A program made the position numbers and the translations under genes. The notes under the pieces are model-generated. The model did no database searches. It saw nothing but the letters and a program-made list of their open reading frames with translations, and was not told where the DNA came from. This document shows positions 1 through 64,000 of a stretch of 64,000 bases of DNA, one piece after another; position 1 is the first letter of the stretch; every line of letters starts with the position of its first letter. The DNA is from Phascolomyces articulosus (Eukaryota > Mucoromycota > Mucoromycetes > Mucorales > Lichtheimiaceae). The stretch spans positions 1,550,001 through 1,614,000 of the forward strand of contig JAIXMP010000003.1 in assembly GCA_025677815.1 (NCBI GenBank), written 5' to 3'.

Positions 1-762
1 CATTCTTTATCAATGCAGCAGCATGATGATGATGCGTTTTACAATGGTACTCTTTTTGACGATATTGCGAGGGAGCAGCAGCAACAGTCATTTATTATTG
101 ATCATAATAGGCATTATGCCCCCCCTAATAACGGCATTGAAAGCAACTTGGATTCCGCTCTTCCTCAAAACAATAGGGTAGGACCACCACTATCGGAGGA
201 CGTAGAAGTAGTAAGTCAATATTTGAAGCAAGCAATATTTGTTTTCTTGCTTTTACATTTTTTTTACACGTTTAGTTAGTAAATTTATTATATTAATTGT
301 TATATGCGATAGGTGCCACAATTACCTTTACCATATGAAGGACAAGAGGATCGCGGTAGTAATAACACTGAATTTCAGCAGCAATTTTCGATGTCTCATG
401 CACGGCAACAAGAGTTGGTTGTCCCTTTAAGGCCCACCGCATCAACATTTCCACCTTCTGCTGCTGCACAAATAAACTTCCACTCGCCACAAGTAACACC
501 GCCGTCTTTTTCGTGGTCATCTGCAACAGATACCACTGTTAGTTTCCCATCTGTATCTGATAAGAAAATGTGTCGCATGTGTGGTACTTTTTTTGGGCGT
601 AAGCGGGATAGACAAAGGCATGAGAATACTGTGCATTCGTCAGATTATCCGTATCGATGTGATCTCTGTGGCACCCGATTCAAACGACCAGATATTTGCA
701 AAAAACATCGGGGTATCCGAAAGTGCCTCAAACAAGCAAGACTTTTTAATTCAAAAAGATGA
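1..762 (+). CDS. C2H2 zinc-finger protein, 3' part
   Basis: Two exons are visible: up to 210, then 313-762, joined by a phase-0 intron (GTAAGT donor at 211, AG at 311-312). The first ATG in view is at 13, but the frame is open to base 1, so the true start may lie outside the window. The N-terminal two thirds are Gln/Asn/Pro-rich and disordered. The C terminus holds two adjacent zinc fingers. The first is C-x2-C-x12-H-x4-H (CRMCGTFF...). The second is C-x2-C-x12-H-x5-C (CDLCGTRF...), ending in Cys instead of His. The protein ends about 15 residues later in a basic tail. It is probably a nuclear DNA-binding regulator; the target is unknown. Confidence 0.8.
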
Positions 763-2209
763 CCCTGGACCAGGGAGTCATCCTAAATATCTTGAGCATC
801 AATCTTTTTTATTCAACATAGTCATTATATGTATAAATTCCTCTTTTTATATATCAGTTTTAGTGTTGTTTATTCCATAAACAGCACTCGATTTTATCTT
901 CATCAAAAACAACCTTTGTATCCTAAGGATCAAGAGAAAGATGACTCATCCCTATTCATTTCATTTTAATATGCAGCACAACATCTTAGTACTATAATAG
1001 TAGAACAGTAGTGGTAGTAGTTATTATTTTGTACAATTCATTTCTTAATCTTGTCTGGTAAATCAATACAATTTTTAATTAAATAATCAAGTTTTAAGCA
1101 GTGATAGTATTTATTGATGTAGGCGGACTAGCAAATATACCAGCACATATTATTAATCCATAAGTAATAATATTCAAGGAGTATATATCAATATATATGA
1201 AGAAAGATATTGTGGTGCCAAATGATTTTTTATTTCATAATTAATAATGTTTTAGCGAACGTGTCGCATATTATTACTATTATACTTATTGATGAATTGC
1301 TAACAACCTTGAATCACCATCGTTAGTTGCCTACTTCTCTTATTATATTTGAATGTATCTAGTTTTGATGGATCATGAAAAATAGGCTCGGTATGTGCTT
1401 AACATCAACCGTGTTGCTAAGCAGAGGCTTTACTATTTTTGGTGAATAATAAAATTAGATATATGATTTATCAACGCTACTTTTGATGAACATTGGATTA
1501 TCACTATAACAACTTACAGTATGAGTTCATGTCTCCAACAAATGATTAAAAGTGTATTATGTTGCTCTTATTGTGTACGTACTACTACTGCTATTATCTA
1601 TACCATTATGCGCTGGTGTTTATGTAGTAGCTAATATTTATATCGACAGCAGTGATTATACTGTATGCAGTAGCAGAACGTATTAACAGACTTACAACGT
1701 ATTGCATCTTCGTCATCATTGTTATCATCATTTTGTGAATCTAAATAAGTATGTAAGTGTTATATTTTAGTTTACGGAAGACGTCATTTGAAATTGCAGT
1801 AGAATTTCCTTCCAGATCGACAAAAAATTGACCACCATAAGTAACAATAAATAGAACCTTCGTTTAGTAAGGATATATATTCCATTATATATACCAATTT
1901 AGCCTTATATAACAAAAGTGGTAATAAGATAATAAAAAGGAAGGCTACATTGATTGGAACGCCAGCATAGTTTTGTTCATAAAAAATAATACACGATGGA
2001 TTTTTGTTATTAGAAAACAGTAAGTCCTCATTGTTCAATAAGTTTCTCCGCCAATTTATCGTCCATGTCATAAAATTTCTTCATATCAAGGTTCTCTGAA
2101 CATGAATGATGATAATATAATTAAATATAAACTGGTGAATATATTTGTTCTTGATGTATACTTTTATTAATTTAACATACACCAATCCTTGCATGTTTGA
2201 CATTGGCTC
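763..2209. other. AT-rich intergenic region, no gene seen
   Basis: The stretch between the zinc-finger gene and the first F-box relic is AT-rich with stops in all frames. The only ORF near 100 codons (1784-2071, minus) has no recognisable motif and a composition expected of AT-rich noncoding DNA. I see no tRNA, no transposon terminus and no convincing exon. Confidence 0.5.
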
Positions 2210-4060
2210 TCATATGGGAACAGATCCGAATCCGCTACATGATTCAAATTCAATAAGTTTAAGAGCCCATTCTTCTGGAAAACCGAAGAAGAAGGTAGAT
2301 ACCACGTCAATCTCGGCGTACTCCTCTTCTTTATAATAATCGTAGTGTTCTTCTTCGTCTTCTTGTATTGTTATCTGGGAATAGCCATCCATAAATTTGT
2401 CCTGGTAGCGAATACAATTTTCTTGATAATGTTACATCTTCTCTGGACTGTGCACACTCTTGAAATCATAAACAAAGTTTATCAGATTCTGTGCAGTTGG
2501 CGAATCTGAGTTTTTCCAAATTACGAAGACTCTTTAATGTATATACAACAGGATCACTCATGAGAGCCAGACTATGTAAAGATACATCTTTCAGTTCGGG
2601 CAACCATTTAATCAAATCCATTCTACCATAGTCAACCTTGAACTCTCTTAAATACGCCCTATGGTAGCCTGGTACTGTCAACTTGGGGTATATGTCTACA
2701 GATATACCATTAATGAATTGGCGCCAATTGGATTCGCAGTTAGGCATTCCCTCTTCGTATCCTTCATTACTAATATGTGAATGCTTGTCAAAGCTAATCT
2801 TCAATGTCTCCAAAGTGTCTCAGCTTTTGTTGAAAAATGGGACAATGTACACCAGGTCTGAACGTAATAAGGATATGCTTTAGGCTAATCAATGTAGTTG
2901 TTGCTGCTGTGAATAATGTTGTAGTTTCCTCTCTAAGTATGTCTTTGGTGATTGAATTGACAATGGGGGAAGCATTAGCGGGTAATAACATGGTTGCATT
3001 TAGGCTTTGAAAGCAGTGTTTTTCAAGTTGTTTCATTGTGGCTTTTATATCATGGCGATGATAATGGCGATAATAGGGGTTACTTGATGTGGATGTACCA
3101 AAAACATGTAGATTGGGAGAGCGTTAAAATATGGCTTCAGTTATTCTTTCATCCAGAGGGTGGCCATATATCATCAACAATTGAAGATTTAGATATTTTG
3201 TGTTTGCTGTTGAACTGTTAAACAGTTTGAACGCATTTGGATTGTAAAATGCATTATCCCTTCCAGATTCGAGGTGCTCTAGTTTTCGCTATGTCGAAAA
3301 TAAGCTGAACAGTGTTGGTGAAATCTTCTGATATCCTCAACACATCAAACAGTTGAAATGATTTTTTGGGAAAGCAATCGATGATCAAAAGAGTCATTAC
3401 TGTCTAATTATGCCCCACTATTGGAACAAGCAGTTTCAGGGAATCTGTATCTATATATGTACGTATCATATAGCCCAAACCCAATAAATGTTAAATATTA
3501 ATATTCTTATATAACTTGTGCTGTATCTTTCTGTTTGATATTATTAAATAACAACGTTTTATTTGTTCATGCCTGCTCCTAATTCTCGAATATGGCTCAG
3601 TTTTGCGTTTTTAATACCGTATGATATTTTTCCTTTAAGAATGTCAGGTATTAGAGAACATGATTGAATCTTGGTAACAGATTGGGCTACTTCAACATAA
3701 TGAATGCTAACGACATTTTGGGTGGTGGTTTGTTCCATGCTGTTGGTGCATCCCAGCGGGCGTATCTCCATCCACCTGGACACACGAATAAACGAAACTC
3801 TCGCCAGATTTTCAAGACAAAGGTACAACAGAGTATTGTCCTTTCGAATTTTTCTGTTTTAATACTTTCAAGATCGCGGCAGATAGTTCAGGTGGAAGGA
3901 TTGCAACAAAGTCGGTTGAATTCTTCTTGCGCTTTCTGATAATTTCCTCCGCCTCTTGGTGTTTTTTGTGTAATGGCAATTTATCCTCTTCGTACTCCAT
4001 AGATCATTCTGACACTGATACGACACTATACTCTTTTTGTTTTTTATCAAATATATCCAT
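2210..4060 (-). pseudogene. Decayed TPR/F-box/LRR gene, copy A
   Basis: Read on the minus strand, broken segments follow the order of the intact gene at 36996-39145. Segments at 4000-3812 match its post-TPR helix and F-box (LPPELSAAIL for LPSEVSIMIF). Segments at 3828-3559 match the end of exon 1 (ARWDG...KLKTG region). Segments at 3036-2794 and 2813-2466 match the LRR half (LEKHCFQSLNATMLLPAN for LEKLELYSLSHLKSLLILPN). 2392-2210 resembles the acidic C-terminal tail. Many stops and frame changes lie between the pieces and most of the N-terminal TPR part is gone. It is non-functional by inspection; edges are approximate. Confidence 0.8.
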
Positions 4061-4496
4061 GTGTTAATCTAAAAGATGCACCGTCACTTTCTCTTCTATC
4101 TAGTCCATCGGTAAACAGTTTGTTAAGAAAAACAGTCAATGCACCAAACCAGGAACTAAATTATAAAACATGCAAATAAACCTGTTTATGGATAAACCTA
4201 TATATTTAGCTACATGTATTTATCATCCTTATATCAATGCCAAGTTATAAACTGGAAAGGTTGCAATAAGTAAGTAGAAATAAAGCACAAATAATGGTCG
4301 TTTTTTAATTTCATCCCCAAAAACACGCAATAAAACGCCATGATGAATATTTGTAAGTAATTTTATTGCTATGAAAAAAAATATAAGCTACGATATACAT
4401 GTTTACAATAAAACTACATTACTTTTTGAACATAATTGCTATCTTTTAGTAAGCATAATATACAAACACGAGTGTGATGTGTATTTTTTTCAAATA
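4061..4496. other. Spacer between two decayed F-box copies
   Basis: AT-rich sequence between relic A and copy B, presumably containing the promoter of A's ancestor and the 3' flank of B. No coding segment was recognised. Confidence 0.4.
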
Positions 4497-6779
4497 CTAG
4501 ACAAAATGATAACGCATTCCTTTGTGCATATCATACCCCATATGTATTTCGTCCTCTTCATCAGAATCTCCTTGAGAATAAAGATTGCATGCACGACGAT
4601 TAATGCGTTGAGCTTTTTCCTCCCATGGATCAATCTTCAATTTACATTTTCCACGACTTTTCAACAACTGAAAGATTTCTTCAGAAGATACCGATTCCAG
4701 GTTTTCCAAATGAAGACTCCATGGATCAGAGCGCTTGCAGTACCTTCGAACAAAATTTTGTACATTTTTTCTTTCCAATTTGCAGTTGGATATTCTGAAA
4801 TAATCCAAATCCGGGATACCCACCAAAGCTTCCCAAAGAAAAGGCAATTTTTTGAATCCATAACAATCAACAAACTCGAGATGGGATAAAGGGAAGAATA
4901 TTTTCCTTGGCGATGCATAGTCCAAGAAATATTCCTCCATTTCGCTTGATATAGTGCAATGTGTAAACTTGGCCATTTGCAAGACACAAAGCATACTGAA
5001 TGCAGACATGAGAGTCTCGCCCATGTGAATAATATTCTCCAGGGAAAGGCATGTCATCTTGGGTGATTTTTGTATCACTTTTCCAATGACGTTATCAAAG
5101 TCCTTCGATCGTACAGGATGGCGCACATAATCCAATACCGTCAATTTGGGGGAAACCGCCATCACGTCCATCCATAATAGTAAAAAACGAGGGCATTTCA
5201 CCATCACGTCCATGATTGAATAAGTAGCGCCAATGTTTTAAACATACAGGGAATTCTTTGTCGTAATCTTCATCTTCAATATCCAGATAGCGCCTCAAAT
5301 TGACAATTAAAGTTTGTAATGTCTCTCGACTTTTTTCGACGATGGGTGCAAGGCAAGTGAGATCTGTTCCTTTTTCTGGTGCCATGATAATGTATTTGAT
5401 TCCCTTGTCTTTTGTCAATTCTGTCTTTGTTTTACGGCTATTTTCATCACAACATTCCTCGTTGATTTTCTTGATGATCGGCAAAAATTCATAGGATTCA
5501 TTTGGTAGGATGAGGAGCCATTTAAGACGTGGGAGACAATAGATATCAAGTTGTTCTATTATCCTTTTGAAATTCGCGTTATCTTTGTTGGAGGTCCGAT
5601 AGTCATTTGATGTAGATGTTCCAAAGGCTAATAGATTAGGTGCTCGATGAAATAGACCTCGTGTAATTGCAGGATTCAGAGGACGGTCGTGGATTATCAA
5701 TGATCGAAGGTTTGGATATGTTGTTGCAGTTTCATCAGAAAATGGTTTGATCATATCTGGGTGTAATTTGAAATCCTTTCTAGATCTACGTCGAGGCTTT
5801 GTTGATGTAACATCGAAAGCAAGATTGACAATGTTGGGACAGAGTTTCATGATCTTTTCCATGTCAATTTGTTGAACAAGTGCATCTTTATTTGGGTACA
5901 TAATAATCAATAGCGAGTGTCAAGGATGTTAAATTCTTCCCCATCTTTGTAAGGAGTAAATCCATATTCGTTATGTCTATAATGGAAGAAAGAGGCACAT
6001 GGTTAGAAAACTAAATAGTTATTTGTGGTTGCATCAAGATTACCAGTCTTTAGTTCTCTGACTTTATCCAAACTTGCATTTTCTACTATAGATCGATACC
6101 TGTTGTTGACATGACCAGGCATCCAGCCTACTGATTCAATACTTGTAATATGTGGTGTCACTTTTTCCATCATGACAAAAGCAGGAGAACAATCTTCCCA
6201 TCGCGCCGACTGCCATATGAAAGGACAGTTGGATAAAATAAAATTTCGCCAACGTTTCGAGACATAGAGACATTGGAAGATAGTCTGTGAATCTTCAGCA
6301 AGATGTTCAAAAATCATATTGGATGGTATATTTAACATGATGATAAAGTCCACTGGATTGTTTTTGACGCGCTGGGCAATTTCCTGTAATTCTTGATACT
6401 TCTCTTCCAGGTCTTCAAGGCAATCTCTTTTATAGTCCTCTCTATATTGTCCCCAATCGATTCCATTCTCAGCTTGTTTGTACACATTCAAAGCAGCGTC
6501 ATAACGACCTTGTTTAGCATATAAACGCGCACTGATCTTGTAACATTCCAATCGTTGAGGATCCATAGTCATTGCAATATCAATAAGTTCGCGTGCCTTT
6601 TCAAACTTGTCTCCTTGTTCATAACATTTAGCATCGTGAATGAGCTTATCCACTTGCTTCGTTTCTTTTGATTTCTCCTCTGCTTCGTCCTTATCAGAAT
6701 CACCTTCAAATTCTTCCTCAGATTCCTTCTCTTCATAATCCACAGCATTATAAGGTGGCTGCTGTGTTCGTCGCGTCAT
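4497..6779 (-). pseudogene. TPR/F-box/LRR gene with two frameshifts, copy B
   Basis: Exon 1 (6779 to about 6046) encodes an acidic N terminus, a TPR-like helical repeat region (KCYEQGDKFEKARELIDIAM...) and an F-box-like segment (LNIPSNMIFEHLAED...), ending at the conserved KTG before a GTAATC donor. Exon 2 begins at an AG near 5989 (reads DITNMDLLL) in frame with exon 1. It then meets a stop near 5893, while the family-like LRR sequence continues in another frame from about 5910. A second frame change lies at about 5165-5225, after which LRR sequence runs to the stop at 4497. The family normally forms SCF ubiquitin-ligase adaptors, with the F-box binding Skp1 and LRR/TPR binding substrate. 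Two independent breaks suggest a recent pseudogene; assembly error is the alternative. Confidence 0.75.
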
Positions 6780-6894
6780 TTGTATTATTGGTATTACAAT
6801 GAAAGGGAAGAATAAAAAGCAACACGTGTAATTTTTTGACTGAGAATAGATGAGCCTTATACTGCGTGGTGGTATGACAGATATTTGTTTAGAT

Positions 6895-9600
6895 TAAAAT
6901 TTATATTTATTATTGTGGAAGACTGGGTTGACCTGCGCCTATAGGCATGTGGTCGCTTCCTTGCGGTACTTAGTGGTAAAGATTATGTATGAGCAAAAGA
7001 ATATATGGCATCAGCTGAAAAACCCCCCTTTAGGAGGAAAAGCTAAGCTAGTGTGGATAATGTGGTAATGTTACATATGTAAGAGAAATAAAAAGGGAAA
7101 ATAGAAGGTATAATGATTATGAGTGGGAGGAGTGGAAAATATAAATTTATATAGTAACTTGGTTACTTTCTTGAGTTGTATATGATGGGAGTTGTGGTGG
7201 CAGCGGTGGTTCTGCAGGTTCCGGTTCGTCTTCTTCGTAGTCATTTACGGAGTGACTTAATCGGTCGATTTCCCGGAGGGCACGGATTAGTACAAACCAG
7301 TAGTTGATCCACTTTCCAAGTGATAAGTCGACTTCTGAGCGCGGGAGATGATTTATAACGTAGTCGAGTGGTTTTAGTTCTCGTTGGAGTTCAGGAATTG
7401 TACCAAATGTTGTTTTCAACTCATCAAGTACTTCTTCCATCAAAGGACAACGTGTAAAATGTTCTCTATTTGCTGTTGGATGGCCGCATCTACAATCTTT
7501 CAGAGAGTAGGATGGGAGCCAGTGCATTCTCCATTTGATAAATCTGTGTCGGTCACGTGGAGTAGCAGGAAGATATAGTACTGGGTCGATCATTCTTTTA
7601 TCGCGAAGACAACGGATAGTTTTCTTTTTATCGGCCCGGATTTTATATTCTTCATCTCGTTTTTGGGATATGGCTTGCTTGAGTGAGTACTTTGGTGGGT
7701 TGATTCCATTTTTTAGCTTAGTGTATAGTTGGTAGAATGGATTGTTCGATGTTAGATGCTTCCAATGTTTATCCTTATTTTTGTTCCAGGAAAAGGGTAG
7801 TTCAATGGATCGTGTCAAAGTAGTGGTAGGTAAATTTTGGAGTCGAACAGCAAATTTTAATTGGAGAATACGAGTTCTTGTATGCATCGAGGGTAAGTCT
7901 GCTAGCATCATTGGAACGATGGTTGGAAAATGAGTTGCTGCATTTCGATTAAGAGTCATTTTTATACAACCTTTTTGTGCATTGTCAATTTTATCTTTTA
8001 GTGTAGCAGATAAGACGGTAATGGCTAGACCGTACTCAAGAACTGGTCGAACAAAAGTGCGGTATATTCTTAAAGCAGGCCATAGACCAATTCCGTACTG
8101 ATGGACACCAAGTTGTCGTAGTAACCCCATATTTCCTGTTGCTTTGCTGGTACGTTGATTCACCAATTGCCCGGAACTATTACCATTATGGTCAAAGGGA
8201 ATACCGAGATATTGAAAAGTGTTAACTAAAGGGATTATTTTGTTATACAGTTGATATTGTTGCGATGATGGCTGAGATTGCTGTGGATCGATAATAGCAC
8301 ATTTATCAGGGTGCCATTTATATCCTTGGTCTTTCGAGTGTCGTTCAGCTATTCGTAGTAATCTTTTCATATCTGGAGGAGAGCCTATTAGTGCTACATC
8401 ATCAGCATAGAGACAAGCTGATATTATAAGATTTGATTGATCAGGCCGATTTTTGTCAGGACGTCCATTCTTTCCCCCTGTATATTTCTGTAGTTGGGCT
8501 GATGCTTCTGTTGCTCCATTGGCTGTAGATGTTCGAAGGAATAGTGGCTTTTCACATCGCACATGCATGTTAATACGTAGTCGTCTTGGGAGAGTGTCGA
8601 TAAAGACTGCGTATAATAATGGGCTCAAGATAGAACCTTGTAGTACTCCTTTCTTTGGATGAATGAAGCGGGATTGATAATTTTGTGAAATGTCGGAGAT
8701 GCGTATATCATCAAACATATGGCGGATCATATGAAACAGAGCGCTCGGCAGGTGTTTCTGCAACGTTGACCATATGATACCACGATCTACTGAATCATAT
8801 GCTAATTGATATCGAGAAAAGCAAGAACAGGTGAGTTGTTGTATTGTTGTTGATATTGGCGGATGAGTGTGTGAAGAGAGAAAGCTTGGTCTAATGCACC
8901 GCGATGATGGCGGAAACCTCCTTGAGATATGTCTAGAGCAGGCATTGATTTGAGAAGCTTTGGCAGGAAGCATCGTTCAAGAAGTTTCCTCAGTGTACTT
9001 GTCAGGCTATTTGGTCGGTAATTAGCGGCTACTCCTGGATCCCCTTTTTTGTAGATTGGGACTACTTGTGCTGTTCTCCAGGATAACGGTATCCAAGACC
9101 AATTCCAGCATAGCCGGAAGAATTTGCTTAGGACTTTAGACAAGGGTTGTATAATTGGTTTAAGCATTGCTCCTGTAATATGATCATCACCTGGAGCTTT
9201 GCGTGGTGCCATGTTGCTAATGATAAACTCTATCTCTGGTGCGGGAAATGGATTGTCATTGGTGGGTGGATGGAAGATTTGTTGCTTTATATAAGCAGTT
9301 GATCTTGATTTGTTTCTTTCCATATTTTCTCCACCAAATATTTTGGAAAAGTGAGATATCATTGTTTCTACAGCTTGCTGAGGACCATCAGGGGGCGAGA
9401 ATAGATGAGATGACTCTCTGTTTCGACGCATCCTTTTGATGGTAGCATTTGCTTCGTTGTCTGGGGCATTACCAAGTTTCATGCAAAACTGCTTCCATGT
9501 ACTCCTACGAGTTTTGCTTATTTCTTTGGACAGATATTTGTTTATGTTACTTCTTGGAACAGATATGTTTCTTATATATATATCGAAACAGTACACACAT
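6895..9600 (-). mobile_element. 5'-truncated LINE (non-LTR retrotransposon)
   Basis: A reverse-transcriptase ORF on the minus strand is followed by about 250 bp of noncoding 3' sequence running to about 6895. The element lacks an upstream AP-type endonuclease region, as expected from 5' truncation at insertion; the 5' edge is placed near 9600 where RT-linked coding stops. Its 3' end (about 6915-6975) contains a perfect 10-bp palindrome, GCCTATAGGC, and resembles 57807-57862, so the terminus is shared by another insertion. The edges are estimates and no target-site duplication was confirmed. Confidence 0.8.
7147..9596 (-). pseudogene. LINE reverse transcriptase, one frameshift
   Basis: The N-terminal segment (9596-8802) carries RT finger motifs (PIYKKGDPG, NYRPNSLTS) and stops just after the FLDI start of the catalytic A motif. 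The second segment resumes within a few codons in another frame (LAYDSVDRG). It contains the GVLQGSILSPLLYAVF motif, the catalytic YADDVALIGSP box, and a thumb/connection region with KWHPDKC and FQYLGIPF. A C-terminal Cys/His cluster (CRCGHP...H...C) is typical of LINE ORF2 tails. The single frameshift near 8805-8835, inside the A motif, disables the enzyme. The endonuclease domain is absent. Confidence 0.85.
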
Positions 9601-9864
9601 AAAGAAATTAAGGCACCTATTACTTATTACTAAACAAATCATCTGGGTAAATATTGATTTTATTTAAAGATATAGCATGTCATCATATGAAATAATATCT
9701 TAATGGATGAATAATGTGTATGAAAGCGAATATATTTATAAATATAATAGTAACATAAATAATTATACGTAGTTTATACAGATAATATAATGATTATCAA
9801 TGGGTGCTTAAATATTAATGTTGTTATACTTGGATATATGCATATAATAGGTAATTGTTGATTG

Positions 9865-10149
9865 CTATTGTTGTTGGTGTTCGATTATATATAAAGCACG
9901 CAAGGCGATAATTTCAGCACGTCGAATACGACATTTACGACTATGTTGATGTCTTTCCATGATATATTGTTGATGAAAGTGTGTACCACATAATGGACAT
10001 TCTATTCCTGGTGTATGTGCTTGACCGCGCTCCAAGTGTTGTTGAAAATGAATCAACCGCCTATACTGTATCCTGCAAAACACGCAATAAAAAGAAGCAG
10101 TCCCTCGGCGACGTTGTAATCGTTTGAGGTTATCTTGTCGAATTGTCAT
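9865..10149 (-). CDS. Small C2H2-type zinc-finger protein
   Basis: A 94-residue ORF with a basic N terminus (NLKRLQRRRG) and two fingers: CVFC-x12-H with a second His after a longer loop (HLERGQAH), and CPLC-x12-H-x5-C (CPLCGTHF...RKC). The last finger ends in Cys like the one in the gene at the left edge, and both share the CGT-x-F core. Downstream (minus) is AT-rich. It could be the 3' exon of a larger gene, since an upstream exon would be hard to see here. Function unknown; probably nucleic-acid binding. Confidence 0.55.
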   Translation of the reverse strand: MTIRQDNLKRLQRRRGTASFYCVFCRIQYRRLIHFQQHLERGQAHTPGIECPLCGTHFHQQYIMERHQHSRKCRIRRAEIIALRALYIIEHQQQ

Positions 10150-13100
10150 AGGTTTACTATTGCTGTTGCTGTAGTTGAAAGGTACAGAAAGAGATCAGCA
10201 GAGCAAAATAAAAAGAAGAGTTATTAGTGTAATTTTTTTTATATTGTAATATTTATTATTTTGTTCATGTAGAGATTATCATCAAGGAGTGAGTTTATTT
10301 GAAGTCCACGTTATTATTATGTTATATGAATTAAAATACACTTTAAGGGGTGATAGATGAACCATGCATATGAATACATTATAAACTATAAAATAAATAT
10401 ACAAATTTTGGTTCGATTTCATCACTTAGTTTAGTTTTCTCATCAACCAAAATATATATTACTACAGCAATTTTCTTTATTAGGAGTTATTGCTGATGAT
10501 GAACATGTAACTGGTCGTTTTTTATCATATACTATTTGTTAAAATATACTAAACGAATTAACTAGTCTAATGAATTATTTCATATTTTTTCACACAGTAG
10601 TAGGAAAAGCCTGCTGAAATCATCAAAATCGACTCCATTCAAAGATTTACTTTTAATCATTAGTGATAAAACACCATATATGGCTTTTATTACGCCCTAC
10701 GTAAAATCCACTTACATTATCCCTTCTTTTGTAATACTCTCAAAATCTTACATTCATCTATAAATGGTTGAATATCATTCTAACGAAAATTCAAATTTAA
10801 TTTGTCACTGGCTATCAAGGTGGTATTATAATAGTAGTTATCAATGTGAATATGGACGACCGGCCTATCAAGGTTATTAATGGAGGTCATGATAAAACGT
10901 TCACTTAAAAATCTCAAAATCTTTCTTATTACAGTAATTGGTGCAAGTCTAATCTTATCATTATGAACATCATTGATAACGACCACATTTCATATCTTTG
11001 ACGCTATAAAATCCATGGCTTTTCGATATTTCAATATACCAAACAATATCATTTTGCTTCCAAGATATTATCCAGTTCTTGGTGCAAAACAATAAAAATA
11101 TAGTCTTTTACATTTGTACACTCCAATTATTTCTTACAGTTTCTTCGATCAAAATAATCGAAAATATTAGAATTGACCAGAAGAATTACAATTAGATGTA
11201 GATATCATGAACCAGTTTACAAAGAAGTCATTGGCACTGGACAGTTTGAAACAGTTTACTGTATGGAGGGATGTATAATTATGAGCCATAGCTTAGTATA
11301 TTGTTGAAAAAAACAAAACAAATATTATTATATACTACTCCATGCTTAAATTGTGGGTAAACCTTTATTTTGGGACACAGATCCATTTTTTTGGTGTGTC
11401 ATCTCCTTTACAACATGATTCAATTATTTGAAAGAAATTGGCAGCATGGGCTATATGTCTTGGCAGTTGGGAAATAATATATAAAAATAACCGAATAAAT
11501 ATTAATATATAACTTTACAAGTTCATATAAATTAATGAGTATAGGTATATAAAAAGAAGGGGCTGTAATCAGTATCATCATATATTATACTTCACTACCT
11601 GTATTACTACATTTAATAGTCGCTTCATTATTAAAAGAGGGAGATATAGTGGCGGAATTGTAACTTTACAGAAACAAGCTTCATAGAAACAACACTTTAT
11701 ATTTATTGCTGAGCAGCATACCATCATAATAAAGAGCAAGAAGGAGTAGCGTAATAGTAATTATGAGACCAACAAAAGATACATTTTATAATTGTTTCGA
11801 TAATTATATAATAAAACTTACGTAAATGATTTTCATTGTCGATGTTAGTAGGTGTGAAGATGATGGAACAGTGTGTTAGCTCGCCATTATTAAAATATCT
11901 TTGATTTATAAGGCGTACACCATTCTCGATATCAGCAATTTATGATGAGCAAGTTATATCCTGGCGCCTTTTACTAACAAGATCGAGGCATTGATCGAAC
12001 TAACCTAGAAAGGATGGTCACATGTTGCACACGCCAGTCAACACATTTCCACACGTGGGGGATCTTTTTCAAAACAACGAACAGAAAATATAAGAGAAAA
12101 AAATGTGGCGTTTACATACCTATACAATATTATCGATCTCACAATGTTAGCAACATTTGCTTTTTTGTCTTTATTAATGAAAATAAATGCACTGAATTTT
12201 ATCCCGTAAAAGATGATAAAAATTCAAAGCCGAAGATGACAAAGAGTTACTTTTATTTGGCGCAAAAACAAAGCCCAAAGGAATTTGGGTTTCGACCAAT
12301 AGATGCCATCTTCTTGCATCAAACTTTATGACTGAAGAATGCTCTATAAATAATGGTCATCTTGTCATAATTACAACTGATAAATTTCGGGTGGGTGAAA
12401 TGTATATACAATAACTACCATGGATTTCAATGGATATACGTAATGAATAAGCTAAAAGTGAACTAAAACGTTTTAGTCATGCGGGGTTATCGGGTAACAA
12501 TTAAACTTTCGGAACACGAAGATTTATAGTATAAGTTGCTAGTAGTGTCAATAGCAGAGGAAGAAGATTATCTTGAGCTTGTATAAAAAATATGATAAAG
12601 CAGAATTGCAATAAAAGATAATGAAGGATTTTGATGAGATCAAATACATCCCTTCCGCCATCATCTTGTATTAGACATATTGTAATGTTGATACCAGAGG
12701 TATTGTCCACTGTTGAGAGAACACGCATAAACCGGAGACGCAGACAATTCATTTTAGGGACCCGCACAATGACATTATAATTAATATTTTTACAACGATG
12801 GCTCAAGTATTATATACACGCCTTCATTTTATTTACCTAATATCAACAATTTATACCTTTTTCGAACTTTTTATGAGTTTTCCCGATTGTATAACAAAAA
12901 AAAATATAGGAAAATTGTTGCTCCGGCATGGATGTTCATTTGTTTATTATTAATTAAAGAAAAAGATATATATAATAAAAGAAAAAGAGGACTCGTCGCA
13001 TAATAATCAAACTGAACACCATGTGTCATATGTGAAGAAAGTGTTTTTCGTTATGTTCTACGGATGTTCGGAAACCCCACCGGGTCAATGGCATCTCATC

Positions 13101-13293
13101 TGTATCACCAAACCTATCTTGGAACCTCTCCTCTCACTCACAAAAGTGCTCTACATATTGTTTTTTCCAATTATAAAAAAAATTGTGGCTTTTTTTAGTA
13201 CAAACCCACATACATACACGAAACCCTTTTTTCTTTTTCTTTCTTTTCTTCTTTTTCTCTCTTCTTCCAAATATATAAATATATTTTTTACTC
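10150..13293. other. 3.1-kb AT-rich region, no gene assigned
   Basis: Three ORFs of about 70-105 codons (near 10.8-11.0, 12.0-12.3 and 12.5-12.8 kb) have no domain or clear homology to other genes in the window. I read them as chance ORFs. The last 300 bases should include the promoter and 5' UTR of the PRPP synthetase gene; the 70 bases before its ATG are rich in CTTTTTCTTT, a usual fungal pyrimidine-rich leader. Confidence 0.45.
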
Positions 13294-15286
13294 ATGATGC
13301 TCAGAAACACAAAGATTTTGGCAGGCTCTTCACATCCGGAACTTGCTAATTTGGTTAGCAAACGATTGGCTACACCACTTGCTGATACAAAACTCAAAAA
13401 GTTTAGCAACAAGGAAACCAGTGTCGAAATTGGTAATATTAATAAAAAAAAACCAGAAAAACATTACTCTTTTATATAGAGTTATTGACGAAGGGGGAGG
13501 GAGGCAGAAAGGGAGATGTTTTCCATTGTCTCCTTATGACCATGCGGAAAGAGAAAACTAACAATGATATTTTATGTATATGCAAATAGGCGTTTCTATT
13601 CGTAACGAGGATGTTTTTATTATTCAGTCAGGGTCTGAAGATATGAATGATAATATTATTGAATTATGTATTATGATTCAAGCGGCTCGCATCGGTTCTG
13701 CTAAACGTATCACAGCAGTTTTGCCTTATTTCCCTTATTGTAAACAAAGCAAACGAAAAGGAAGAACTTGTATTACTGCCAAACGTATGTTACAATCGCG
13801 TGTAAAAAAAGTAAAAGGAAAAAAAAAAGAGAGGATATATATAAATGACGAGGCAGAAAAAAAAATATGAGAAACTATTGGATATATATAATCTATGGAT
13901 CTATATATGAGAATTGGGTCGATTGATGATGATTTGGTTATTCTATTTTTCATGCAAAAAAAAGTGGTCGCCAATATGTTGGCAGTAGCAGGTGTTGATC
14001 ATATCATTGTAAGTGTGTCGTTCCTTTGTTGTTAGTATGCAAAAAACAGTGGATAGATAACTGTATTAATTTATAATTATTTTAGACAATGGATTTACAT
14101 GCTTCTCAAATGCAAGGGTTTTTCCAAAGACCTGTTGATAATTTATATGCTGAACCAAGCATTGCTAAATGGATCACTCAAAACGTTCCTAATTGGCAAG
14201 AAGGCGTTGTAGTGAGTAAGAATGCTGGTGGTGCTAAAAGGTAATGATAGGATTCTAATCTATATAGATTAGGAGTAGGACATTGAGAAAATAAGAGAAA
14301 AAAAAAGGAGGCAATTGGGAAAGAAAAAAAAACACAGCTATTAATAAAAAAGTGTTATATAGAGTGACCTCACTTGCAGATGCACTCCGTCTTGATTTTG
14401 CACTTATCCATAAAGACCGAGCACGTGCAGGCCCCCAGGGTCACAATAGACCCTATAGTGGCATGCCCAAGGCATCCAATGGAAGTGTACGTACAGAAGA
14501 TGAAGAAGATTCTGTTGCAGAAGTAGAAGAAGATATCATGATGGCATCTATCTCTTCATTGAATGAAGCTGGTATGAATGGCGATGTCATGAATGCTGCC
14601 GTCTCTGTTGTTGCTAATACAGAAGGTGAAGAAAGTACAATTACATTGGTTGGTGATGTCAAGGATAAACCTGTCTTCCTTACCGTAAGTCTTATTCAAG
14701 CTGTGGGGTATCATCTATATATATATATATATATATATAGCATATTAATAATATTGGGTCGTTTTATATATATATATATATATTTAACTATAGGATGATA
14801 TGGTGGATAATTGTGGTACATTTTTGGATGCAGCTGAACATTTAGTGAAAAAGTGTGGTGCTGCCAAAGTATATATTATTGCTACACATGGTGTTTTAAG
14901 TGGTGATTCTGTTGATAAAATTCAAAATTGCGATAGTGTATATAAGGTAAATGGTGAAACTGAAGGAGGAGGGTATATGTGACGGGATCAAACGGAAAAG
15001 GTTAATCACAATGATTATTATTATTTATAGCTTGTCGTCACCAACACGTTCCCTATTCCCAAAGAAAAGTTGGACAGATGTAGCAAATTGGAAGTCATTG
15101 ATGTTTCTTCTACTCTTGCTGAAGCAATAAGACGAACAGTAAGTAATAACTATTCTGATGGTGTCATTTTTTTTTCTACACAAAAAAAAAATATTATATA
15201 AATTAGATGGGATACTAATTTGGAAAATGTATCATTTATAGCATAACGGTGAGAGTGTCAGTTACTTGTTCAATCATGTTAATTAA
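13294..15286 (+). CDS. PRS: Ribose-phosphate pyrophosphokinase (PRPP synthetase)
   Basis: Makes phosphoribosyl pyrophosphate from ribose 5-phosphate and ATP, for nucleotide, His and Trp synthesis; cytosolic. Eight exons keep frame: 13294-13432, 13590-13784, 13965-14008, 14086-14240, 14363-14684, 14794-14946, 15031-15138 and 15242-15286 (386 aa). Family signatures in order: GSSHPEL and [13 protein letters not shown] at the N terminus, [24 protein letters not shown], and the PRPP-binding loop [14 protein letters not shown]. Residues about 201-270 are an acidic, low-complexity insert just before [11 protein letters not shown]. Yeast Prs1 and Prs5 also carry non-homologous inserts, so this may be a regulatory-type subunit; the insert position here is seen directly. 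ATG 13294 is used; 13297 is equally possible. Confidence 0.93.
14712..14783. repeat. (TA)n microsatellites in PRS intron 5
   Basis: The intron between exons 5 and 6 of the PRPP synthetase gene holds two TA dinucleotide tracts, at about 14718-14739 and 14765-14783. They are candidate polymorphic sites without coding effect. Confidence 0.8.
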
Positions 15287-15972
15287 AGTTATTATATATA
15301 CAAATACAAATCACATATCAAATTATACATATATATATATATAAATTTATATATAAAAGGGTTTGAAAAGAAAAAAGATGATGCGAGCTAGTTAGGATTT
15401 TCCATCCAAAATCACAGCACACACACACACATTACATATACAACATAACTTATATACATAAAAAAATTCATCTATCAATCCTATTTAGCTATCATTTTCA
15501 AATTACACTCACGAATTCACATTGTTTTCCCCCCATCCGAACGACACTTATCCCCCCCTTCCTTCCTCCCTCCCTTTCTTGGTTTGACTTGCCAAAAAAG
15601 ATAAAAATAATATGAAATCCTTTTCGTAACCCAAAATTTCGGCTGCGTTGTTGCTCTTCTTCAGGAGTTGTTTCATTTTTATTGTTTTCTCTCTCTCTCT
15701 CTTTTTCTTTCTTTGCTTTTATATATATTTACATTTTCACACACTCTTTTTTACTTTTTTTTATCTCTCAGTTATTTATTGAAAAGCATATTTTAGACTT
15801 ATTTTTGAGAGTTATATATCTATTTGTATGTGTTATTATATTTTGTGTGGGTGTATAGAGATAAATAGATAGGAAAAAAAGAAGCGTATCCTAGTATATG
15901 TATTTACTATTATAAAAACTGATTCAGGGTCACCCTCTATTATTTTATATATAAAGATTTACAAAAAAGAGC
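15287..15972. promoter_or_regulatory. Intergenic region and leader of the Bem2-like gene
   Basis: AT-rich 3' flank of PRPP synthetase followed by a long pyrimidine-rich segment (15500-15730, with CT runs such as CTCTCTCTCTCTTTTTC), typical of fungal promoters and 5' UTRs. No ORF or RNA gene was recognised. Confidence 0.4.
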
Positions 15973-18900
15973 ATGAAATCCAAGAAATCAAAATCTTCGA
16001 CTAGCAACAAATCAGACGAACATCGTACAAGTGCATTATCATTCTTTAAAAACCGTCTCTTTAGTAGCAATGAAAGTTCAAACACAAACAATAATACAGA
16101 GTCATCTCCTTCCACAACGACGACACATACCTCGTCTTCATCGCGTTTTATACTGCATAGATCACCTATATCGATCGATATTCCAAAGTCAGCAGCCATG
16201 ACAGCATCCACAGACTGGTCTGGTACTACGACACATGCCGATCGACCCATGTCTAAATCCTTTGAAGATCCAATGTACCTTGAAGTATCTCATAGTACAA
16301 GTAGTAGTAGTACTAGTAGCAATGCCACATCGACTGTAGCAGCAACAGCAACGGCTGCACGTAAAACACCAAGACCCGTTTCTATGATGGGATTACGACG
16401 TATTACTACAGGGGGTAGTAGTAGTGGTTCTCATTCAACAACGACGACGGATCATAATACAGGTGCTGTTGTCAATAAACGACGTCGACCACCAGATGAA
16501 GATCCTCATCGATCCAGTTTTATTATTATCAAAGAAGGCTTTTTATATAAAAAAGCTGACTTTCGAGCGTTTCACAAACCACATAATCACCGCGGTTGGA
16601 AGCTTTATCGCATTGTTTTACGTGGGCATAAACTTTATCTGTATAAGCTGTCATCTGAATCGCCGCTCCGATCGTTAGTGCCATCACCTAAACATCATCG
16701 GCAGTTACAAACCTCTTTATTTTTGCAACAACAATTACAGCAACAGCAGCAACAGCAAAAAGAGGAATCGATTGTGATCCATAACCCAGCTGATTTATTT
16801 CATGATGAAAAATTACGTGATGGATATATTTATGGTGCTAAGTTCAAGGATCACCAACAACAACAACAACGTTATGTAGCATTATTGATATTTACAAACG
16901 AAATTGTGATTGGTACTTGCATGATGGGTATACAACATCAACAACAGCAACAACCATTGAAATGGAAGGAAATTGATAGAATACCCCTCGATAAACTGCA
17001 GGTGGAAAAACGTGGTAACGAACTTGTCCTCATGATAGATCAACAACCAAAAAAAGAAGAACGAATCTATATTTCATTATCAACAGAAGTCCAATCCGCT
17101 TGGATGAATGCATTTGAATCTCAAGCTGGATTACCAAGAATCAAAATTAGTAAAGAGGACGAAGAGGAACACATGTCTCAAGATGAAAACAGCAAGCATT
17201 CATTACATGTTACCAAGGATACCGATGGACGACGTATTGTATTGGGTGGAACCGTGGAGGCATTGATCCACGAATTGTTGACGTCTGAAGTATTGGACCA
17301 AGAATATATGAATGCCTTTCTATTGACATTTCCAATGTATACCAGCAGTACCACCATCAATACCATCTTGAATACATATATATCCAATACGCCCCAACAA
17401 GTAGCAGATCGTATACTGGATATTTTTCAATTCTATGCCACCCAGTTTATGCAGGACGTAGTGGGTGATGTGGCCAATGGTATAATTTCCATTTTGGAAA
17501 GATTGGAATCCATTGAATCTGTGGATAAGACAGTACGAGAAAAAAGCACGAAGGTCAAGGAATTGGTATTGGCTACCGTCAAACACAATGGCGATGAAGC
17601 AGGTGGTGGCAATGGAAATAATGGTAATCATGTGATTAGTAATGCATTAGCACCACCAACAGATACATCCAATATTTCATCCTCTTCATCTACATCCACA
17701 GCAGCATCAGAAGAAGGTGGGAAGCGAAAGAAAATGGATCGTCTGACTGTGGAAGATATCCCTCGTTTCAACAAACAACGATTCACACCATTTTCATCCA
17801 GTACAACAACACCTCGACAGCAACAATTACAAAGACCTATATCTGTGAATCTATCCAACATGTTGATCACTGGATTAACACCCGGTTTATTCTTGACTAT
17901 TGATCCAGACTCTTTTGCAGAACAAGTCTATTGGTTTCATCGATCTCAACAATGTCAACATGAGTCCACCCTGATCAATCCATTGACCTATGTTCCTCGT
18001 CCACAAACATCACCTCAGGTGGTCAATTCATTGGTATTTACAACAGCATCGCCTCATTTCTTGACGAAATTAATACGGAATCATATTCTTATTGATTCAC
18101 AACAAGGAGGAAGTGGAGATATGGAAATGGAGAATTTGAAATTGAATCGATCCATGCTATTGGAACATTGGATTCGTGTGGGTATTGCATTGACGCAATT
18201 GGGTGATATGACAGGGTGGTGTGCTGTTGCTGTAGCTATTTGTTCATTGGGAGTGATTCGACTCAAAGAATCATGGAAATCAGTCGATCGTTCCTTGGTG
18301 GTTACCGTCACACAGCAATGGGTGGGATTGTTGGCTGATTATGGATTATTTGCACAAGATATGTGGATGGAAGGGTGGGAGAAAACTGTGGCAGTAGATA
18401 CATTTGCTCGTATCATGAACCCACAGCATCGTTCTTTCACAGAACAAGGCCAACAACAACATCCAGGATTACCCTTTTTTGGTACATTACGTCAAGCCGT
18501 GGATCGACTTCGAAAACATCTCAAAGATGAATACAATGGTGAAAAAGGTGTGGTGAATTTTTCCAAATATTGGGGAATTTATCACGCTGTAAGACAAGGT
18601 CTAGATACATGGACAATCATGAATAAAAACACTATGCGACAGATTCAAGAAGAGCAAGAAGGGCAGGTCCCTTCTTTCAAAGTGGTGGGTCCATTACAAG
18701 CCTTTTTTGAACATTCCGTGACAGATTTTATCTCTGTACCTCATGATTTTAAATATTTACAAGAATGTTCATTGGCATGCGAACCGCGGATCTTTGGACA
18801 AAGTTATGATCGACATCGCAAATTTGACTCGTTGCACCATGGTACAGATGTGGCGCCCCCTTCCTCAGCCACATTGACATTTCCAGAGGTTCTAGAAGGC

Positions 18901-21900
18901 TATACGTTATTTCAACATCATTTGGATCATCATGCAACATCACCTCAACGATCTTCTCTTAATCTACGTAAAAAAAAATCGACGCAGAGTATGAAATCGG
19001 AGGATATGCCACATACACCATTGTCGGCTACTAGTGCTCCTTTATCACATCATCCACAACAGCCACATAGTAATAGACCTCCTCCACCTGATCACGCACG
19101 ATCTTCACCTCGTGTCACCCGACGTAAAATGTTCCGACGACGAACGTATAGTTTTCCACCGGGCGGGGCAGGTGTTTCCTCCTCCTCTTCGAGTAGTGCT
19201 ATTGGTAGTATGGGTGGTGCTGATACAGAAACAATCCATAGTTTGACCAGTGTGTCGTCTAGCGGCGGCGGCGGCAACAGCAGCAACAAAAAAAGTGAAG
19301 AGTATTCCGATAGTTATCTCGAATCGCATCATAGCAGAACATGGCTTGGATCACTTATTTCACATCGTCATGGAAGTTATTCTGCCAAAGCAATTTTGGA
19401 TGCTGTTCAACAACAACGCAGGGACATGAAGGGAGGACCCAATGGTGGAGCATCGTTCCCTCATGATTGGATCTTGTTGGTAGAAAATGGGAATTTGGTA
19501 TTGAAAGCATCGACGTTGGTACAAGCCGATGATTCAGTGACGAGAAAACCACTAAAGAAAAGTACATCAAGTGGATTTTTGGTATTAGCGGATAAAGGAA
19601 GTTCAGGCATTCGCTCCCGATCAAGTACCACCATAAGTATGACGGCCGCAGCACCAACAGCCAATGAAGCGATTCAAAAGAAGGAGGAAGAAGGAGAAAA
19701 GGTGCCTTTTGGATCATCAGATAATATTAACAAAGAGGGTGATAAAAATAACAGCGATTCGAGTACACCTATTTTTGTCAATGTCAAAGCAGGTCGTTTG
19801 GAACGATTGGTGGAAGTATTAGTGGGTGGTGTGTCTCGATATAACAAAGAAATGCGTGAACAATGGCATTTATCCAATCAATTAATGGATCAAGAATTCA
19901 ATGCACAACAACATCATCTTGCTTTGGACGAAGAAGAATACGTCAATGCCTTTTTTGTCACCTATCGTAGTTTTTGTTCTGTGGTGGAATTACTGGAATT
20001 ATTGCGTGAAATTTTTACAGGTGCTATTGCCGCTGGACAATTGATCAAACAACAAAAGACCAATGTACTTGAAAGTGTTTTTCAAACAGCAACGGCAGTA
20101 AAGACCAAGGAGGATGAAAATTCAGCAACGTCAACGGTGGTAAAAATGAAGGCAGAAGATTTTGATTGGCGAGTCGTGGTATCAATCCAACTTCGCGTGG
20201 TGAATTTAATGCTTCATTGGATGGAAGAGCACTTTTATGATTTTGTGGATGAAATTGAAATTCTTAATCATATTGGAAGGTTTCTTCAACAAGCCCAAGA
20301 TGCATTGGAAGCTTGGCGGACAGTCATGCAACAATCCACCATCACCACAGATCAACAGGCATCTTTGGCGGCTGCACGACATATTGATCGGCAATTGGAA
20401 GAACTTCGAAAACAATTCATCCACAAGATATTATCCCCAAGTTATGATTTAAAAGCTATTGATTATGATACTGGATGTAGTCGAAAAGTGGACGAGTTGT
20501 ACAAACAATTGACGAGTGGAACACAAGGTTTTCGTACAGCGATTAAACAAGGAACAAGAAAATCTATGGCCTTTTCTCTTTCAACGCAACCTACCGAAGA
20601 AGAAAAAAAATCAATCCCTCATTCGAAAATGCAAACACAACAACAACAACATGGTTTGGTGGATCAGAAACCTGCATCACTCCTTTTGAAACAAGCAGAT
20701 CAATGTGTACGACAATTATTTGCTTCTGTGACCCTGCAGGATTGGATTCAAACGTTTGATGTATTCGAGGCACAGTCGAGTGATTTATATGCATGGTTAC
20801 CTTCCCACAAAGCCTCACAAACCCCTTCCATGTCAATGACACTGTCACCTGTACGGGATGCCCCTAGTGCTCAGCCCACAGACTACCATATTTCACAAGA
20901 TGATGTCATGATTTCAGATGTGTTTACTGCTATCGAAGGTGCCCGTCGGTCAATTGTATCACCTTCTGCTTTTTCTGCGGATGATTTGCTCTTAGCATTC
21001 CCAAGTTCGATTCAATATTTATACTGTATGCATTTTATTATCCGAAGTTGGGTCATTCATGAGATCACCAGTCGTCACATTGATTTTCAAACGCGTGTGC
21101 ATCGGATCGACAAGTTTTTACAAATGGTTGTTCTGAGTAAATCAGCAACAGAACAGATGCTCTTGTTTCCTGAATTGAAAGATGTGGAGGATAGGCCAAG
21201 ACGCGTGCCTGGGTTTGTGGAATATGCCATTGCAAGTGCTTTGATTAGTCCTGAAGTACGATTGTTTTCAAAAGCTTGGATACATGTTTCGCATCGTTAT
21301 GGATCACAACAACATTCAAATCAGCAACAGCAACATCAGCCAGAAACATTAGAATGTTTACTCAGCCATGTACAACGGTCGATCCATAATAACAACAATA
21401 AAGCCGATACTATGGTACTGGTCCCGAGTGTCGGGTGGGTTTTTGATAGAATGTTGGAATTATGTGCAGCTGTTCCAGACACCTATAATCACAAGGAACA
21501 CATGATCAACTTTGATAAACGGCGCTATGTGTTTCACTTTTTACAATTGGTTATGAATGCTCAAATGGATCTTGAAGAACAACAGCAACAACAACAAGAT
21601 ATTGATGAAGAGTATCTTTCATTTATTATTTGTCCTGATCGTACAAAATCAACTTGGAAAGAATTCAAGGATTATGCCACTAAGGAAAATAAAAAAGAAG
21701 GAGGGATTCCTGGCACCACAGGAAGTGGTAATAGTAGTGGTGGCTCATCACTTTCTTCCACTATTCGTGGCACATCCAATAAGGGTCATCATGGTGTATT
21801 TGGAAAATTGGTGGTTGAACAACAAGAAAAATTAAAACGAGATATTAAAGAACGTGACCGAATCGATAAGGAGTGGCGTGATTTACAACATAAACTACAG

Positions 21901-23327
21901 AAACGACAAAATGAACAAGCTCGGTATTTGGAAAAACAAGAACGGAAAGGTCACCATCAACAACCTCCTTTACCCATATTCAATTCCTTGTTTCGTGGGT
22001 TACGTCCAACCTCTTTATCCAATCATTCTTCTTCTACTTCCACCACTGGATCCTTGTCGCCTATATCACCTACCACCACTACCACAACAAGTGATCCTTC
22101 ATTTTCTGTACACTTTTATCAAACAGCCAAAGCATCCACAGTGATTAATTTGATACATGCTACAACTTCTGTTGCCAGTGCATATACAAAACGAGATCAT
22201 GTGTTTCGTATCGTCACAGAAGAAGGAGGTCAATATTTATTTCAAGCCAGTCATTGGGAAGAAATGCACGATTGGATACAACATATTAATAATGCGGCGC
22301 GTGAAGGAGCCGTCAAACGACGTAGTGTGCTGGCTTCGGATGAACAAGAAAAACGCAGCAGTCGATTTAATGAAGAAGATCCCCTTTTATTAATGAATAA
22401 AAGTAGTGGAACGTCAGATGCAGCTCACACAACATCCACGATGAACACAAGGAAGTCTGTTTATGGTGTAGACTTGGTTCATTTGATGGAAGATGGCTCG
22501 GTGCCACTTTTAGTGGAAAAGTGTATTGCGGAAATCGAAAAACGAGGTTTAGAAGAAGTTGGGATCTACCGCACTGCTGGCACTGGTTCGGTCGTAGAAC
22601 AACTTAAAGAAGCGTTCAATTCGGATATGAAGAAAGTGAATCTTGGAGATCCTCAATGGGCTGATATTAATGTAGTGGCGGATGCTTTTAAACAATTCTT
22701 GCGTAATATACCCAGTTCTTTGATGACACATATTTATTATGATCAATTTATCCTTGCAGCAGGTAAAAAAAAAAGGAAAAAAGGGGATAATGTTTTATGT
22801 CTATTTTATCCGGGTATTATAAGATGGTTTTAGGATAGAATTCACTTAAATATTATTTGAAATAGCATCTGAAGACCATGATCAACGGGTTTACCTGATC
22901 AAGCAAGTGATTCAAAAACTACCAGACCCTAATTATACCCTACTCAAACGATTAATTGAGCATTTTGTCATGTAAATAATTATCATCATCATTAGAAGCG
23001 GCTTTACCCAATTTAGTCCTTGTTTTTATTTTTTGTGTTGTTATTGACGAAAAAAAAGAACCTTTTACTCATCTTGTATGTATATATAGTGTTACGGATT
23101 TTGAAGCAACCAATCACATGTATGCAACCAATCTAGCTATTGTGTTCGGACCGACCTTGTTACAGCCAGCTCCAGGTCCAGCCTCATTTGCAACCACGAT
23201 GTCTAATTTAGGACATCATCAAACGATTGTTAAATATCTTATATTACATTTTCATTATTTCTTTGATATTGAAGAACAAGAAGAAGAGTCTGTGACGACT
23301 GATGATGTGGTTGTAGTAGAAGAATGA
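15973..23327 (+). CDS. Bem2-like RasGEF/PH/RhoGAP protein
   Basis: Predicted 2,377 aa in three exons: 15973-22762, 22866-22971, 23090-23327. Order of parts: Ser/Thr-rich N terminus; PH-like region (about 183-376); RasGEF N-terminal module (about 424-540, GGTVEALIHELLTSEVLDQE); RasGEF-like catalytic fold (about 633-975); a second RasGEF-N module (about 1268-1500, EEYVNAFFVTYRSF) with a second GEF-like segment (about 1572-1776); a PH domain (about 2043-2110); and a C-terminal RhoGAP domain with the arginine finger in VGIYRTAG (Arg about 2200), finishing in the NLAIVFGPTLL motif. This layout matches yeast Bem2/Ipl2, a Rho GTPase-activating protein for bud growth and cytoskeleton polarity. Poly-Gln and poly-Ser tracts fill the linkers. 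Whether the GEF modules are active is not clear from sequence. Confidence 0.9.
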
Positions 23328-24386
23328 ATATGTTAATTAAGGATTACTATCTATTTTTTTTCTCATCAAGTGTGTGGATATGTAATAAATGAGATATGTC
23401 GTGTGTGTGTACTTTATAAATCATTGATTTGGTGAATGGTCATCGTGTAACCAAAGAATGGATCGACGTCTTTTTTTTTGTCACTCCGAATTGAGTTTAG
23501 TCTCATTTTGATTTGCCCATCGTTTTTTTTTTTTTTTTTTTTGTTACAACTAAATCCAAAGGTTCATTTTTTCTATTGGGAAAAAAGAAAACAAAAAGCC
23601 TAGCCTCTTCTTCCTTTCACTTTCTTTATATATAAATATATCAATTTCCAATGATCTTTATCTATTTTGGAATGATATAAAAATATCAATTGCAATGATT
23701 TGTTGGTTTGTTTTTGATTGATAGATAAAAAAGTAAAACTTGGATATACTTTTTACGTCGATCATCTTCGGGGTCAGTTATCGGGGGGAGAGAGAAAGAA
23801 GGGAAGAGGTGGGGGAGGGGCTGTGTTTTATAAATATCTCCCATAATATTATGTTGTGTGTGGCAGATAATCATTAGTCTACAATAATATGTTTTACTTT
23901 TTTCCCTTTTCCTCACTGGATAGTAATTAAAACCAGGTAAAAAGGGAAAATTCAATTGCTGCTAAATTGGTGATGATGATGATGATGATGAGAAAAAAAA
24001 AGAGAAAGGTTAACATCCTTTTTTGGATAAGTATAAGCAAAAATGGATGTGTAGTATATAGAACACCGCCCATTTTTATTTTCTTATTTGTTAAATTAAT
24101 ACGGAATGGACTGATGAATTGAATGATGATGATTTGATATGTTGTTAATTATATATTAAGTAGTTGATTAGTAGGGATTAGTGTGGAAAATTGTGTGGTA
24201 TGCGTATGCCAAGATTCAATAGGCTCTTTTTTTTATAATCTGTGGATAAATTTGGCACTGCGCATTTATTATAATAAAAATGGTGCATCCAAATTCATCT
24301 TTTTTCTTTTCCTTTTCTTCTCTTTTTTTTCTTTCTTTAAAAAACAATCAACCACTTTTTTTTCTCTCAATTTTATTCTTTTGATA
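23328..24386. other. Intergenic 3' flank and promoter region
   Basis: Holds the 3' end of the Bem2-like transcript, a T-run at about 23523-23542, a GATGAT repeat near 23972-23989, and a pyrimidine-rich leader just before 24387. The frame of the next gene is open upstream to 24183, but that part is CT-rich leader-like sequence and was not annotated as coding. Confidence 0.45.
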
Positions 24387-25912
24387 ATGGACTTGACATC
24401 ACTTATGAATAATGATCGACTTTTGTCACCTCCAGTGACACCAAAATCTTATCCCTTGGATACTACTACCTTATCAAAACATGATCATCAAGAACAAGGA
24501 CCTCATCATGATGAATTAGTTGTACCTACTGAAATATACATTCCTCCTGTATCACCACCTATTTCAATGGATACAATCACAAGTACAACCGCCTGTATAT
24601 CATCTTCTCCATCCATCGTATCATCCTCTTCATCATCATCATCTCCATTGTTGTCATCCTCCTCTTCTTATTCACCCTCTCATTCACATCCTCAAAGAAA
24701 AAGAAAGACATTCAAGTTTCATCTGGAACGACAAAAGGCATTACCTCTTTCTAAAAAAAACAATGAAATATCACCTTGCATAGAAATCAAAGAAGAAAAA
24801 GAAATTCATATTCCATACCCATTACCTCCACTCCTTGTTCATCGTCAACAACAACAACAACAACGACATAGCAATGGTGAATCTTGTTTATCCCAAAGAA
24901 GTAATCAAAAGAAGAATCCTACTAAAATAAAAGATTTATCATCACCAACGATACCTTTATCCAAAAGAAAACAATCCATACCCTGGCGCAGTCTTTCACC
25001 CGATGCAGCAGACCATGCATTTTCACTTTATTTTAATGCAGAGCAAGTGCGTCAATATGGAATGCAGGCTATCCTGCAAAAAGATGAGCAATTGCTACGA
25101 AAACGACGACGTTCTTCTTCTTTTTATCATGATACCATTGATTCGAAGCATCATCATTCTCCCATGATGATAAACAATGCTAATCTCAATCGTACCATGA
25201 ACGTACAACAAGATGATCAACTGAGCCACATGACATCAAAACGACCTATTGCATCTACATTGGCTTCGATGGTGGATCGTCACATGAAAAAGGCTAGAAC
25301 TGAAGCTGCTGCTGCTTATGATCGAGTGGATGTTACAGTGGATGATGCATTAGTATATGATCCTGAATGGGTACCTCTTTATGATGTGTTTGACAGGAAA
25401 CCTAATGTCCGACCCACCTATAAAGGTAAAGGTAAAACATTCGCTCCTCTTTTTTTTCTCTTCTTCTTGGCAATTAAGTTTATTGGGATTTCGTTCTTGT
25501 TTGTTTGTTTGTTGATATCATTTGGGGGGAGTGTGTGTGTGGCACCTCTTTATTTCTACTTTTTTTTTTGTCATGGGGGTTTATTAAAGATTGTAATATA
25601 TATCTGACATGCTTTATTTCTCACAATAATATAGCCAATTCACCACTTCAAATTGACCACATGGAATTCTATGATCAACTTCATCCTTGTGAAGTCAATA
25701 TTGCTTCACAATTACGTTTACAACCAAAACAATATTTAATGTGTAAACGATCACTTATTCTGGGAGCTCAAGATTCTTTTAAAAAGGATTTACCTTTTCG
25801 TAAATCCGATGCCCAAAAGTTATGTCGTATTGATGTCAATAAGGTCAGTCATTTATGGGCTTTGTTTGCACGATTAGGTTGGCTTGAACCCCATGCTCCT
25901 TCCTCTTCATAA
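24387..25912 (+). CDS. SWIRM-domain protein (Fun19/Laf-like)
   Basis: Two exons, 24387-25425 and 25635-25912, joined in phase 1 (438 aa). The N-terminal half is low complexity: poly-Ser, Gln and His, with basic clusters such as KRKQS and RKRRRSSS that could be nuclear-localisation signals. The C-terminal approximately 95 residues form a SWIRM domain: DHMEFYDQLHPCEVNIAS, LRLQPKQYLMCKRSLI, then the helix ending VSHLWALFARLGWLE. SWIRM domains act in chromatin complexes. The architecture with a disordered N terminus and terminal SWIRM resembles yeast Fun19/YOR338W and fission-yeast Laf proteins linked to the Clr6 deacetylase; that link is inference. ATG 24387 was chosen because upstream sequence is leader-like. 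Confidence 0.85.
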
Positions 25913-27329
25913 AAACATCTTTTTTTTTCTTTATGTAAATAATCCTCCTATCCATTTTGTATTATGTCGATCACCCTCCCTCATTTTGTCACCACTATTA
26001 TATACTACCTATGTCATCGACAAAAAATGTGTATCATTAAGAAACAGCAATAACCGCCATACCATTCATTTTTTTTTTTTTTTACAAATTCCTTCCTTCT
26101 CCTCCAGGCATCTTTTATGTGTATATATTATATATAAAAACAAAAGCACCCTACTCTCATTCCATTACCCTCTTATGCTATCTTTTTTTAAAAATATATA
26201 TATATATATATAGTTATTTCATTACTATTGAACTAGTAGTAGCAGTAGTAGTAGTATTTAGTAATATTTGTGAAACAATGATTTTTTACTTTATGAAATT
26301 CAGCCGCAGTGAAACCATTCCCTTTTAATCGTCATGGAAAATCAGTTTAGCTTTGTACAACATGATCCAAAATAAACCCATCTGTACGTTAATGAAGTTG
26401 GGAGTGTATAATATTTCATAATGTAATGAGACTAGTACTATAGTATTAGAAAAAAAGGAGAAGAAGGAAAGGGGAGAATATCACTTAGTAGAAGGTATAG
26501 TAGTAATAGGTAGAAAATAGAAAGCTTGAACTAAATGATTCATTTCTTGGCAGCTTTTTAGTTTTTTTCTTTGTAGATCACTGTGCACCCTCAAAATTTC
26601 ATTGCTGGTAACACAAGTCTGGAATCTCTCTTTTTTTAAAGAGAGTGAGAGAGAATAGCCAAGCAACGCTGTTATTAGAAATAACAACAGAGCGTTACAT
26701 TACGACGATCCATTTGTTACCACTTGTTTGTCTATTATAAAAATAACCTCTCTTACTCCGATTGAAAACTATTCATCAATAGCTTTTGATTGTGTGTGTG
26801 TGATATCAATCATACTGGTCTGATCATAGTCCAGCCCTTCTTCCTTTTCCTTTCTTCCATTTCTCTCTTTTTTGTACAAGGTCCTATCATAAAATAAAAT
26901 AATAATAAAAAAAGAGAATTTATATATAAAAGAAGTCAATTTTTTTCATTTCTTTTTTTCATATTTTTTTTACAACTTCTTTAACCCTTTTTTTTTAGCA
27001 GTAATAAAAAAAAGAATAAAGATGGCCAGGGTAAAAATATAAAAAAATTTACTTTTTTCGGGGCGTTTTTTTTTGTGTACCTTTTTTTTTTTTTTTAACT
27101 TGAATGGCTTTTTGAACTTTTCTTTTTTCTTTCTTTCTTTTTCACTTCTTCTTTTTCCTTCTTCTTTTTTTATTATTATTATTATTCAAAACAAACCACT
27201 ACTTTTTTTGATTAAAAGGGAACTTCTTTTAATATTTATATTGAAAAAGAAAAAGGAAAAATAGTATCCTTCTTTCATTCATAATATCATCCAATAATAT
27301 ACGAAAAAATTACATATATACCAAAAACC
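25913..27329. other. Intergenic region between SWIRM and GT62 genes
   Basis: 3' flank of the SWIRM gene with a (TA)n tract (about 26192-26212) and long T/CT-rich leader sequence before 27330. Small ORFs here are composed of Phe/Leu/Ser/Lys runs expected from T-rich DNA. No RNA gene was recognised. Confidence 0.45.
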
Positions 27330-28712
27330 ATGACTACATTCTTACGAGGAGGACGACGACTTGTCATTATCATTTCTGTTTTATCAGCACTCGTTTTATT
27401 TTCATTATCAACTATTTCCAATCATTATTCACATACCACTTGTCATACAGCACGATCCTTGTATCCTGACCCACCTACATCATCTTCATCATCGAACGAA
27501 CCCACGAACCATGATCATAGTTCTTATTATCTTAATCTCAACAGTTTAAATGCTACTGCCGAAGCACGAGCCCAGAACGAACATCTTTTGGTATTAACAC
27601 CATTGGTCAAGGGCAGTGTCTATTTCCTTGATCGATTTTTTGAACAATTAGATAAATCCACCTACCCAAACCATCTTATCTCGATTGGTCTTTTGGCCAC
27701 CGACTCTTCTGATCAAGAAGAAAATAAACAATTGGAAGCACGCGTACGACATTATCAAGGACGATGGTTTAAACGATTTCATGAAATTAATGTCTATCAA
27801 CGTAATTTTGAATTTTTAAACAACAATGAACCCTATGATTTAACCATCATGGCACGCGCTCGTAATTTCTTATTAGCAGCTTCATTAAGAGACTTTCATA
27901 GTTGGGTTGCTTGGGTTGATGTCAATGTGATCCAATACCCTCCACAAATCTTCGAAGATTTAATGCGTATCAATGAAGATGTCGTTGTACCCAATTGTTT
28001 ATTATATCGTGAAGACAATGCCTTTTGGGCTTATGATCGTAATAACTGGGCTGAAACGGATTATTCTTTGGAAATGCAGAAATGGGTAGGACAGGATTAT
28101 ATTTTGATGGAAGGTAAACTATTATTATTTATATAAAAGAAAAAGAGCTATTTTTGGTGATGATCCACGCTTCCCCAAATTATATTGTCTAAGCCCTATT
28201 TTTTAATCCATCCATCTTTTTTTTTCATGAAATGGGGTGTCTTTATTATTTAGGATCTGGTCGTTCTTTGGTAAGGATCATTTTATTTTCTCCTTTGTTG
28301 GATAATTCCAATCATCTCATTTTATATACTTTTTTGCCTCCTCTTCTTCTACACAACCCCGCCAAAATATAAAGTGATTCTCCCCCCTCCCTCTTTCTAG
28401 TGATTCCCTCCCCCCAAATGATAGACAGCATATGAAAAATACATCATTTTATTAACATATATTTATTTATAGTTGGTAGATATGCCAACCCATATGGGTG
28501 TTCATCATAAAGTTCCTTTGGATGGTGTAGGTGCAACTTTTACACTCGTCAAATCCCATGTTCATCGTGAAGGGGCCAATTTCCCACCTTTTGTATATCA
28601 ACATCAAGTAGAAGCTGAAGCTTTTGGTAAAGTAGCCAATGCCATGGGATTTTCTGTCTATGGTCTTCCTGGTTATATGGTCTATCATGCAGGAAAAAAC
28701 CATGATCAATAA
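27330..28712 (+). CDS. Anp1/Mnn9/Van1-type mannosyltransferase (GT62)
   Basis: Golgi type II membrane glycosyltransferase of the family that elongates the alpha-1,6-mannan backbone of N-glycans. Exons 27330-28113, 28254-28270 (17 nt) and 28473-28712 give 346 aa. A cytoplasmic RGGRR stretch precedes a single signal-anchor (about residues 10-30), then a Ser-rich stem and the catalytic domain. Family motifs: HLLVLTPLVKGSVYFLDRFF, LTIMARARNFLLAAS, VDVNVIQYPP, VPLDGVGATFTLVK, HREGANFPPF and ...EAFGKVANAMGFSVYGLPGY. The metal-binding DxD site is expected at VDVNV (Asp197-Val-Asn199), so the second acidic residue appears as Asn. The length fits the family. Confidence 0.88.
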
Positions 28713-29156
28713 TAACAATTTAATCATTCATCATTCCAATTATAATAACAACCTACTATTTACTACTACTATGATAAAATAATTTTCTTTATCTCTTTTT
28801 CTATTGTAAAGTCGCATCCTTCCAAAACACAAACACATATATTTGTCATTTTTAGCTATTAGAATCCAACTTCTTCTTTTCCCCCTTCTTTCTTTCTGCA
28901 TCCTTTCTTTATATATAAATATGTACAGTTTCTTACTCTCTCTCTCTTTTTTTATACCGAGAAAAAAAATATCAATCTCTCACACAACAACACCTCTCAT
29001 TAAAGTTATATTATCTTAATGCCCATCCTACCATTCTATATAATCTAGATATTGATTGCTTTTCTTGTTAAAAAAATCAAAGAATAGAGTAAAATGCTTT
29101 TCTTTCTTTTTTTTTTTTATTATCATCTATTATTTAAAAAAAGAAGCGTTTTTTAA
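28713..29156. other. Convergent 3' intergenic region
   Basis: Separates the plus-strand GT62 gene from the minus-strand complex I gene; both 3' ends face it. T-rich and CT-rich, with no ORF or RNA feature identified. Confidence 0.5.
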
Positions 29157-30348
29157 TTACAAATCCGAGCGAACCTTGAAACCAGGACCATAAGGTTCTT
29201 CAGTCAAAGTGGTGTAGACACCAGGAGCAGGTTCACAGGTAAGACGACCTGATTGAGGTCCGGCCTTGATAGCCTTACCACTCTTCAAGTTATCCAAAAG
29301 CTTCTTGGTGGTTTCAGGAGTAAGATCCTCCTATTTATCATCATATAATTGAAGAATTCATGCAAAAAAAAAAAAAAATGAGTTATCTCTCTATTGTCTC
29401 TCTATTTCCCTCTTCCTATTCTACATAGCATCCCATCTATCCATCCTTTCTTCTTACATAGTAATCATCGTTAATAGCCATCACAGGAGCATTTACACAG
29501 GCGCCAGCGCATTCTACTTCAACCAAAGTAAACATACCATCCTTGGTGGTTTCACCAGGTTGGATTTGAAGTTCTTCAGTAAGTGTGTTCAAAATCTTGG
29601 TAGAACCGCAACCACCCAATTGACAAGGTGTAGTGGTACAAAGTTGCAAAAAGTATTTGCCTACAGGTTGTCTATATCAAAAGTGCAATTATTATATATA
29701 GGCAATGTTAGTTTTTATCAATTTTTCTTATCGTCCCTGTTTGCTTTGTTTAAATTGGCAAAAAAAAAAATCTGAGTTGTTTGTGCTGTCCCATCTGTCG
29801 CTGGTTGTTGTTGTTGTTGGTATGTCGAGTAGTGTCGTTTTTAAAATATATATATTTATTTACCTGTTGAACATGGTATAGAAAGTAGCCACTTCATAGA
29901 CACGCATGGGTGGTACTTCGAGCAAACGAGCAACTTCATTCATGACGGAAAGAGAGGTAAAACCATGTTGTCTTTGACCAAGATCCAAAAGAGGCATGAT
30001 GGCACCCTTCTTGTATTGAGGTGGATACTTTTTCAAGATTTCCTCAATACGCTTCTTATTCTCTGTGTTGAATTCGAATGGGATCTTTGCATTGTTATCG
30101 GGTGTATCACGATGCTATTTTTTTTTCGTTTATATGTTATAAAGTTGCGTCCATTTTTAATATTGAGGTGCTTTCGTTCCAAGTAAATATATATATATTG
30201 TAATGAAAAAAAAATGATTTTCAAAATTTACCACAAAGAGCGCGTCGGACATGCTAGCAGGCGATGCGTGAAGAGCGCGCCGAGGCATGACATTACGACG
30301 AACGGTGGCCGATGCTGCCTGTCGAACGAGAACGCGTACGGAGTTCAT
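29157..30348 (-). CDS. NADH:ubiquinone oxidoreductase 24-kDa subunit (NDUFV2/NuoE)
   Basis: Mitochondrial complex I peripheral-arm subunit carrying the N1a [2Fe-2S] cluster. Four exons on the minus strand: 30348-30232, 30114-29864, 29671-29458 and 29330-29157 (251 aa). The N terminus is Arg/Ala/Ser-rich without acidic residues ([20 protein letters not shown]), a typical matrix presequence. The thioredoxin-fold domain follows ([44 protein letters not shown]). Cluster ligands are Cys134 and Cys139 (CTTTPC), and Cys177 and Cys181 (ECAGAC). The C terminus ends [10 protein letters not shown]. All splice phases close correctly and length is as expected. Confidence 0.95.
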
Positions 30349-30790
30349 GTGTAGTTTCTTTTGGGAAGAAGGGAGAGGGGGGGTTTTGGGAGATGTGTAG
30401 TGGAGCTTGGAAAGGGAAAAAATATCAAATAGCTATTTCTTTTTTTTCTTTTGCTGTGTTTAGCCCTTTCGATTTTCTCCAGTAGGGGTGCCGACTTGTG
30501 ACGGTTTTCTATTATTTGGGCCCGGACATCAACCGGAACTTGCTGTCTATTTTCATTTTTATGCAATTAGGAAGTATACTTCTTTTTTCGTACCTTTTTT
30601 TTTTCTCAACAATATCAATCCATGCTTATCAGATTTAGATTTCTAGCAATTCATCAATAATAGCCTTCTAATACTTCATTTGGAATAAGATTTACCTTAT
30701 ATTAGAAACAGGAAGAAGCCTGTGTTTATAGTACGGATGGTTTTTTTTTCTCAATAATAAAAGTCATTTTTTCTTTCTCCTCCAATATTT
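30349..30790. promoter_or_regulatory. Promoter region of the complex I gene
   Basis: Sequence upstream (minus) of the NDUFV2-type gene, with a CT-rich leader next to the ATG. No ORF of its own was supported. The far end merges into the relic region at 30.8 kb. Confidence 0.35.
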
Positions 30791-32110
30791 TCTAATGGAA
30801 GACAACTTACCAATATTCACCATACGAAAGAATTCAATCAATGAAAAAAGAATAAAATCCAAAGGCTAACTTAAGGCTATTCAAGTTATTCTGGATTGTT
30901 TGGATGATGATAATTTTGTTGAAAAGTACAGACGAGCAAAAGAGTGCTTATGATGGTAACAATATCACTGGTCACTATTACAAATTACCATGTCGACATA
31001 TATGAATATATTGATGATAATAAATCTATTTATATAGAATCACAGATTGTAAAAACGGACAACGACTAGAATGTCTGGGATACTTTATATTCAGCGGCAG
31101 AAACATTAAAATGAAGAGTTGAAAAAGGCGAAAATCTAGATATCCAAGAACGTAATGTGACGAGAGAGCCATGATGTCAATTTTTTTTTGTTACTCGTAT
31201 ATGTATGAGAAATACTAACTTTACGTAATTATTCAGTCTCGGCTCATTATACACTGTAGATTGTGCTGATACCAATGTGGAGAGACAAAGAAGCCATCCT
31301 GGAGAAAGATAGGAGAAACGCTGTATACACCATTCCAAAATCCAAAATATCAGTCCAGCTATCATTTGCTGCCATTAACACACGTGCGAAGGTAGTATTT
31401 TAATGCGATAATAAACAAAAAAATCTAAAATTTATTACTAACATTGGATGAACAGAGCGTTGCAGCACTGATACTGAGCTGGAGGAAAACAGAGACAGAT
31501 ACTTGGATGTGTTCTGGCTCTGGCTACAAACAAACAAAGGACGTGTTAAGAACAATCTTCTGAAACATGTATGTAATCAAATCTTATCAAATTGTCCGGT
31601 AATCGCTAGGTGACTAATTAATAACATATTATTTATAATTATATAGACTTGAAATAGCCAAGATTCAAACACAAATAAGACATCCATTAGAAAAAAAAAA
31701 AACAAGAATGGCTGAGTATATCCTGTTTCTACAGCATGTGTATGCAAGAAAAATCTTTCGTTAGACTGAAAAGGTACCTGAGTAAAGCAAGCTTTTTGTA
31801 TTACATTGGTACTGGGTTCATCTTTTATTATGATGGAGAGCCAGTAAACTTTGTAGCAACAACCGAAAGAAACAAGAAACCTCAGAGGACAACTCCAATA
31901 TAATATATTTTCGAACTTGATCTTCACTTTGTTCATGATGCATAGGAATAAACAAGAATTGGACCTGGGAAACAGACGAAATCGCAAAGGGCACACATTC
32001 TTGCAAGAAAATATTAATTTGGCGAAGGCAAGTTACTAAGAAAGGGTAATAATGTGCTTGGCTATATAGTGGAGTAAAATGGATATGAATACCTATCATG
32101 ATTTAATTCA
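30791..32110 (+). pseudogene. Decayed coding region with SWIM-like CxH motif
   Basis: Short clean reading segments in shifting frames suggest an old gene. 30795-30868 reads MEDNLPIFTIRKN..., followed by a stop and ILDCLDDDNFVEKYRR. Near 30955-31070 the frame gives GHYYKLPCRHIYEYIDD, which has the PCRHI core of SWIM zinc fingers found in Mutator-like transposases. 31456-31570 reads DTELEENRDRYLDVFWLWLQ. About 31936-32030 reads a charged segment starting MMHRNKQELDLG. Frames are broken by stops between these parts. I infer a transposase-related relic; the assignment rests mainly on the PCRHI motif and is uncertain. Confidence 0.35.
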
Positions 32111-32549
32111 TGCTGAAAAATTACCGGTAGTACGTTAGTTCCAATAGGAAGTAATAGTTTTTTATACATTAAAGTTTTATTGAACCCTATATATATGCAC
32201 CATCGATCTGTGCCTTGAAACATCATCAATTCATGTGCTTAAAAGGCAGAAAGATATATACGTTGCGATCCCTCAACAGAAGTTCATATCCCCATAAAAT
32301 ATGCAAGACATAAAAAAAATACAAGTACTGGAACGGTTAAATGTGATTGTAGTAAGTATCTAAATTTCAATGAATTATCATTGTATGATATGCGAGAGAT
32401 GATTTTATTTATAGGATGTTAATAGAGATACTTATGATGGTTTTCAAAGATACTTTCGGCTGTGGAGAAGAATCAGGCAGTGAAGCAAGTTGGGCATCTG
32501 AAATTCCATACACTTGGTACGCACTTCGACATCTCTTTATCCTAATATC

Positions 32550-32715
32550 TCCACTGATGAATAAAGTTCGAAAATTAAAAACTGGTAATAAGAAAGGATA
32601 AGATCATCTCCTGTGTGTATTTTCTATAAACTGTCGTTTTAACTATTACCTGGGTTTTACATTCTCTCTTCCTATCTATAGACATGACAAACATATAAAG
32701 GGGTTCATCACTGCA
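32550..32715 (+). pseudogene. Exon-intron-exon scrap of the TPR/F-box/LRR family
   Basis: About 27 bases at 32562-32588 (reading KVRKLKTG then GTA) are identical to the end of exon 1 and the donor of the intact family gene at 37640-37668. About 100 bases further on, an AG near 32680 is followed by ACATGACAAACATATAAAGG, which resembles the start of exon 2 in copy B. It is a small fragment spanning the family's conserved intron; nothing else of this copy was recognised. Confidence 0.45.
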
Positions 32716-34028
32716 CCCAAGAAACACAAAAACGCATAAGTTATCAAAACATCTCTAGTCAACTCTTTTTTCTGGTTTTACTCTTCTCCATTAAATCCAA
32801 ATGGATCCATTATTACAAGAACCTCGTTGCAGGACTAATATTACCCACCAGGTTATTTTCTATTAGACGAGAAAAAGCGAATCGAAGATAGTTATCAGCT
32901 TACTTGTTACTTATTTTTTATACAATACCCACAACGAGGGAGAGATTGACAAGACACGTCAACTCACTGATAATGTAATCAAGATGATGTATCATTATAA
33001 ATTGAAATTCTACAGGCTTCATGGAGAATTTTTTGAAGCACAAGGCCATTTTAGAGTTGCCATAAAAGTGTGCGATGATGATGTTGTCAGTAGAGTGGAT
33101 CACGAAGAGGATAAACGGACTTTACACAAATATCACCAAGAAATGGAGGAAATTATTAGGATAATTCATTGAGTTTGTTGCAATCCTTCCACCTGAAATA
33201 CCTGCCACGATCTTTGAAAGCATTAAGACATAAAAGTTCGAAAATATAATCCTCCATTGTACCTTTGACTCGAAGCGTTGACGCGAAATCAGAGGCTTGG
33301 AGATACGCTCGATGGGACGATCCAAAAGGTTGGGATGAACCATTATGCCATATGTCTATAGCATTCACCAAGTTGAAAGAAGTGGCCCAATTTTTTTTTA
33401 CCAGATTGAATCATGAATTTGGATGCCTGGTACTGTGAAGGAAAAATATCATAAAATTTTAAAAAATGCTATTCGAGAATTAAAATCAAGTATGGAAAAA
33501 TAAACAAACAAAAAGATACGACACAAACTATATAAGAATATTTATTTTTAACGTAGGTTATGTGATATGTATAAAGATATGGCTACCTCAACAAAACTGC
33601 TTATTCCAAAAGTGGGACTAAGTTTGACAACATTGGCTCTTATAGTCGATTGCTTTCCCAAAAAGTCATTTGAATTACTTGACGTGAAGAAGATTTTAGA
33701 AAACTTAGCCAACATCGTTCGTCTTATTTTCGGCATGGATGATACTAGATGATTTGAGGATAATTGCCCATACAATACAAATGTAATCAAGTTATTTAAC
33801 AGTGCAACAACAAACACAATATATTCAAAACTTCAGTTGTTGATGATATATGGCTATCTACTTGACGACAGAGTAACTTAAGTAATATTTCGGCATCCTC
33901 CCAATCTACGTATTTTTGGTACACCCATTTCAAGTTGTTGCTCTCGTCCTAAGTATGACGCCATCACCGTAATGTTGTAAGAAGAACCACTATGGAGCAC
34001 CTCTCTCTTTTACTTATTACTCATTACT

Positions 34029-35504
34029 ATGCATATTAACCAAGGCTTACCTGACCTATTTGAATTTACATCAGCTTTTAATAATCATAAGGATACTTTT
34101 AAGTAAGTTTTATTTTTTTATTATATTTTATTTTGATAAATGGATGGATAAATGAATAGATGGATGGATGGATGGATGGATGGATAGATAAATAAATATA
34201 AACTAAAGCCTTTAATTTTATCAGTTGGTTAGCTCAGCAAGGTGTTTTTACCAATTCTGCCCCTCTTTGCCCAAACCAGAATCTAATGCGTCCTGTTTTT
34301 CCTATTGATAAAGGCCCTTATTGGCGTTGTCGTTTTAGAAATTGTTGTAATGGAAAGAGTATTTCTATGAGAAACCGCTCTTTTTTTGGTGGTAAAAAGG
34401 CTCCACTCCACAAGATTATGGCTGTCTGTTACCTTTATTTAGCTGGTGGTTTTAATGGTATTCATAAGCAAATTATGGAACTTACCAAGTTAGCTCCTAA
34501 TACTGTTACTGATATCATTAATGATATGTACTTGTTAATGGAGGGTAATTTGAAGTTAGAAGATATGACAATTGGTATGTATATTTTTATATTTTTTTTT
34601 TAAAAAAAAGGAGGACCTGGTGTAGTTGTTGAAGTTGATGAATCCAAGTTTGGCAAGAGAAAACCTACACAGAATGGAATAAGTAGAAGGGTAGATGGTG
34701 TCTGGGTTGTAGGTGGTGTAGAAAGAACTTCTGAAAGAAGATGTTTCTTAGCCACTGTGCCTAATAACATCTGAAACCCTCAGTAACCTATTGACAGCAT
34801 ATATTGCTCCAGGTAGTATTATTCATACTGATTGTTGGGCTGGGTATAATTCTTTGGAAGATGGAGAACAGGATTATACCCATAAAACTGTAAATCATAC
34901 AGAGACTTTCAAGGCACCTGATGGCACACATACTAATACTATTGAAGGTAATAAGAGTAATATATAAATAATAAATAAATACTTGACTAATACTGATCTT
35001 TTTATTAAGGTACTTGGAATAGTATTAAGATCAGAGTTGGAGCCAGATACAGAACAGAACAGATGATGCCTTGGAAACTTGTTGAGTTTATCTGGAGACG
35101 TAAGCATATGGGCAACCAATGGCAAGCCTTTATTACTGCTTTGAAAGAGGTTTCTTTTGATGCATTACTGAATAATCCTAATAATAAGGATGGCCCTAAT
35201 AGCAGTAATACCAATGGTGGTAATGATGATGATGATAGACCAGTTCCTCAATTTACTCAAGTTATTGTGATTCCAGGTATTTATTTATTTTTTATTTAAA
35301 AAAATTAAAATTTTTTATTAATTTTTCTGTTATTTTTTTTTAAAAAAATATATAGATAGTAGCAGTAGTGAAGAAGAGGTAGAGGAAGTTAATGAAGAAA
35401 GAAGTGATGAAGACTCTGAAGAATCATCATCAAGTGATGATAATAATGATGATGATGATGACTATATTCCTATCCAGCAAAGAAAAAGAAATAGATATAA
35501 TTAA
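34029..35504 (+). pseudogene. Merlin-type transposase with one frameshift
   Basis: Five exons are inferred: 34029-34102, 34225-34574, 34611-34947, 35010-35276 and 35356-35504. The N terminus has a Cys-containing DNA-binding region (YWRCRFRNCCNGK). The ISXO2-like catalytic domain shows VEVDESKFGKRK (first Asp), WVVGGVERTSERRCFLATV, IIHTDCWAGY (second Asp) and HTNTIEGTWNSIK (third acidic residue, spanning an exon junction), then MMPWKLVEFIWRR. The tail is Ser/Asp/Glu-rich. Near 34760-34770, just after FLATVPN, the frame shifts by one base and meets a stop, while the family-like sequence continues in the next frame. All three catalytic acidic residues survive, so the insertion is probably young. 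Confidence 0.8.
34138..34200. repeat. (GGAT)n microsatellite in transposase intron 1
   Basis: A tetranucleotide GGAT tract of about seven units (34162-34190), with imperfect GGAT/GAAT/GATA flanks, inside the first intron of the Merlin transposase. Confidence 0.85.
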
Positions 35505-35742
35505 AAAAGTATTATAATAAACTTTACATAGAATTCTCTTCTAATATTTGAAAAGTAATTTTCTATTATAATACTAAATAAAATCCGTGTTACATGCTTA
35601 TAATATACTTTTTTCATTATAGGCTATATCTCATACTGTAGTGATCAGATACAAAAACAAATAGTATATTTAGAATCAGCATTCCAAGAGCTTTCAAATG
35701 GTATATAGATTGTATAATATATTAAAATTTTTTTTCACTCAC

Positions 35743-35795
35743 TTAGTAATTTTTTAGCAGTAAGGGGGTATATAAAAAAACTAAAAAATTACTAA
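35743..35795. repeat. Perfect 15-bp inverted repeat
   Basis: TTAGTAATTTTTTAG (35743-35757) and its exact reverse complement (35781-35795) are separated by 23 bases. It lies between the end of the Merlin transposase gene and the right pseudogene junction. It could be a subterminal transposon hairpin. Confidence 0.85.
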
Positions 35796-36995
35796 ATTTT
35801 TTAAAATGCTAAAAAAAGCATTGCATTTCTATTTGAGATTACTCATGTTTCTAGGGTATGACCCCCCCCGGATTGCGAATCACTATTCGAAAAAGTTATA
35901 GGATATCAGTAAGTTACAACGCCTAGGACTGGTCTTAAACATAATATTGTCCTTCTTACACCAGCAACAGGTGCTGATATAAACCTTCTTGTACCCTTTC
36001 TCAACAAAAGTCGAGATATTTTGGAGTCTTAAAATTTCGGTTTCCTCGGATATTTTGGAGTCTGGGGTGAAGATTATAGACAACAAAAGCCTATCTGGGA
36101 ATACAATTGGCGCAAGTTTATTCATGATGTGTTAGGCAACTTATCCCACAAGTTAAAATCGGGCGAATATCATCGATCATATTTGAAAAGCTTACACTTT
36201 GATTGTGCTTTCTTGGATCTTACCAAAACAATGCCCAAATTCGAAAGTGTCATATTGGAATGCCTGACTGTCTTGCATAAATCCGTTGTTTTTGCATTAA
36301 AGGATACTTGTTATTTACAGAGCTCAGTTTCACCCATTGAACATTATCAATCGAACTTCGTTCGTGGATTGAAGAGATTGCACATACCAGAGAAGTTCTC
36401 ACATCATCAAGAACAATATATGAATTATCAGGGGAAATTTATACGTGGTTATTTCCAACGTATGTTGTATCATCAAGAAAAAAACGAAGCTTCTTCTTCC
36501 TTGCCGAAAGAAGAATAACATACTTAAAGCACTTCCTTGAATTCAACTCTCGTACTGGGTTCAGGCATATATCATATAGATACCACTTTCGAAGATTAAG
36601 GAATTGGACTATATCAGGTTGGATCGTGCCCTTATGAGATACAAGTACTTGTGACAATTTATATACGACTATTGTCAGGATTTTGATCCCAAGGCTCTTT
36701 GAATTGAATTGATGATTTGAAAGAAGTAATAAAGACACTGGTGAAACACCGAGAAGTTGATCCACGACGATTATGACGGTCTTGAAGATAACTAGGACCG
36801 TGATGAATGGTGGGATGTCGTTGATAATGTACATAAGGGGATATAATAGTTACTCTGACGGATTTTATGATTGCTATTGTTGATTTGAAATAAACGCTTA
36901 ATACCATTCGTAATTGTGCCTTGAAAATAATTGAAAGCCAACTGGGTGGATTTGAGTGTCAAACTTTTTTTTTTTGGTTGTCTTATATTCTTCAA

Positions 36996-39145
36996 ATGGA
37001 ATTCCCTCCGGCCTCTCCTAAAAGAAAGCTTTCCTATAATTCTGATGAATTAGATTGGAAGGATGAAATGGAGCATGTAATTAATCAAGCTCAAGAGTAT
37101 GCTGAAGACAACGACTTGGACAAGGCATGGGAGTTAGCCAGTACAGTGATCGAAAATAATCCTCATTCAATGGAGGCATTCCTCGTTCGGGGAGAATTAT
37201 ATAAACGACAAGGTCATTATAATATTGCTATGAATATATTCGATCAAGGTGCGAAATCAATGGAACGAGAAGAAGAGAAACAAATTTTACGAGAAAAATA
37301 CCAGGCTCTATCCAATCACGTCTTGCAAGTCAAAAAGAATGAGAAGGATCCTATCAAATTACTTCCTTCTGAAGTATCTATTATGATTTTTGAATACTTT
37401 GGTATTGGAGAATGGACGATCTTTACATGCACATTTGTATCAAAAATATGGAGAAAATTTGTATTAACATTATGCTCTAGTGGATGGGAATCAGCGCGAT
37501 GGGATGGTAGTGGATCCACCTCACCTGCATTCATCATGTTGGAGCAAGTGGCTTCACGTGTCACAAGCATCGAATCATTCAACCAAATGTCAAAGAACAC
37601 GAAAGAAAAATATCGAGCAATATTGAATAATGCAAACTTGGATAAAGTTCGAAAATTAAAAACTGGTATGAATAGTAAATTACTCTTTTGAACTGTAATT
37701 TCCAACAAAAAAAAACACTCAGGAATATTTGATTAATTGTGTACTTTATAGATACGATCAACATGGACGTGCTTCTTCCAAAAGTGGGAAGTAATTTGAC
37801 ATCGTTGATTCTCGCAATCGATTATAATCCTCCCAAATCATTTCAACTTCTCGATGTGGAACAGATTTTGAGTGACTGTCCCAATATTATTCATCTTGGA
37901 TTTGATAGTGCAACAACAAGACCAGAAAATGAGGATAGAAAGGATTATCAATACAGCCCACACATTATAAAACCATTCTCTGGCACTACAAAAATTACAT
38001 ATTCAAATCTTCAAACATTTATTGTACGTGGACACCCTCTGGACGATACCATTGCAGGAGTTATTTTTCAAAGGTCCCCCAATTTACGTGTATTTGGTAC
38101 AACGGTAACAAGCACTCGATCAGGTCGCCGTGATCATCGCAACGTCATTAGAACTACAATGGAAAAACTTGAACTCTATTCCCTTTCACATCTCAAATCA
38201 CTTCTTATTCTACCGAACGAAACAGATAACCTTGATTCATTAATCGAGAAAATCATCAATGAACAATACCATCACCAGAATTCACATATGACAACGACAA
38301 CAGGTCTCAAACAAATTGTTATTGCACCAGGAAAAGGATCGGAACTGAACTACCTTGTCCCGTTCTTGACCCAGAGTCGAAAGACATTGGAGATATTAAC
38401 ATTCGATTTAAACGACTATTTAGACATCTGTGATGACGAATATGAAACACAAACATCCATGTGTGTTGCAAGATGGCACGATTTATTCAGTAATATACCA
38501 CATCTATTCACGAAATTAAGAACACTTGAATACAAACGCCAATATGTAAGAACTTTTGACTTTGATGACATTTTTGTGGAACTTATCAAACGAACTCCCG
38601 AATTAGAAAGCATTAGCTTGGAAGGCATCGGCCTTTTGAGTAACTCAATTATAAATGCCCTAAGGGATCTTCATCACTTACAAAAACTCAAGTTGGAACG
38701 CTGTTCATTATCAACAAAACTTCATTCCTGGTTTAAACATTATGCTTCATCAAAAAACGAAGAACTTTCTCCATTAAAACATATCGAGCTTATCAACTGC
38801 AAAGGATTCAAACATATTAAAATATGGAAGCCGCTCTCGGATTTCAGAGGACTAGATTTTGTCAAGATAACGGACTGCAAAATGAAAAGAAAAGAGGTTC
38901 AGCAATTTGTATATCGATACTGTCAACATTCTGATGTCAGGAGTATATGTCTGAAGGATTTGGAGTTTGTATCCGATGATGAAGTGAAGAAACTTCTGAA
39001 ACATCGTGGAGACATTGAATTGGACTATGATGATGATTTTCGTATGTACAATACTTATGAATACCCTTACGGTTGGGTCGAATTTAAAGATGATTTTGTC
39101 TTGGAAGGATACGACGAAAACATTGGACGTTACAGATTAATTTGA
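36996..39145 (+). CDS. Intact TPR/F-box/LRR protein
   Basis: Two exons, 36996-37665 and 37752-39145, phase-1 intron, 687 aa. Residues about 20-110 form TPR-like helices (AQEYAEDNDLDKAWELASTV, RGELYKRQGHYNIAMNIF). The F-box-like segment at about 120-165 reads LLPSEVSIMIFEYFG...CTFVSKIWRKFV. The exon-2 part is a long leucine-rich repeat-like solenoid with repeated NLxxL/LxxLxL units and Ile/Leu spacing, and an acidic-aromatic tail. F-box proteins of this layout usually act as substrate receptors of SCF ubiquitin ligases; the substrate is unknown. It is the only unbroken copy among several relics here. ATG 36996 is preferred to the upstream in-frame ATG because the upstream part is T-rich. Confidence 0.88.
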
Positions 39146-41164
39146 AGGAGATGGAGGATTTTCAGCATTATTTTTTTTTCCTTGAATATATTATACCATT
39201 GAAAAGTAATATTTATGTAAATATTTCATATTATGTAATCATTCATATAAAATACAAAACAGAAAAAAAATGTACATACACCCATTGAATGAAAAAAAAA
39301 TAAAAAACTGTAATTATTGATCGTATATAAATATATTGTTTTTATGTGTCACCCGTAAAAAAAATACTATCGTTGTAAATATATACCGTTGTATGTCTTC
39401 CGTAAGTGCCTATACATATGAATCTGAAATGATACCTAGATAAGTAAGGCTAGAAAAATATCTCTTTTTGTTTCAGACAAACTTGAAGAACATTATTTAT
39501 CATACTATCCAGGAATCGCGCATTGTTTTTCAAATTGCGTGGTTAGCTTCACTTTAGAAAAAAAAATATGCAAACATTTGTTTGTGCAAAATACCCCAAA
39601 TTTGAATTTATCTCGAATATTTTTTTTAAATACCTTTTGAATATTCATATTTTCGTATATATTTCGTATATATTTCGAATATTTTTGCCTTTTCAATAAT
39701 GAAAAATATTCAGGATATATTCAAATGTATTCAAAGTAACTGTTTTATGAATTTATGAATTTATTTTTTGCATCTACATACGAATGAATCTTTTTTTTCT
39801 AAGGATTGAATTTACGTATAACCCCTGTTGTTTGTTTAGGATTAACTTTGAAACTTTAATATGAATTTTTTGCGAGAAGAGTTCGTAAAAGAGCATCAGC
39901 AAAATATATTTTTTATAGTATATTTCAATAGAAGAGGATATATATATATATATATATATATATAAAGATAGATGTGGCTACAATAAATTCCTTCAAATCC
40001 AGCGTGTCAGTGACAGGCAAGGTAAGATAATTAAATGCTCACTAATTTTCAAATGAATATTAATTTGAAATACTTAATAAAAACACCACATTTGGTACCT
40101 TCAGGTCATTTAACAATGACATGAGATTTGATGTGCTCATGCATGAATCATATTACGTAATTATAATTTGTTCTTTTTATTCTTGATGCTTGTACTCATA
40201 ATTTGTTGGTCGTTATATGTTTATGCTTCATCAGAGTTAATATTGTTTTTGCGTAATTATAATTACAAGTGTTGGTTGTTGTAAACGAAGTTTAGGTTCA
40301 TGGATTTTCGATTTGATATGAAATCATGACGATTACCTTGACACAAGGTGCATTGAGAGCTGTGTTTTCATTTGTCCTTTTGTGCAGGCACAAACGAATT
40401 CTATAATGCAGGATAAGCTAATACTGAAGAATAGGTGCATAGATTTAACATTCCTTGTAAGTTGGCTTTGTTTTCTACAAACGTTTTTGCATCAGTAGTA
40501 CTTCATCTTTTTTTTTTTTGGCTATTCAGTTATCAAGCACATGATGCTAAGAATAACAAGTATAACAACTATCAAATATATCAACCCGGTTATGTAGTAT
40601 TCGGGCGGATATGGTCGCGAGGTTGCTAGCCGATCCTTTGTTATATCATAGATAAAGTTTGAAAGGTCTTTTCGCCATTAATAGATTACTATTTGCACAA
40701 GGCTTACTTTTATTCGCGTGTGAGATTTTCAAACTATGTACTTAGACGATAAGTTATATTTATCTTGTATCTGACAAAATATGAGTAAAGAGCAAGAAAA
40801 CAGAAGGTCTGAATGGTGTTTGTAAAAAAATTGTTTGGTAGAATTGGATATATAAATTAATAATAATATAAAGTGCAACATTGTTATTTTACACTATCGA
40901 GTTATCGTTGCTAAAGGCCAAGTATGGGGTGGGAGCTTAATAAAAGTAAGGGTTTTCTTTATGTATGATTTCAATTATAGCCATTTTCATTGGTTTTTCT
41001 CTGTAAAAATTGATGCTAAATGAAAATGATTTATACAACTTTTATATATATAACTAGCAAAACCTTTTTTAATAATGACTATGTACTGCCACTATACAAT
41101 GTTTTTTAATTTTTTTGGTCATCCATATTCTTATATATATATATATATATATATAAGAATATAA
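39146..41164. other. 2-kb AT-rich intergenic region
   Basis: Lies between the converging F-box and PTPA genes. Contains a (TA)n tract at 39942-39963, another at about 41135-41154 and several T-runs. No coding segment, transposon core or RNA gene was recognised. Confidence 0.5.
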
Positions 41165-42613
41165 CTAATCGAATGGTATAGCTCTGGATCGTTTACCAGC
41201 TGTAGCCGCAATGGCACTTGGCACAGGAATACCACAGCATTCTGGATATTCTTGTCCCTTAGCATATGTCTCTTGTTGTGGATGAACATGCCCACAATCA
41301 CCTCCATCATCATCTTCTGGTTGTGGTGTACCTCCTTCAAATTTGATCAAGCTTCCAAACATAAAGTGCTGCATAATTGGCAATTTACCCAGTACCTCTG
41401 CTTTATACATTTTAACCATGCCCTGATTTACTTTGATCCAAGTTTTGCAAGCGGATATATCATCCAACATGGGCGAATGCCATCGTAAAGATGCTGATGT
41501 TTTGACTTCGTTGATGAATTTGATACAGGCAAGGTACATGTAATATTTGGAAAATTCTTGAACTGTATCCATATCGTGGATAGATTTGGGTCGAATATAC
41601 TTGTGATCTTTGAAAACCAAGAAGAAAATAGTAATAATAGAATTATTAGATATTTTATACTCGAACCCAATTCAAAATCGTCAGCCCTCTTTTTTCCTTA
41701 CTTTTAAGTTGAGAAGAGCCAAACATAAAGGGTAAAAAGTGATAATCGTCCAATCCCCATACACCATGAGATCCAGCAGGTTCAAGCCAGTATTCAAATT
41801 GAAGCTGTCGCATAAGGGTAATGTATTTTACAAATACTCGTAATACGACCGCTTTATCATCATTTGTTGTAAGCACTTCAAGTTTCTCAAGACATAATCT
41901 AAAGTATTTGATTATATTCTCTCCTGTTGGTAAGTATATGCAACGCTTTTAATTCCCAAAAATTGACCGATTACTAATAAACACAATAGGAATATTAACT
42001 TACAAGAATGCCATAAAGTTAGCTTCATGACCTGTACCATAATCAATACGTCGACGGTTACCAAAACTCTCGATGAAATATCGTGATACTTCTTGAATAG
42101 CTTCTTCTGGCACGAGTGGTTTTAATAATACACCTATATTCTATAAAAAATAAGGAAAGAAAGATAGCTATAGCTTAATAATATAAATAGATGGAAATGC
42201 GAAACTACCCAAAAATATATGACATAAATGCTTTACGTTTTGAACACGATCGTAGAAATCACGGAAAGCTGGATTACCGAAACGAGATTTTGAATTCTCT
42301 ACAGGAGGGATCTCTTTGACATATTGAATTAAAGTATCTATAATTTCGAGAATCTTGGAAACATTCTATAATATATATATATATTGTTATGGAGGTTTAC
42401 TTTGATGAGTAAGGTTGACTCGATTACTTATTTTTTGGGTCTCTCTCTTATTCTACTAACCGAAGAAACATCCATATTGGGATCGATCTTTAGATCACAA
42501 ACTGAATCATTAAGACGAATGATATAGTCAATATATTCATTATAAACATCTGATTGAAGGAATTCGTCAAGGTCTTCTTTGGTTACAATGCGCTTAACAG
42601 GAGTTTCGAACAT
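41165..42613 (-). CDS. PP2A phosphatase activator PTPA (Rrd-type)
   Basis: Peptidyl-prolyl isomerase-like activator that loads and activates the PP2A catalytic subunit. Five exons on the minus strand: 42613-42461, 42365-42237, 42140-42004, 41898-41702 and 41607-41165 (352 aa). Family signatures in order: ...[74 protein letters not shown], then RPKSIHD and MLDDIS. The [10 protein letters not shown] motif is the core of the nucleotide/peptide-binding site. The C-terminal tail beyond [11 protein letters not shown] is about 45 residues, with a Cys/Pro-rich end. The start at [15 protein letters not shown] gives the usual family N terminus; an upstream in-frame ATG reads as leader. Confidence 0.93.
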
Positions 42614-42906
42614 TATTGTATGCAGTTGAAGTAATAGAAATAAATAGAAACTAGACACGACACTTAAATAAATTTTAGCCGAAAAATCTTAAATCCGAAC
42701 GCTTAATAAATACTAAAAGGGCGTATTTCATGCATCATCACTAGAACCATTTTCCTTCAACCCATCCATGATCAAATACCCATTTCAAATTATATAATAA
42801 CAATCATATTGAGGAACAAAAGACAATTTGTGCTTTTTATTATTATTATTATTAAAATTGAATGCTTCTAAATCGACCCATTTGTTTTTATATTTTATTT
42901 TTTGAT

Positions 42907-44373
42907 TTATTCCAAGGCCATTTGGTACTTGATCTTGGCAATGGCAGCACCAGGTTGCAAACCCTTGGGGCAAGTCTTACTGCAGTTCATAATGGTATGG
43001 CATCGGTAAACTGACATGCTGTTTTGCAATTTTTCGCGACGTTGAGGACCAAATTGATCACGGGAGTCAATCATCCAACGGTATGCTTGCATCAAGACTG
43101 CAGGACCCAAGTATTCTTCCTATAAAATATAAAAAATTATATTGATCAATATTTTGCAATATTGTTACAACAATACCCCGCGTTTTGGCATCACCCATTA
43201 TCCCCGCACCCTGGTTAATTCCCCTCCTCTCTCTCTTCTCATATCCATTAATAATAAAAACAAAATATAATTTACTTGATTCCACCAGTACGAAGGGCAG
43301 GAGGTAGAGCAGCATGCACAGAGAATACATTCGTACAAACCATCCAATTTCTTTCTGTCTTCGATGGATTGCAAGTTTTCCTTGCCATCAGCAGGTGGGT
43401 TAGTTTGCTTCAAATAAGGTTCAATGCTCTTGTATTGCTTATAAAAGTGAGTCAAATCAGGAACCAAATCCTTGACAATGTACACTAGAATATGAGTTGA
43501 ACGGTTATTGTTTTAGTTTCAAGATGACCTTTTTAGAGATAAAAGAGGGCAAAAAAAGGACAGAAAAAAACTCCGTTTTCATGTGTCAATTTGTCCGGTA
43601 TATTCCGACCGAAACAAAATAAACATCAAAGAAGTATGGAAAAGAAGGTGTCGTCCCCCACACTTCCCGCGCGTAGTAATAAACATAATAACGAAGTATA
43701 TAAAAACTTACTGTGGGGCAAGGGGTAGATCTTTGCAGGCTTGCTGACATCACGATCAATCTTGGAAATACAAGCCAAAGTGTTACCACCACCAATGTTC
43801 ATAGCACACGAACCGCAAATACCTTCACGGCAAGAACGACGGAAGGTCAAAGTGGCGTCTTGTTCGTTCTTGATCTTAATCAAGGCATCCAAAATCATAG
43901 GGCCACATGAGTTCAAATCAATCTTATATGTTTCAAGACGAGGCTTTTCTGTAGGGTTTTCTGGGCTCTATATAATATTATTGGGTCATATGAGTAACTT
44001 ATTATCGATTATGTGCAAATATGATGTTTACGTGTATTATTTGAAGAGACGACGTGTTTTTTTATTATTATATTTACCCAACGATAAATTTCAAAAGTCT
44101 TAATCAATGGTTCCTTCTTGGTAGGAGCACCTTCAGTAGGGGTAGCCATGTTGTTGCTGGCAGTGGTGTTCAAAAAACGGCTCATGGGCTATATGAAAAA
44201 TTGCATATTTATGAATTAAAAAAAAACGTGGATTTAAAAATAAATAAAAAAGATAACAATTGATAAAAAATATAATGTCAGTTGAATAATAAAAAAACAC
44301 TTACGGTGGCAACAGCAGGAGCGAAACGTGCACGAACGGCAGCAGTTCTCAATGAGGTAAGAGCGATGGACAT
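42907..44373 (-). CDS. SDH2: Succinate dehydrogenase iron-sulfur subunit (SDHB)
   Basis: Complex II subunit of the mitochondrial inner membrane passing electrons from FAD to ubiquinone. Five exons on the minus strand: 44373-44305, 44188-44078, 43967-43712, 43484-43276 and 43119-42907 (285 aa), all phases closing. The N terminus ([15 protein letters not shown]...) is a mitochondrial presequence. The ferredoxin domain carries the [2Fe-2S] ligands in [15 protein letters not shown] with NTLAC. The second domain carries the [4Fe-4S] set [11 protein letters not shown] and the [3Fe-4S]/[4Fe-4S] set [21 protein letters not shown], a quinone-site Trp motif, is present. The C terminus ends KIKYQMALE. 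The PTPA gene lies about 290 bp downstream on the same strand. Confidence 0.96.
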
Positions 44374-47300
44374 GTTAATATAATAATAATAATAAAAAAA
44401 AGAAATCAAGAGAGGGGGGTGGTTAAAAAAGGTTTAAGATTGAGAATGAGAAAAGAAGAGAACGGTAACGCTTTTTTGCCTTGTTTTCAATTTTCGCTTT
44501 TCGCTGACAGGGTTACCACTGGCGGCTGAAATTTTTACCATATTTGAATGCTAGGATACTCACTCATTTGAATAACCGAATCATGATTACAGGCGTGCGC
44601 CATCCGTGGGAGACGCCGCGGTGCACCACCAGTTTTTATATGATATGCCTTTAAATTATTTGTTTGAGACTTTCTTATTATTATTGCAGGATCAGGTACA
44701 GTTCTTCCGTTCTCTTCATTGTGTAATTATCGCTTTATATATACATTCCTCATTGTATCAGCAGCTTATTTAACGTAATTCAAAACAACAACAACAACAA
44801 TAATAATAAATCTTTTTTTTTCTCAACAGATGACACCAAAAGGAAAATGTATTTCTCACGTGAATGATATAATGCAAATGCACACTTTTTCTTTCTTCAC
44901 ATAGTTATCATTATATACATTTATATACTTATTATTTAATACAATATTAGCCTTATAATATGATAGAATAGAATATGATTAACAAATTGTTTTATATAAA
45001 GAAAAAGCAGCAAATGTCGCCAATGTCAACTTTTAGTTTTCTGTTATCTCTAAATTCACCATAAGAGGTTGAGTAAGGTTACACGGTACTCCAAATACAT
45101 CTTGGCTGGCCTTCTTATGCTAGTTTTTTATATATGAACCGTAAAATCACTGGTAGAGTGTAACGTTGTTTTACTTATTTCCCACCAGAACCTCTTTTAG
45201 TAAAAAGGTTCACACCCATTCACCTTTTATTTAAATACTTATGTTTATTATTGCTTCATATATTATTATCCTCATTGTTAATTGTAGTAATCCGATCCAC
45301 TACGTATTCCTTACTGTAAGCATAGTTACAAAAGTAGTAGTCCTTATACGATATACTATGAAGGTTTGCTTATTTAAACGACGTAGAATAATAGCAAGAA
45401 AGAGTGACACTAGACTTCTTATTATTTCCATTATTACGTGGTATATATAATATATGAATCTGATCTGTGTCAAAAACATCACGTTTTGTGGGAAGAATGT
45501 ATATACAATGACAACATAAGTACTATAAACCTTTTAAATATACATAATTTTTGTACACAGATCAATGATTATAATAATATTCTGCTACTCTGACTCGAAA
45601 ATCTTCTTTATATTACATCGAAAGAAAGGTCCTTTTCTATAAAGAAGGACGCTGAAAAAGAAATAGAAAAAAGAATACAAGAACGGTGATACCAGCATTC
45701 TCTTTTTGTAATCATGCAAATAATAATGTGAGAATCCGAGAGATATATTATGAAGACAAGATCTACATACTGATGCTATCCGATATTGCTTCTATTTAAA
45801 GCTACTCCTAAACTATACATTCTGGCTGTTGTTCATCATGTATTGATTCAATCGTCCGCTGAATTTATTATCAAGGAAACGCAGCCAGTATAAGATGACC
45901 TTATTATTATATGAATATACCATCCCCACTTGATATTTAATGGTGACACATGGGATTTTTGATAATAATACATTATAGCTGCCGAGAAACGTAGCTGTCA
46001 TTACAAAAAGAGTAATGAATATATTTGTCAAGTTCTTTAGAAATAGTGTTACCATACCAGCACAATTTTGCGTCTCATTAATTTTATTCTAACGTCTTAA
46101 TATTATTTTGATTTTGGCCCCTTGATGATTTCATCTTTGCACCGACAGCTATTAAAATTTTATCTTATATCTATCCTCGATTTATTTTTTTTATATATTC
46201 TAGAAGTAGTAAATATTCAGAAAATAAATAACCCAAAAAATTTATAACATCTTCTCTGAAATGCACCGTGGAAAAAAAAAATTTAGAACATGATATCCAA
46301 CCCTCACAATTTTTCGAAGTTACTTGCCCTATTGAACACATCATAATCGATTTTGATACTGCTTGCCGAAGGGAGGCACGGAAAATTGTGGTAGCTGGCC
46401 TGTAGTACTTATATATCCAGTAAAAAAGTTTTTTGCTATTTTGAAAAAAAAAAAAAAGAGATGAGATTAGAAAAAGTACAAAATGAGTATACTAGAAAGT
46501 AGTGCAGGGAAAAAAAAGGAATGAAGAAGTACATTAAAACATAAAATAAAAGGAATGGAGAGCAAAAAAATCAAAAAGACGGCTTCGTCTTTCTTCATTT
46601 CAGAGGTAGCTTTGTGTAACAATGGTTGGATAAGGGTCCCCGACGGGAGAGTCCTGAGGTTCTATTGTTACACAAGGCCGGACAGGTGTCTCCACTCCTA
46701 GTACCTTTCGGAGTTAAAGTTTGATTTTTCCTCACTATGAAATTAACCTAGAATCTATATATCCATAGATTATTGTATATTTAAAAACAATACAAACATG
46801 CTTAGAATGAAAAATACAACGTGAAGATAATATACATAATTTTATAAATAGTATTAATTTGTTCTAACAAAGAAGAAGTGTAACAGAAAAACAAGGAGAG
46901 ACAGCTATTTATCATTGCATTTTCAGGACCATAATTCACACTCTTTATGAATTGTATCAACACGCTAACATCTATCCAAATGTTCTTCATGTAGTAAATG
47001 ACGGTAATTAATTTTATATTTCTTACTGTTATTCTTTTTTTCTTTTAAACATTATATTTAGAGCATCATACATTATTAGCAAAAAACCAATGAAACAGAC
47101 TTCAAAAAGGAGATTAACAGTGTTGTTACCGTATATTACTGTATGAATATTCTTATTTCTACTACTTGCTTTATATATCCTATAACAACCAGTATTTCCC
47201 TATCCATAATAACACTACGTATTGTTCAAAGATACTTAGAAATGAGGAATATTACTATCATTTATTTGAATTATATCAAAAAATACTGTTTTCAAGAGAG

Positions 47301-47536
47301 GAATAGTTTGACGTGCTATATATAACATTGATTAAATCACCATTCCAAATCTTAATAGATAAGTAGTTGTCATAAAGCTTTACATGTTTATATAATATAT
47401 ACTGACCACTACTTAAAATATAATATCTTATATAGCAATGATGGAATGAGTGACAAAAAAAAAAATACATTGGATAATTTTTATGTGTAATATTTCTATG
47501 TTTTACTTTTTTATATATACCAGTTTTCTCTTTCCA
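44374..47536. other. 3.2-kb intergenic region with two structured blocks
   Basis: Mostly AT-rich with no supported ORF. The SDHB promoter occupies the first few hundred bases and includes a GC-rich block at 44590-44632. A second block at 46575-46720 contains strong hairpins (listed separately). The rest has no recognisable feature. Confidence 0.45.
46575..46720. other. Hairpin-rich block, possible structured RNA
   Basis: AAAGACG-GCTT-CGTCTTT forms a 7-bp stem at 46575-46592. TTGTGTAACAAT (46612-46623) pairs perfectly with 46664-46675 across a 40-base, GC-richer loop that itself contains TCCC-CGAC-GGGA (46637-46648). Further on, ACTCC (about 46694-46698) can pair with GGAGT (about 46710-46714). 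Nothing comparable is seen in the AT-rich surroundings. I cannot match it to a known RNA class; a small transposon with 12-bp inverted ends is an alternative. Confidence 0.4.
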
Positions 47537-50048
47537 TTAAGCAGTAACTGTTCTACGCTTCATTTTAATGTTATAACTTCCACTTCTCACACCTAAAGTA
47601 ATAAAAGAGCGTCTGTCATCTGAAGCAATGACTTCCTCAGAAATGGCTTCCATGTCATAAAGCTTTATCACGTTGGCGATACAGAGTCTCATTTCTTGAT
47701 AAGCAAAACCTTGACCAATACAGTTTCTAGCACTATTATATATATTATCGTTGGTAAAAAAATAATAGTGGGTAAGTAATTCGCATATATGAAATTAATA
47801 GAGCAGTGATAAAAAAAAATATCTATATTACATACCCAGCACTGAACGGGAAAAAAGCTTCGGTATCAGCTTCTGGGTAACCAGATCCTGCGATCCAGCG
47901 TTCTGGAATCCATTTTTCAGCTTCCGGCCAGTAATCATTATCAATATGCGCATGATAGTTGTTAATATGCAAGATAGTCTGTATAGTTATCGAGTAGAGA
48001 AGAAGTATATTCCAATAAAAATAAGACAAAAGTAATTCTTTTTTTTTTAGAGTAAAGGAAATGAAATCAAGATGTTGTGTAATGTCAAATAAAGTATAAT
48101 ACATACACCTTTGGGAATAAAGTGTCCATCGAGAACAGTATCTTTAAGTGGCACACGTTCAAAACCATTTACAATAATGGAGTCCAATCTTAAAGTTTCA
48201 TTGATGACTGCATTTAAATAAGGTAAAGTCTTGAGTTGTTCATGGTTGAGAAGCTTTTGGTCATTTTCGAATGGTACAGCATCCAATTCTTGACGTAACA
48301 ATGCAAGTTTTTCAGGATGCTTCATCAACTCCACAAACACAAAACCAGTTGTGTTGGCAGTTGTTTCGGAGCCAGCTGTAAGAAACAATACTGTTTCTTG
48401 AGCAATCATTTGGGCTGTCAGTCTTTGTTCTGGATCATTATCACGCTGAGAATCAATTAAGATTTGAAGAATATCATTACGGCGGACTGCCTCACCACCT
48501 TCCAATCGTTCAATAATGATTTGCTTCATAAACTACATAATAAAAAAAGGGGAGGGTTTTTTTTAAAAAAAATCAGCAAGTCAACATCCATAGTTAAGCA
48601 TTAGTCAATTATTACATTACCATATTTTATATAATACTTACTTCCTTTAATTCTTCATTTGCTTTTAAGATACCGTTGTTGGGCAATTTCATCAACAATG
48701 GTCCCAAAATTGGGTTTGTTAGCAGCTATTTGTGAATGAGAAGATACAGTTAACAAAGGATAAATTGAAGTAATACTATAAGCAAAGGCAACAATAAAGT
48801 GTTTCCAGTGTATTACCTTAAAGGATCTTTCCATTTGCATATTCACGGCACGAGATACAAGATGGTCTTCCTTTTCCAGCATATTGAACGTTTTGCCGAA
48901 TGCGGTTTCACCAATGACATCTAAAGCCAAATACTGAACAAGTAACCAAATATCAACTTTACCATAGCCCGTTTGTTCATCAAGTGTTTTCTTTATATCT
49001 TTATCAACTCGGTTGACAAGAGCATTTGTTGTAGATTGCATAAAACTTTCAAGTGAGTTGATATACTTGATCGAAAATGCGGGTGAAATGATTCGTCTCT
49101 ATATACAGTTAGGAATTAATAATTTATATTAGTCATACTATTACAGATTTTTAAGACTAGTTTTGCGTATAATTTTTTATTTTATAATACAAAATATACG
49201 TAAATGCTCAAAATCAATGCGCAAAAGCAGCTTTAAAATACAGTATATATTTATTGAGGCATTATATATAGGATTAAAACTCACACGCTGCTTATGTTCA
49301 ACTCTATTAATTAAATTAAATACTGTAGGAGGAGATCTTCCTATGAGGGACAAGTATCCGTTGAAAGAAATATTAAAATCATTGGATAATGCACTTCTAT
49401 AATTTTTTTTAAAAAAAAAATACAACAAAAATTGGTAACATACTTTGAAGGCTGACATACATAGGGCCTTTACAGAAATCAGCATCATTTACTTGAATTT
49501 GTCGAAGCATGCGTTTGTCAGAAATACCAATTCGATTTGGGCCGAGGCGTATGACTCTGCCATACTTTTCACGCCAAACCTTAAGACATTCCCACCTTCA
49601 GAAAGAAAATGTCATAGTTATTTAATAGTTAGTAAGTAATTTTTTTCTCTCTAAATTTATACATATTTTCCTATTTCATTTTTACTAACATGTCTCCAGG
49701 TTTACGACCAATGCTACGCGAATATTGAAATCCATAAAATCGGAATCCAATAGGACCTGGAAGGCCACTCAAAGGACCAAAGAAAGCATCATAAAGTTTC
49801 TATTATAAGGATATTTATTGATTTGTAAATACACTTGAGCTTGAGTAAAGAAAATAAAGCGAGGCTAATAAACCATAGATGTGGAGATACTTTACTGTAC
49901 TAATAATATAAGTGGTATACGTGAGAGCAGCTGCCTTGGCAATTTTTCCAAGTTTATCAGTATCTACAGTATGGGATGAGATTGTTTCAACAATATTGTT
50001 GATATCTACAACGTCTTCCAATTTTTTAGTTATCGTCGTAAGATTCAT
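47537..50048 (-). CDS. Cytochrome P450 with an apparent one-base frameshift
   Basis: Heme monooxygenase, probably ER-anchored by an N-terminal hydrophobic segment. Exons on the minus strand: 50048-49833, 49799-49690, 49595 to about 49444, 49396-49285, 49098-48642, 48532-48107, 47978-47836 and 47732-47537. Motifs: GLPGPIGF proline hinge, RRIISPAFS (C-helix region), oxygen-binding I-helix AGSETTAN, K-helix NETLR (ExxR), PERW, and heme loop FSAGARNCIGQG. At the end of exon 5 the frame breaks within an A4 run (48663-48666) after AQQR, so the join to exon 6 needs one base fewer. The exon 3/4 junction also needs a weak donor. It is either a recent pseudogene or a base error. Substrate unknown. Confidence 0.8.
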
Positions 50049-51292
50049 GGATATGTAAAAAAGGAAAAACCGGACAGGGAAGATGGGAAAAAGGTGTAAA
50101 GAAGTGTTTCGAAAAGATGAAAAATAGATGAAAAAATATAGCAAGGTAACTTGAGTAGAAAAACACGTTTCTTTTCTGATCTTTACCTATTTAAATGAAT
50201 TGTAGAACCTTAAAAGTATAAAAATATTTACCCGAATTGACCCTGTTCCATCATCTTCAGTGTGACCAATATATTATAAAAAAATCCATTTATAGCTTTT
50301 TCATTATTTTTTGTGAATGAAATAGTAAAAAGTGAGTTGGCCAAATGGCGTAAAAAAAAGGTGGCAGGAACAAAAATTAAAATAGTAAATCATGATATCT
50401 ATCCAATACACTCCCTACAAGAGGCACTAGAATGTATAAAAAAGGAAATTGAGTCGCTATTCTAGAACCCAAGCAAGGCGCGGAAGATATGCTGCTCAAT
50501 CCCGTCCATATTACATGAAGAGTACAAGTAAAATGACGCTATGAATATCTTTTGGTAAAGTGACTCCTTTCATCTGGGTAAAATAGATCCACCGATGACT
50601 TAGTTTTCCTTGGGTTGAATATCACCAGTGAAACGGAAAGGATAGTTTAGTTGAATCACTTTTACAAATCTTGGATATCCTTCGTTTACGGATGCAGATC
50701 AATAGACAGCATTTTTACGACATATAATTTTGACTACTAGTGTGATATATTCTTTCCTCTAGTTATTAAAAATCTTATCCAATTGGATAACATAGTATTC
50801 ATGATCATTTATGTCCAAGTAGATACAGTGTGTACTGTATAGAGTATATTTCAAACTCTACAGTTACAGATACTAAGTAGTAAATTATATTCTTCTTCAG
50901 TATAAACAACAAGATAGATCAATATCAATAGTGTAAAGATACACTGCTACTGCATTTTGGTGATGAAATTCTTGCTATCTCCATGTATTATTTAGTTAAT
51001 AACTAATAGAATCTTGTTAACTACTAATGATGGACTTTGTTATTATTAATTAATAATACCATCATATAGCAAAATTTATAGCCTTGTCTTGTGCTATTTA
51101 TTAGTTATAATGTGCTGTAAAAAAAGGGTTCGGGAATGGGAGGAAATTGACATGTTTATGCACTTTTAGTGAATTTTATGCCTGCTGTTTTAGCACACAC
51201 ACAAAAAAAAAGCCCGCCGCAGTTTGTTTCTACAACAGCGAAATTGATATTTTTATCTCGTTCTTGTTTTTTCAATCCTTTCAACCTGGCCA
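50049..51292. other. Divergent promoter region of P450 and TFIIH p62
   Basis: Lies between the starts of the minus-strand P450 and plus-strand TFIIH gene. AT-rich with no supported ORF. The segment just before 51293 is open in another frame and reads QPGQCG, which is a coincidence and not tubulin. Confidence 0.5.
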
Positions 51293-54200
51293 ATGTGGGA
51301 GCCAAATGAACAATTACTTCTCCGTGCTCCTACGCGATATAGAAAAAATGAAGGCACATTGTTTGTTACTCCACGACGTGTCACATGGCAGCAACAAGGC
51401 AGCCCACACTTGAATCCTTCTATACTATACAGTGACATGGGATGTACGTAATTTAAAATAGATCTACTCTATCATTATTATTGTTTCGTTTGATCTATGT
51501 TACCATTTCATTTGAATTTATATCAAACATTATTAAAAAAAACATGAATCATTTAGTATTATCACAAACACCTGATACAGCAGCCAAAGTTTTATTAAAA
51601 ATCAATGTGACGACACCTAAACCAAAAGATTACACCTTTCATTTTATATCACAAAAAGCATTAACAGAACGCGAGGCAATCAAGTCCCAAATTGCCGAAT
51701 TGTTAGGCCGTGTTCGTGGATCATCCGCATCACGAGGATCGACTCCTGCAGCAACACCCAGAACAGCAACATCGGCAATGGCGACACCATCACCGAATTT
51801 AACTACACCCGCAACTGCAACAGCAGCAAGTTCTCCTGGAGGTGTGTCTACCCCATCATCCACTGTCAATAGCCCTACACCTTCGGGCTCTGCCGCTGCA
51901 ACACCAGGAAGTCCATCTTCATGGCGATTAGAAGAGTTTAATGCGAGAAGACATTTATTATCGACCAGCCGTGAACTACGAACACTGCATGATGAACTTG
52001 TGATGTCCGATAAAAGTGTCAGTGAGGAAGAATTTTGGAGTAGTCCTTATGTGAAACGGATACGACAAGTAAGTTTATAAGAGAAATATTTGGGAGAAAA
52101 GGAAAATAGATGTATATATACATAGAATATGTGGAGAAAATATTTTCATAGATGGATCGATGGAAGAGGAGATAGGATAATGGAAAAATATACCAACTAT
52201 AATATATTGTTATTAGAAATTGAATAAAGAATCTGTATCAAAAGAAGGAAGACAAAAAGGAAAATCATCTAAAATGGTTGAGTTAATGCCTGGGCAACAA
52301 GATGGTTCTGATGTGAAATATACTTTGACAAGTCAAATCATTCATAATATCTTTACTGAATTTCCATCAGGTAAAATGATTACTATATAAAGACAGATCC
52401 GCTATTGCAGTTTTTTTGGGAGAACTTTTTGGGATATACTTGGTTTGACGAAACTCAATGTACGTTTATTTATATAATAGTAAAACGAGCATATGATACA
52501 AATGTTCCTGATAAAGTATGTTATTAGGAAAGAAGGGAAAGTGGAAGATACAAGAGAGGAAGGACGATTATATATACCAAAGAAGTACTGTGGGCGATAT
52601 AGTGTGCATAAATGCTAATATTAGGGTGGAATTGTTATTATTTAAAAGGTTTCAGAACAACAATTCTGGAAACGATTTTTGGCTTCAGAATTTTTTCATC
52701 GGTCGAGAACAGGGGCTCGATCTCAAATGGCACCATACGATGATATTTTTGATAGGTGCCTTCAAGAAGAGGATGAAGGTAAATTATATATTTATTAGAA
52801 ATTTAAGAATAAGAATGAGAAGAGAAAGAATGTAGTTTTTATATGTACAATGTCTATTTACCGTACTTTACTTACGTAGAAAACTCGAAAGCACCTTCTT
52901 TATCTCGGATGGATAAGATTAAAAGAGCCATTGATTTGACAGCTACCGAAGAGGATCATATAGAAAGTGGTAATGCACCCGACTTTACAATGAAACCAGG
53001 CGGGTCTGCTCAGGTCTTACCATTGATTCGACGGTTTAATCGACATGCTATGCGAGTATTAGAAACCCCACCAACGTAAGTTTTGATTGAAATAGGATTT
53101 AAAAATAATGGAAAGGAGAAGAGGAGAACTAATTTTTTATAAATAAATATAACTATTTAGTAAAAAGAAAGACCCAAAAGCGGTGGAAGTAGTAAGTACC
53201 TTGAAAAAAAAACTACATTTCATGTGAATTTTAAATTGATACTAACCAATGGTTTCCATGGTGTTCCCGATTTAGGATGATATCGAGAGAGAAATTATCA
53301 TATCCGATTTACAGGATGAAAACCCACCAGAAAAGATTGTACTAGATATTGAAGATTCACGAAGATATTTTGAAAGTCAAAGTAGAGAGAAACAGGATGT
53401 CGATGTGAACAAAGAGGTAAAAAAAATCCCGTTCATTGGCTCTGCCTTATGTTATGTTCAGGGTTTTCTTTCTAGAACAAATAGAAAAATGGGATGACTC
53501 AACCATAAAAAAATTGGCGTGTGAATTTGTTAGGACGCCAGACATTTGTTGAATGAATTTAAACAAGACTTCCAGGGTTGGCAACCAGATCTTACAAAGG
53601 TAATTGATAAGAAATTCGATTTCTTCAATCTCTTTTTTATTTATTTATTTGGCATTATACTACTTCATTTGATATATTCTACTTGGTTCACTAAAATAAA
53701 GAATACACAATGTTGGATATAATTCGAAAATAGTCGGTTATGGAACCTAGAGCAGCGAACAAGGCTTGTTTAACTTTAACAGAATTCATAAAGCGAAAAG
53801 TTCAGCATGATCGGAAGATAGCAGCAGCAGGTAAAATATCTATATAAAAAATACGGAAGAGATTCTAACAAATCAACGGGATGAACCGATCATGTGTGTG
53901 TGCATAATCGGTAAAGAGACGATGTTCAAAAAAAAAAAAAAAATAGAAAACGGTCTTTTGAACTAAAAAGGAAATATTTTAAAGATGTCAAACTCCCGCC
54001 CCATATCCTACAAAAAATACAAAGCTATCATTCAGCAACGAATGAAATCCTACGACATTTCTGGTCTTCTTTTGATCCCTATAAAGCTGATAAAAACGTT
54101 CGAATGGTAGAAAGCTTAAAAAAACAACGAAGCAAATTAAAAGATGTTGTCGAATTGGTAAAAGATGCAGGAGGGGATGTAGAACGATGTAAAATGGTAG

Positions 54201-54440
54201 GTTGAATGAAAAACAGAATTGAGACAGTTATCGACCTATCACTGCTATTTCTACCCTTTTTGCAATGGTTTCAGAATATTTAAACTCACCTTTTTTCTTG
54301 GTTGCTATTGTTTCTTTTTATAAATCACGCCACATTCTCGGTTGGTTTTATAGATGCTTCATCCCGTTGTTCAAGCAGTCAATAAAGCATTGGAATCATC
54401 CGAAAGGCGCGGTAAAAAACGTAAACTTGTAAATACTTAG
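51293..54440 (+). CDS. TFB1: TFIIH subunit p62 (Tfb1/GTF2H1)
   Basis: Core subunit of general transcription and nucleotide-excision-repair factor TFIIH; nuclear. Twelve exons keep frame: 51293-51443, 51557-52068, 52217-52370, 52481-52515, 52649-52778, 52880-53075, 53161-53191, 53276-53416, 53534-53599, 53734-53830, 53985-54196 and 54354-54440 (603 aa). The N terminus is the PH/PTB-type domain (RYRKNEGTLFVTPRRVTWQQ, then LLKINVTTP...YTFHF...EREAIKSQI). An Ala/Thr/Pro linker follows. BSD domains: LRTLHDELV...SEEEFW, and EQQFWKRFLASEFFHRSRTG. The C-terminal helical region ends KKRKLVNT. The start in exon 1 supplies the first strands of the PH domain, which supports this model. Confidence 0.92.
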
Positions 54441-54800
54441 TATCCCGACTATTCCCTTCAACATTCATATTAATAAAAAATAATCATCCCGATCATTGTT
54501 TTCTTCCCACACGCAACCAATTTTTTTTCACATAACCAAATCATATTGCATTTCACCTAATTATAATAAAACAATGTACGCTCACGTAAACCCATATCGA
54601 AAAAAAAGGTGAAACATTTTTACTTAATTCGTTAAAAAAATAGCTTTTTTTTTCACCAAGAGAACGAAGAATATTTGTTCTGGAGTGAATTTGTGTGCAT
54701 TATTTGGTTTCACGCAATCTCTCTTCCTTTTATTCTGATTTTTTTTTCTTTATATAAATAACACGAGCAAAAATATATATATATATATATTTTATTATAC
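54441..54800. promoter_or_regulatory. TFIIH-HSF intergenic region
   Basis: A short tandem intergenic gap containing the 3' end of TFB1 and the leader of the HSF gene, with T-rich stretches and a (TA)n tract immediately before the HSF ATG (about 54773-54790). No heat-shock element array was recognised by eye. Confidence 0.45.
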
Positions 54801-56190
54801 ATGTCTGGAATCGACTATCTAGACGTTGGCTCGCCTGAATACGAGGGCCGTCGACAAGGAAGTATTTCATCTAGTGGATCATCTGTAGAATATTCCATGA
54901 CACGACGTTCATCAGAAAAACCTTCTTCAGAGCGTTCTACAAAGAACGTTAGTTCTTTTATTAGTAAACTTTATAGGTAATAATTCTTTTTTTTTCTGTT
55001 TTTCTTTGATGTCAATCAAACTAATTTCAACACATATTAATAACAAATAATGCGTTTATAAAAATATATAATAGCTTGGTGGGTGATGTACGACATCAAG
55101 ACTTAGTATCATGGAATCCAACGGGCACTTCATTTTTGATTTGCAATGTAAAACGATTTGCACAAGTAGTCTTGCCGGAATATTTTAAGCATGGCAATTT
55201 TTCCAGTTTTGTTCGTTTGTTAAACATGTAAGCTAATTGATATACACAAACAAATAACAAACAAATAAAGATCGGCATAATTGTAACAAAGTATTAATAT
55301 GATCAATAAAAACGATTAGGTATGGTTTTCACAAGATTAATAAATCACCTAGAGGGCAACGTGGTAATGAAAACGAGATATGGGAATTTTCACATCCACA
55401 ATTCCAAAGGAATCGACCCGATATACTCAAAGATATTCGACGTAAAGCCATGGATTCTGAAGTTTTAAGAAGAGAAACCGGTGACATGCATACCTTTTTT
55501 TCAATGCTTCAAGTGTCTCAAGCAGATTTACAACGTCAGTTTCAAGCCTTACAAGAAAGCTTTTCTGGACTCTTGCAAGGGTTTGAAGAAACCCGTAAGA
55601 TGCAATTGCAACAACATTTTATGCTGAGACAATTAGCCGAAAAACAGGGCGTTCCAATGGAAGAATTAATGCCCACCATGAACGGGTTATCTTTTCAACA
55701 ACACGGACAACAAGGAGGAGGTCCACCCAATGTATTTATCACTTCGCCACAACCAAACATTAAACAAGAACCATATCAGTTTCAACAAGCTCAATCAACA
55801 TCCCCACCTCCTCAACACCCTACTCAACAACAACAACATGCCATCTGGAATGAACCTGAACATTGGGATACCCAACATAACCAATTTTTACAACAGCAAC
55901 AGCAACAAGAACAGGAACAGCAATTCCATCTACAACATGACACACAATCATGGTCTCAACAACCTTCTCCACAACAACCATTATCGCCACAACAACCTAT
56001 ATCACCTCAACAGCCATTATCACCACAGCAGCAACAATGTTTAACACCCGATATGTTGTTAGAAATGGCTGCAAGAACTCCTTTGCCACCAAGTCCTATG
56101 GCACCTAATGTAGATCCAATGAATGTGATGTTTAGTAGCCCTATGTCATCACCTATATCTCCTGCCATGATGTCTCCTATGGGTCGATGA
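54801..56190 (+). CDS. Heat-shock-factor-type transcription factor
   Basis: Three exons, 54801-54976, 55075-55227 and 55320-56190 (399 aa). The HSF DNA-binding domain lies at about residues 50-140: SSFISKLYSLVGD, DLVSWNPTGTSFLICN, LPEYFKHGNFSSFVRLLNMYG (the recognition-helix region) and the wing ending FSHPQFQRNRPDIL. A coiled-coil candidate follows (about 150-215; MLQVSQADLQRQFQALQES, LLQGFEETRKMQLQQHF), shorter than a canonical HR-A/B. The C-terminal half is Gln/Pro-rich with SPQQP repeats, a likely activation domain. It could regulate heat shock or, like Skn7/Mga2-type fungal paralogues of this fold, other stress responses; sequence alone does not say which. Confidence 0.9.
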
Positions 56191-56990
56191 TCAGGATTTA
56201 CACGCGCCATTTGACATTATATATCAAACAGAAATTGAAACCTTTTCAATTTTATTCATTTTTTCTTTGTTCGTTGCATTTTGTTCCTCCTCACCTTCCA
56301 TTTCATCAATCTGTTCCCTTTTCCCCCGTATCCTATCTTCCCGTACTTCATATCACTCTTCCTTTTCTATCTATTCTTTAAGTTGCATATCTATATTTGT
56401 ACAAACATTTATTTATTTTTCATACATAACAAATGAAAAAAAAAATCACTACTGTGAATAAGTTATATAGTCCTGCATTTTCTTTTCTTCCCTTTATATC
56501 TTTGTCATAGTTAATATATTTAATTTTTTACCATTATGATCATAATGGAAAGTAATAAAAAAAAGCTGTAAAATAGTATATTGTATAAGAATCATGAATT
56601 TCAATAACTGATTATGGTTGATTAATTATTATGAAGACGTTTGTTGCGCATTTGGTCTATTTAAGGATAAACAACCAAAACAACCCAAAATCAATTTATG
56701 AATATACAGTATGTTCCTCGCTCTGTTTTTTTTTTGAGGTATTTGCTATCATACATAACAAATGTACGAAGTAAAAAAAAAAAGGCAATTGCCTACTTGA
56801 CCATATCGTATAGTTTTTTCTTATTTGTCTAAATTAATGATAGAGAGATTTTATTGTATAGCTACGCATAAGAATGTATCTCCGTATTGATCTGAAAAGA
56901 AAGGGGAAAGTTGTATGTAAATATAGAATGTATAACTATCAAAATCATGATAATAATTTCAATTCATTCTGTAGAAATGTATGGATCACA
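56191..56990. other. 3' flank of the HSF gene
   Basis: T-rich and AT-rich sequence with short T and A runs. The ORFs near 56.2-56.5 kb read through CT-rich UTR and are not believed. Confidence 0.5.
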
Positions 56991-56999
56991 TTGGAAACT

Positions 57000-57720
57000 G
57001 ATTGATATTCATCAGTAGCAAGGTCATGCTTATTTTCACAAGAACTCCCGCATTACCTTTATCCACTGTTTTCGAAATTTCTACCCATAATGTTTGCAGT
57101 AATCCTTTTTTTTTTTTTTTTTTTTTTACAAATCCACACTGCTGAGTCACACGATTATTGCTTAATATCGTGCATAGGATCAAAGAAACTATGAATGTTC
57201 TTGAAAATGATTCATTCAACGGAGAGGTCCATTCGATCCACGTACCGAATCAATTTTTTAAATCCTGGCCAGTTGATTCTACTAGTGATGATCCCAATCC
57301 TGCGTAAAGCATGCCGAGTGGGAGTCAATATTGTGAAAGATACTCTATCCCAATTTTTTCGTTATATTTTTTTTTTTGAAGAAGTCGTTTGAAAACCGTA
57401 ATAGCATCAATGAAAGAAAATTGGACGATTAGAGAAAGGTGTCGAAGGCTTGATTTCTAGGATAAGCATCAGTAATAACATCTAGTATCTGTTTGACAGA
57501 CATATATGATATGGTGTAATCAATAATATTTGAACTATGTTGACGGATCCTGGTGGCAGACTGAATTTCTTTTGTTAGAGGAATATTGTAGTGAAGTCTT
57601 TATAGATTGTTGAAAATTGCTGATACAGTAAGATTTCTTTGTGTGATAATAATTATCGAATTTCCAGCTTCACCATTCATGGTATTAGAGGTGGTTTTTA
57701 TGATATTGAAAGTCAATAAA
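57000..57720 (-). pseudogene. Decayed F-box/LRR family 2 copy H
   Basis: On the minus strand, 57700-57480 aligns by eye with the LRR part of the gene at 58352-60178 (TTTTCAACAATCTATAAAGA and the following ACAAAAGAA region). 57300-57180 reads IITSRINWPGFKKLIRYVDR, matching INTSIIDWLGFKKVIRNADR, with a Trp codon changed to TGA. Towards 57110 it matches the GGIVDNDKLEKL region but carries an expanded A-run of more than 20 bases. Stops and frame changes are present throughout, so it is not functional. Confidence 0.75.
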
Positions 57721-57789
57721 AAGTAGATGGACAAAGCTGAAATCCGCATTTCGGTCAGGTAATAAAAGTAACTCCTTACTTTTATGTTA

Positions 57790-57870
57790 ATATCTATATT
57801 TAGTAGTGTAGAAGACTGGTTTGACCTGTGCTTTTGGGCATGCTTTCCTACGTTTAAGTAAGGTCCGAAT
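57790..57870 (-). repeat. Copy of the LINE 3' end
   Basis: 57807-57862 resembles 6913-6975 in the 3' noncoding end of the LINE. It shares GTAGAAGACTGGTTTGACCT versus GTGGAAGACTGGGTTGACCT, then a GC-rich short hairpin and a CTTTCCT/CTTCCTT stretch, and is followed on the minus strand by a TAAATAT-type terminus as in the LINE. No reverse-transcriptase sequence accompanies it. It is a strongly truncated insertion or a SINE-like element borrowing the LINE tail. Confidence 0.6.
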
Positions 57871-58351
57871 TTTGCTTAAAGAAACAAGAATAAATAGATA
57901 TAATACCAAAATGAAAGTAAAAATAATGCTGTTGATGAAATAAGTCGAAGCAAAAAAAAAAAAAAGGAAGAAAATAGAACAAGAAGCAACATTGATTGTC
58001 AACAAAAAAAAGTATTTATTTGCCCTCCTTCATTTTATTCAAGGACAATACATATAATATTGCTGTACTTCGATTAGTAACATTGTATTGATCTGGTATA
58101 CTTAGGCATGAAGAGTAATACAAGTATGTTTGAGAGCCCCATTATCGATAAGTGTACACTTTTTTATTTGTTTTGTGCCCTGTTCGTTCTATGGTTGAGT
58201 ATAATTACCAAACAAAATTAAGCAAACAAATAGGTTTTTATCATACCATATATATAATAATCTAGTGTTAATCATAATATTGGCAAAACTAGCTCATCAT
58301 ATGCATAGGGAGGGGAAGTGGGGGAGGGGAGGGAAGATACAGTCATTAATA
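57871..58351. other. AT-rich spacer
   Basis: Separates the LINE-end fragment from the F-box/LRR gene. A polyA run at about 57952-57965 and a GGGAGGGG stretch near 58308-58332 (the immediate 3' flank of the gene) are the only notable points. Confidence 0.4.
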
Positions 58352-60178
58352 TTATGGCAGTTTCAATTCGTCTTTCAGAAAAATAAATATTACATCCTCT
58401 GCAAACTCCCCGGCCACAGCAAGATGACGAATAAATTTTTGATGCTTCTCCCTTCTGACAAGAGCACCTATAGCCCAAACGCCGGAATTGGGAATAATAG
58501 CATTTAACGTTTCCAATTTTAATTTTTCCAATTTATCATTGTCTACAATTCCACCTAGCATCATTCTCGTGTTTTGATTGCTATTGTTGCGGGTGTAGGA
58601 TTCATCGATTTCAGTATACTCACCATAATGAGCTTTATTGTAAATAATCCATTCGATTGAAGAGTCCATTCGATCTGCATTTCTGATGACTTTTTTAAAT
58701 CCTAACCAATCGATAATACTTGTGTTGATTTCAACACCTCTTAAGGAATGTTCAGTAGTATTCAATATTTCTAACAGCCCATGTGAAATCTCCTTTGTAA
58801 GACAATGAAGAAAGGCAATATGTTGTATCCCGTTTTTCCCACTGTAATTACTTTCTAAAAGTCGTTTAAATGCTGCTGTATCGTCGAACGATAATTCTGA
58901 AGTTAGAACAAGTCGTCGTAGTGCTTTTTTTTCTGACAATGCATCCAGAATAAAACCTGGTATAGGTGCATGATCGTAGGCAATCGAGCAATCCATAAGA
59001 TTAGGACAATGACGACGAAGCATGGTTGCAAATTGACGTTCTTTTGTAACAGGAATTTCGCAACGAAGTCGTTGTAAATTACTAAACGTAGTTGACAAAA
59101 TAAGATTCCACTGTGTCGCGTTCATAATAGGATCGGATAGTCTATCAAACCGATATTTTGGAATATTTACATAGTACACGAATTCTTGAAGAGAATGTGC
59201 ATTAGGAATGATTAAAGTGCTGATATCGTATTCAGTATAGTCGATCACACCCCTCCTATTAAAGTCTTCAGGCATTATTTGCATAGCCACTGATTGTATA
59301 TTTTGTTGCTGCTCATGCCGAAGCAAATCATGCTTCATAGAATAAGTATTTGTAATTAAGAAACGTCGATGAAAATTCCCATTGAAATTTCTATCAAATA
59401 AAGGTAAATCAAGATTAATTCTGACCAATTTCAGATTTGGATAACGCTCGATGATTCGGTTTAATATAGGCGGGCTACAACGTGAAACACAAAGATAACG
59501 AACAGCTGGGCATAGTCGTAAAATGCTCAATAAGTGTTCTGTCTCATAATGCTGATTATTATCACCAGATACAAGTTTTAATATAGTGAGGTACCGGTGT
59601 TGAAATGGCCTAGTGATGGGTATCGCAGATAGATTGGTAAAAAGTTCAATGGGTGAATAATGTTTTAGTTCCATATGCGTCAAATTCGGAAACGTTTCTA
59701 GGATTATCAATGCTGGGAGTACTTTTAAAAACCGTAAGTTGATAAAACTGGTATCCATCTGACTATGATAAGCTTTTTTTACACATTAGAAATGAAATAT
59801 AGGATCGTTAAGCAACTAGTGTTTTTCAATACTGTCCCTAAAATTGTTGACCCTACCTCGTTTAATGTCATATGGGTCAATGTAATGATCTACTCGATAT
59901 TCAATAAATGATATAATACCAAAAATAGATTTGCAGGCACTGTTATGATAATAGAGGCTTTTGACATGCTTTCTAATATTTGGAATCACAAGCCAGCCTG
60001 CTCCATTTTCTTGGTATAATTCGAATGATTGCCACAATTGATCACATTCAGTAATCCGATGGTGCCATGTTGGTGAAACGATGGTAGCAGCAGCTAATTC
60101 TTCGGTAGAAAAATTAGAAAAAATAAGAGCTAGTGTTTCTTGAGGTAAATGAGCAATGGGGTCCACATTGTGAATCAT
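58352..60178 (-). CDS. F-box/LRR protein, family 2
   Basis: The first segment (60178 to about 59840) starts MIHNVDPIAHLPQETLALIF and shows a clear F-box: LPQETLALIFSNFSTEELAA...SPTWHHRI...LW. The second segment (about 59755-58352, 468 codons) is an LRR-like solenoid with repeated LxxLxL units (FPNLTHMELKHYS, CPAVRYLCVSRCS, YPNLKLVRINLDLPLF, CPNLMDCSIAYDHAPI). The two are in different contexts separated by about 60-90 bases with a stop. An intron from a GT near 59846 to the CAG before 59756 would join them, but its donor is weak, so the link is inferred. It is a probable SCF substrate receptor, distinct from the TPR-containing family at 2-7 and 33-39 kb because it lacks a TPR region. Confidence 0.75.
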
Positions 60179-60651
60179 GTGTGTTTAGTCCTTCAGTAGA
60201 ATAACTCTCACGCAAAAAGTAAAAGTTGTTTCTTATTGGGAAGTATGCAAAGTCAAAGCGCGTAACCAATTAAGGAAGCTTGTAAAACTGAATTAGGACT
60301 CTATCATAAACTAATGATAATACCCTTCTCTAAGGATACCAATGAGCATAACCAAAGGTCCTGTCTCAACTATTCATAATATAAAATACGTAACTACAGT
60401 AAACCCCCATAGTGTAAATGAATTGTGTATATATACATGTAAAAATAAAGAGCTTATTCAAAAAACAGTCTCTGTAAAAAATCTATATAGAAATACTTAT
60501 TATTCATATGCATTAAACAAAGTCACTCATAGAATCTACGGAAATTCCTTTATATTTAATGATCATAAATATCATTTTTTTTAGGATCATAACAATCATG
60601 ACAACTTTCTAATAATGAATGACCAGATTCTATAGAGTATCAAAATTTATA

Positions 60652-60690
<39 letters not shown>

Positions 60691-60869
60691 CCCTGCTTTA
60701 AACGTATGCAATTTTTCTGATTGCGCTTATATAAAAATTAAATATTCTATTATTACAACATTCGATTATAATACAAAGAAAGAAAGCGAAATTTTTTAGT
60801 AGATGACTGATGAAGAGCTGATATACTACAATAAATCATGGTAATTTCAAATGCTCTTGTAGAAAACTG
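60179..60869. other. Intergenic region with an 80-codon ORF and a long polyA run
   Basis: An ORF at 60342-60584 (plus) has no recognisable domain and could be chance. A run of about 31 A occurs at 60659-60689, roughly 75 bases after its stop. No AATAAA precedes it. A retrocopied transcript is possible; see findings. Confidence 0.35.
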
Positions 60870-61035
60870 TTATTACCTTCTCTGCAGAGCTTTCACGGGT
60901 GGAAATATCTTAAGCAAACTGTAGATGCTTTTCTGTTTTGATAAAGGCACCTACAGTTCCAAGTGTGGTATTTCGAGCGAAGGGATGTGATACTTGTAAT
61001 TCTATTTCTTCCAACTTCATCCTATCCTATCACTC
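60870..61035 (-). pseudogene. C-terminal scrap of F-box/LRR family 2, copy I
   Basis: 60920-60960 (GATGCTTTTCTGTTTTGATA then AAGGCACCTACAG) resembles 58440-58475 in the F-box/LRR gene (GATGCTTCTCCCTTCTGACA then AGAGCACCTATAG). Similarity extends to about 61020 through the region corresponding to LETLNAIIPNSGV. Only this C-terminal fragment is recognisable and its frames are broken. Confidence 0.6.
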
Positions 61036-61194
61036 TATAATAATTGGGCCCATCAACTTTATCAATATCTCGAATACACCGATTATTACCGATTATTTAT
61101 TTATTCTCATGTACTCTTCACATATGTACCATCATCTGTCGTCACTACCATCAAATTGGTCATTAACGTATCACTCATCGAGATTCCTTAGCCA

Positions 61195-61590
61195 ATCCAA
61201 GACGCGTCCCACCCGTCTTAATAATGAAATGGAGTTAGATACTCCCCGTTGCTCTACCTGTGATAACTTTGGCCATAGTCGTCGCGCCCATTCTGATTGT
61301 CCAATGAATCCTACTAATACCAGTCAGAATAACAAGATTGACAATACTACTGCTATTGAAAGCATATATTCTTTTAAATAAATATGAGGGTTCAACAAAC
61401 AAGTAATGCTATCGATGCAACTATATTACGCGATTTTGCCTCATATTTATTACGTATTGGTAATGGTCATGGACATATTATCCCTGGTAGTTTATGTTAT
61501 TTTTATTCTATGATGGATGAGGGCTTAGTTGCTTATTATATATTATGGATAACAGAGTCAGGTCTTCTTATACAATTATTTCTTTATTGA
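61195..61590 (+). pseudogene. Helitron-like remnant (zinc knuckle and helicase-leader motifs)
   Basis: 61231-61320 reads CSTCDNFGHSRRAHSDCP, a Cys/His knuckle (C-x2-C-x4-H...C) of a type that accompanies Helitron-like proteins in fungi. In another frame, 61384-61500 reads TILRDFASYLLRIGNGHGHI, which resembles the F-a-x-[WYF]-LL-x-IGnG motif upstream of the Pif1-type helicase of Helitron Rep proteins. The two are separated by a stop and a frame change, and no further helicase motif is found. The family assignment is inference from these two short motifs. Confidence 0.4.
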
Positions 61591-62262
61591 GGATGATATT
61601 AATATGTGATCTATAGGATCGGGTGCAAGAATATGGCGCATCATTTGATCCTTTCGTTTGGGCTTTATTGTGTACATCGTTATGCGATTTGACATAACTT
61701 CCTTTTTAAAATTGAAGGATTTGGATTTCCTTATTTGGGCATATTCTTTGGGATGAGCCCTTATATGATCAGATATATATTTTATAATGGAGTTATTTTA
61801 TTATGTAGAATACGACAGTAGTGTAACTTTGTGTATGTTAGTTTACTACCCTTTTCTATTACCTGTCTAATTCGTTGGCAATAGATGGCATATAAATATT
61901 TTAGAAACAACAAAAAACTGCTCTATATAATATTATGTTAGAACTCTTTACGCAACGTAGGAGGATCGCGATATAGTGCTAATGGCTGTACAAATGTCAT
62001 TACTTTTACTCTCAAGAGATATACTCAGGGTTTTTGTTTAGAGAGTTTTTTTAGTACCTATATTTTACTAAAAACACAAAACGTTGTGTTGGAGATGTTT
62101 CTTGTGATATATGAATGCAAAAATATTCTTATTTTCTGAAAAGATTTGCCTCTTTGTTTGTAACAATATATGAATAAAGTTTAGTTGTTAGAAAGATCAA
62201 TGGAAAATGTCTGGTTATGATGACCGCTTGGTTTCCTGATAATCAAAGCAAAGAGGAAAAGT
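61591..62262. other. AT-rich flank upstream of the small peptide ORF
   Basis: Continuation of the relic region without further recognisable coding segments; AT-rich. It provides the upstream region of the prepropeptide-like ORF. Confidence 0.35.
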
Positions 62263-62270
62263 TATAAAAA
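62263..62270 (+). promoter_or_regulatory. TATA-box candidate
   Basis: TATAAAAA followed by GG, 93 bases before the ATG of the small secreted-peptide ORF, a usual fungal spacing. No other TATAAAA-type box lies between it and the ATG. Confidence 0.45.
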
Positions 62271-62362
62271 GGCTGTTTTTCAAGGCTTGTTGAAAATTAA
62301 ACACAATAACAACGACGACAGTTACAAGTCCTTATTAAAACAAGAAATCCATATATACCATT

Positions 62363-62506
62363 ATGCATACTTTTACTTTTACCACTTTACTTGCTGTTGT
62401 CTTAGCCCTTTTGGCAATCTCTTCTGGTATTGCTCATGCTGTTCAAGACGAAACCGGAGTAGCCGAGGAGAAAAGATGTGGATTTAACTCTGGTGATTGC
62501 ATGTAG
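62363..62506 (+). CDS. Putative secreted prepropeptide with 9-residue Cys peptide
   Basis: A 47-codon ORF with a strikingly organised product. Residues 1-26 form a classical signal peptide: MHTFTFTT, a hydrophobic core LLAVVLALLAI, then SSGIAHA with an A-x-A cleavage motif. Residues 27-38 (VQDETGVAEEKR) are an acidic pro-segment ending in Lys-Arg, the Kex2-type processing site. The predicted product is CGFNSGDCM, nine residues with cysteines at 1 and 8 that could form a disulfide ring, followed directly by the stop. A TATA candidate lies 93 bp upstream. The layout resembles fungal pheromone or other Kex2-processed peptide precursors. I know no named homologue and cannot assign a function. A chance ORF is the main alternative. 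Confidence 0.6.
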   Translation: MHTFTFTTLLAVVLALLAISSGIAHAVQDETGVAEEKRCGFNSGDCM

Positions 62507-62869
62507 AAAAACAGCTTTATAATTTTATACATTGTGCCATTCTTTTCTGCGCACGTACAAATCATTTCGGTTTGACCGTTAAATTGTTATTTGTACAAGC
62601 CGTTATAGTTGTCATTATTAGCTAGTACACAGTAATAATAAACAATTTTCTCTTGTCGTCTTGTGTATGATACAAATAAACTCTTTAAAAAAAGGATAAC
62701 AATATTTTCCTTACATAAAATTATAAAATGTACATGCACCATCATATACAATACAATGAACATGTAGTAAATAATATAAATCTTTTAAATCGTCGTAAAC
62801 AGTGATGATGATCTCAAAAAAAAAGACACAAGCTTGATTGAAAAACAGTAATGGCTATAACATTATTAA
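62507..62869. other. 3' flank of the small peptide ORF
   Basis: AT-rich sequence with no further ORF. It may contain the 3' UTR of the peptide transcript (AATAAA occurs near 62638). Confidence 0.4.
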
Positions 62870-63814
62870 TATCATTTAAATCCTGCCATATCAACTGAAG
62901 AGTAACCATAGGTCAGAATAAAGCGCTGTAAAGCAGTTTTTTTTTTTTTTTTTTTTTTACAAAGCATCGATGACAACGCCTGGAACAGGAGCACAGGCAT
63001 AGGGAATGGAACAATCTTTCAGTGTAGTAGGACAATGATGACAAATCATGGTTGCAAATGCATGTTCTTTTGTAAATGGAATTGCAAAACTAAGTCTTTG
63101 TAAATTATTGAACGTAGTTGATAATGTATGATCCCAGTATAGCACCCTTCACCGTGTTGTTCGCTTCATCGTATCCTAAAGTTGGAATGGTGGCATAAAG
63201 TATAAATTCTTGGTGGGAATGCGCGCTCGAGACAATCCTAGAGCTAATACTGTATCCAGCATAGTTATCTAAATCTTCCGAAAATATCTGGATAGCAATT
63301 GATCACATACATGCCTTGTTGAATCGAATGATACGCTGTGGGATTGGTGGTTTCTTCCAATAAGAGGCGCTCTTGAAGTGTTAGGAGACGAGCATATTCG
63401 TCAATCTCACGTACATCAAGATTAATCGCAACAACTTCCAGGTTCGGGAAACATTCAATAGCTTGTAATATAATGATACTACATATTGAAACAGAAAGAC
63501 AACGAGTAGTAGGACATAGACGTAGAATGTCCAATATTGGTATAGCTTCTAAGAATCGATACTTGAGATAACGGGTATTCCTTCGACGTCGATAAACTTA
63601 TTTATACAAGACATATCAGAAAGGACATAAATTATTGGATGACCCGACGCGTTTGTCTCGCAAAATAAGCAATAGCCTTTCTGTTATTTTGCACCTCGCT
63701 CCATATTGAGGATAAAATGGAAGTAACGGCCAGTACTTCAGTTGTAAATGTTGAAAAAACTATTAACAATAGTTCATGTGGCAATCTTGCAATAAAGTCG
63801 ACTTTGTGATCCAT
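62870..63814 (-). pseudogene. Decayed F-box/LRR family 2 copy G
   Basis: Read on the minus strand it begins MDHKVDFIARLPHELLLIVF, a good F-box start paralogous to MIHNVDPIAHLPQETLALIF, but stops after 60 codons. Further pieces match the LRR part in order: LRLCPTTRCLSVSICS, FPNLEVVAINLDV, EDLDNYAGYS...SAHSHQEFILYA, TTFNNLQRLSFAIPFTKEHAFATM, DCSIPYACAPVPGVVIDAL. At that point the native A-run is expanded to about 22 A (62938-62959 on plus as T), after which the sequence still matches ALRRLVLT...AAFKR until about 62875. Multiple frameshifts make it a pseudogene. Confidence 0.8.
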
Positions 63815-64000
63815 TCGTATTTAGTGCAGAAAATCCTAAAAGAGAGACAGAGTTATACTCTTGAGGGGTGAAAATACCCAATTTTTTTTATTCCACTTCA
63901 TATAAAACAAGTAAAAGGTATATTTATTATACGAGAAATAATATAGACATGTGTTAAATTATGAAAATTCTAATTGATCCTGCAGAAAAGAATAAACTAC

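Follow-up and report, generated by a model that had tools for sequence, protein, structure and literature searches.

This locus raises the question of whether a 47-codon open reading frame (ORF) in the mould Phascolomyces articulosus encodes the precursor of a small secreted peptide or resembles one by chance. The ORF lies in a stretch of 64,000 nucleotides (the window, contig C34:1550001-1614000 of a 47.4-Mb assembly in 110 contigs), and its 47 aa read MHTFTFTTLLAVVLALLAISSGIAHA-VQDETGVAEEKR-CGFNSGDCM-stop. Evidence for and against a functional gene is balanced, and the interpretation of the ORF as a secreted peptide is partly supported. We slightly favor, at a probability of about 0.45, a young, species-restricted family of secreted-peptide genes in P. 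articulosus over a chance ORF.

The prepropeptide-like layout and its surroundings

A preliminary description of this DNA had reported a signal-like start with an AHA cleavage motif, an acidic pro-segment ending in Lys-Arg (KR), the nine residues CGFNSGDCM and a stop, preceded by a TATA box. This layout is confirmed, and all of its parts were present in the sequence (Table 1), including the TATA-like box TATAAAAA 100 bp upstream of the ATG, which has an A at position −3. One KR and one core peptide occur in the 47 aa. The ORF also passed a crude signal test (hydrophobicity plus a small-x-small site), which placed the cut at residue 15 and not after AHA.

Table 1. Coordinates of the ORF, its putative parts and the three copies (A, B, C) of the surrounding block; positions are those of the window unless a contig is named.
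Feature	Location	Strand	Observation
47-codon ORF	62363..62506	+	open, same length in all three copies
Putative signal peptide	62363..62440	+	26 aa if cut after AHA; crude heuristic
Putative acidic pro-segment ending Lys-Arg	62441..62476	+	KR in A and B, KT in C
Putative mature peptide	62477..62503	+	A CGFNSGDCM; B CGLDPGDCM; C CGLHWGDCL
Codons 41-43	62483..62491	+	most variable 9-nt window of block, 7/9 columns
TATA-like box TATAAAAA	62263..62270	+	same in copy C; copy B has TATGAAAA
Quieter promoter, 5′ UTR and signal stretch	62231..62440	+	varies less than block remainder
AATAAA, possible poly(A) signal	62637..62642	+	unchanged in 3/3 copies
~1.06-kb block, copy A	61815..62876		3 places in genome, 88-89% identical
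Block copy B	C34:1055261-1056307	-	88-89% identical block
Block copy C	C30:602104-603143	-	88-89% identical block

The ORF had been called unannotated, and it was not found among predicted proteins under a filter of three shared 5-residue words. Protein searches with the ORF or the three-copy alignment, for which at least three shared 5-residue words were needed, returned no homolog. ORFs shorter than 50 codons are rarely predicted, so this absence says little. No Pfam family matched the ORF up to E 0.1, and the window contained no Rfam or tRNA matches. In the literature searched (titles and abstract openings), we found no publication on this peptide, none joining Mucorales, Kex2 and a secreted peptide, and none on the P. 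articulosus genome.

Several other features of this region were recorded. Repeated F-box-type genes, some of them fragmentary, surround the ORF (58352-60184, 62946-63136 and, in locus coordinates, L007:7962-9799), with the F-box confirmed by Pfam at L007:9449-9790. Reverse transcriptase ORFs on the reverse strand at 7147-9623, with RVT_1 in 7150-8976, probably belong to a non-LTR element. Inverted repeats about 30 kb apart (3082-3999 and 33096-33935) are 76-91% alike in pieces, and a single open frame of 2,292 codons at 15955-22833 (+) contains RasGEF, RasGEF_N, PH and RhoGAP domains.

Frequency of the layout by chance

The most serious alternative, which we consider nearly as likely as a gene family, is that this is a chance ORF in a recently duplicated non-coding block. 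Its copies would still be open because the duplication is too young for them to have been broken, and such a layout would be one of tens expected in 47 Mb. The frequency of such layouts was estimated with a crude test (hydrophobic start, small-x-small site, KR and at least two Cys within 30 residues after KR) applied to ATG ORFs of 30-100 aa. In the window 1 of 318 ORFs was positive, and 60 dinucleotide shuffles yielded none; copies A and B pass the test, and copy C, which is without KR, does not. Shuffling another 200-kb stretch of the genome 60 times gave a rate of 0.117 layout ORFs per 200 kb, which scales to ~0.04 per 64 kb and ~28 in the 47.4-Mb genome. This number may be too low, because real DNA was about three times richer in signal-like ORFs than its shuffles (18 vs. 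6.15 in the window, 62 vs. 20.7 in the 200 kb), and the shuffles may thus understate chance. Among 1,018 ORFs in the real 200 kb, which lie on the same contig, 62 were signal-like and nine of these carried 5-30 residues after a KR or RR; none combined KR or RR with two Cys.

Chance assembly of all these parts had been thought unlikely, and for a single window that view stands. It does not extend to the genome as a whole: the layout is unusual for one window, yet across 47.4 Mb further instances would be expected by chance, which favors the chance ORF. What raises this ORF above the genome-wide chance level is the presence of two further full-length open copies.

Three copies of the block and their variation

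Protein searches of the species’ own genome (E ≤ 10) recovered three full-length copies, all without stops; the proteins of B and C both show 81% identity to that of A. The products are MHTFTFTTLLAVVLALLAISSGIAHAVQDETGVAEEKRCGFNSGDCM (A), MHTFTFTSLLAVVLALLTISSGVAHTVQDEPVVAEEKRCGLDPGDCM (B) and MHTFTFTTLLAVVLALLAISSGVTHPVQDETVVAEEKTCGLHWGDCL (C). Weight had been placed on related ORFs that preserve the KR-Cys arrangement; within this genome, all three copies are full-length and open with both Cys intact, while KR is kept in two of three, with KT in copy C. The proposed AHA cleavage motif occurs in A only, the corresponding residues being AHA, AHT and THP in A, B and C, and the TATA-like box is shared by two of the three. 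Between the fixed CG and GDC the copies read FNS (A), LDP (B) and LHW (C). The pattern CG-x3-GDC occurs at eight places in the genome (four for the reversed pattern as a control), three of which are this family. None of the other five has the prepropeptide layout in an open frame, one being in a long low-complexity frame. A 210-bp query covering promoter and signal found no places in the genome beyond the same three.

Copies B and C have ~3.8 kb in common, and A has the block alone; the three copies are separate survivals, not independent origins. In C the ~3.8-kb stretch extends to the last ~60 bp of a HET-domain ORF (PF06985, L009:1696-2961, +) near the copy and takes in the adjoining open frame. 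This frame is matched by an open frame near copy B (L008:3483-3878, +), where no HET domain was shown. With the HET-domain ORF, 138 database proteins were matched at E ≤ 1e-10; the 120 listed come mostly from the same species and its relatives, so the HET-domain family looks expanded. Short pieces of the left flank of copy A (61491-61546 and 61699-61736) match the right flank of copy B in inverted orientation, the first of them also copy C, which would fit an inversion of the block in one lineage.

The three-copy alignment of the block comprised 1,021 ungapped columns, 147 of them variable, and was used to compare the ORF with its flanks. Over its whole length the ORF diverges like the rest of the block (18/141 variable columns vs. 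129/880, P = 0.61). Estimates of dN/dS, made from few changes, were 0.9 (AB), 2.0 (AC) and 0.7 (BC). Variable columns fell 10:3:5 by codon position (chi-square P = 0.11) with no excess at third positions, and judged from these sequences no clear purifying selection on the protein is apparent. Synonymous codon use of A scored −0.057 per codon. This is close to the median of 183 short ORFs (−0.040) and falls below the 5th percentile (−0.044) of a coding reference, 107 pieces from long open frames in the window that were chosen by eye and on which the score was also trained. Codon use of the ORF is not coding-like. These observations, together with the loss of KR in one copy, favor a chance ORF.

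Other features of the alignment argue against a chance ORF. There are no gaps inside the ORF, compared with 13 indel positions elsewhere in the block (62816 and 62817 counted as one). Inside the block of A there are four ATG ORFs of at least 25 aa, and this one alone has stayed intact in B as well as C; two of the remaining three are intact in C alone. Taken by itself, substitution speaks for chance: in 33% of neutral simulations every copy retained its ATG, frame and stop. By simple arithmetic ~2 indels would be expected in the ORF, with a probability of ~0.12 of finding none. The joint chance of three intact ORFs is then ~4% when every indel is counted; it rises to roughly 10%, as an estimate and not a computed value, when the count is limited to frame-breaking indels.

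The distribution of changes in the ORF and just upstream of it also speaks against chance. Codons 41-43 form the most variable 9-nt window among the 1,021 ungapped columns, a level reached by 2.1% of column shuffles, and between the two Cys codons 7 of the 18 columns differ among the copies (P = 0.008). The stretch 62231-62440, which was picked after the variability profile had been seen, is quieter than the rest of the block (17/207 vs. 129/811 variable columns, P = 0.004). The signal part alone has 5 of 78 variable columns (P = 0.04); that all five alter the residue counts, on the other side, against a working gene. A second quiet stretch of the block lies far upstream of the ORF (61855-61934, 2 of 69 ungapped columns variable).

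The ORF could instead be exon 1 of a longer secreted protein, with splicing to the AG ending at 62632 giving 68, 77 and 74 aa. Each copy has a GTRNNN donor overlapping its stop codon (GTAGAA, GTAAAA and GTAACA), the donor GT and acceptor AG are aligned in all three, and this form is the longest among 47 aligned GT-AG combinations. We nevertheless consider it very unlikely, since the three tails terminate at different points, the second exon would cross the shared AATAAA, and the donors are unlike the GTAAGT-like type usual in fungi. All 47 combinations were tried and none was convincing. Least probable of these alternatives is that the block is a piece of a mobile element with the ORF as a by-product: three dispersed copies, the inverted flank matches between A and B and a reverse transcriptase elsewhere in the window would fit such an origin, but only three copies were found, no transposase was seen because no open frame of at least 90 codons was shown in the block, and the ~3.8 kb common to B and C fits a segmental duplication.

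Possible processing and role of the peptide

If the family of secreted-peptide genes is real, the TATA-like box and the AATAAA would together give an mRNA of ~350 nt, and signal peptidase would remove ~26 residues from its product. Kexin would then cut after Lys-Arg in the Golgi in copies A and B. In keeping with the premise of Kex2 processing, taken from fungi in general, this Mucoromycota mold encodes kexin-like proteins with S8 and P domains at two loci; one of these, compared with solved structures, had kexin as its best match (E 3.5e-107). One study describes the P1 residue of Kex2 sites as almost exclusively Arg and an aliphatic residue as preferred at P4 (PMC8528282). Here the P4 residue is Glu, not of the aliphatic type, which, like the incomplete conservation of KR and AHA, counts against a working gene. 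Copy C is not expected to be cut at KT given the P1 preference reported there (PMC8528282). An uncut copy C would yield a product of 21 residues, provided that the signal is cut at the same place. The nine-residue peptide of A and B would be secreted, and its two Cys could close an 8-residue ring by a disulfide.

The layout of a putative signal peptide, a pro-region and KR before a short core resembles that of the KEX2-processed repeat proteins (KEPs), which include the alpha-pheromone precursors of Ascomycota and the precursors of ustiloxin-type RiPPs. Of 39 Mucoromycota strains surveyed, 38 reportedly have KEPs (PMC7329392). A 2019 KEP survey required three or more near-identical repeats with KEX2 sites between them and notes that alpha-pheromone precursors may contain a single peptide (PMC6339444). 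The present ORF differs in having a single core, and a pipeline with that repeat requirement (PMC6339444) would miss it. UstYa (PF11807) had no matches in the P. articulosus genome, and none in the control genomes either. The K2PP effectors of plant-pathogenic fungi (PMC8528282) have a signal peptide and a short pro-domain with a dibasic end followed by the mature part, an arrangement that the putative parts of the ORF resemble. In these effectors the mature part is a folded protein, and here it would be nine residues. We know of no plant association of P. articulosus. The ORF is best placed, in a general sense, as a possible precursor of a kexin-processed secreted peptide.

A pheromone had been among the uses suggested for the peptide, and nothing we found bears on such a function. 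Mating in Mucorales is described as mediated by trisporic acids (PMC3834313). Searches of the genome for STE2 and STE3 (PF02076, PF02116), with introns left out of the model, gave no matches, and the control genomes gave none either. A mating pheromone is the least favored use. The framework of CG and GDC would be kept while the three-residue ring tip diversifies, which suggests a changing partner. Our guess is that such exchange fits a peptide aimed at a competitor, a host or self/non-self recognition better than one aimed at a fixed pheromone receptor. A more ambitious proposal, which we regard as improbable, is that the copies found a previously undescribed family of micro-peptides closed by a disulfide ring. 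Their single-core kexin precursors would be missed by gene callers, and both Cys with the CG and GDC frame would stay fixed while the ring tip diversifies after duplication. On this reading the HET-domain gene near copy C, and the duplicated edge of that neighborhood at copy B, make it conceivable that the peptides act in recognition of self and non-self or of competitors; the proximity of B and C to HET counts as a single association, because the two share one duplication.

Should the ORF prove to be chance, it would illustrate that AT-rich fungal DNA can produce a convincing prepropeptide layout at random, and that such a layout can outlast one round of duplication. If the gene family is real, early-diverging fungi have single-core kexin precursors of fewer than 50 codons whose ring tip can diversify, and repeat-based surveys and gene callers pass over such precursors.
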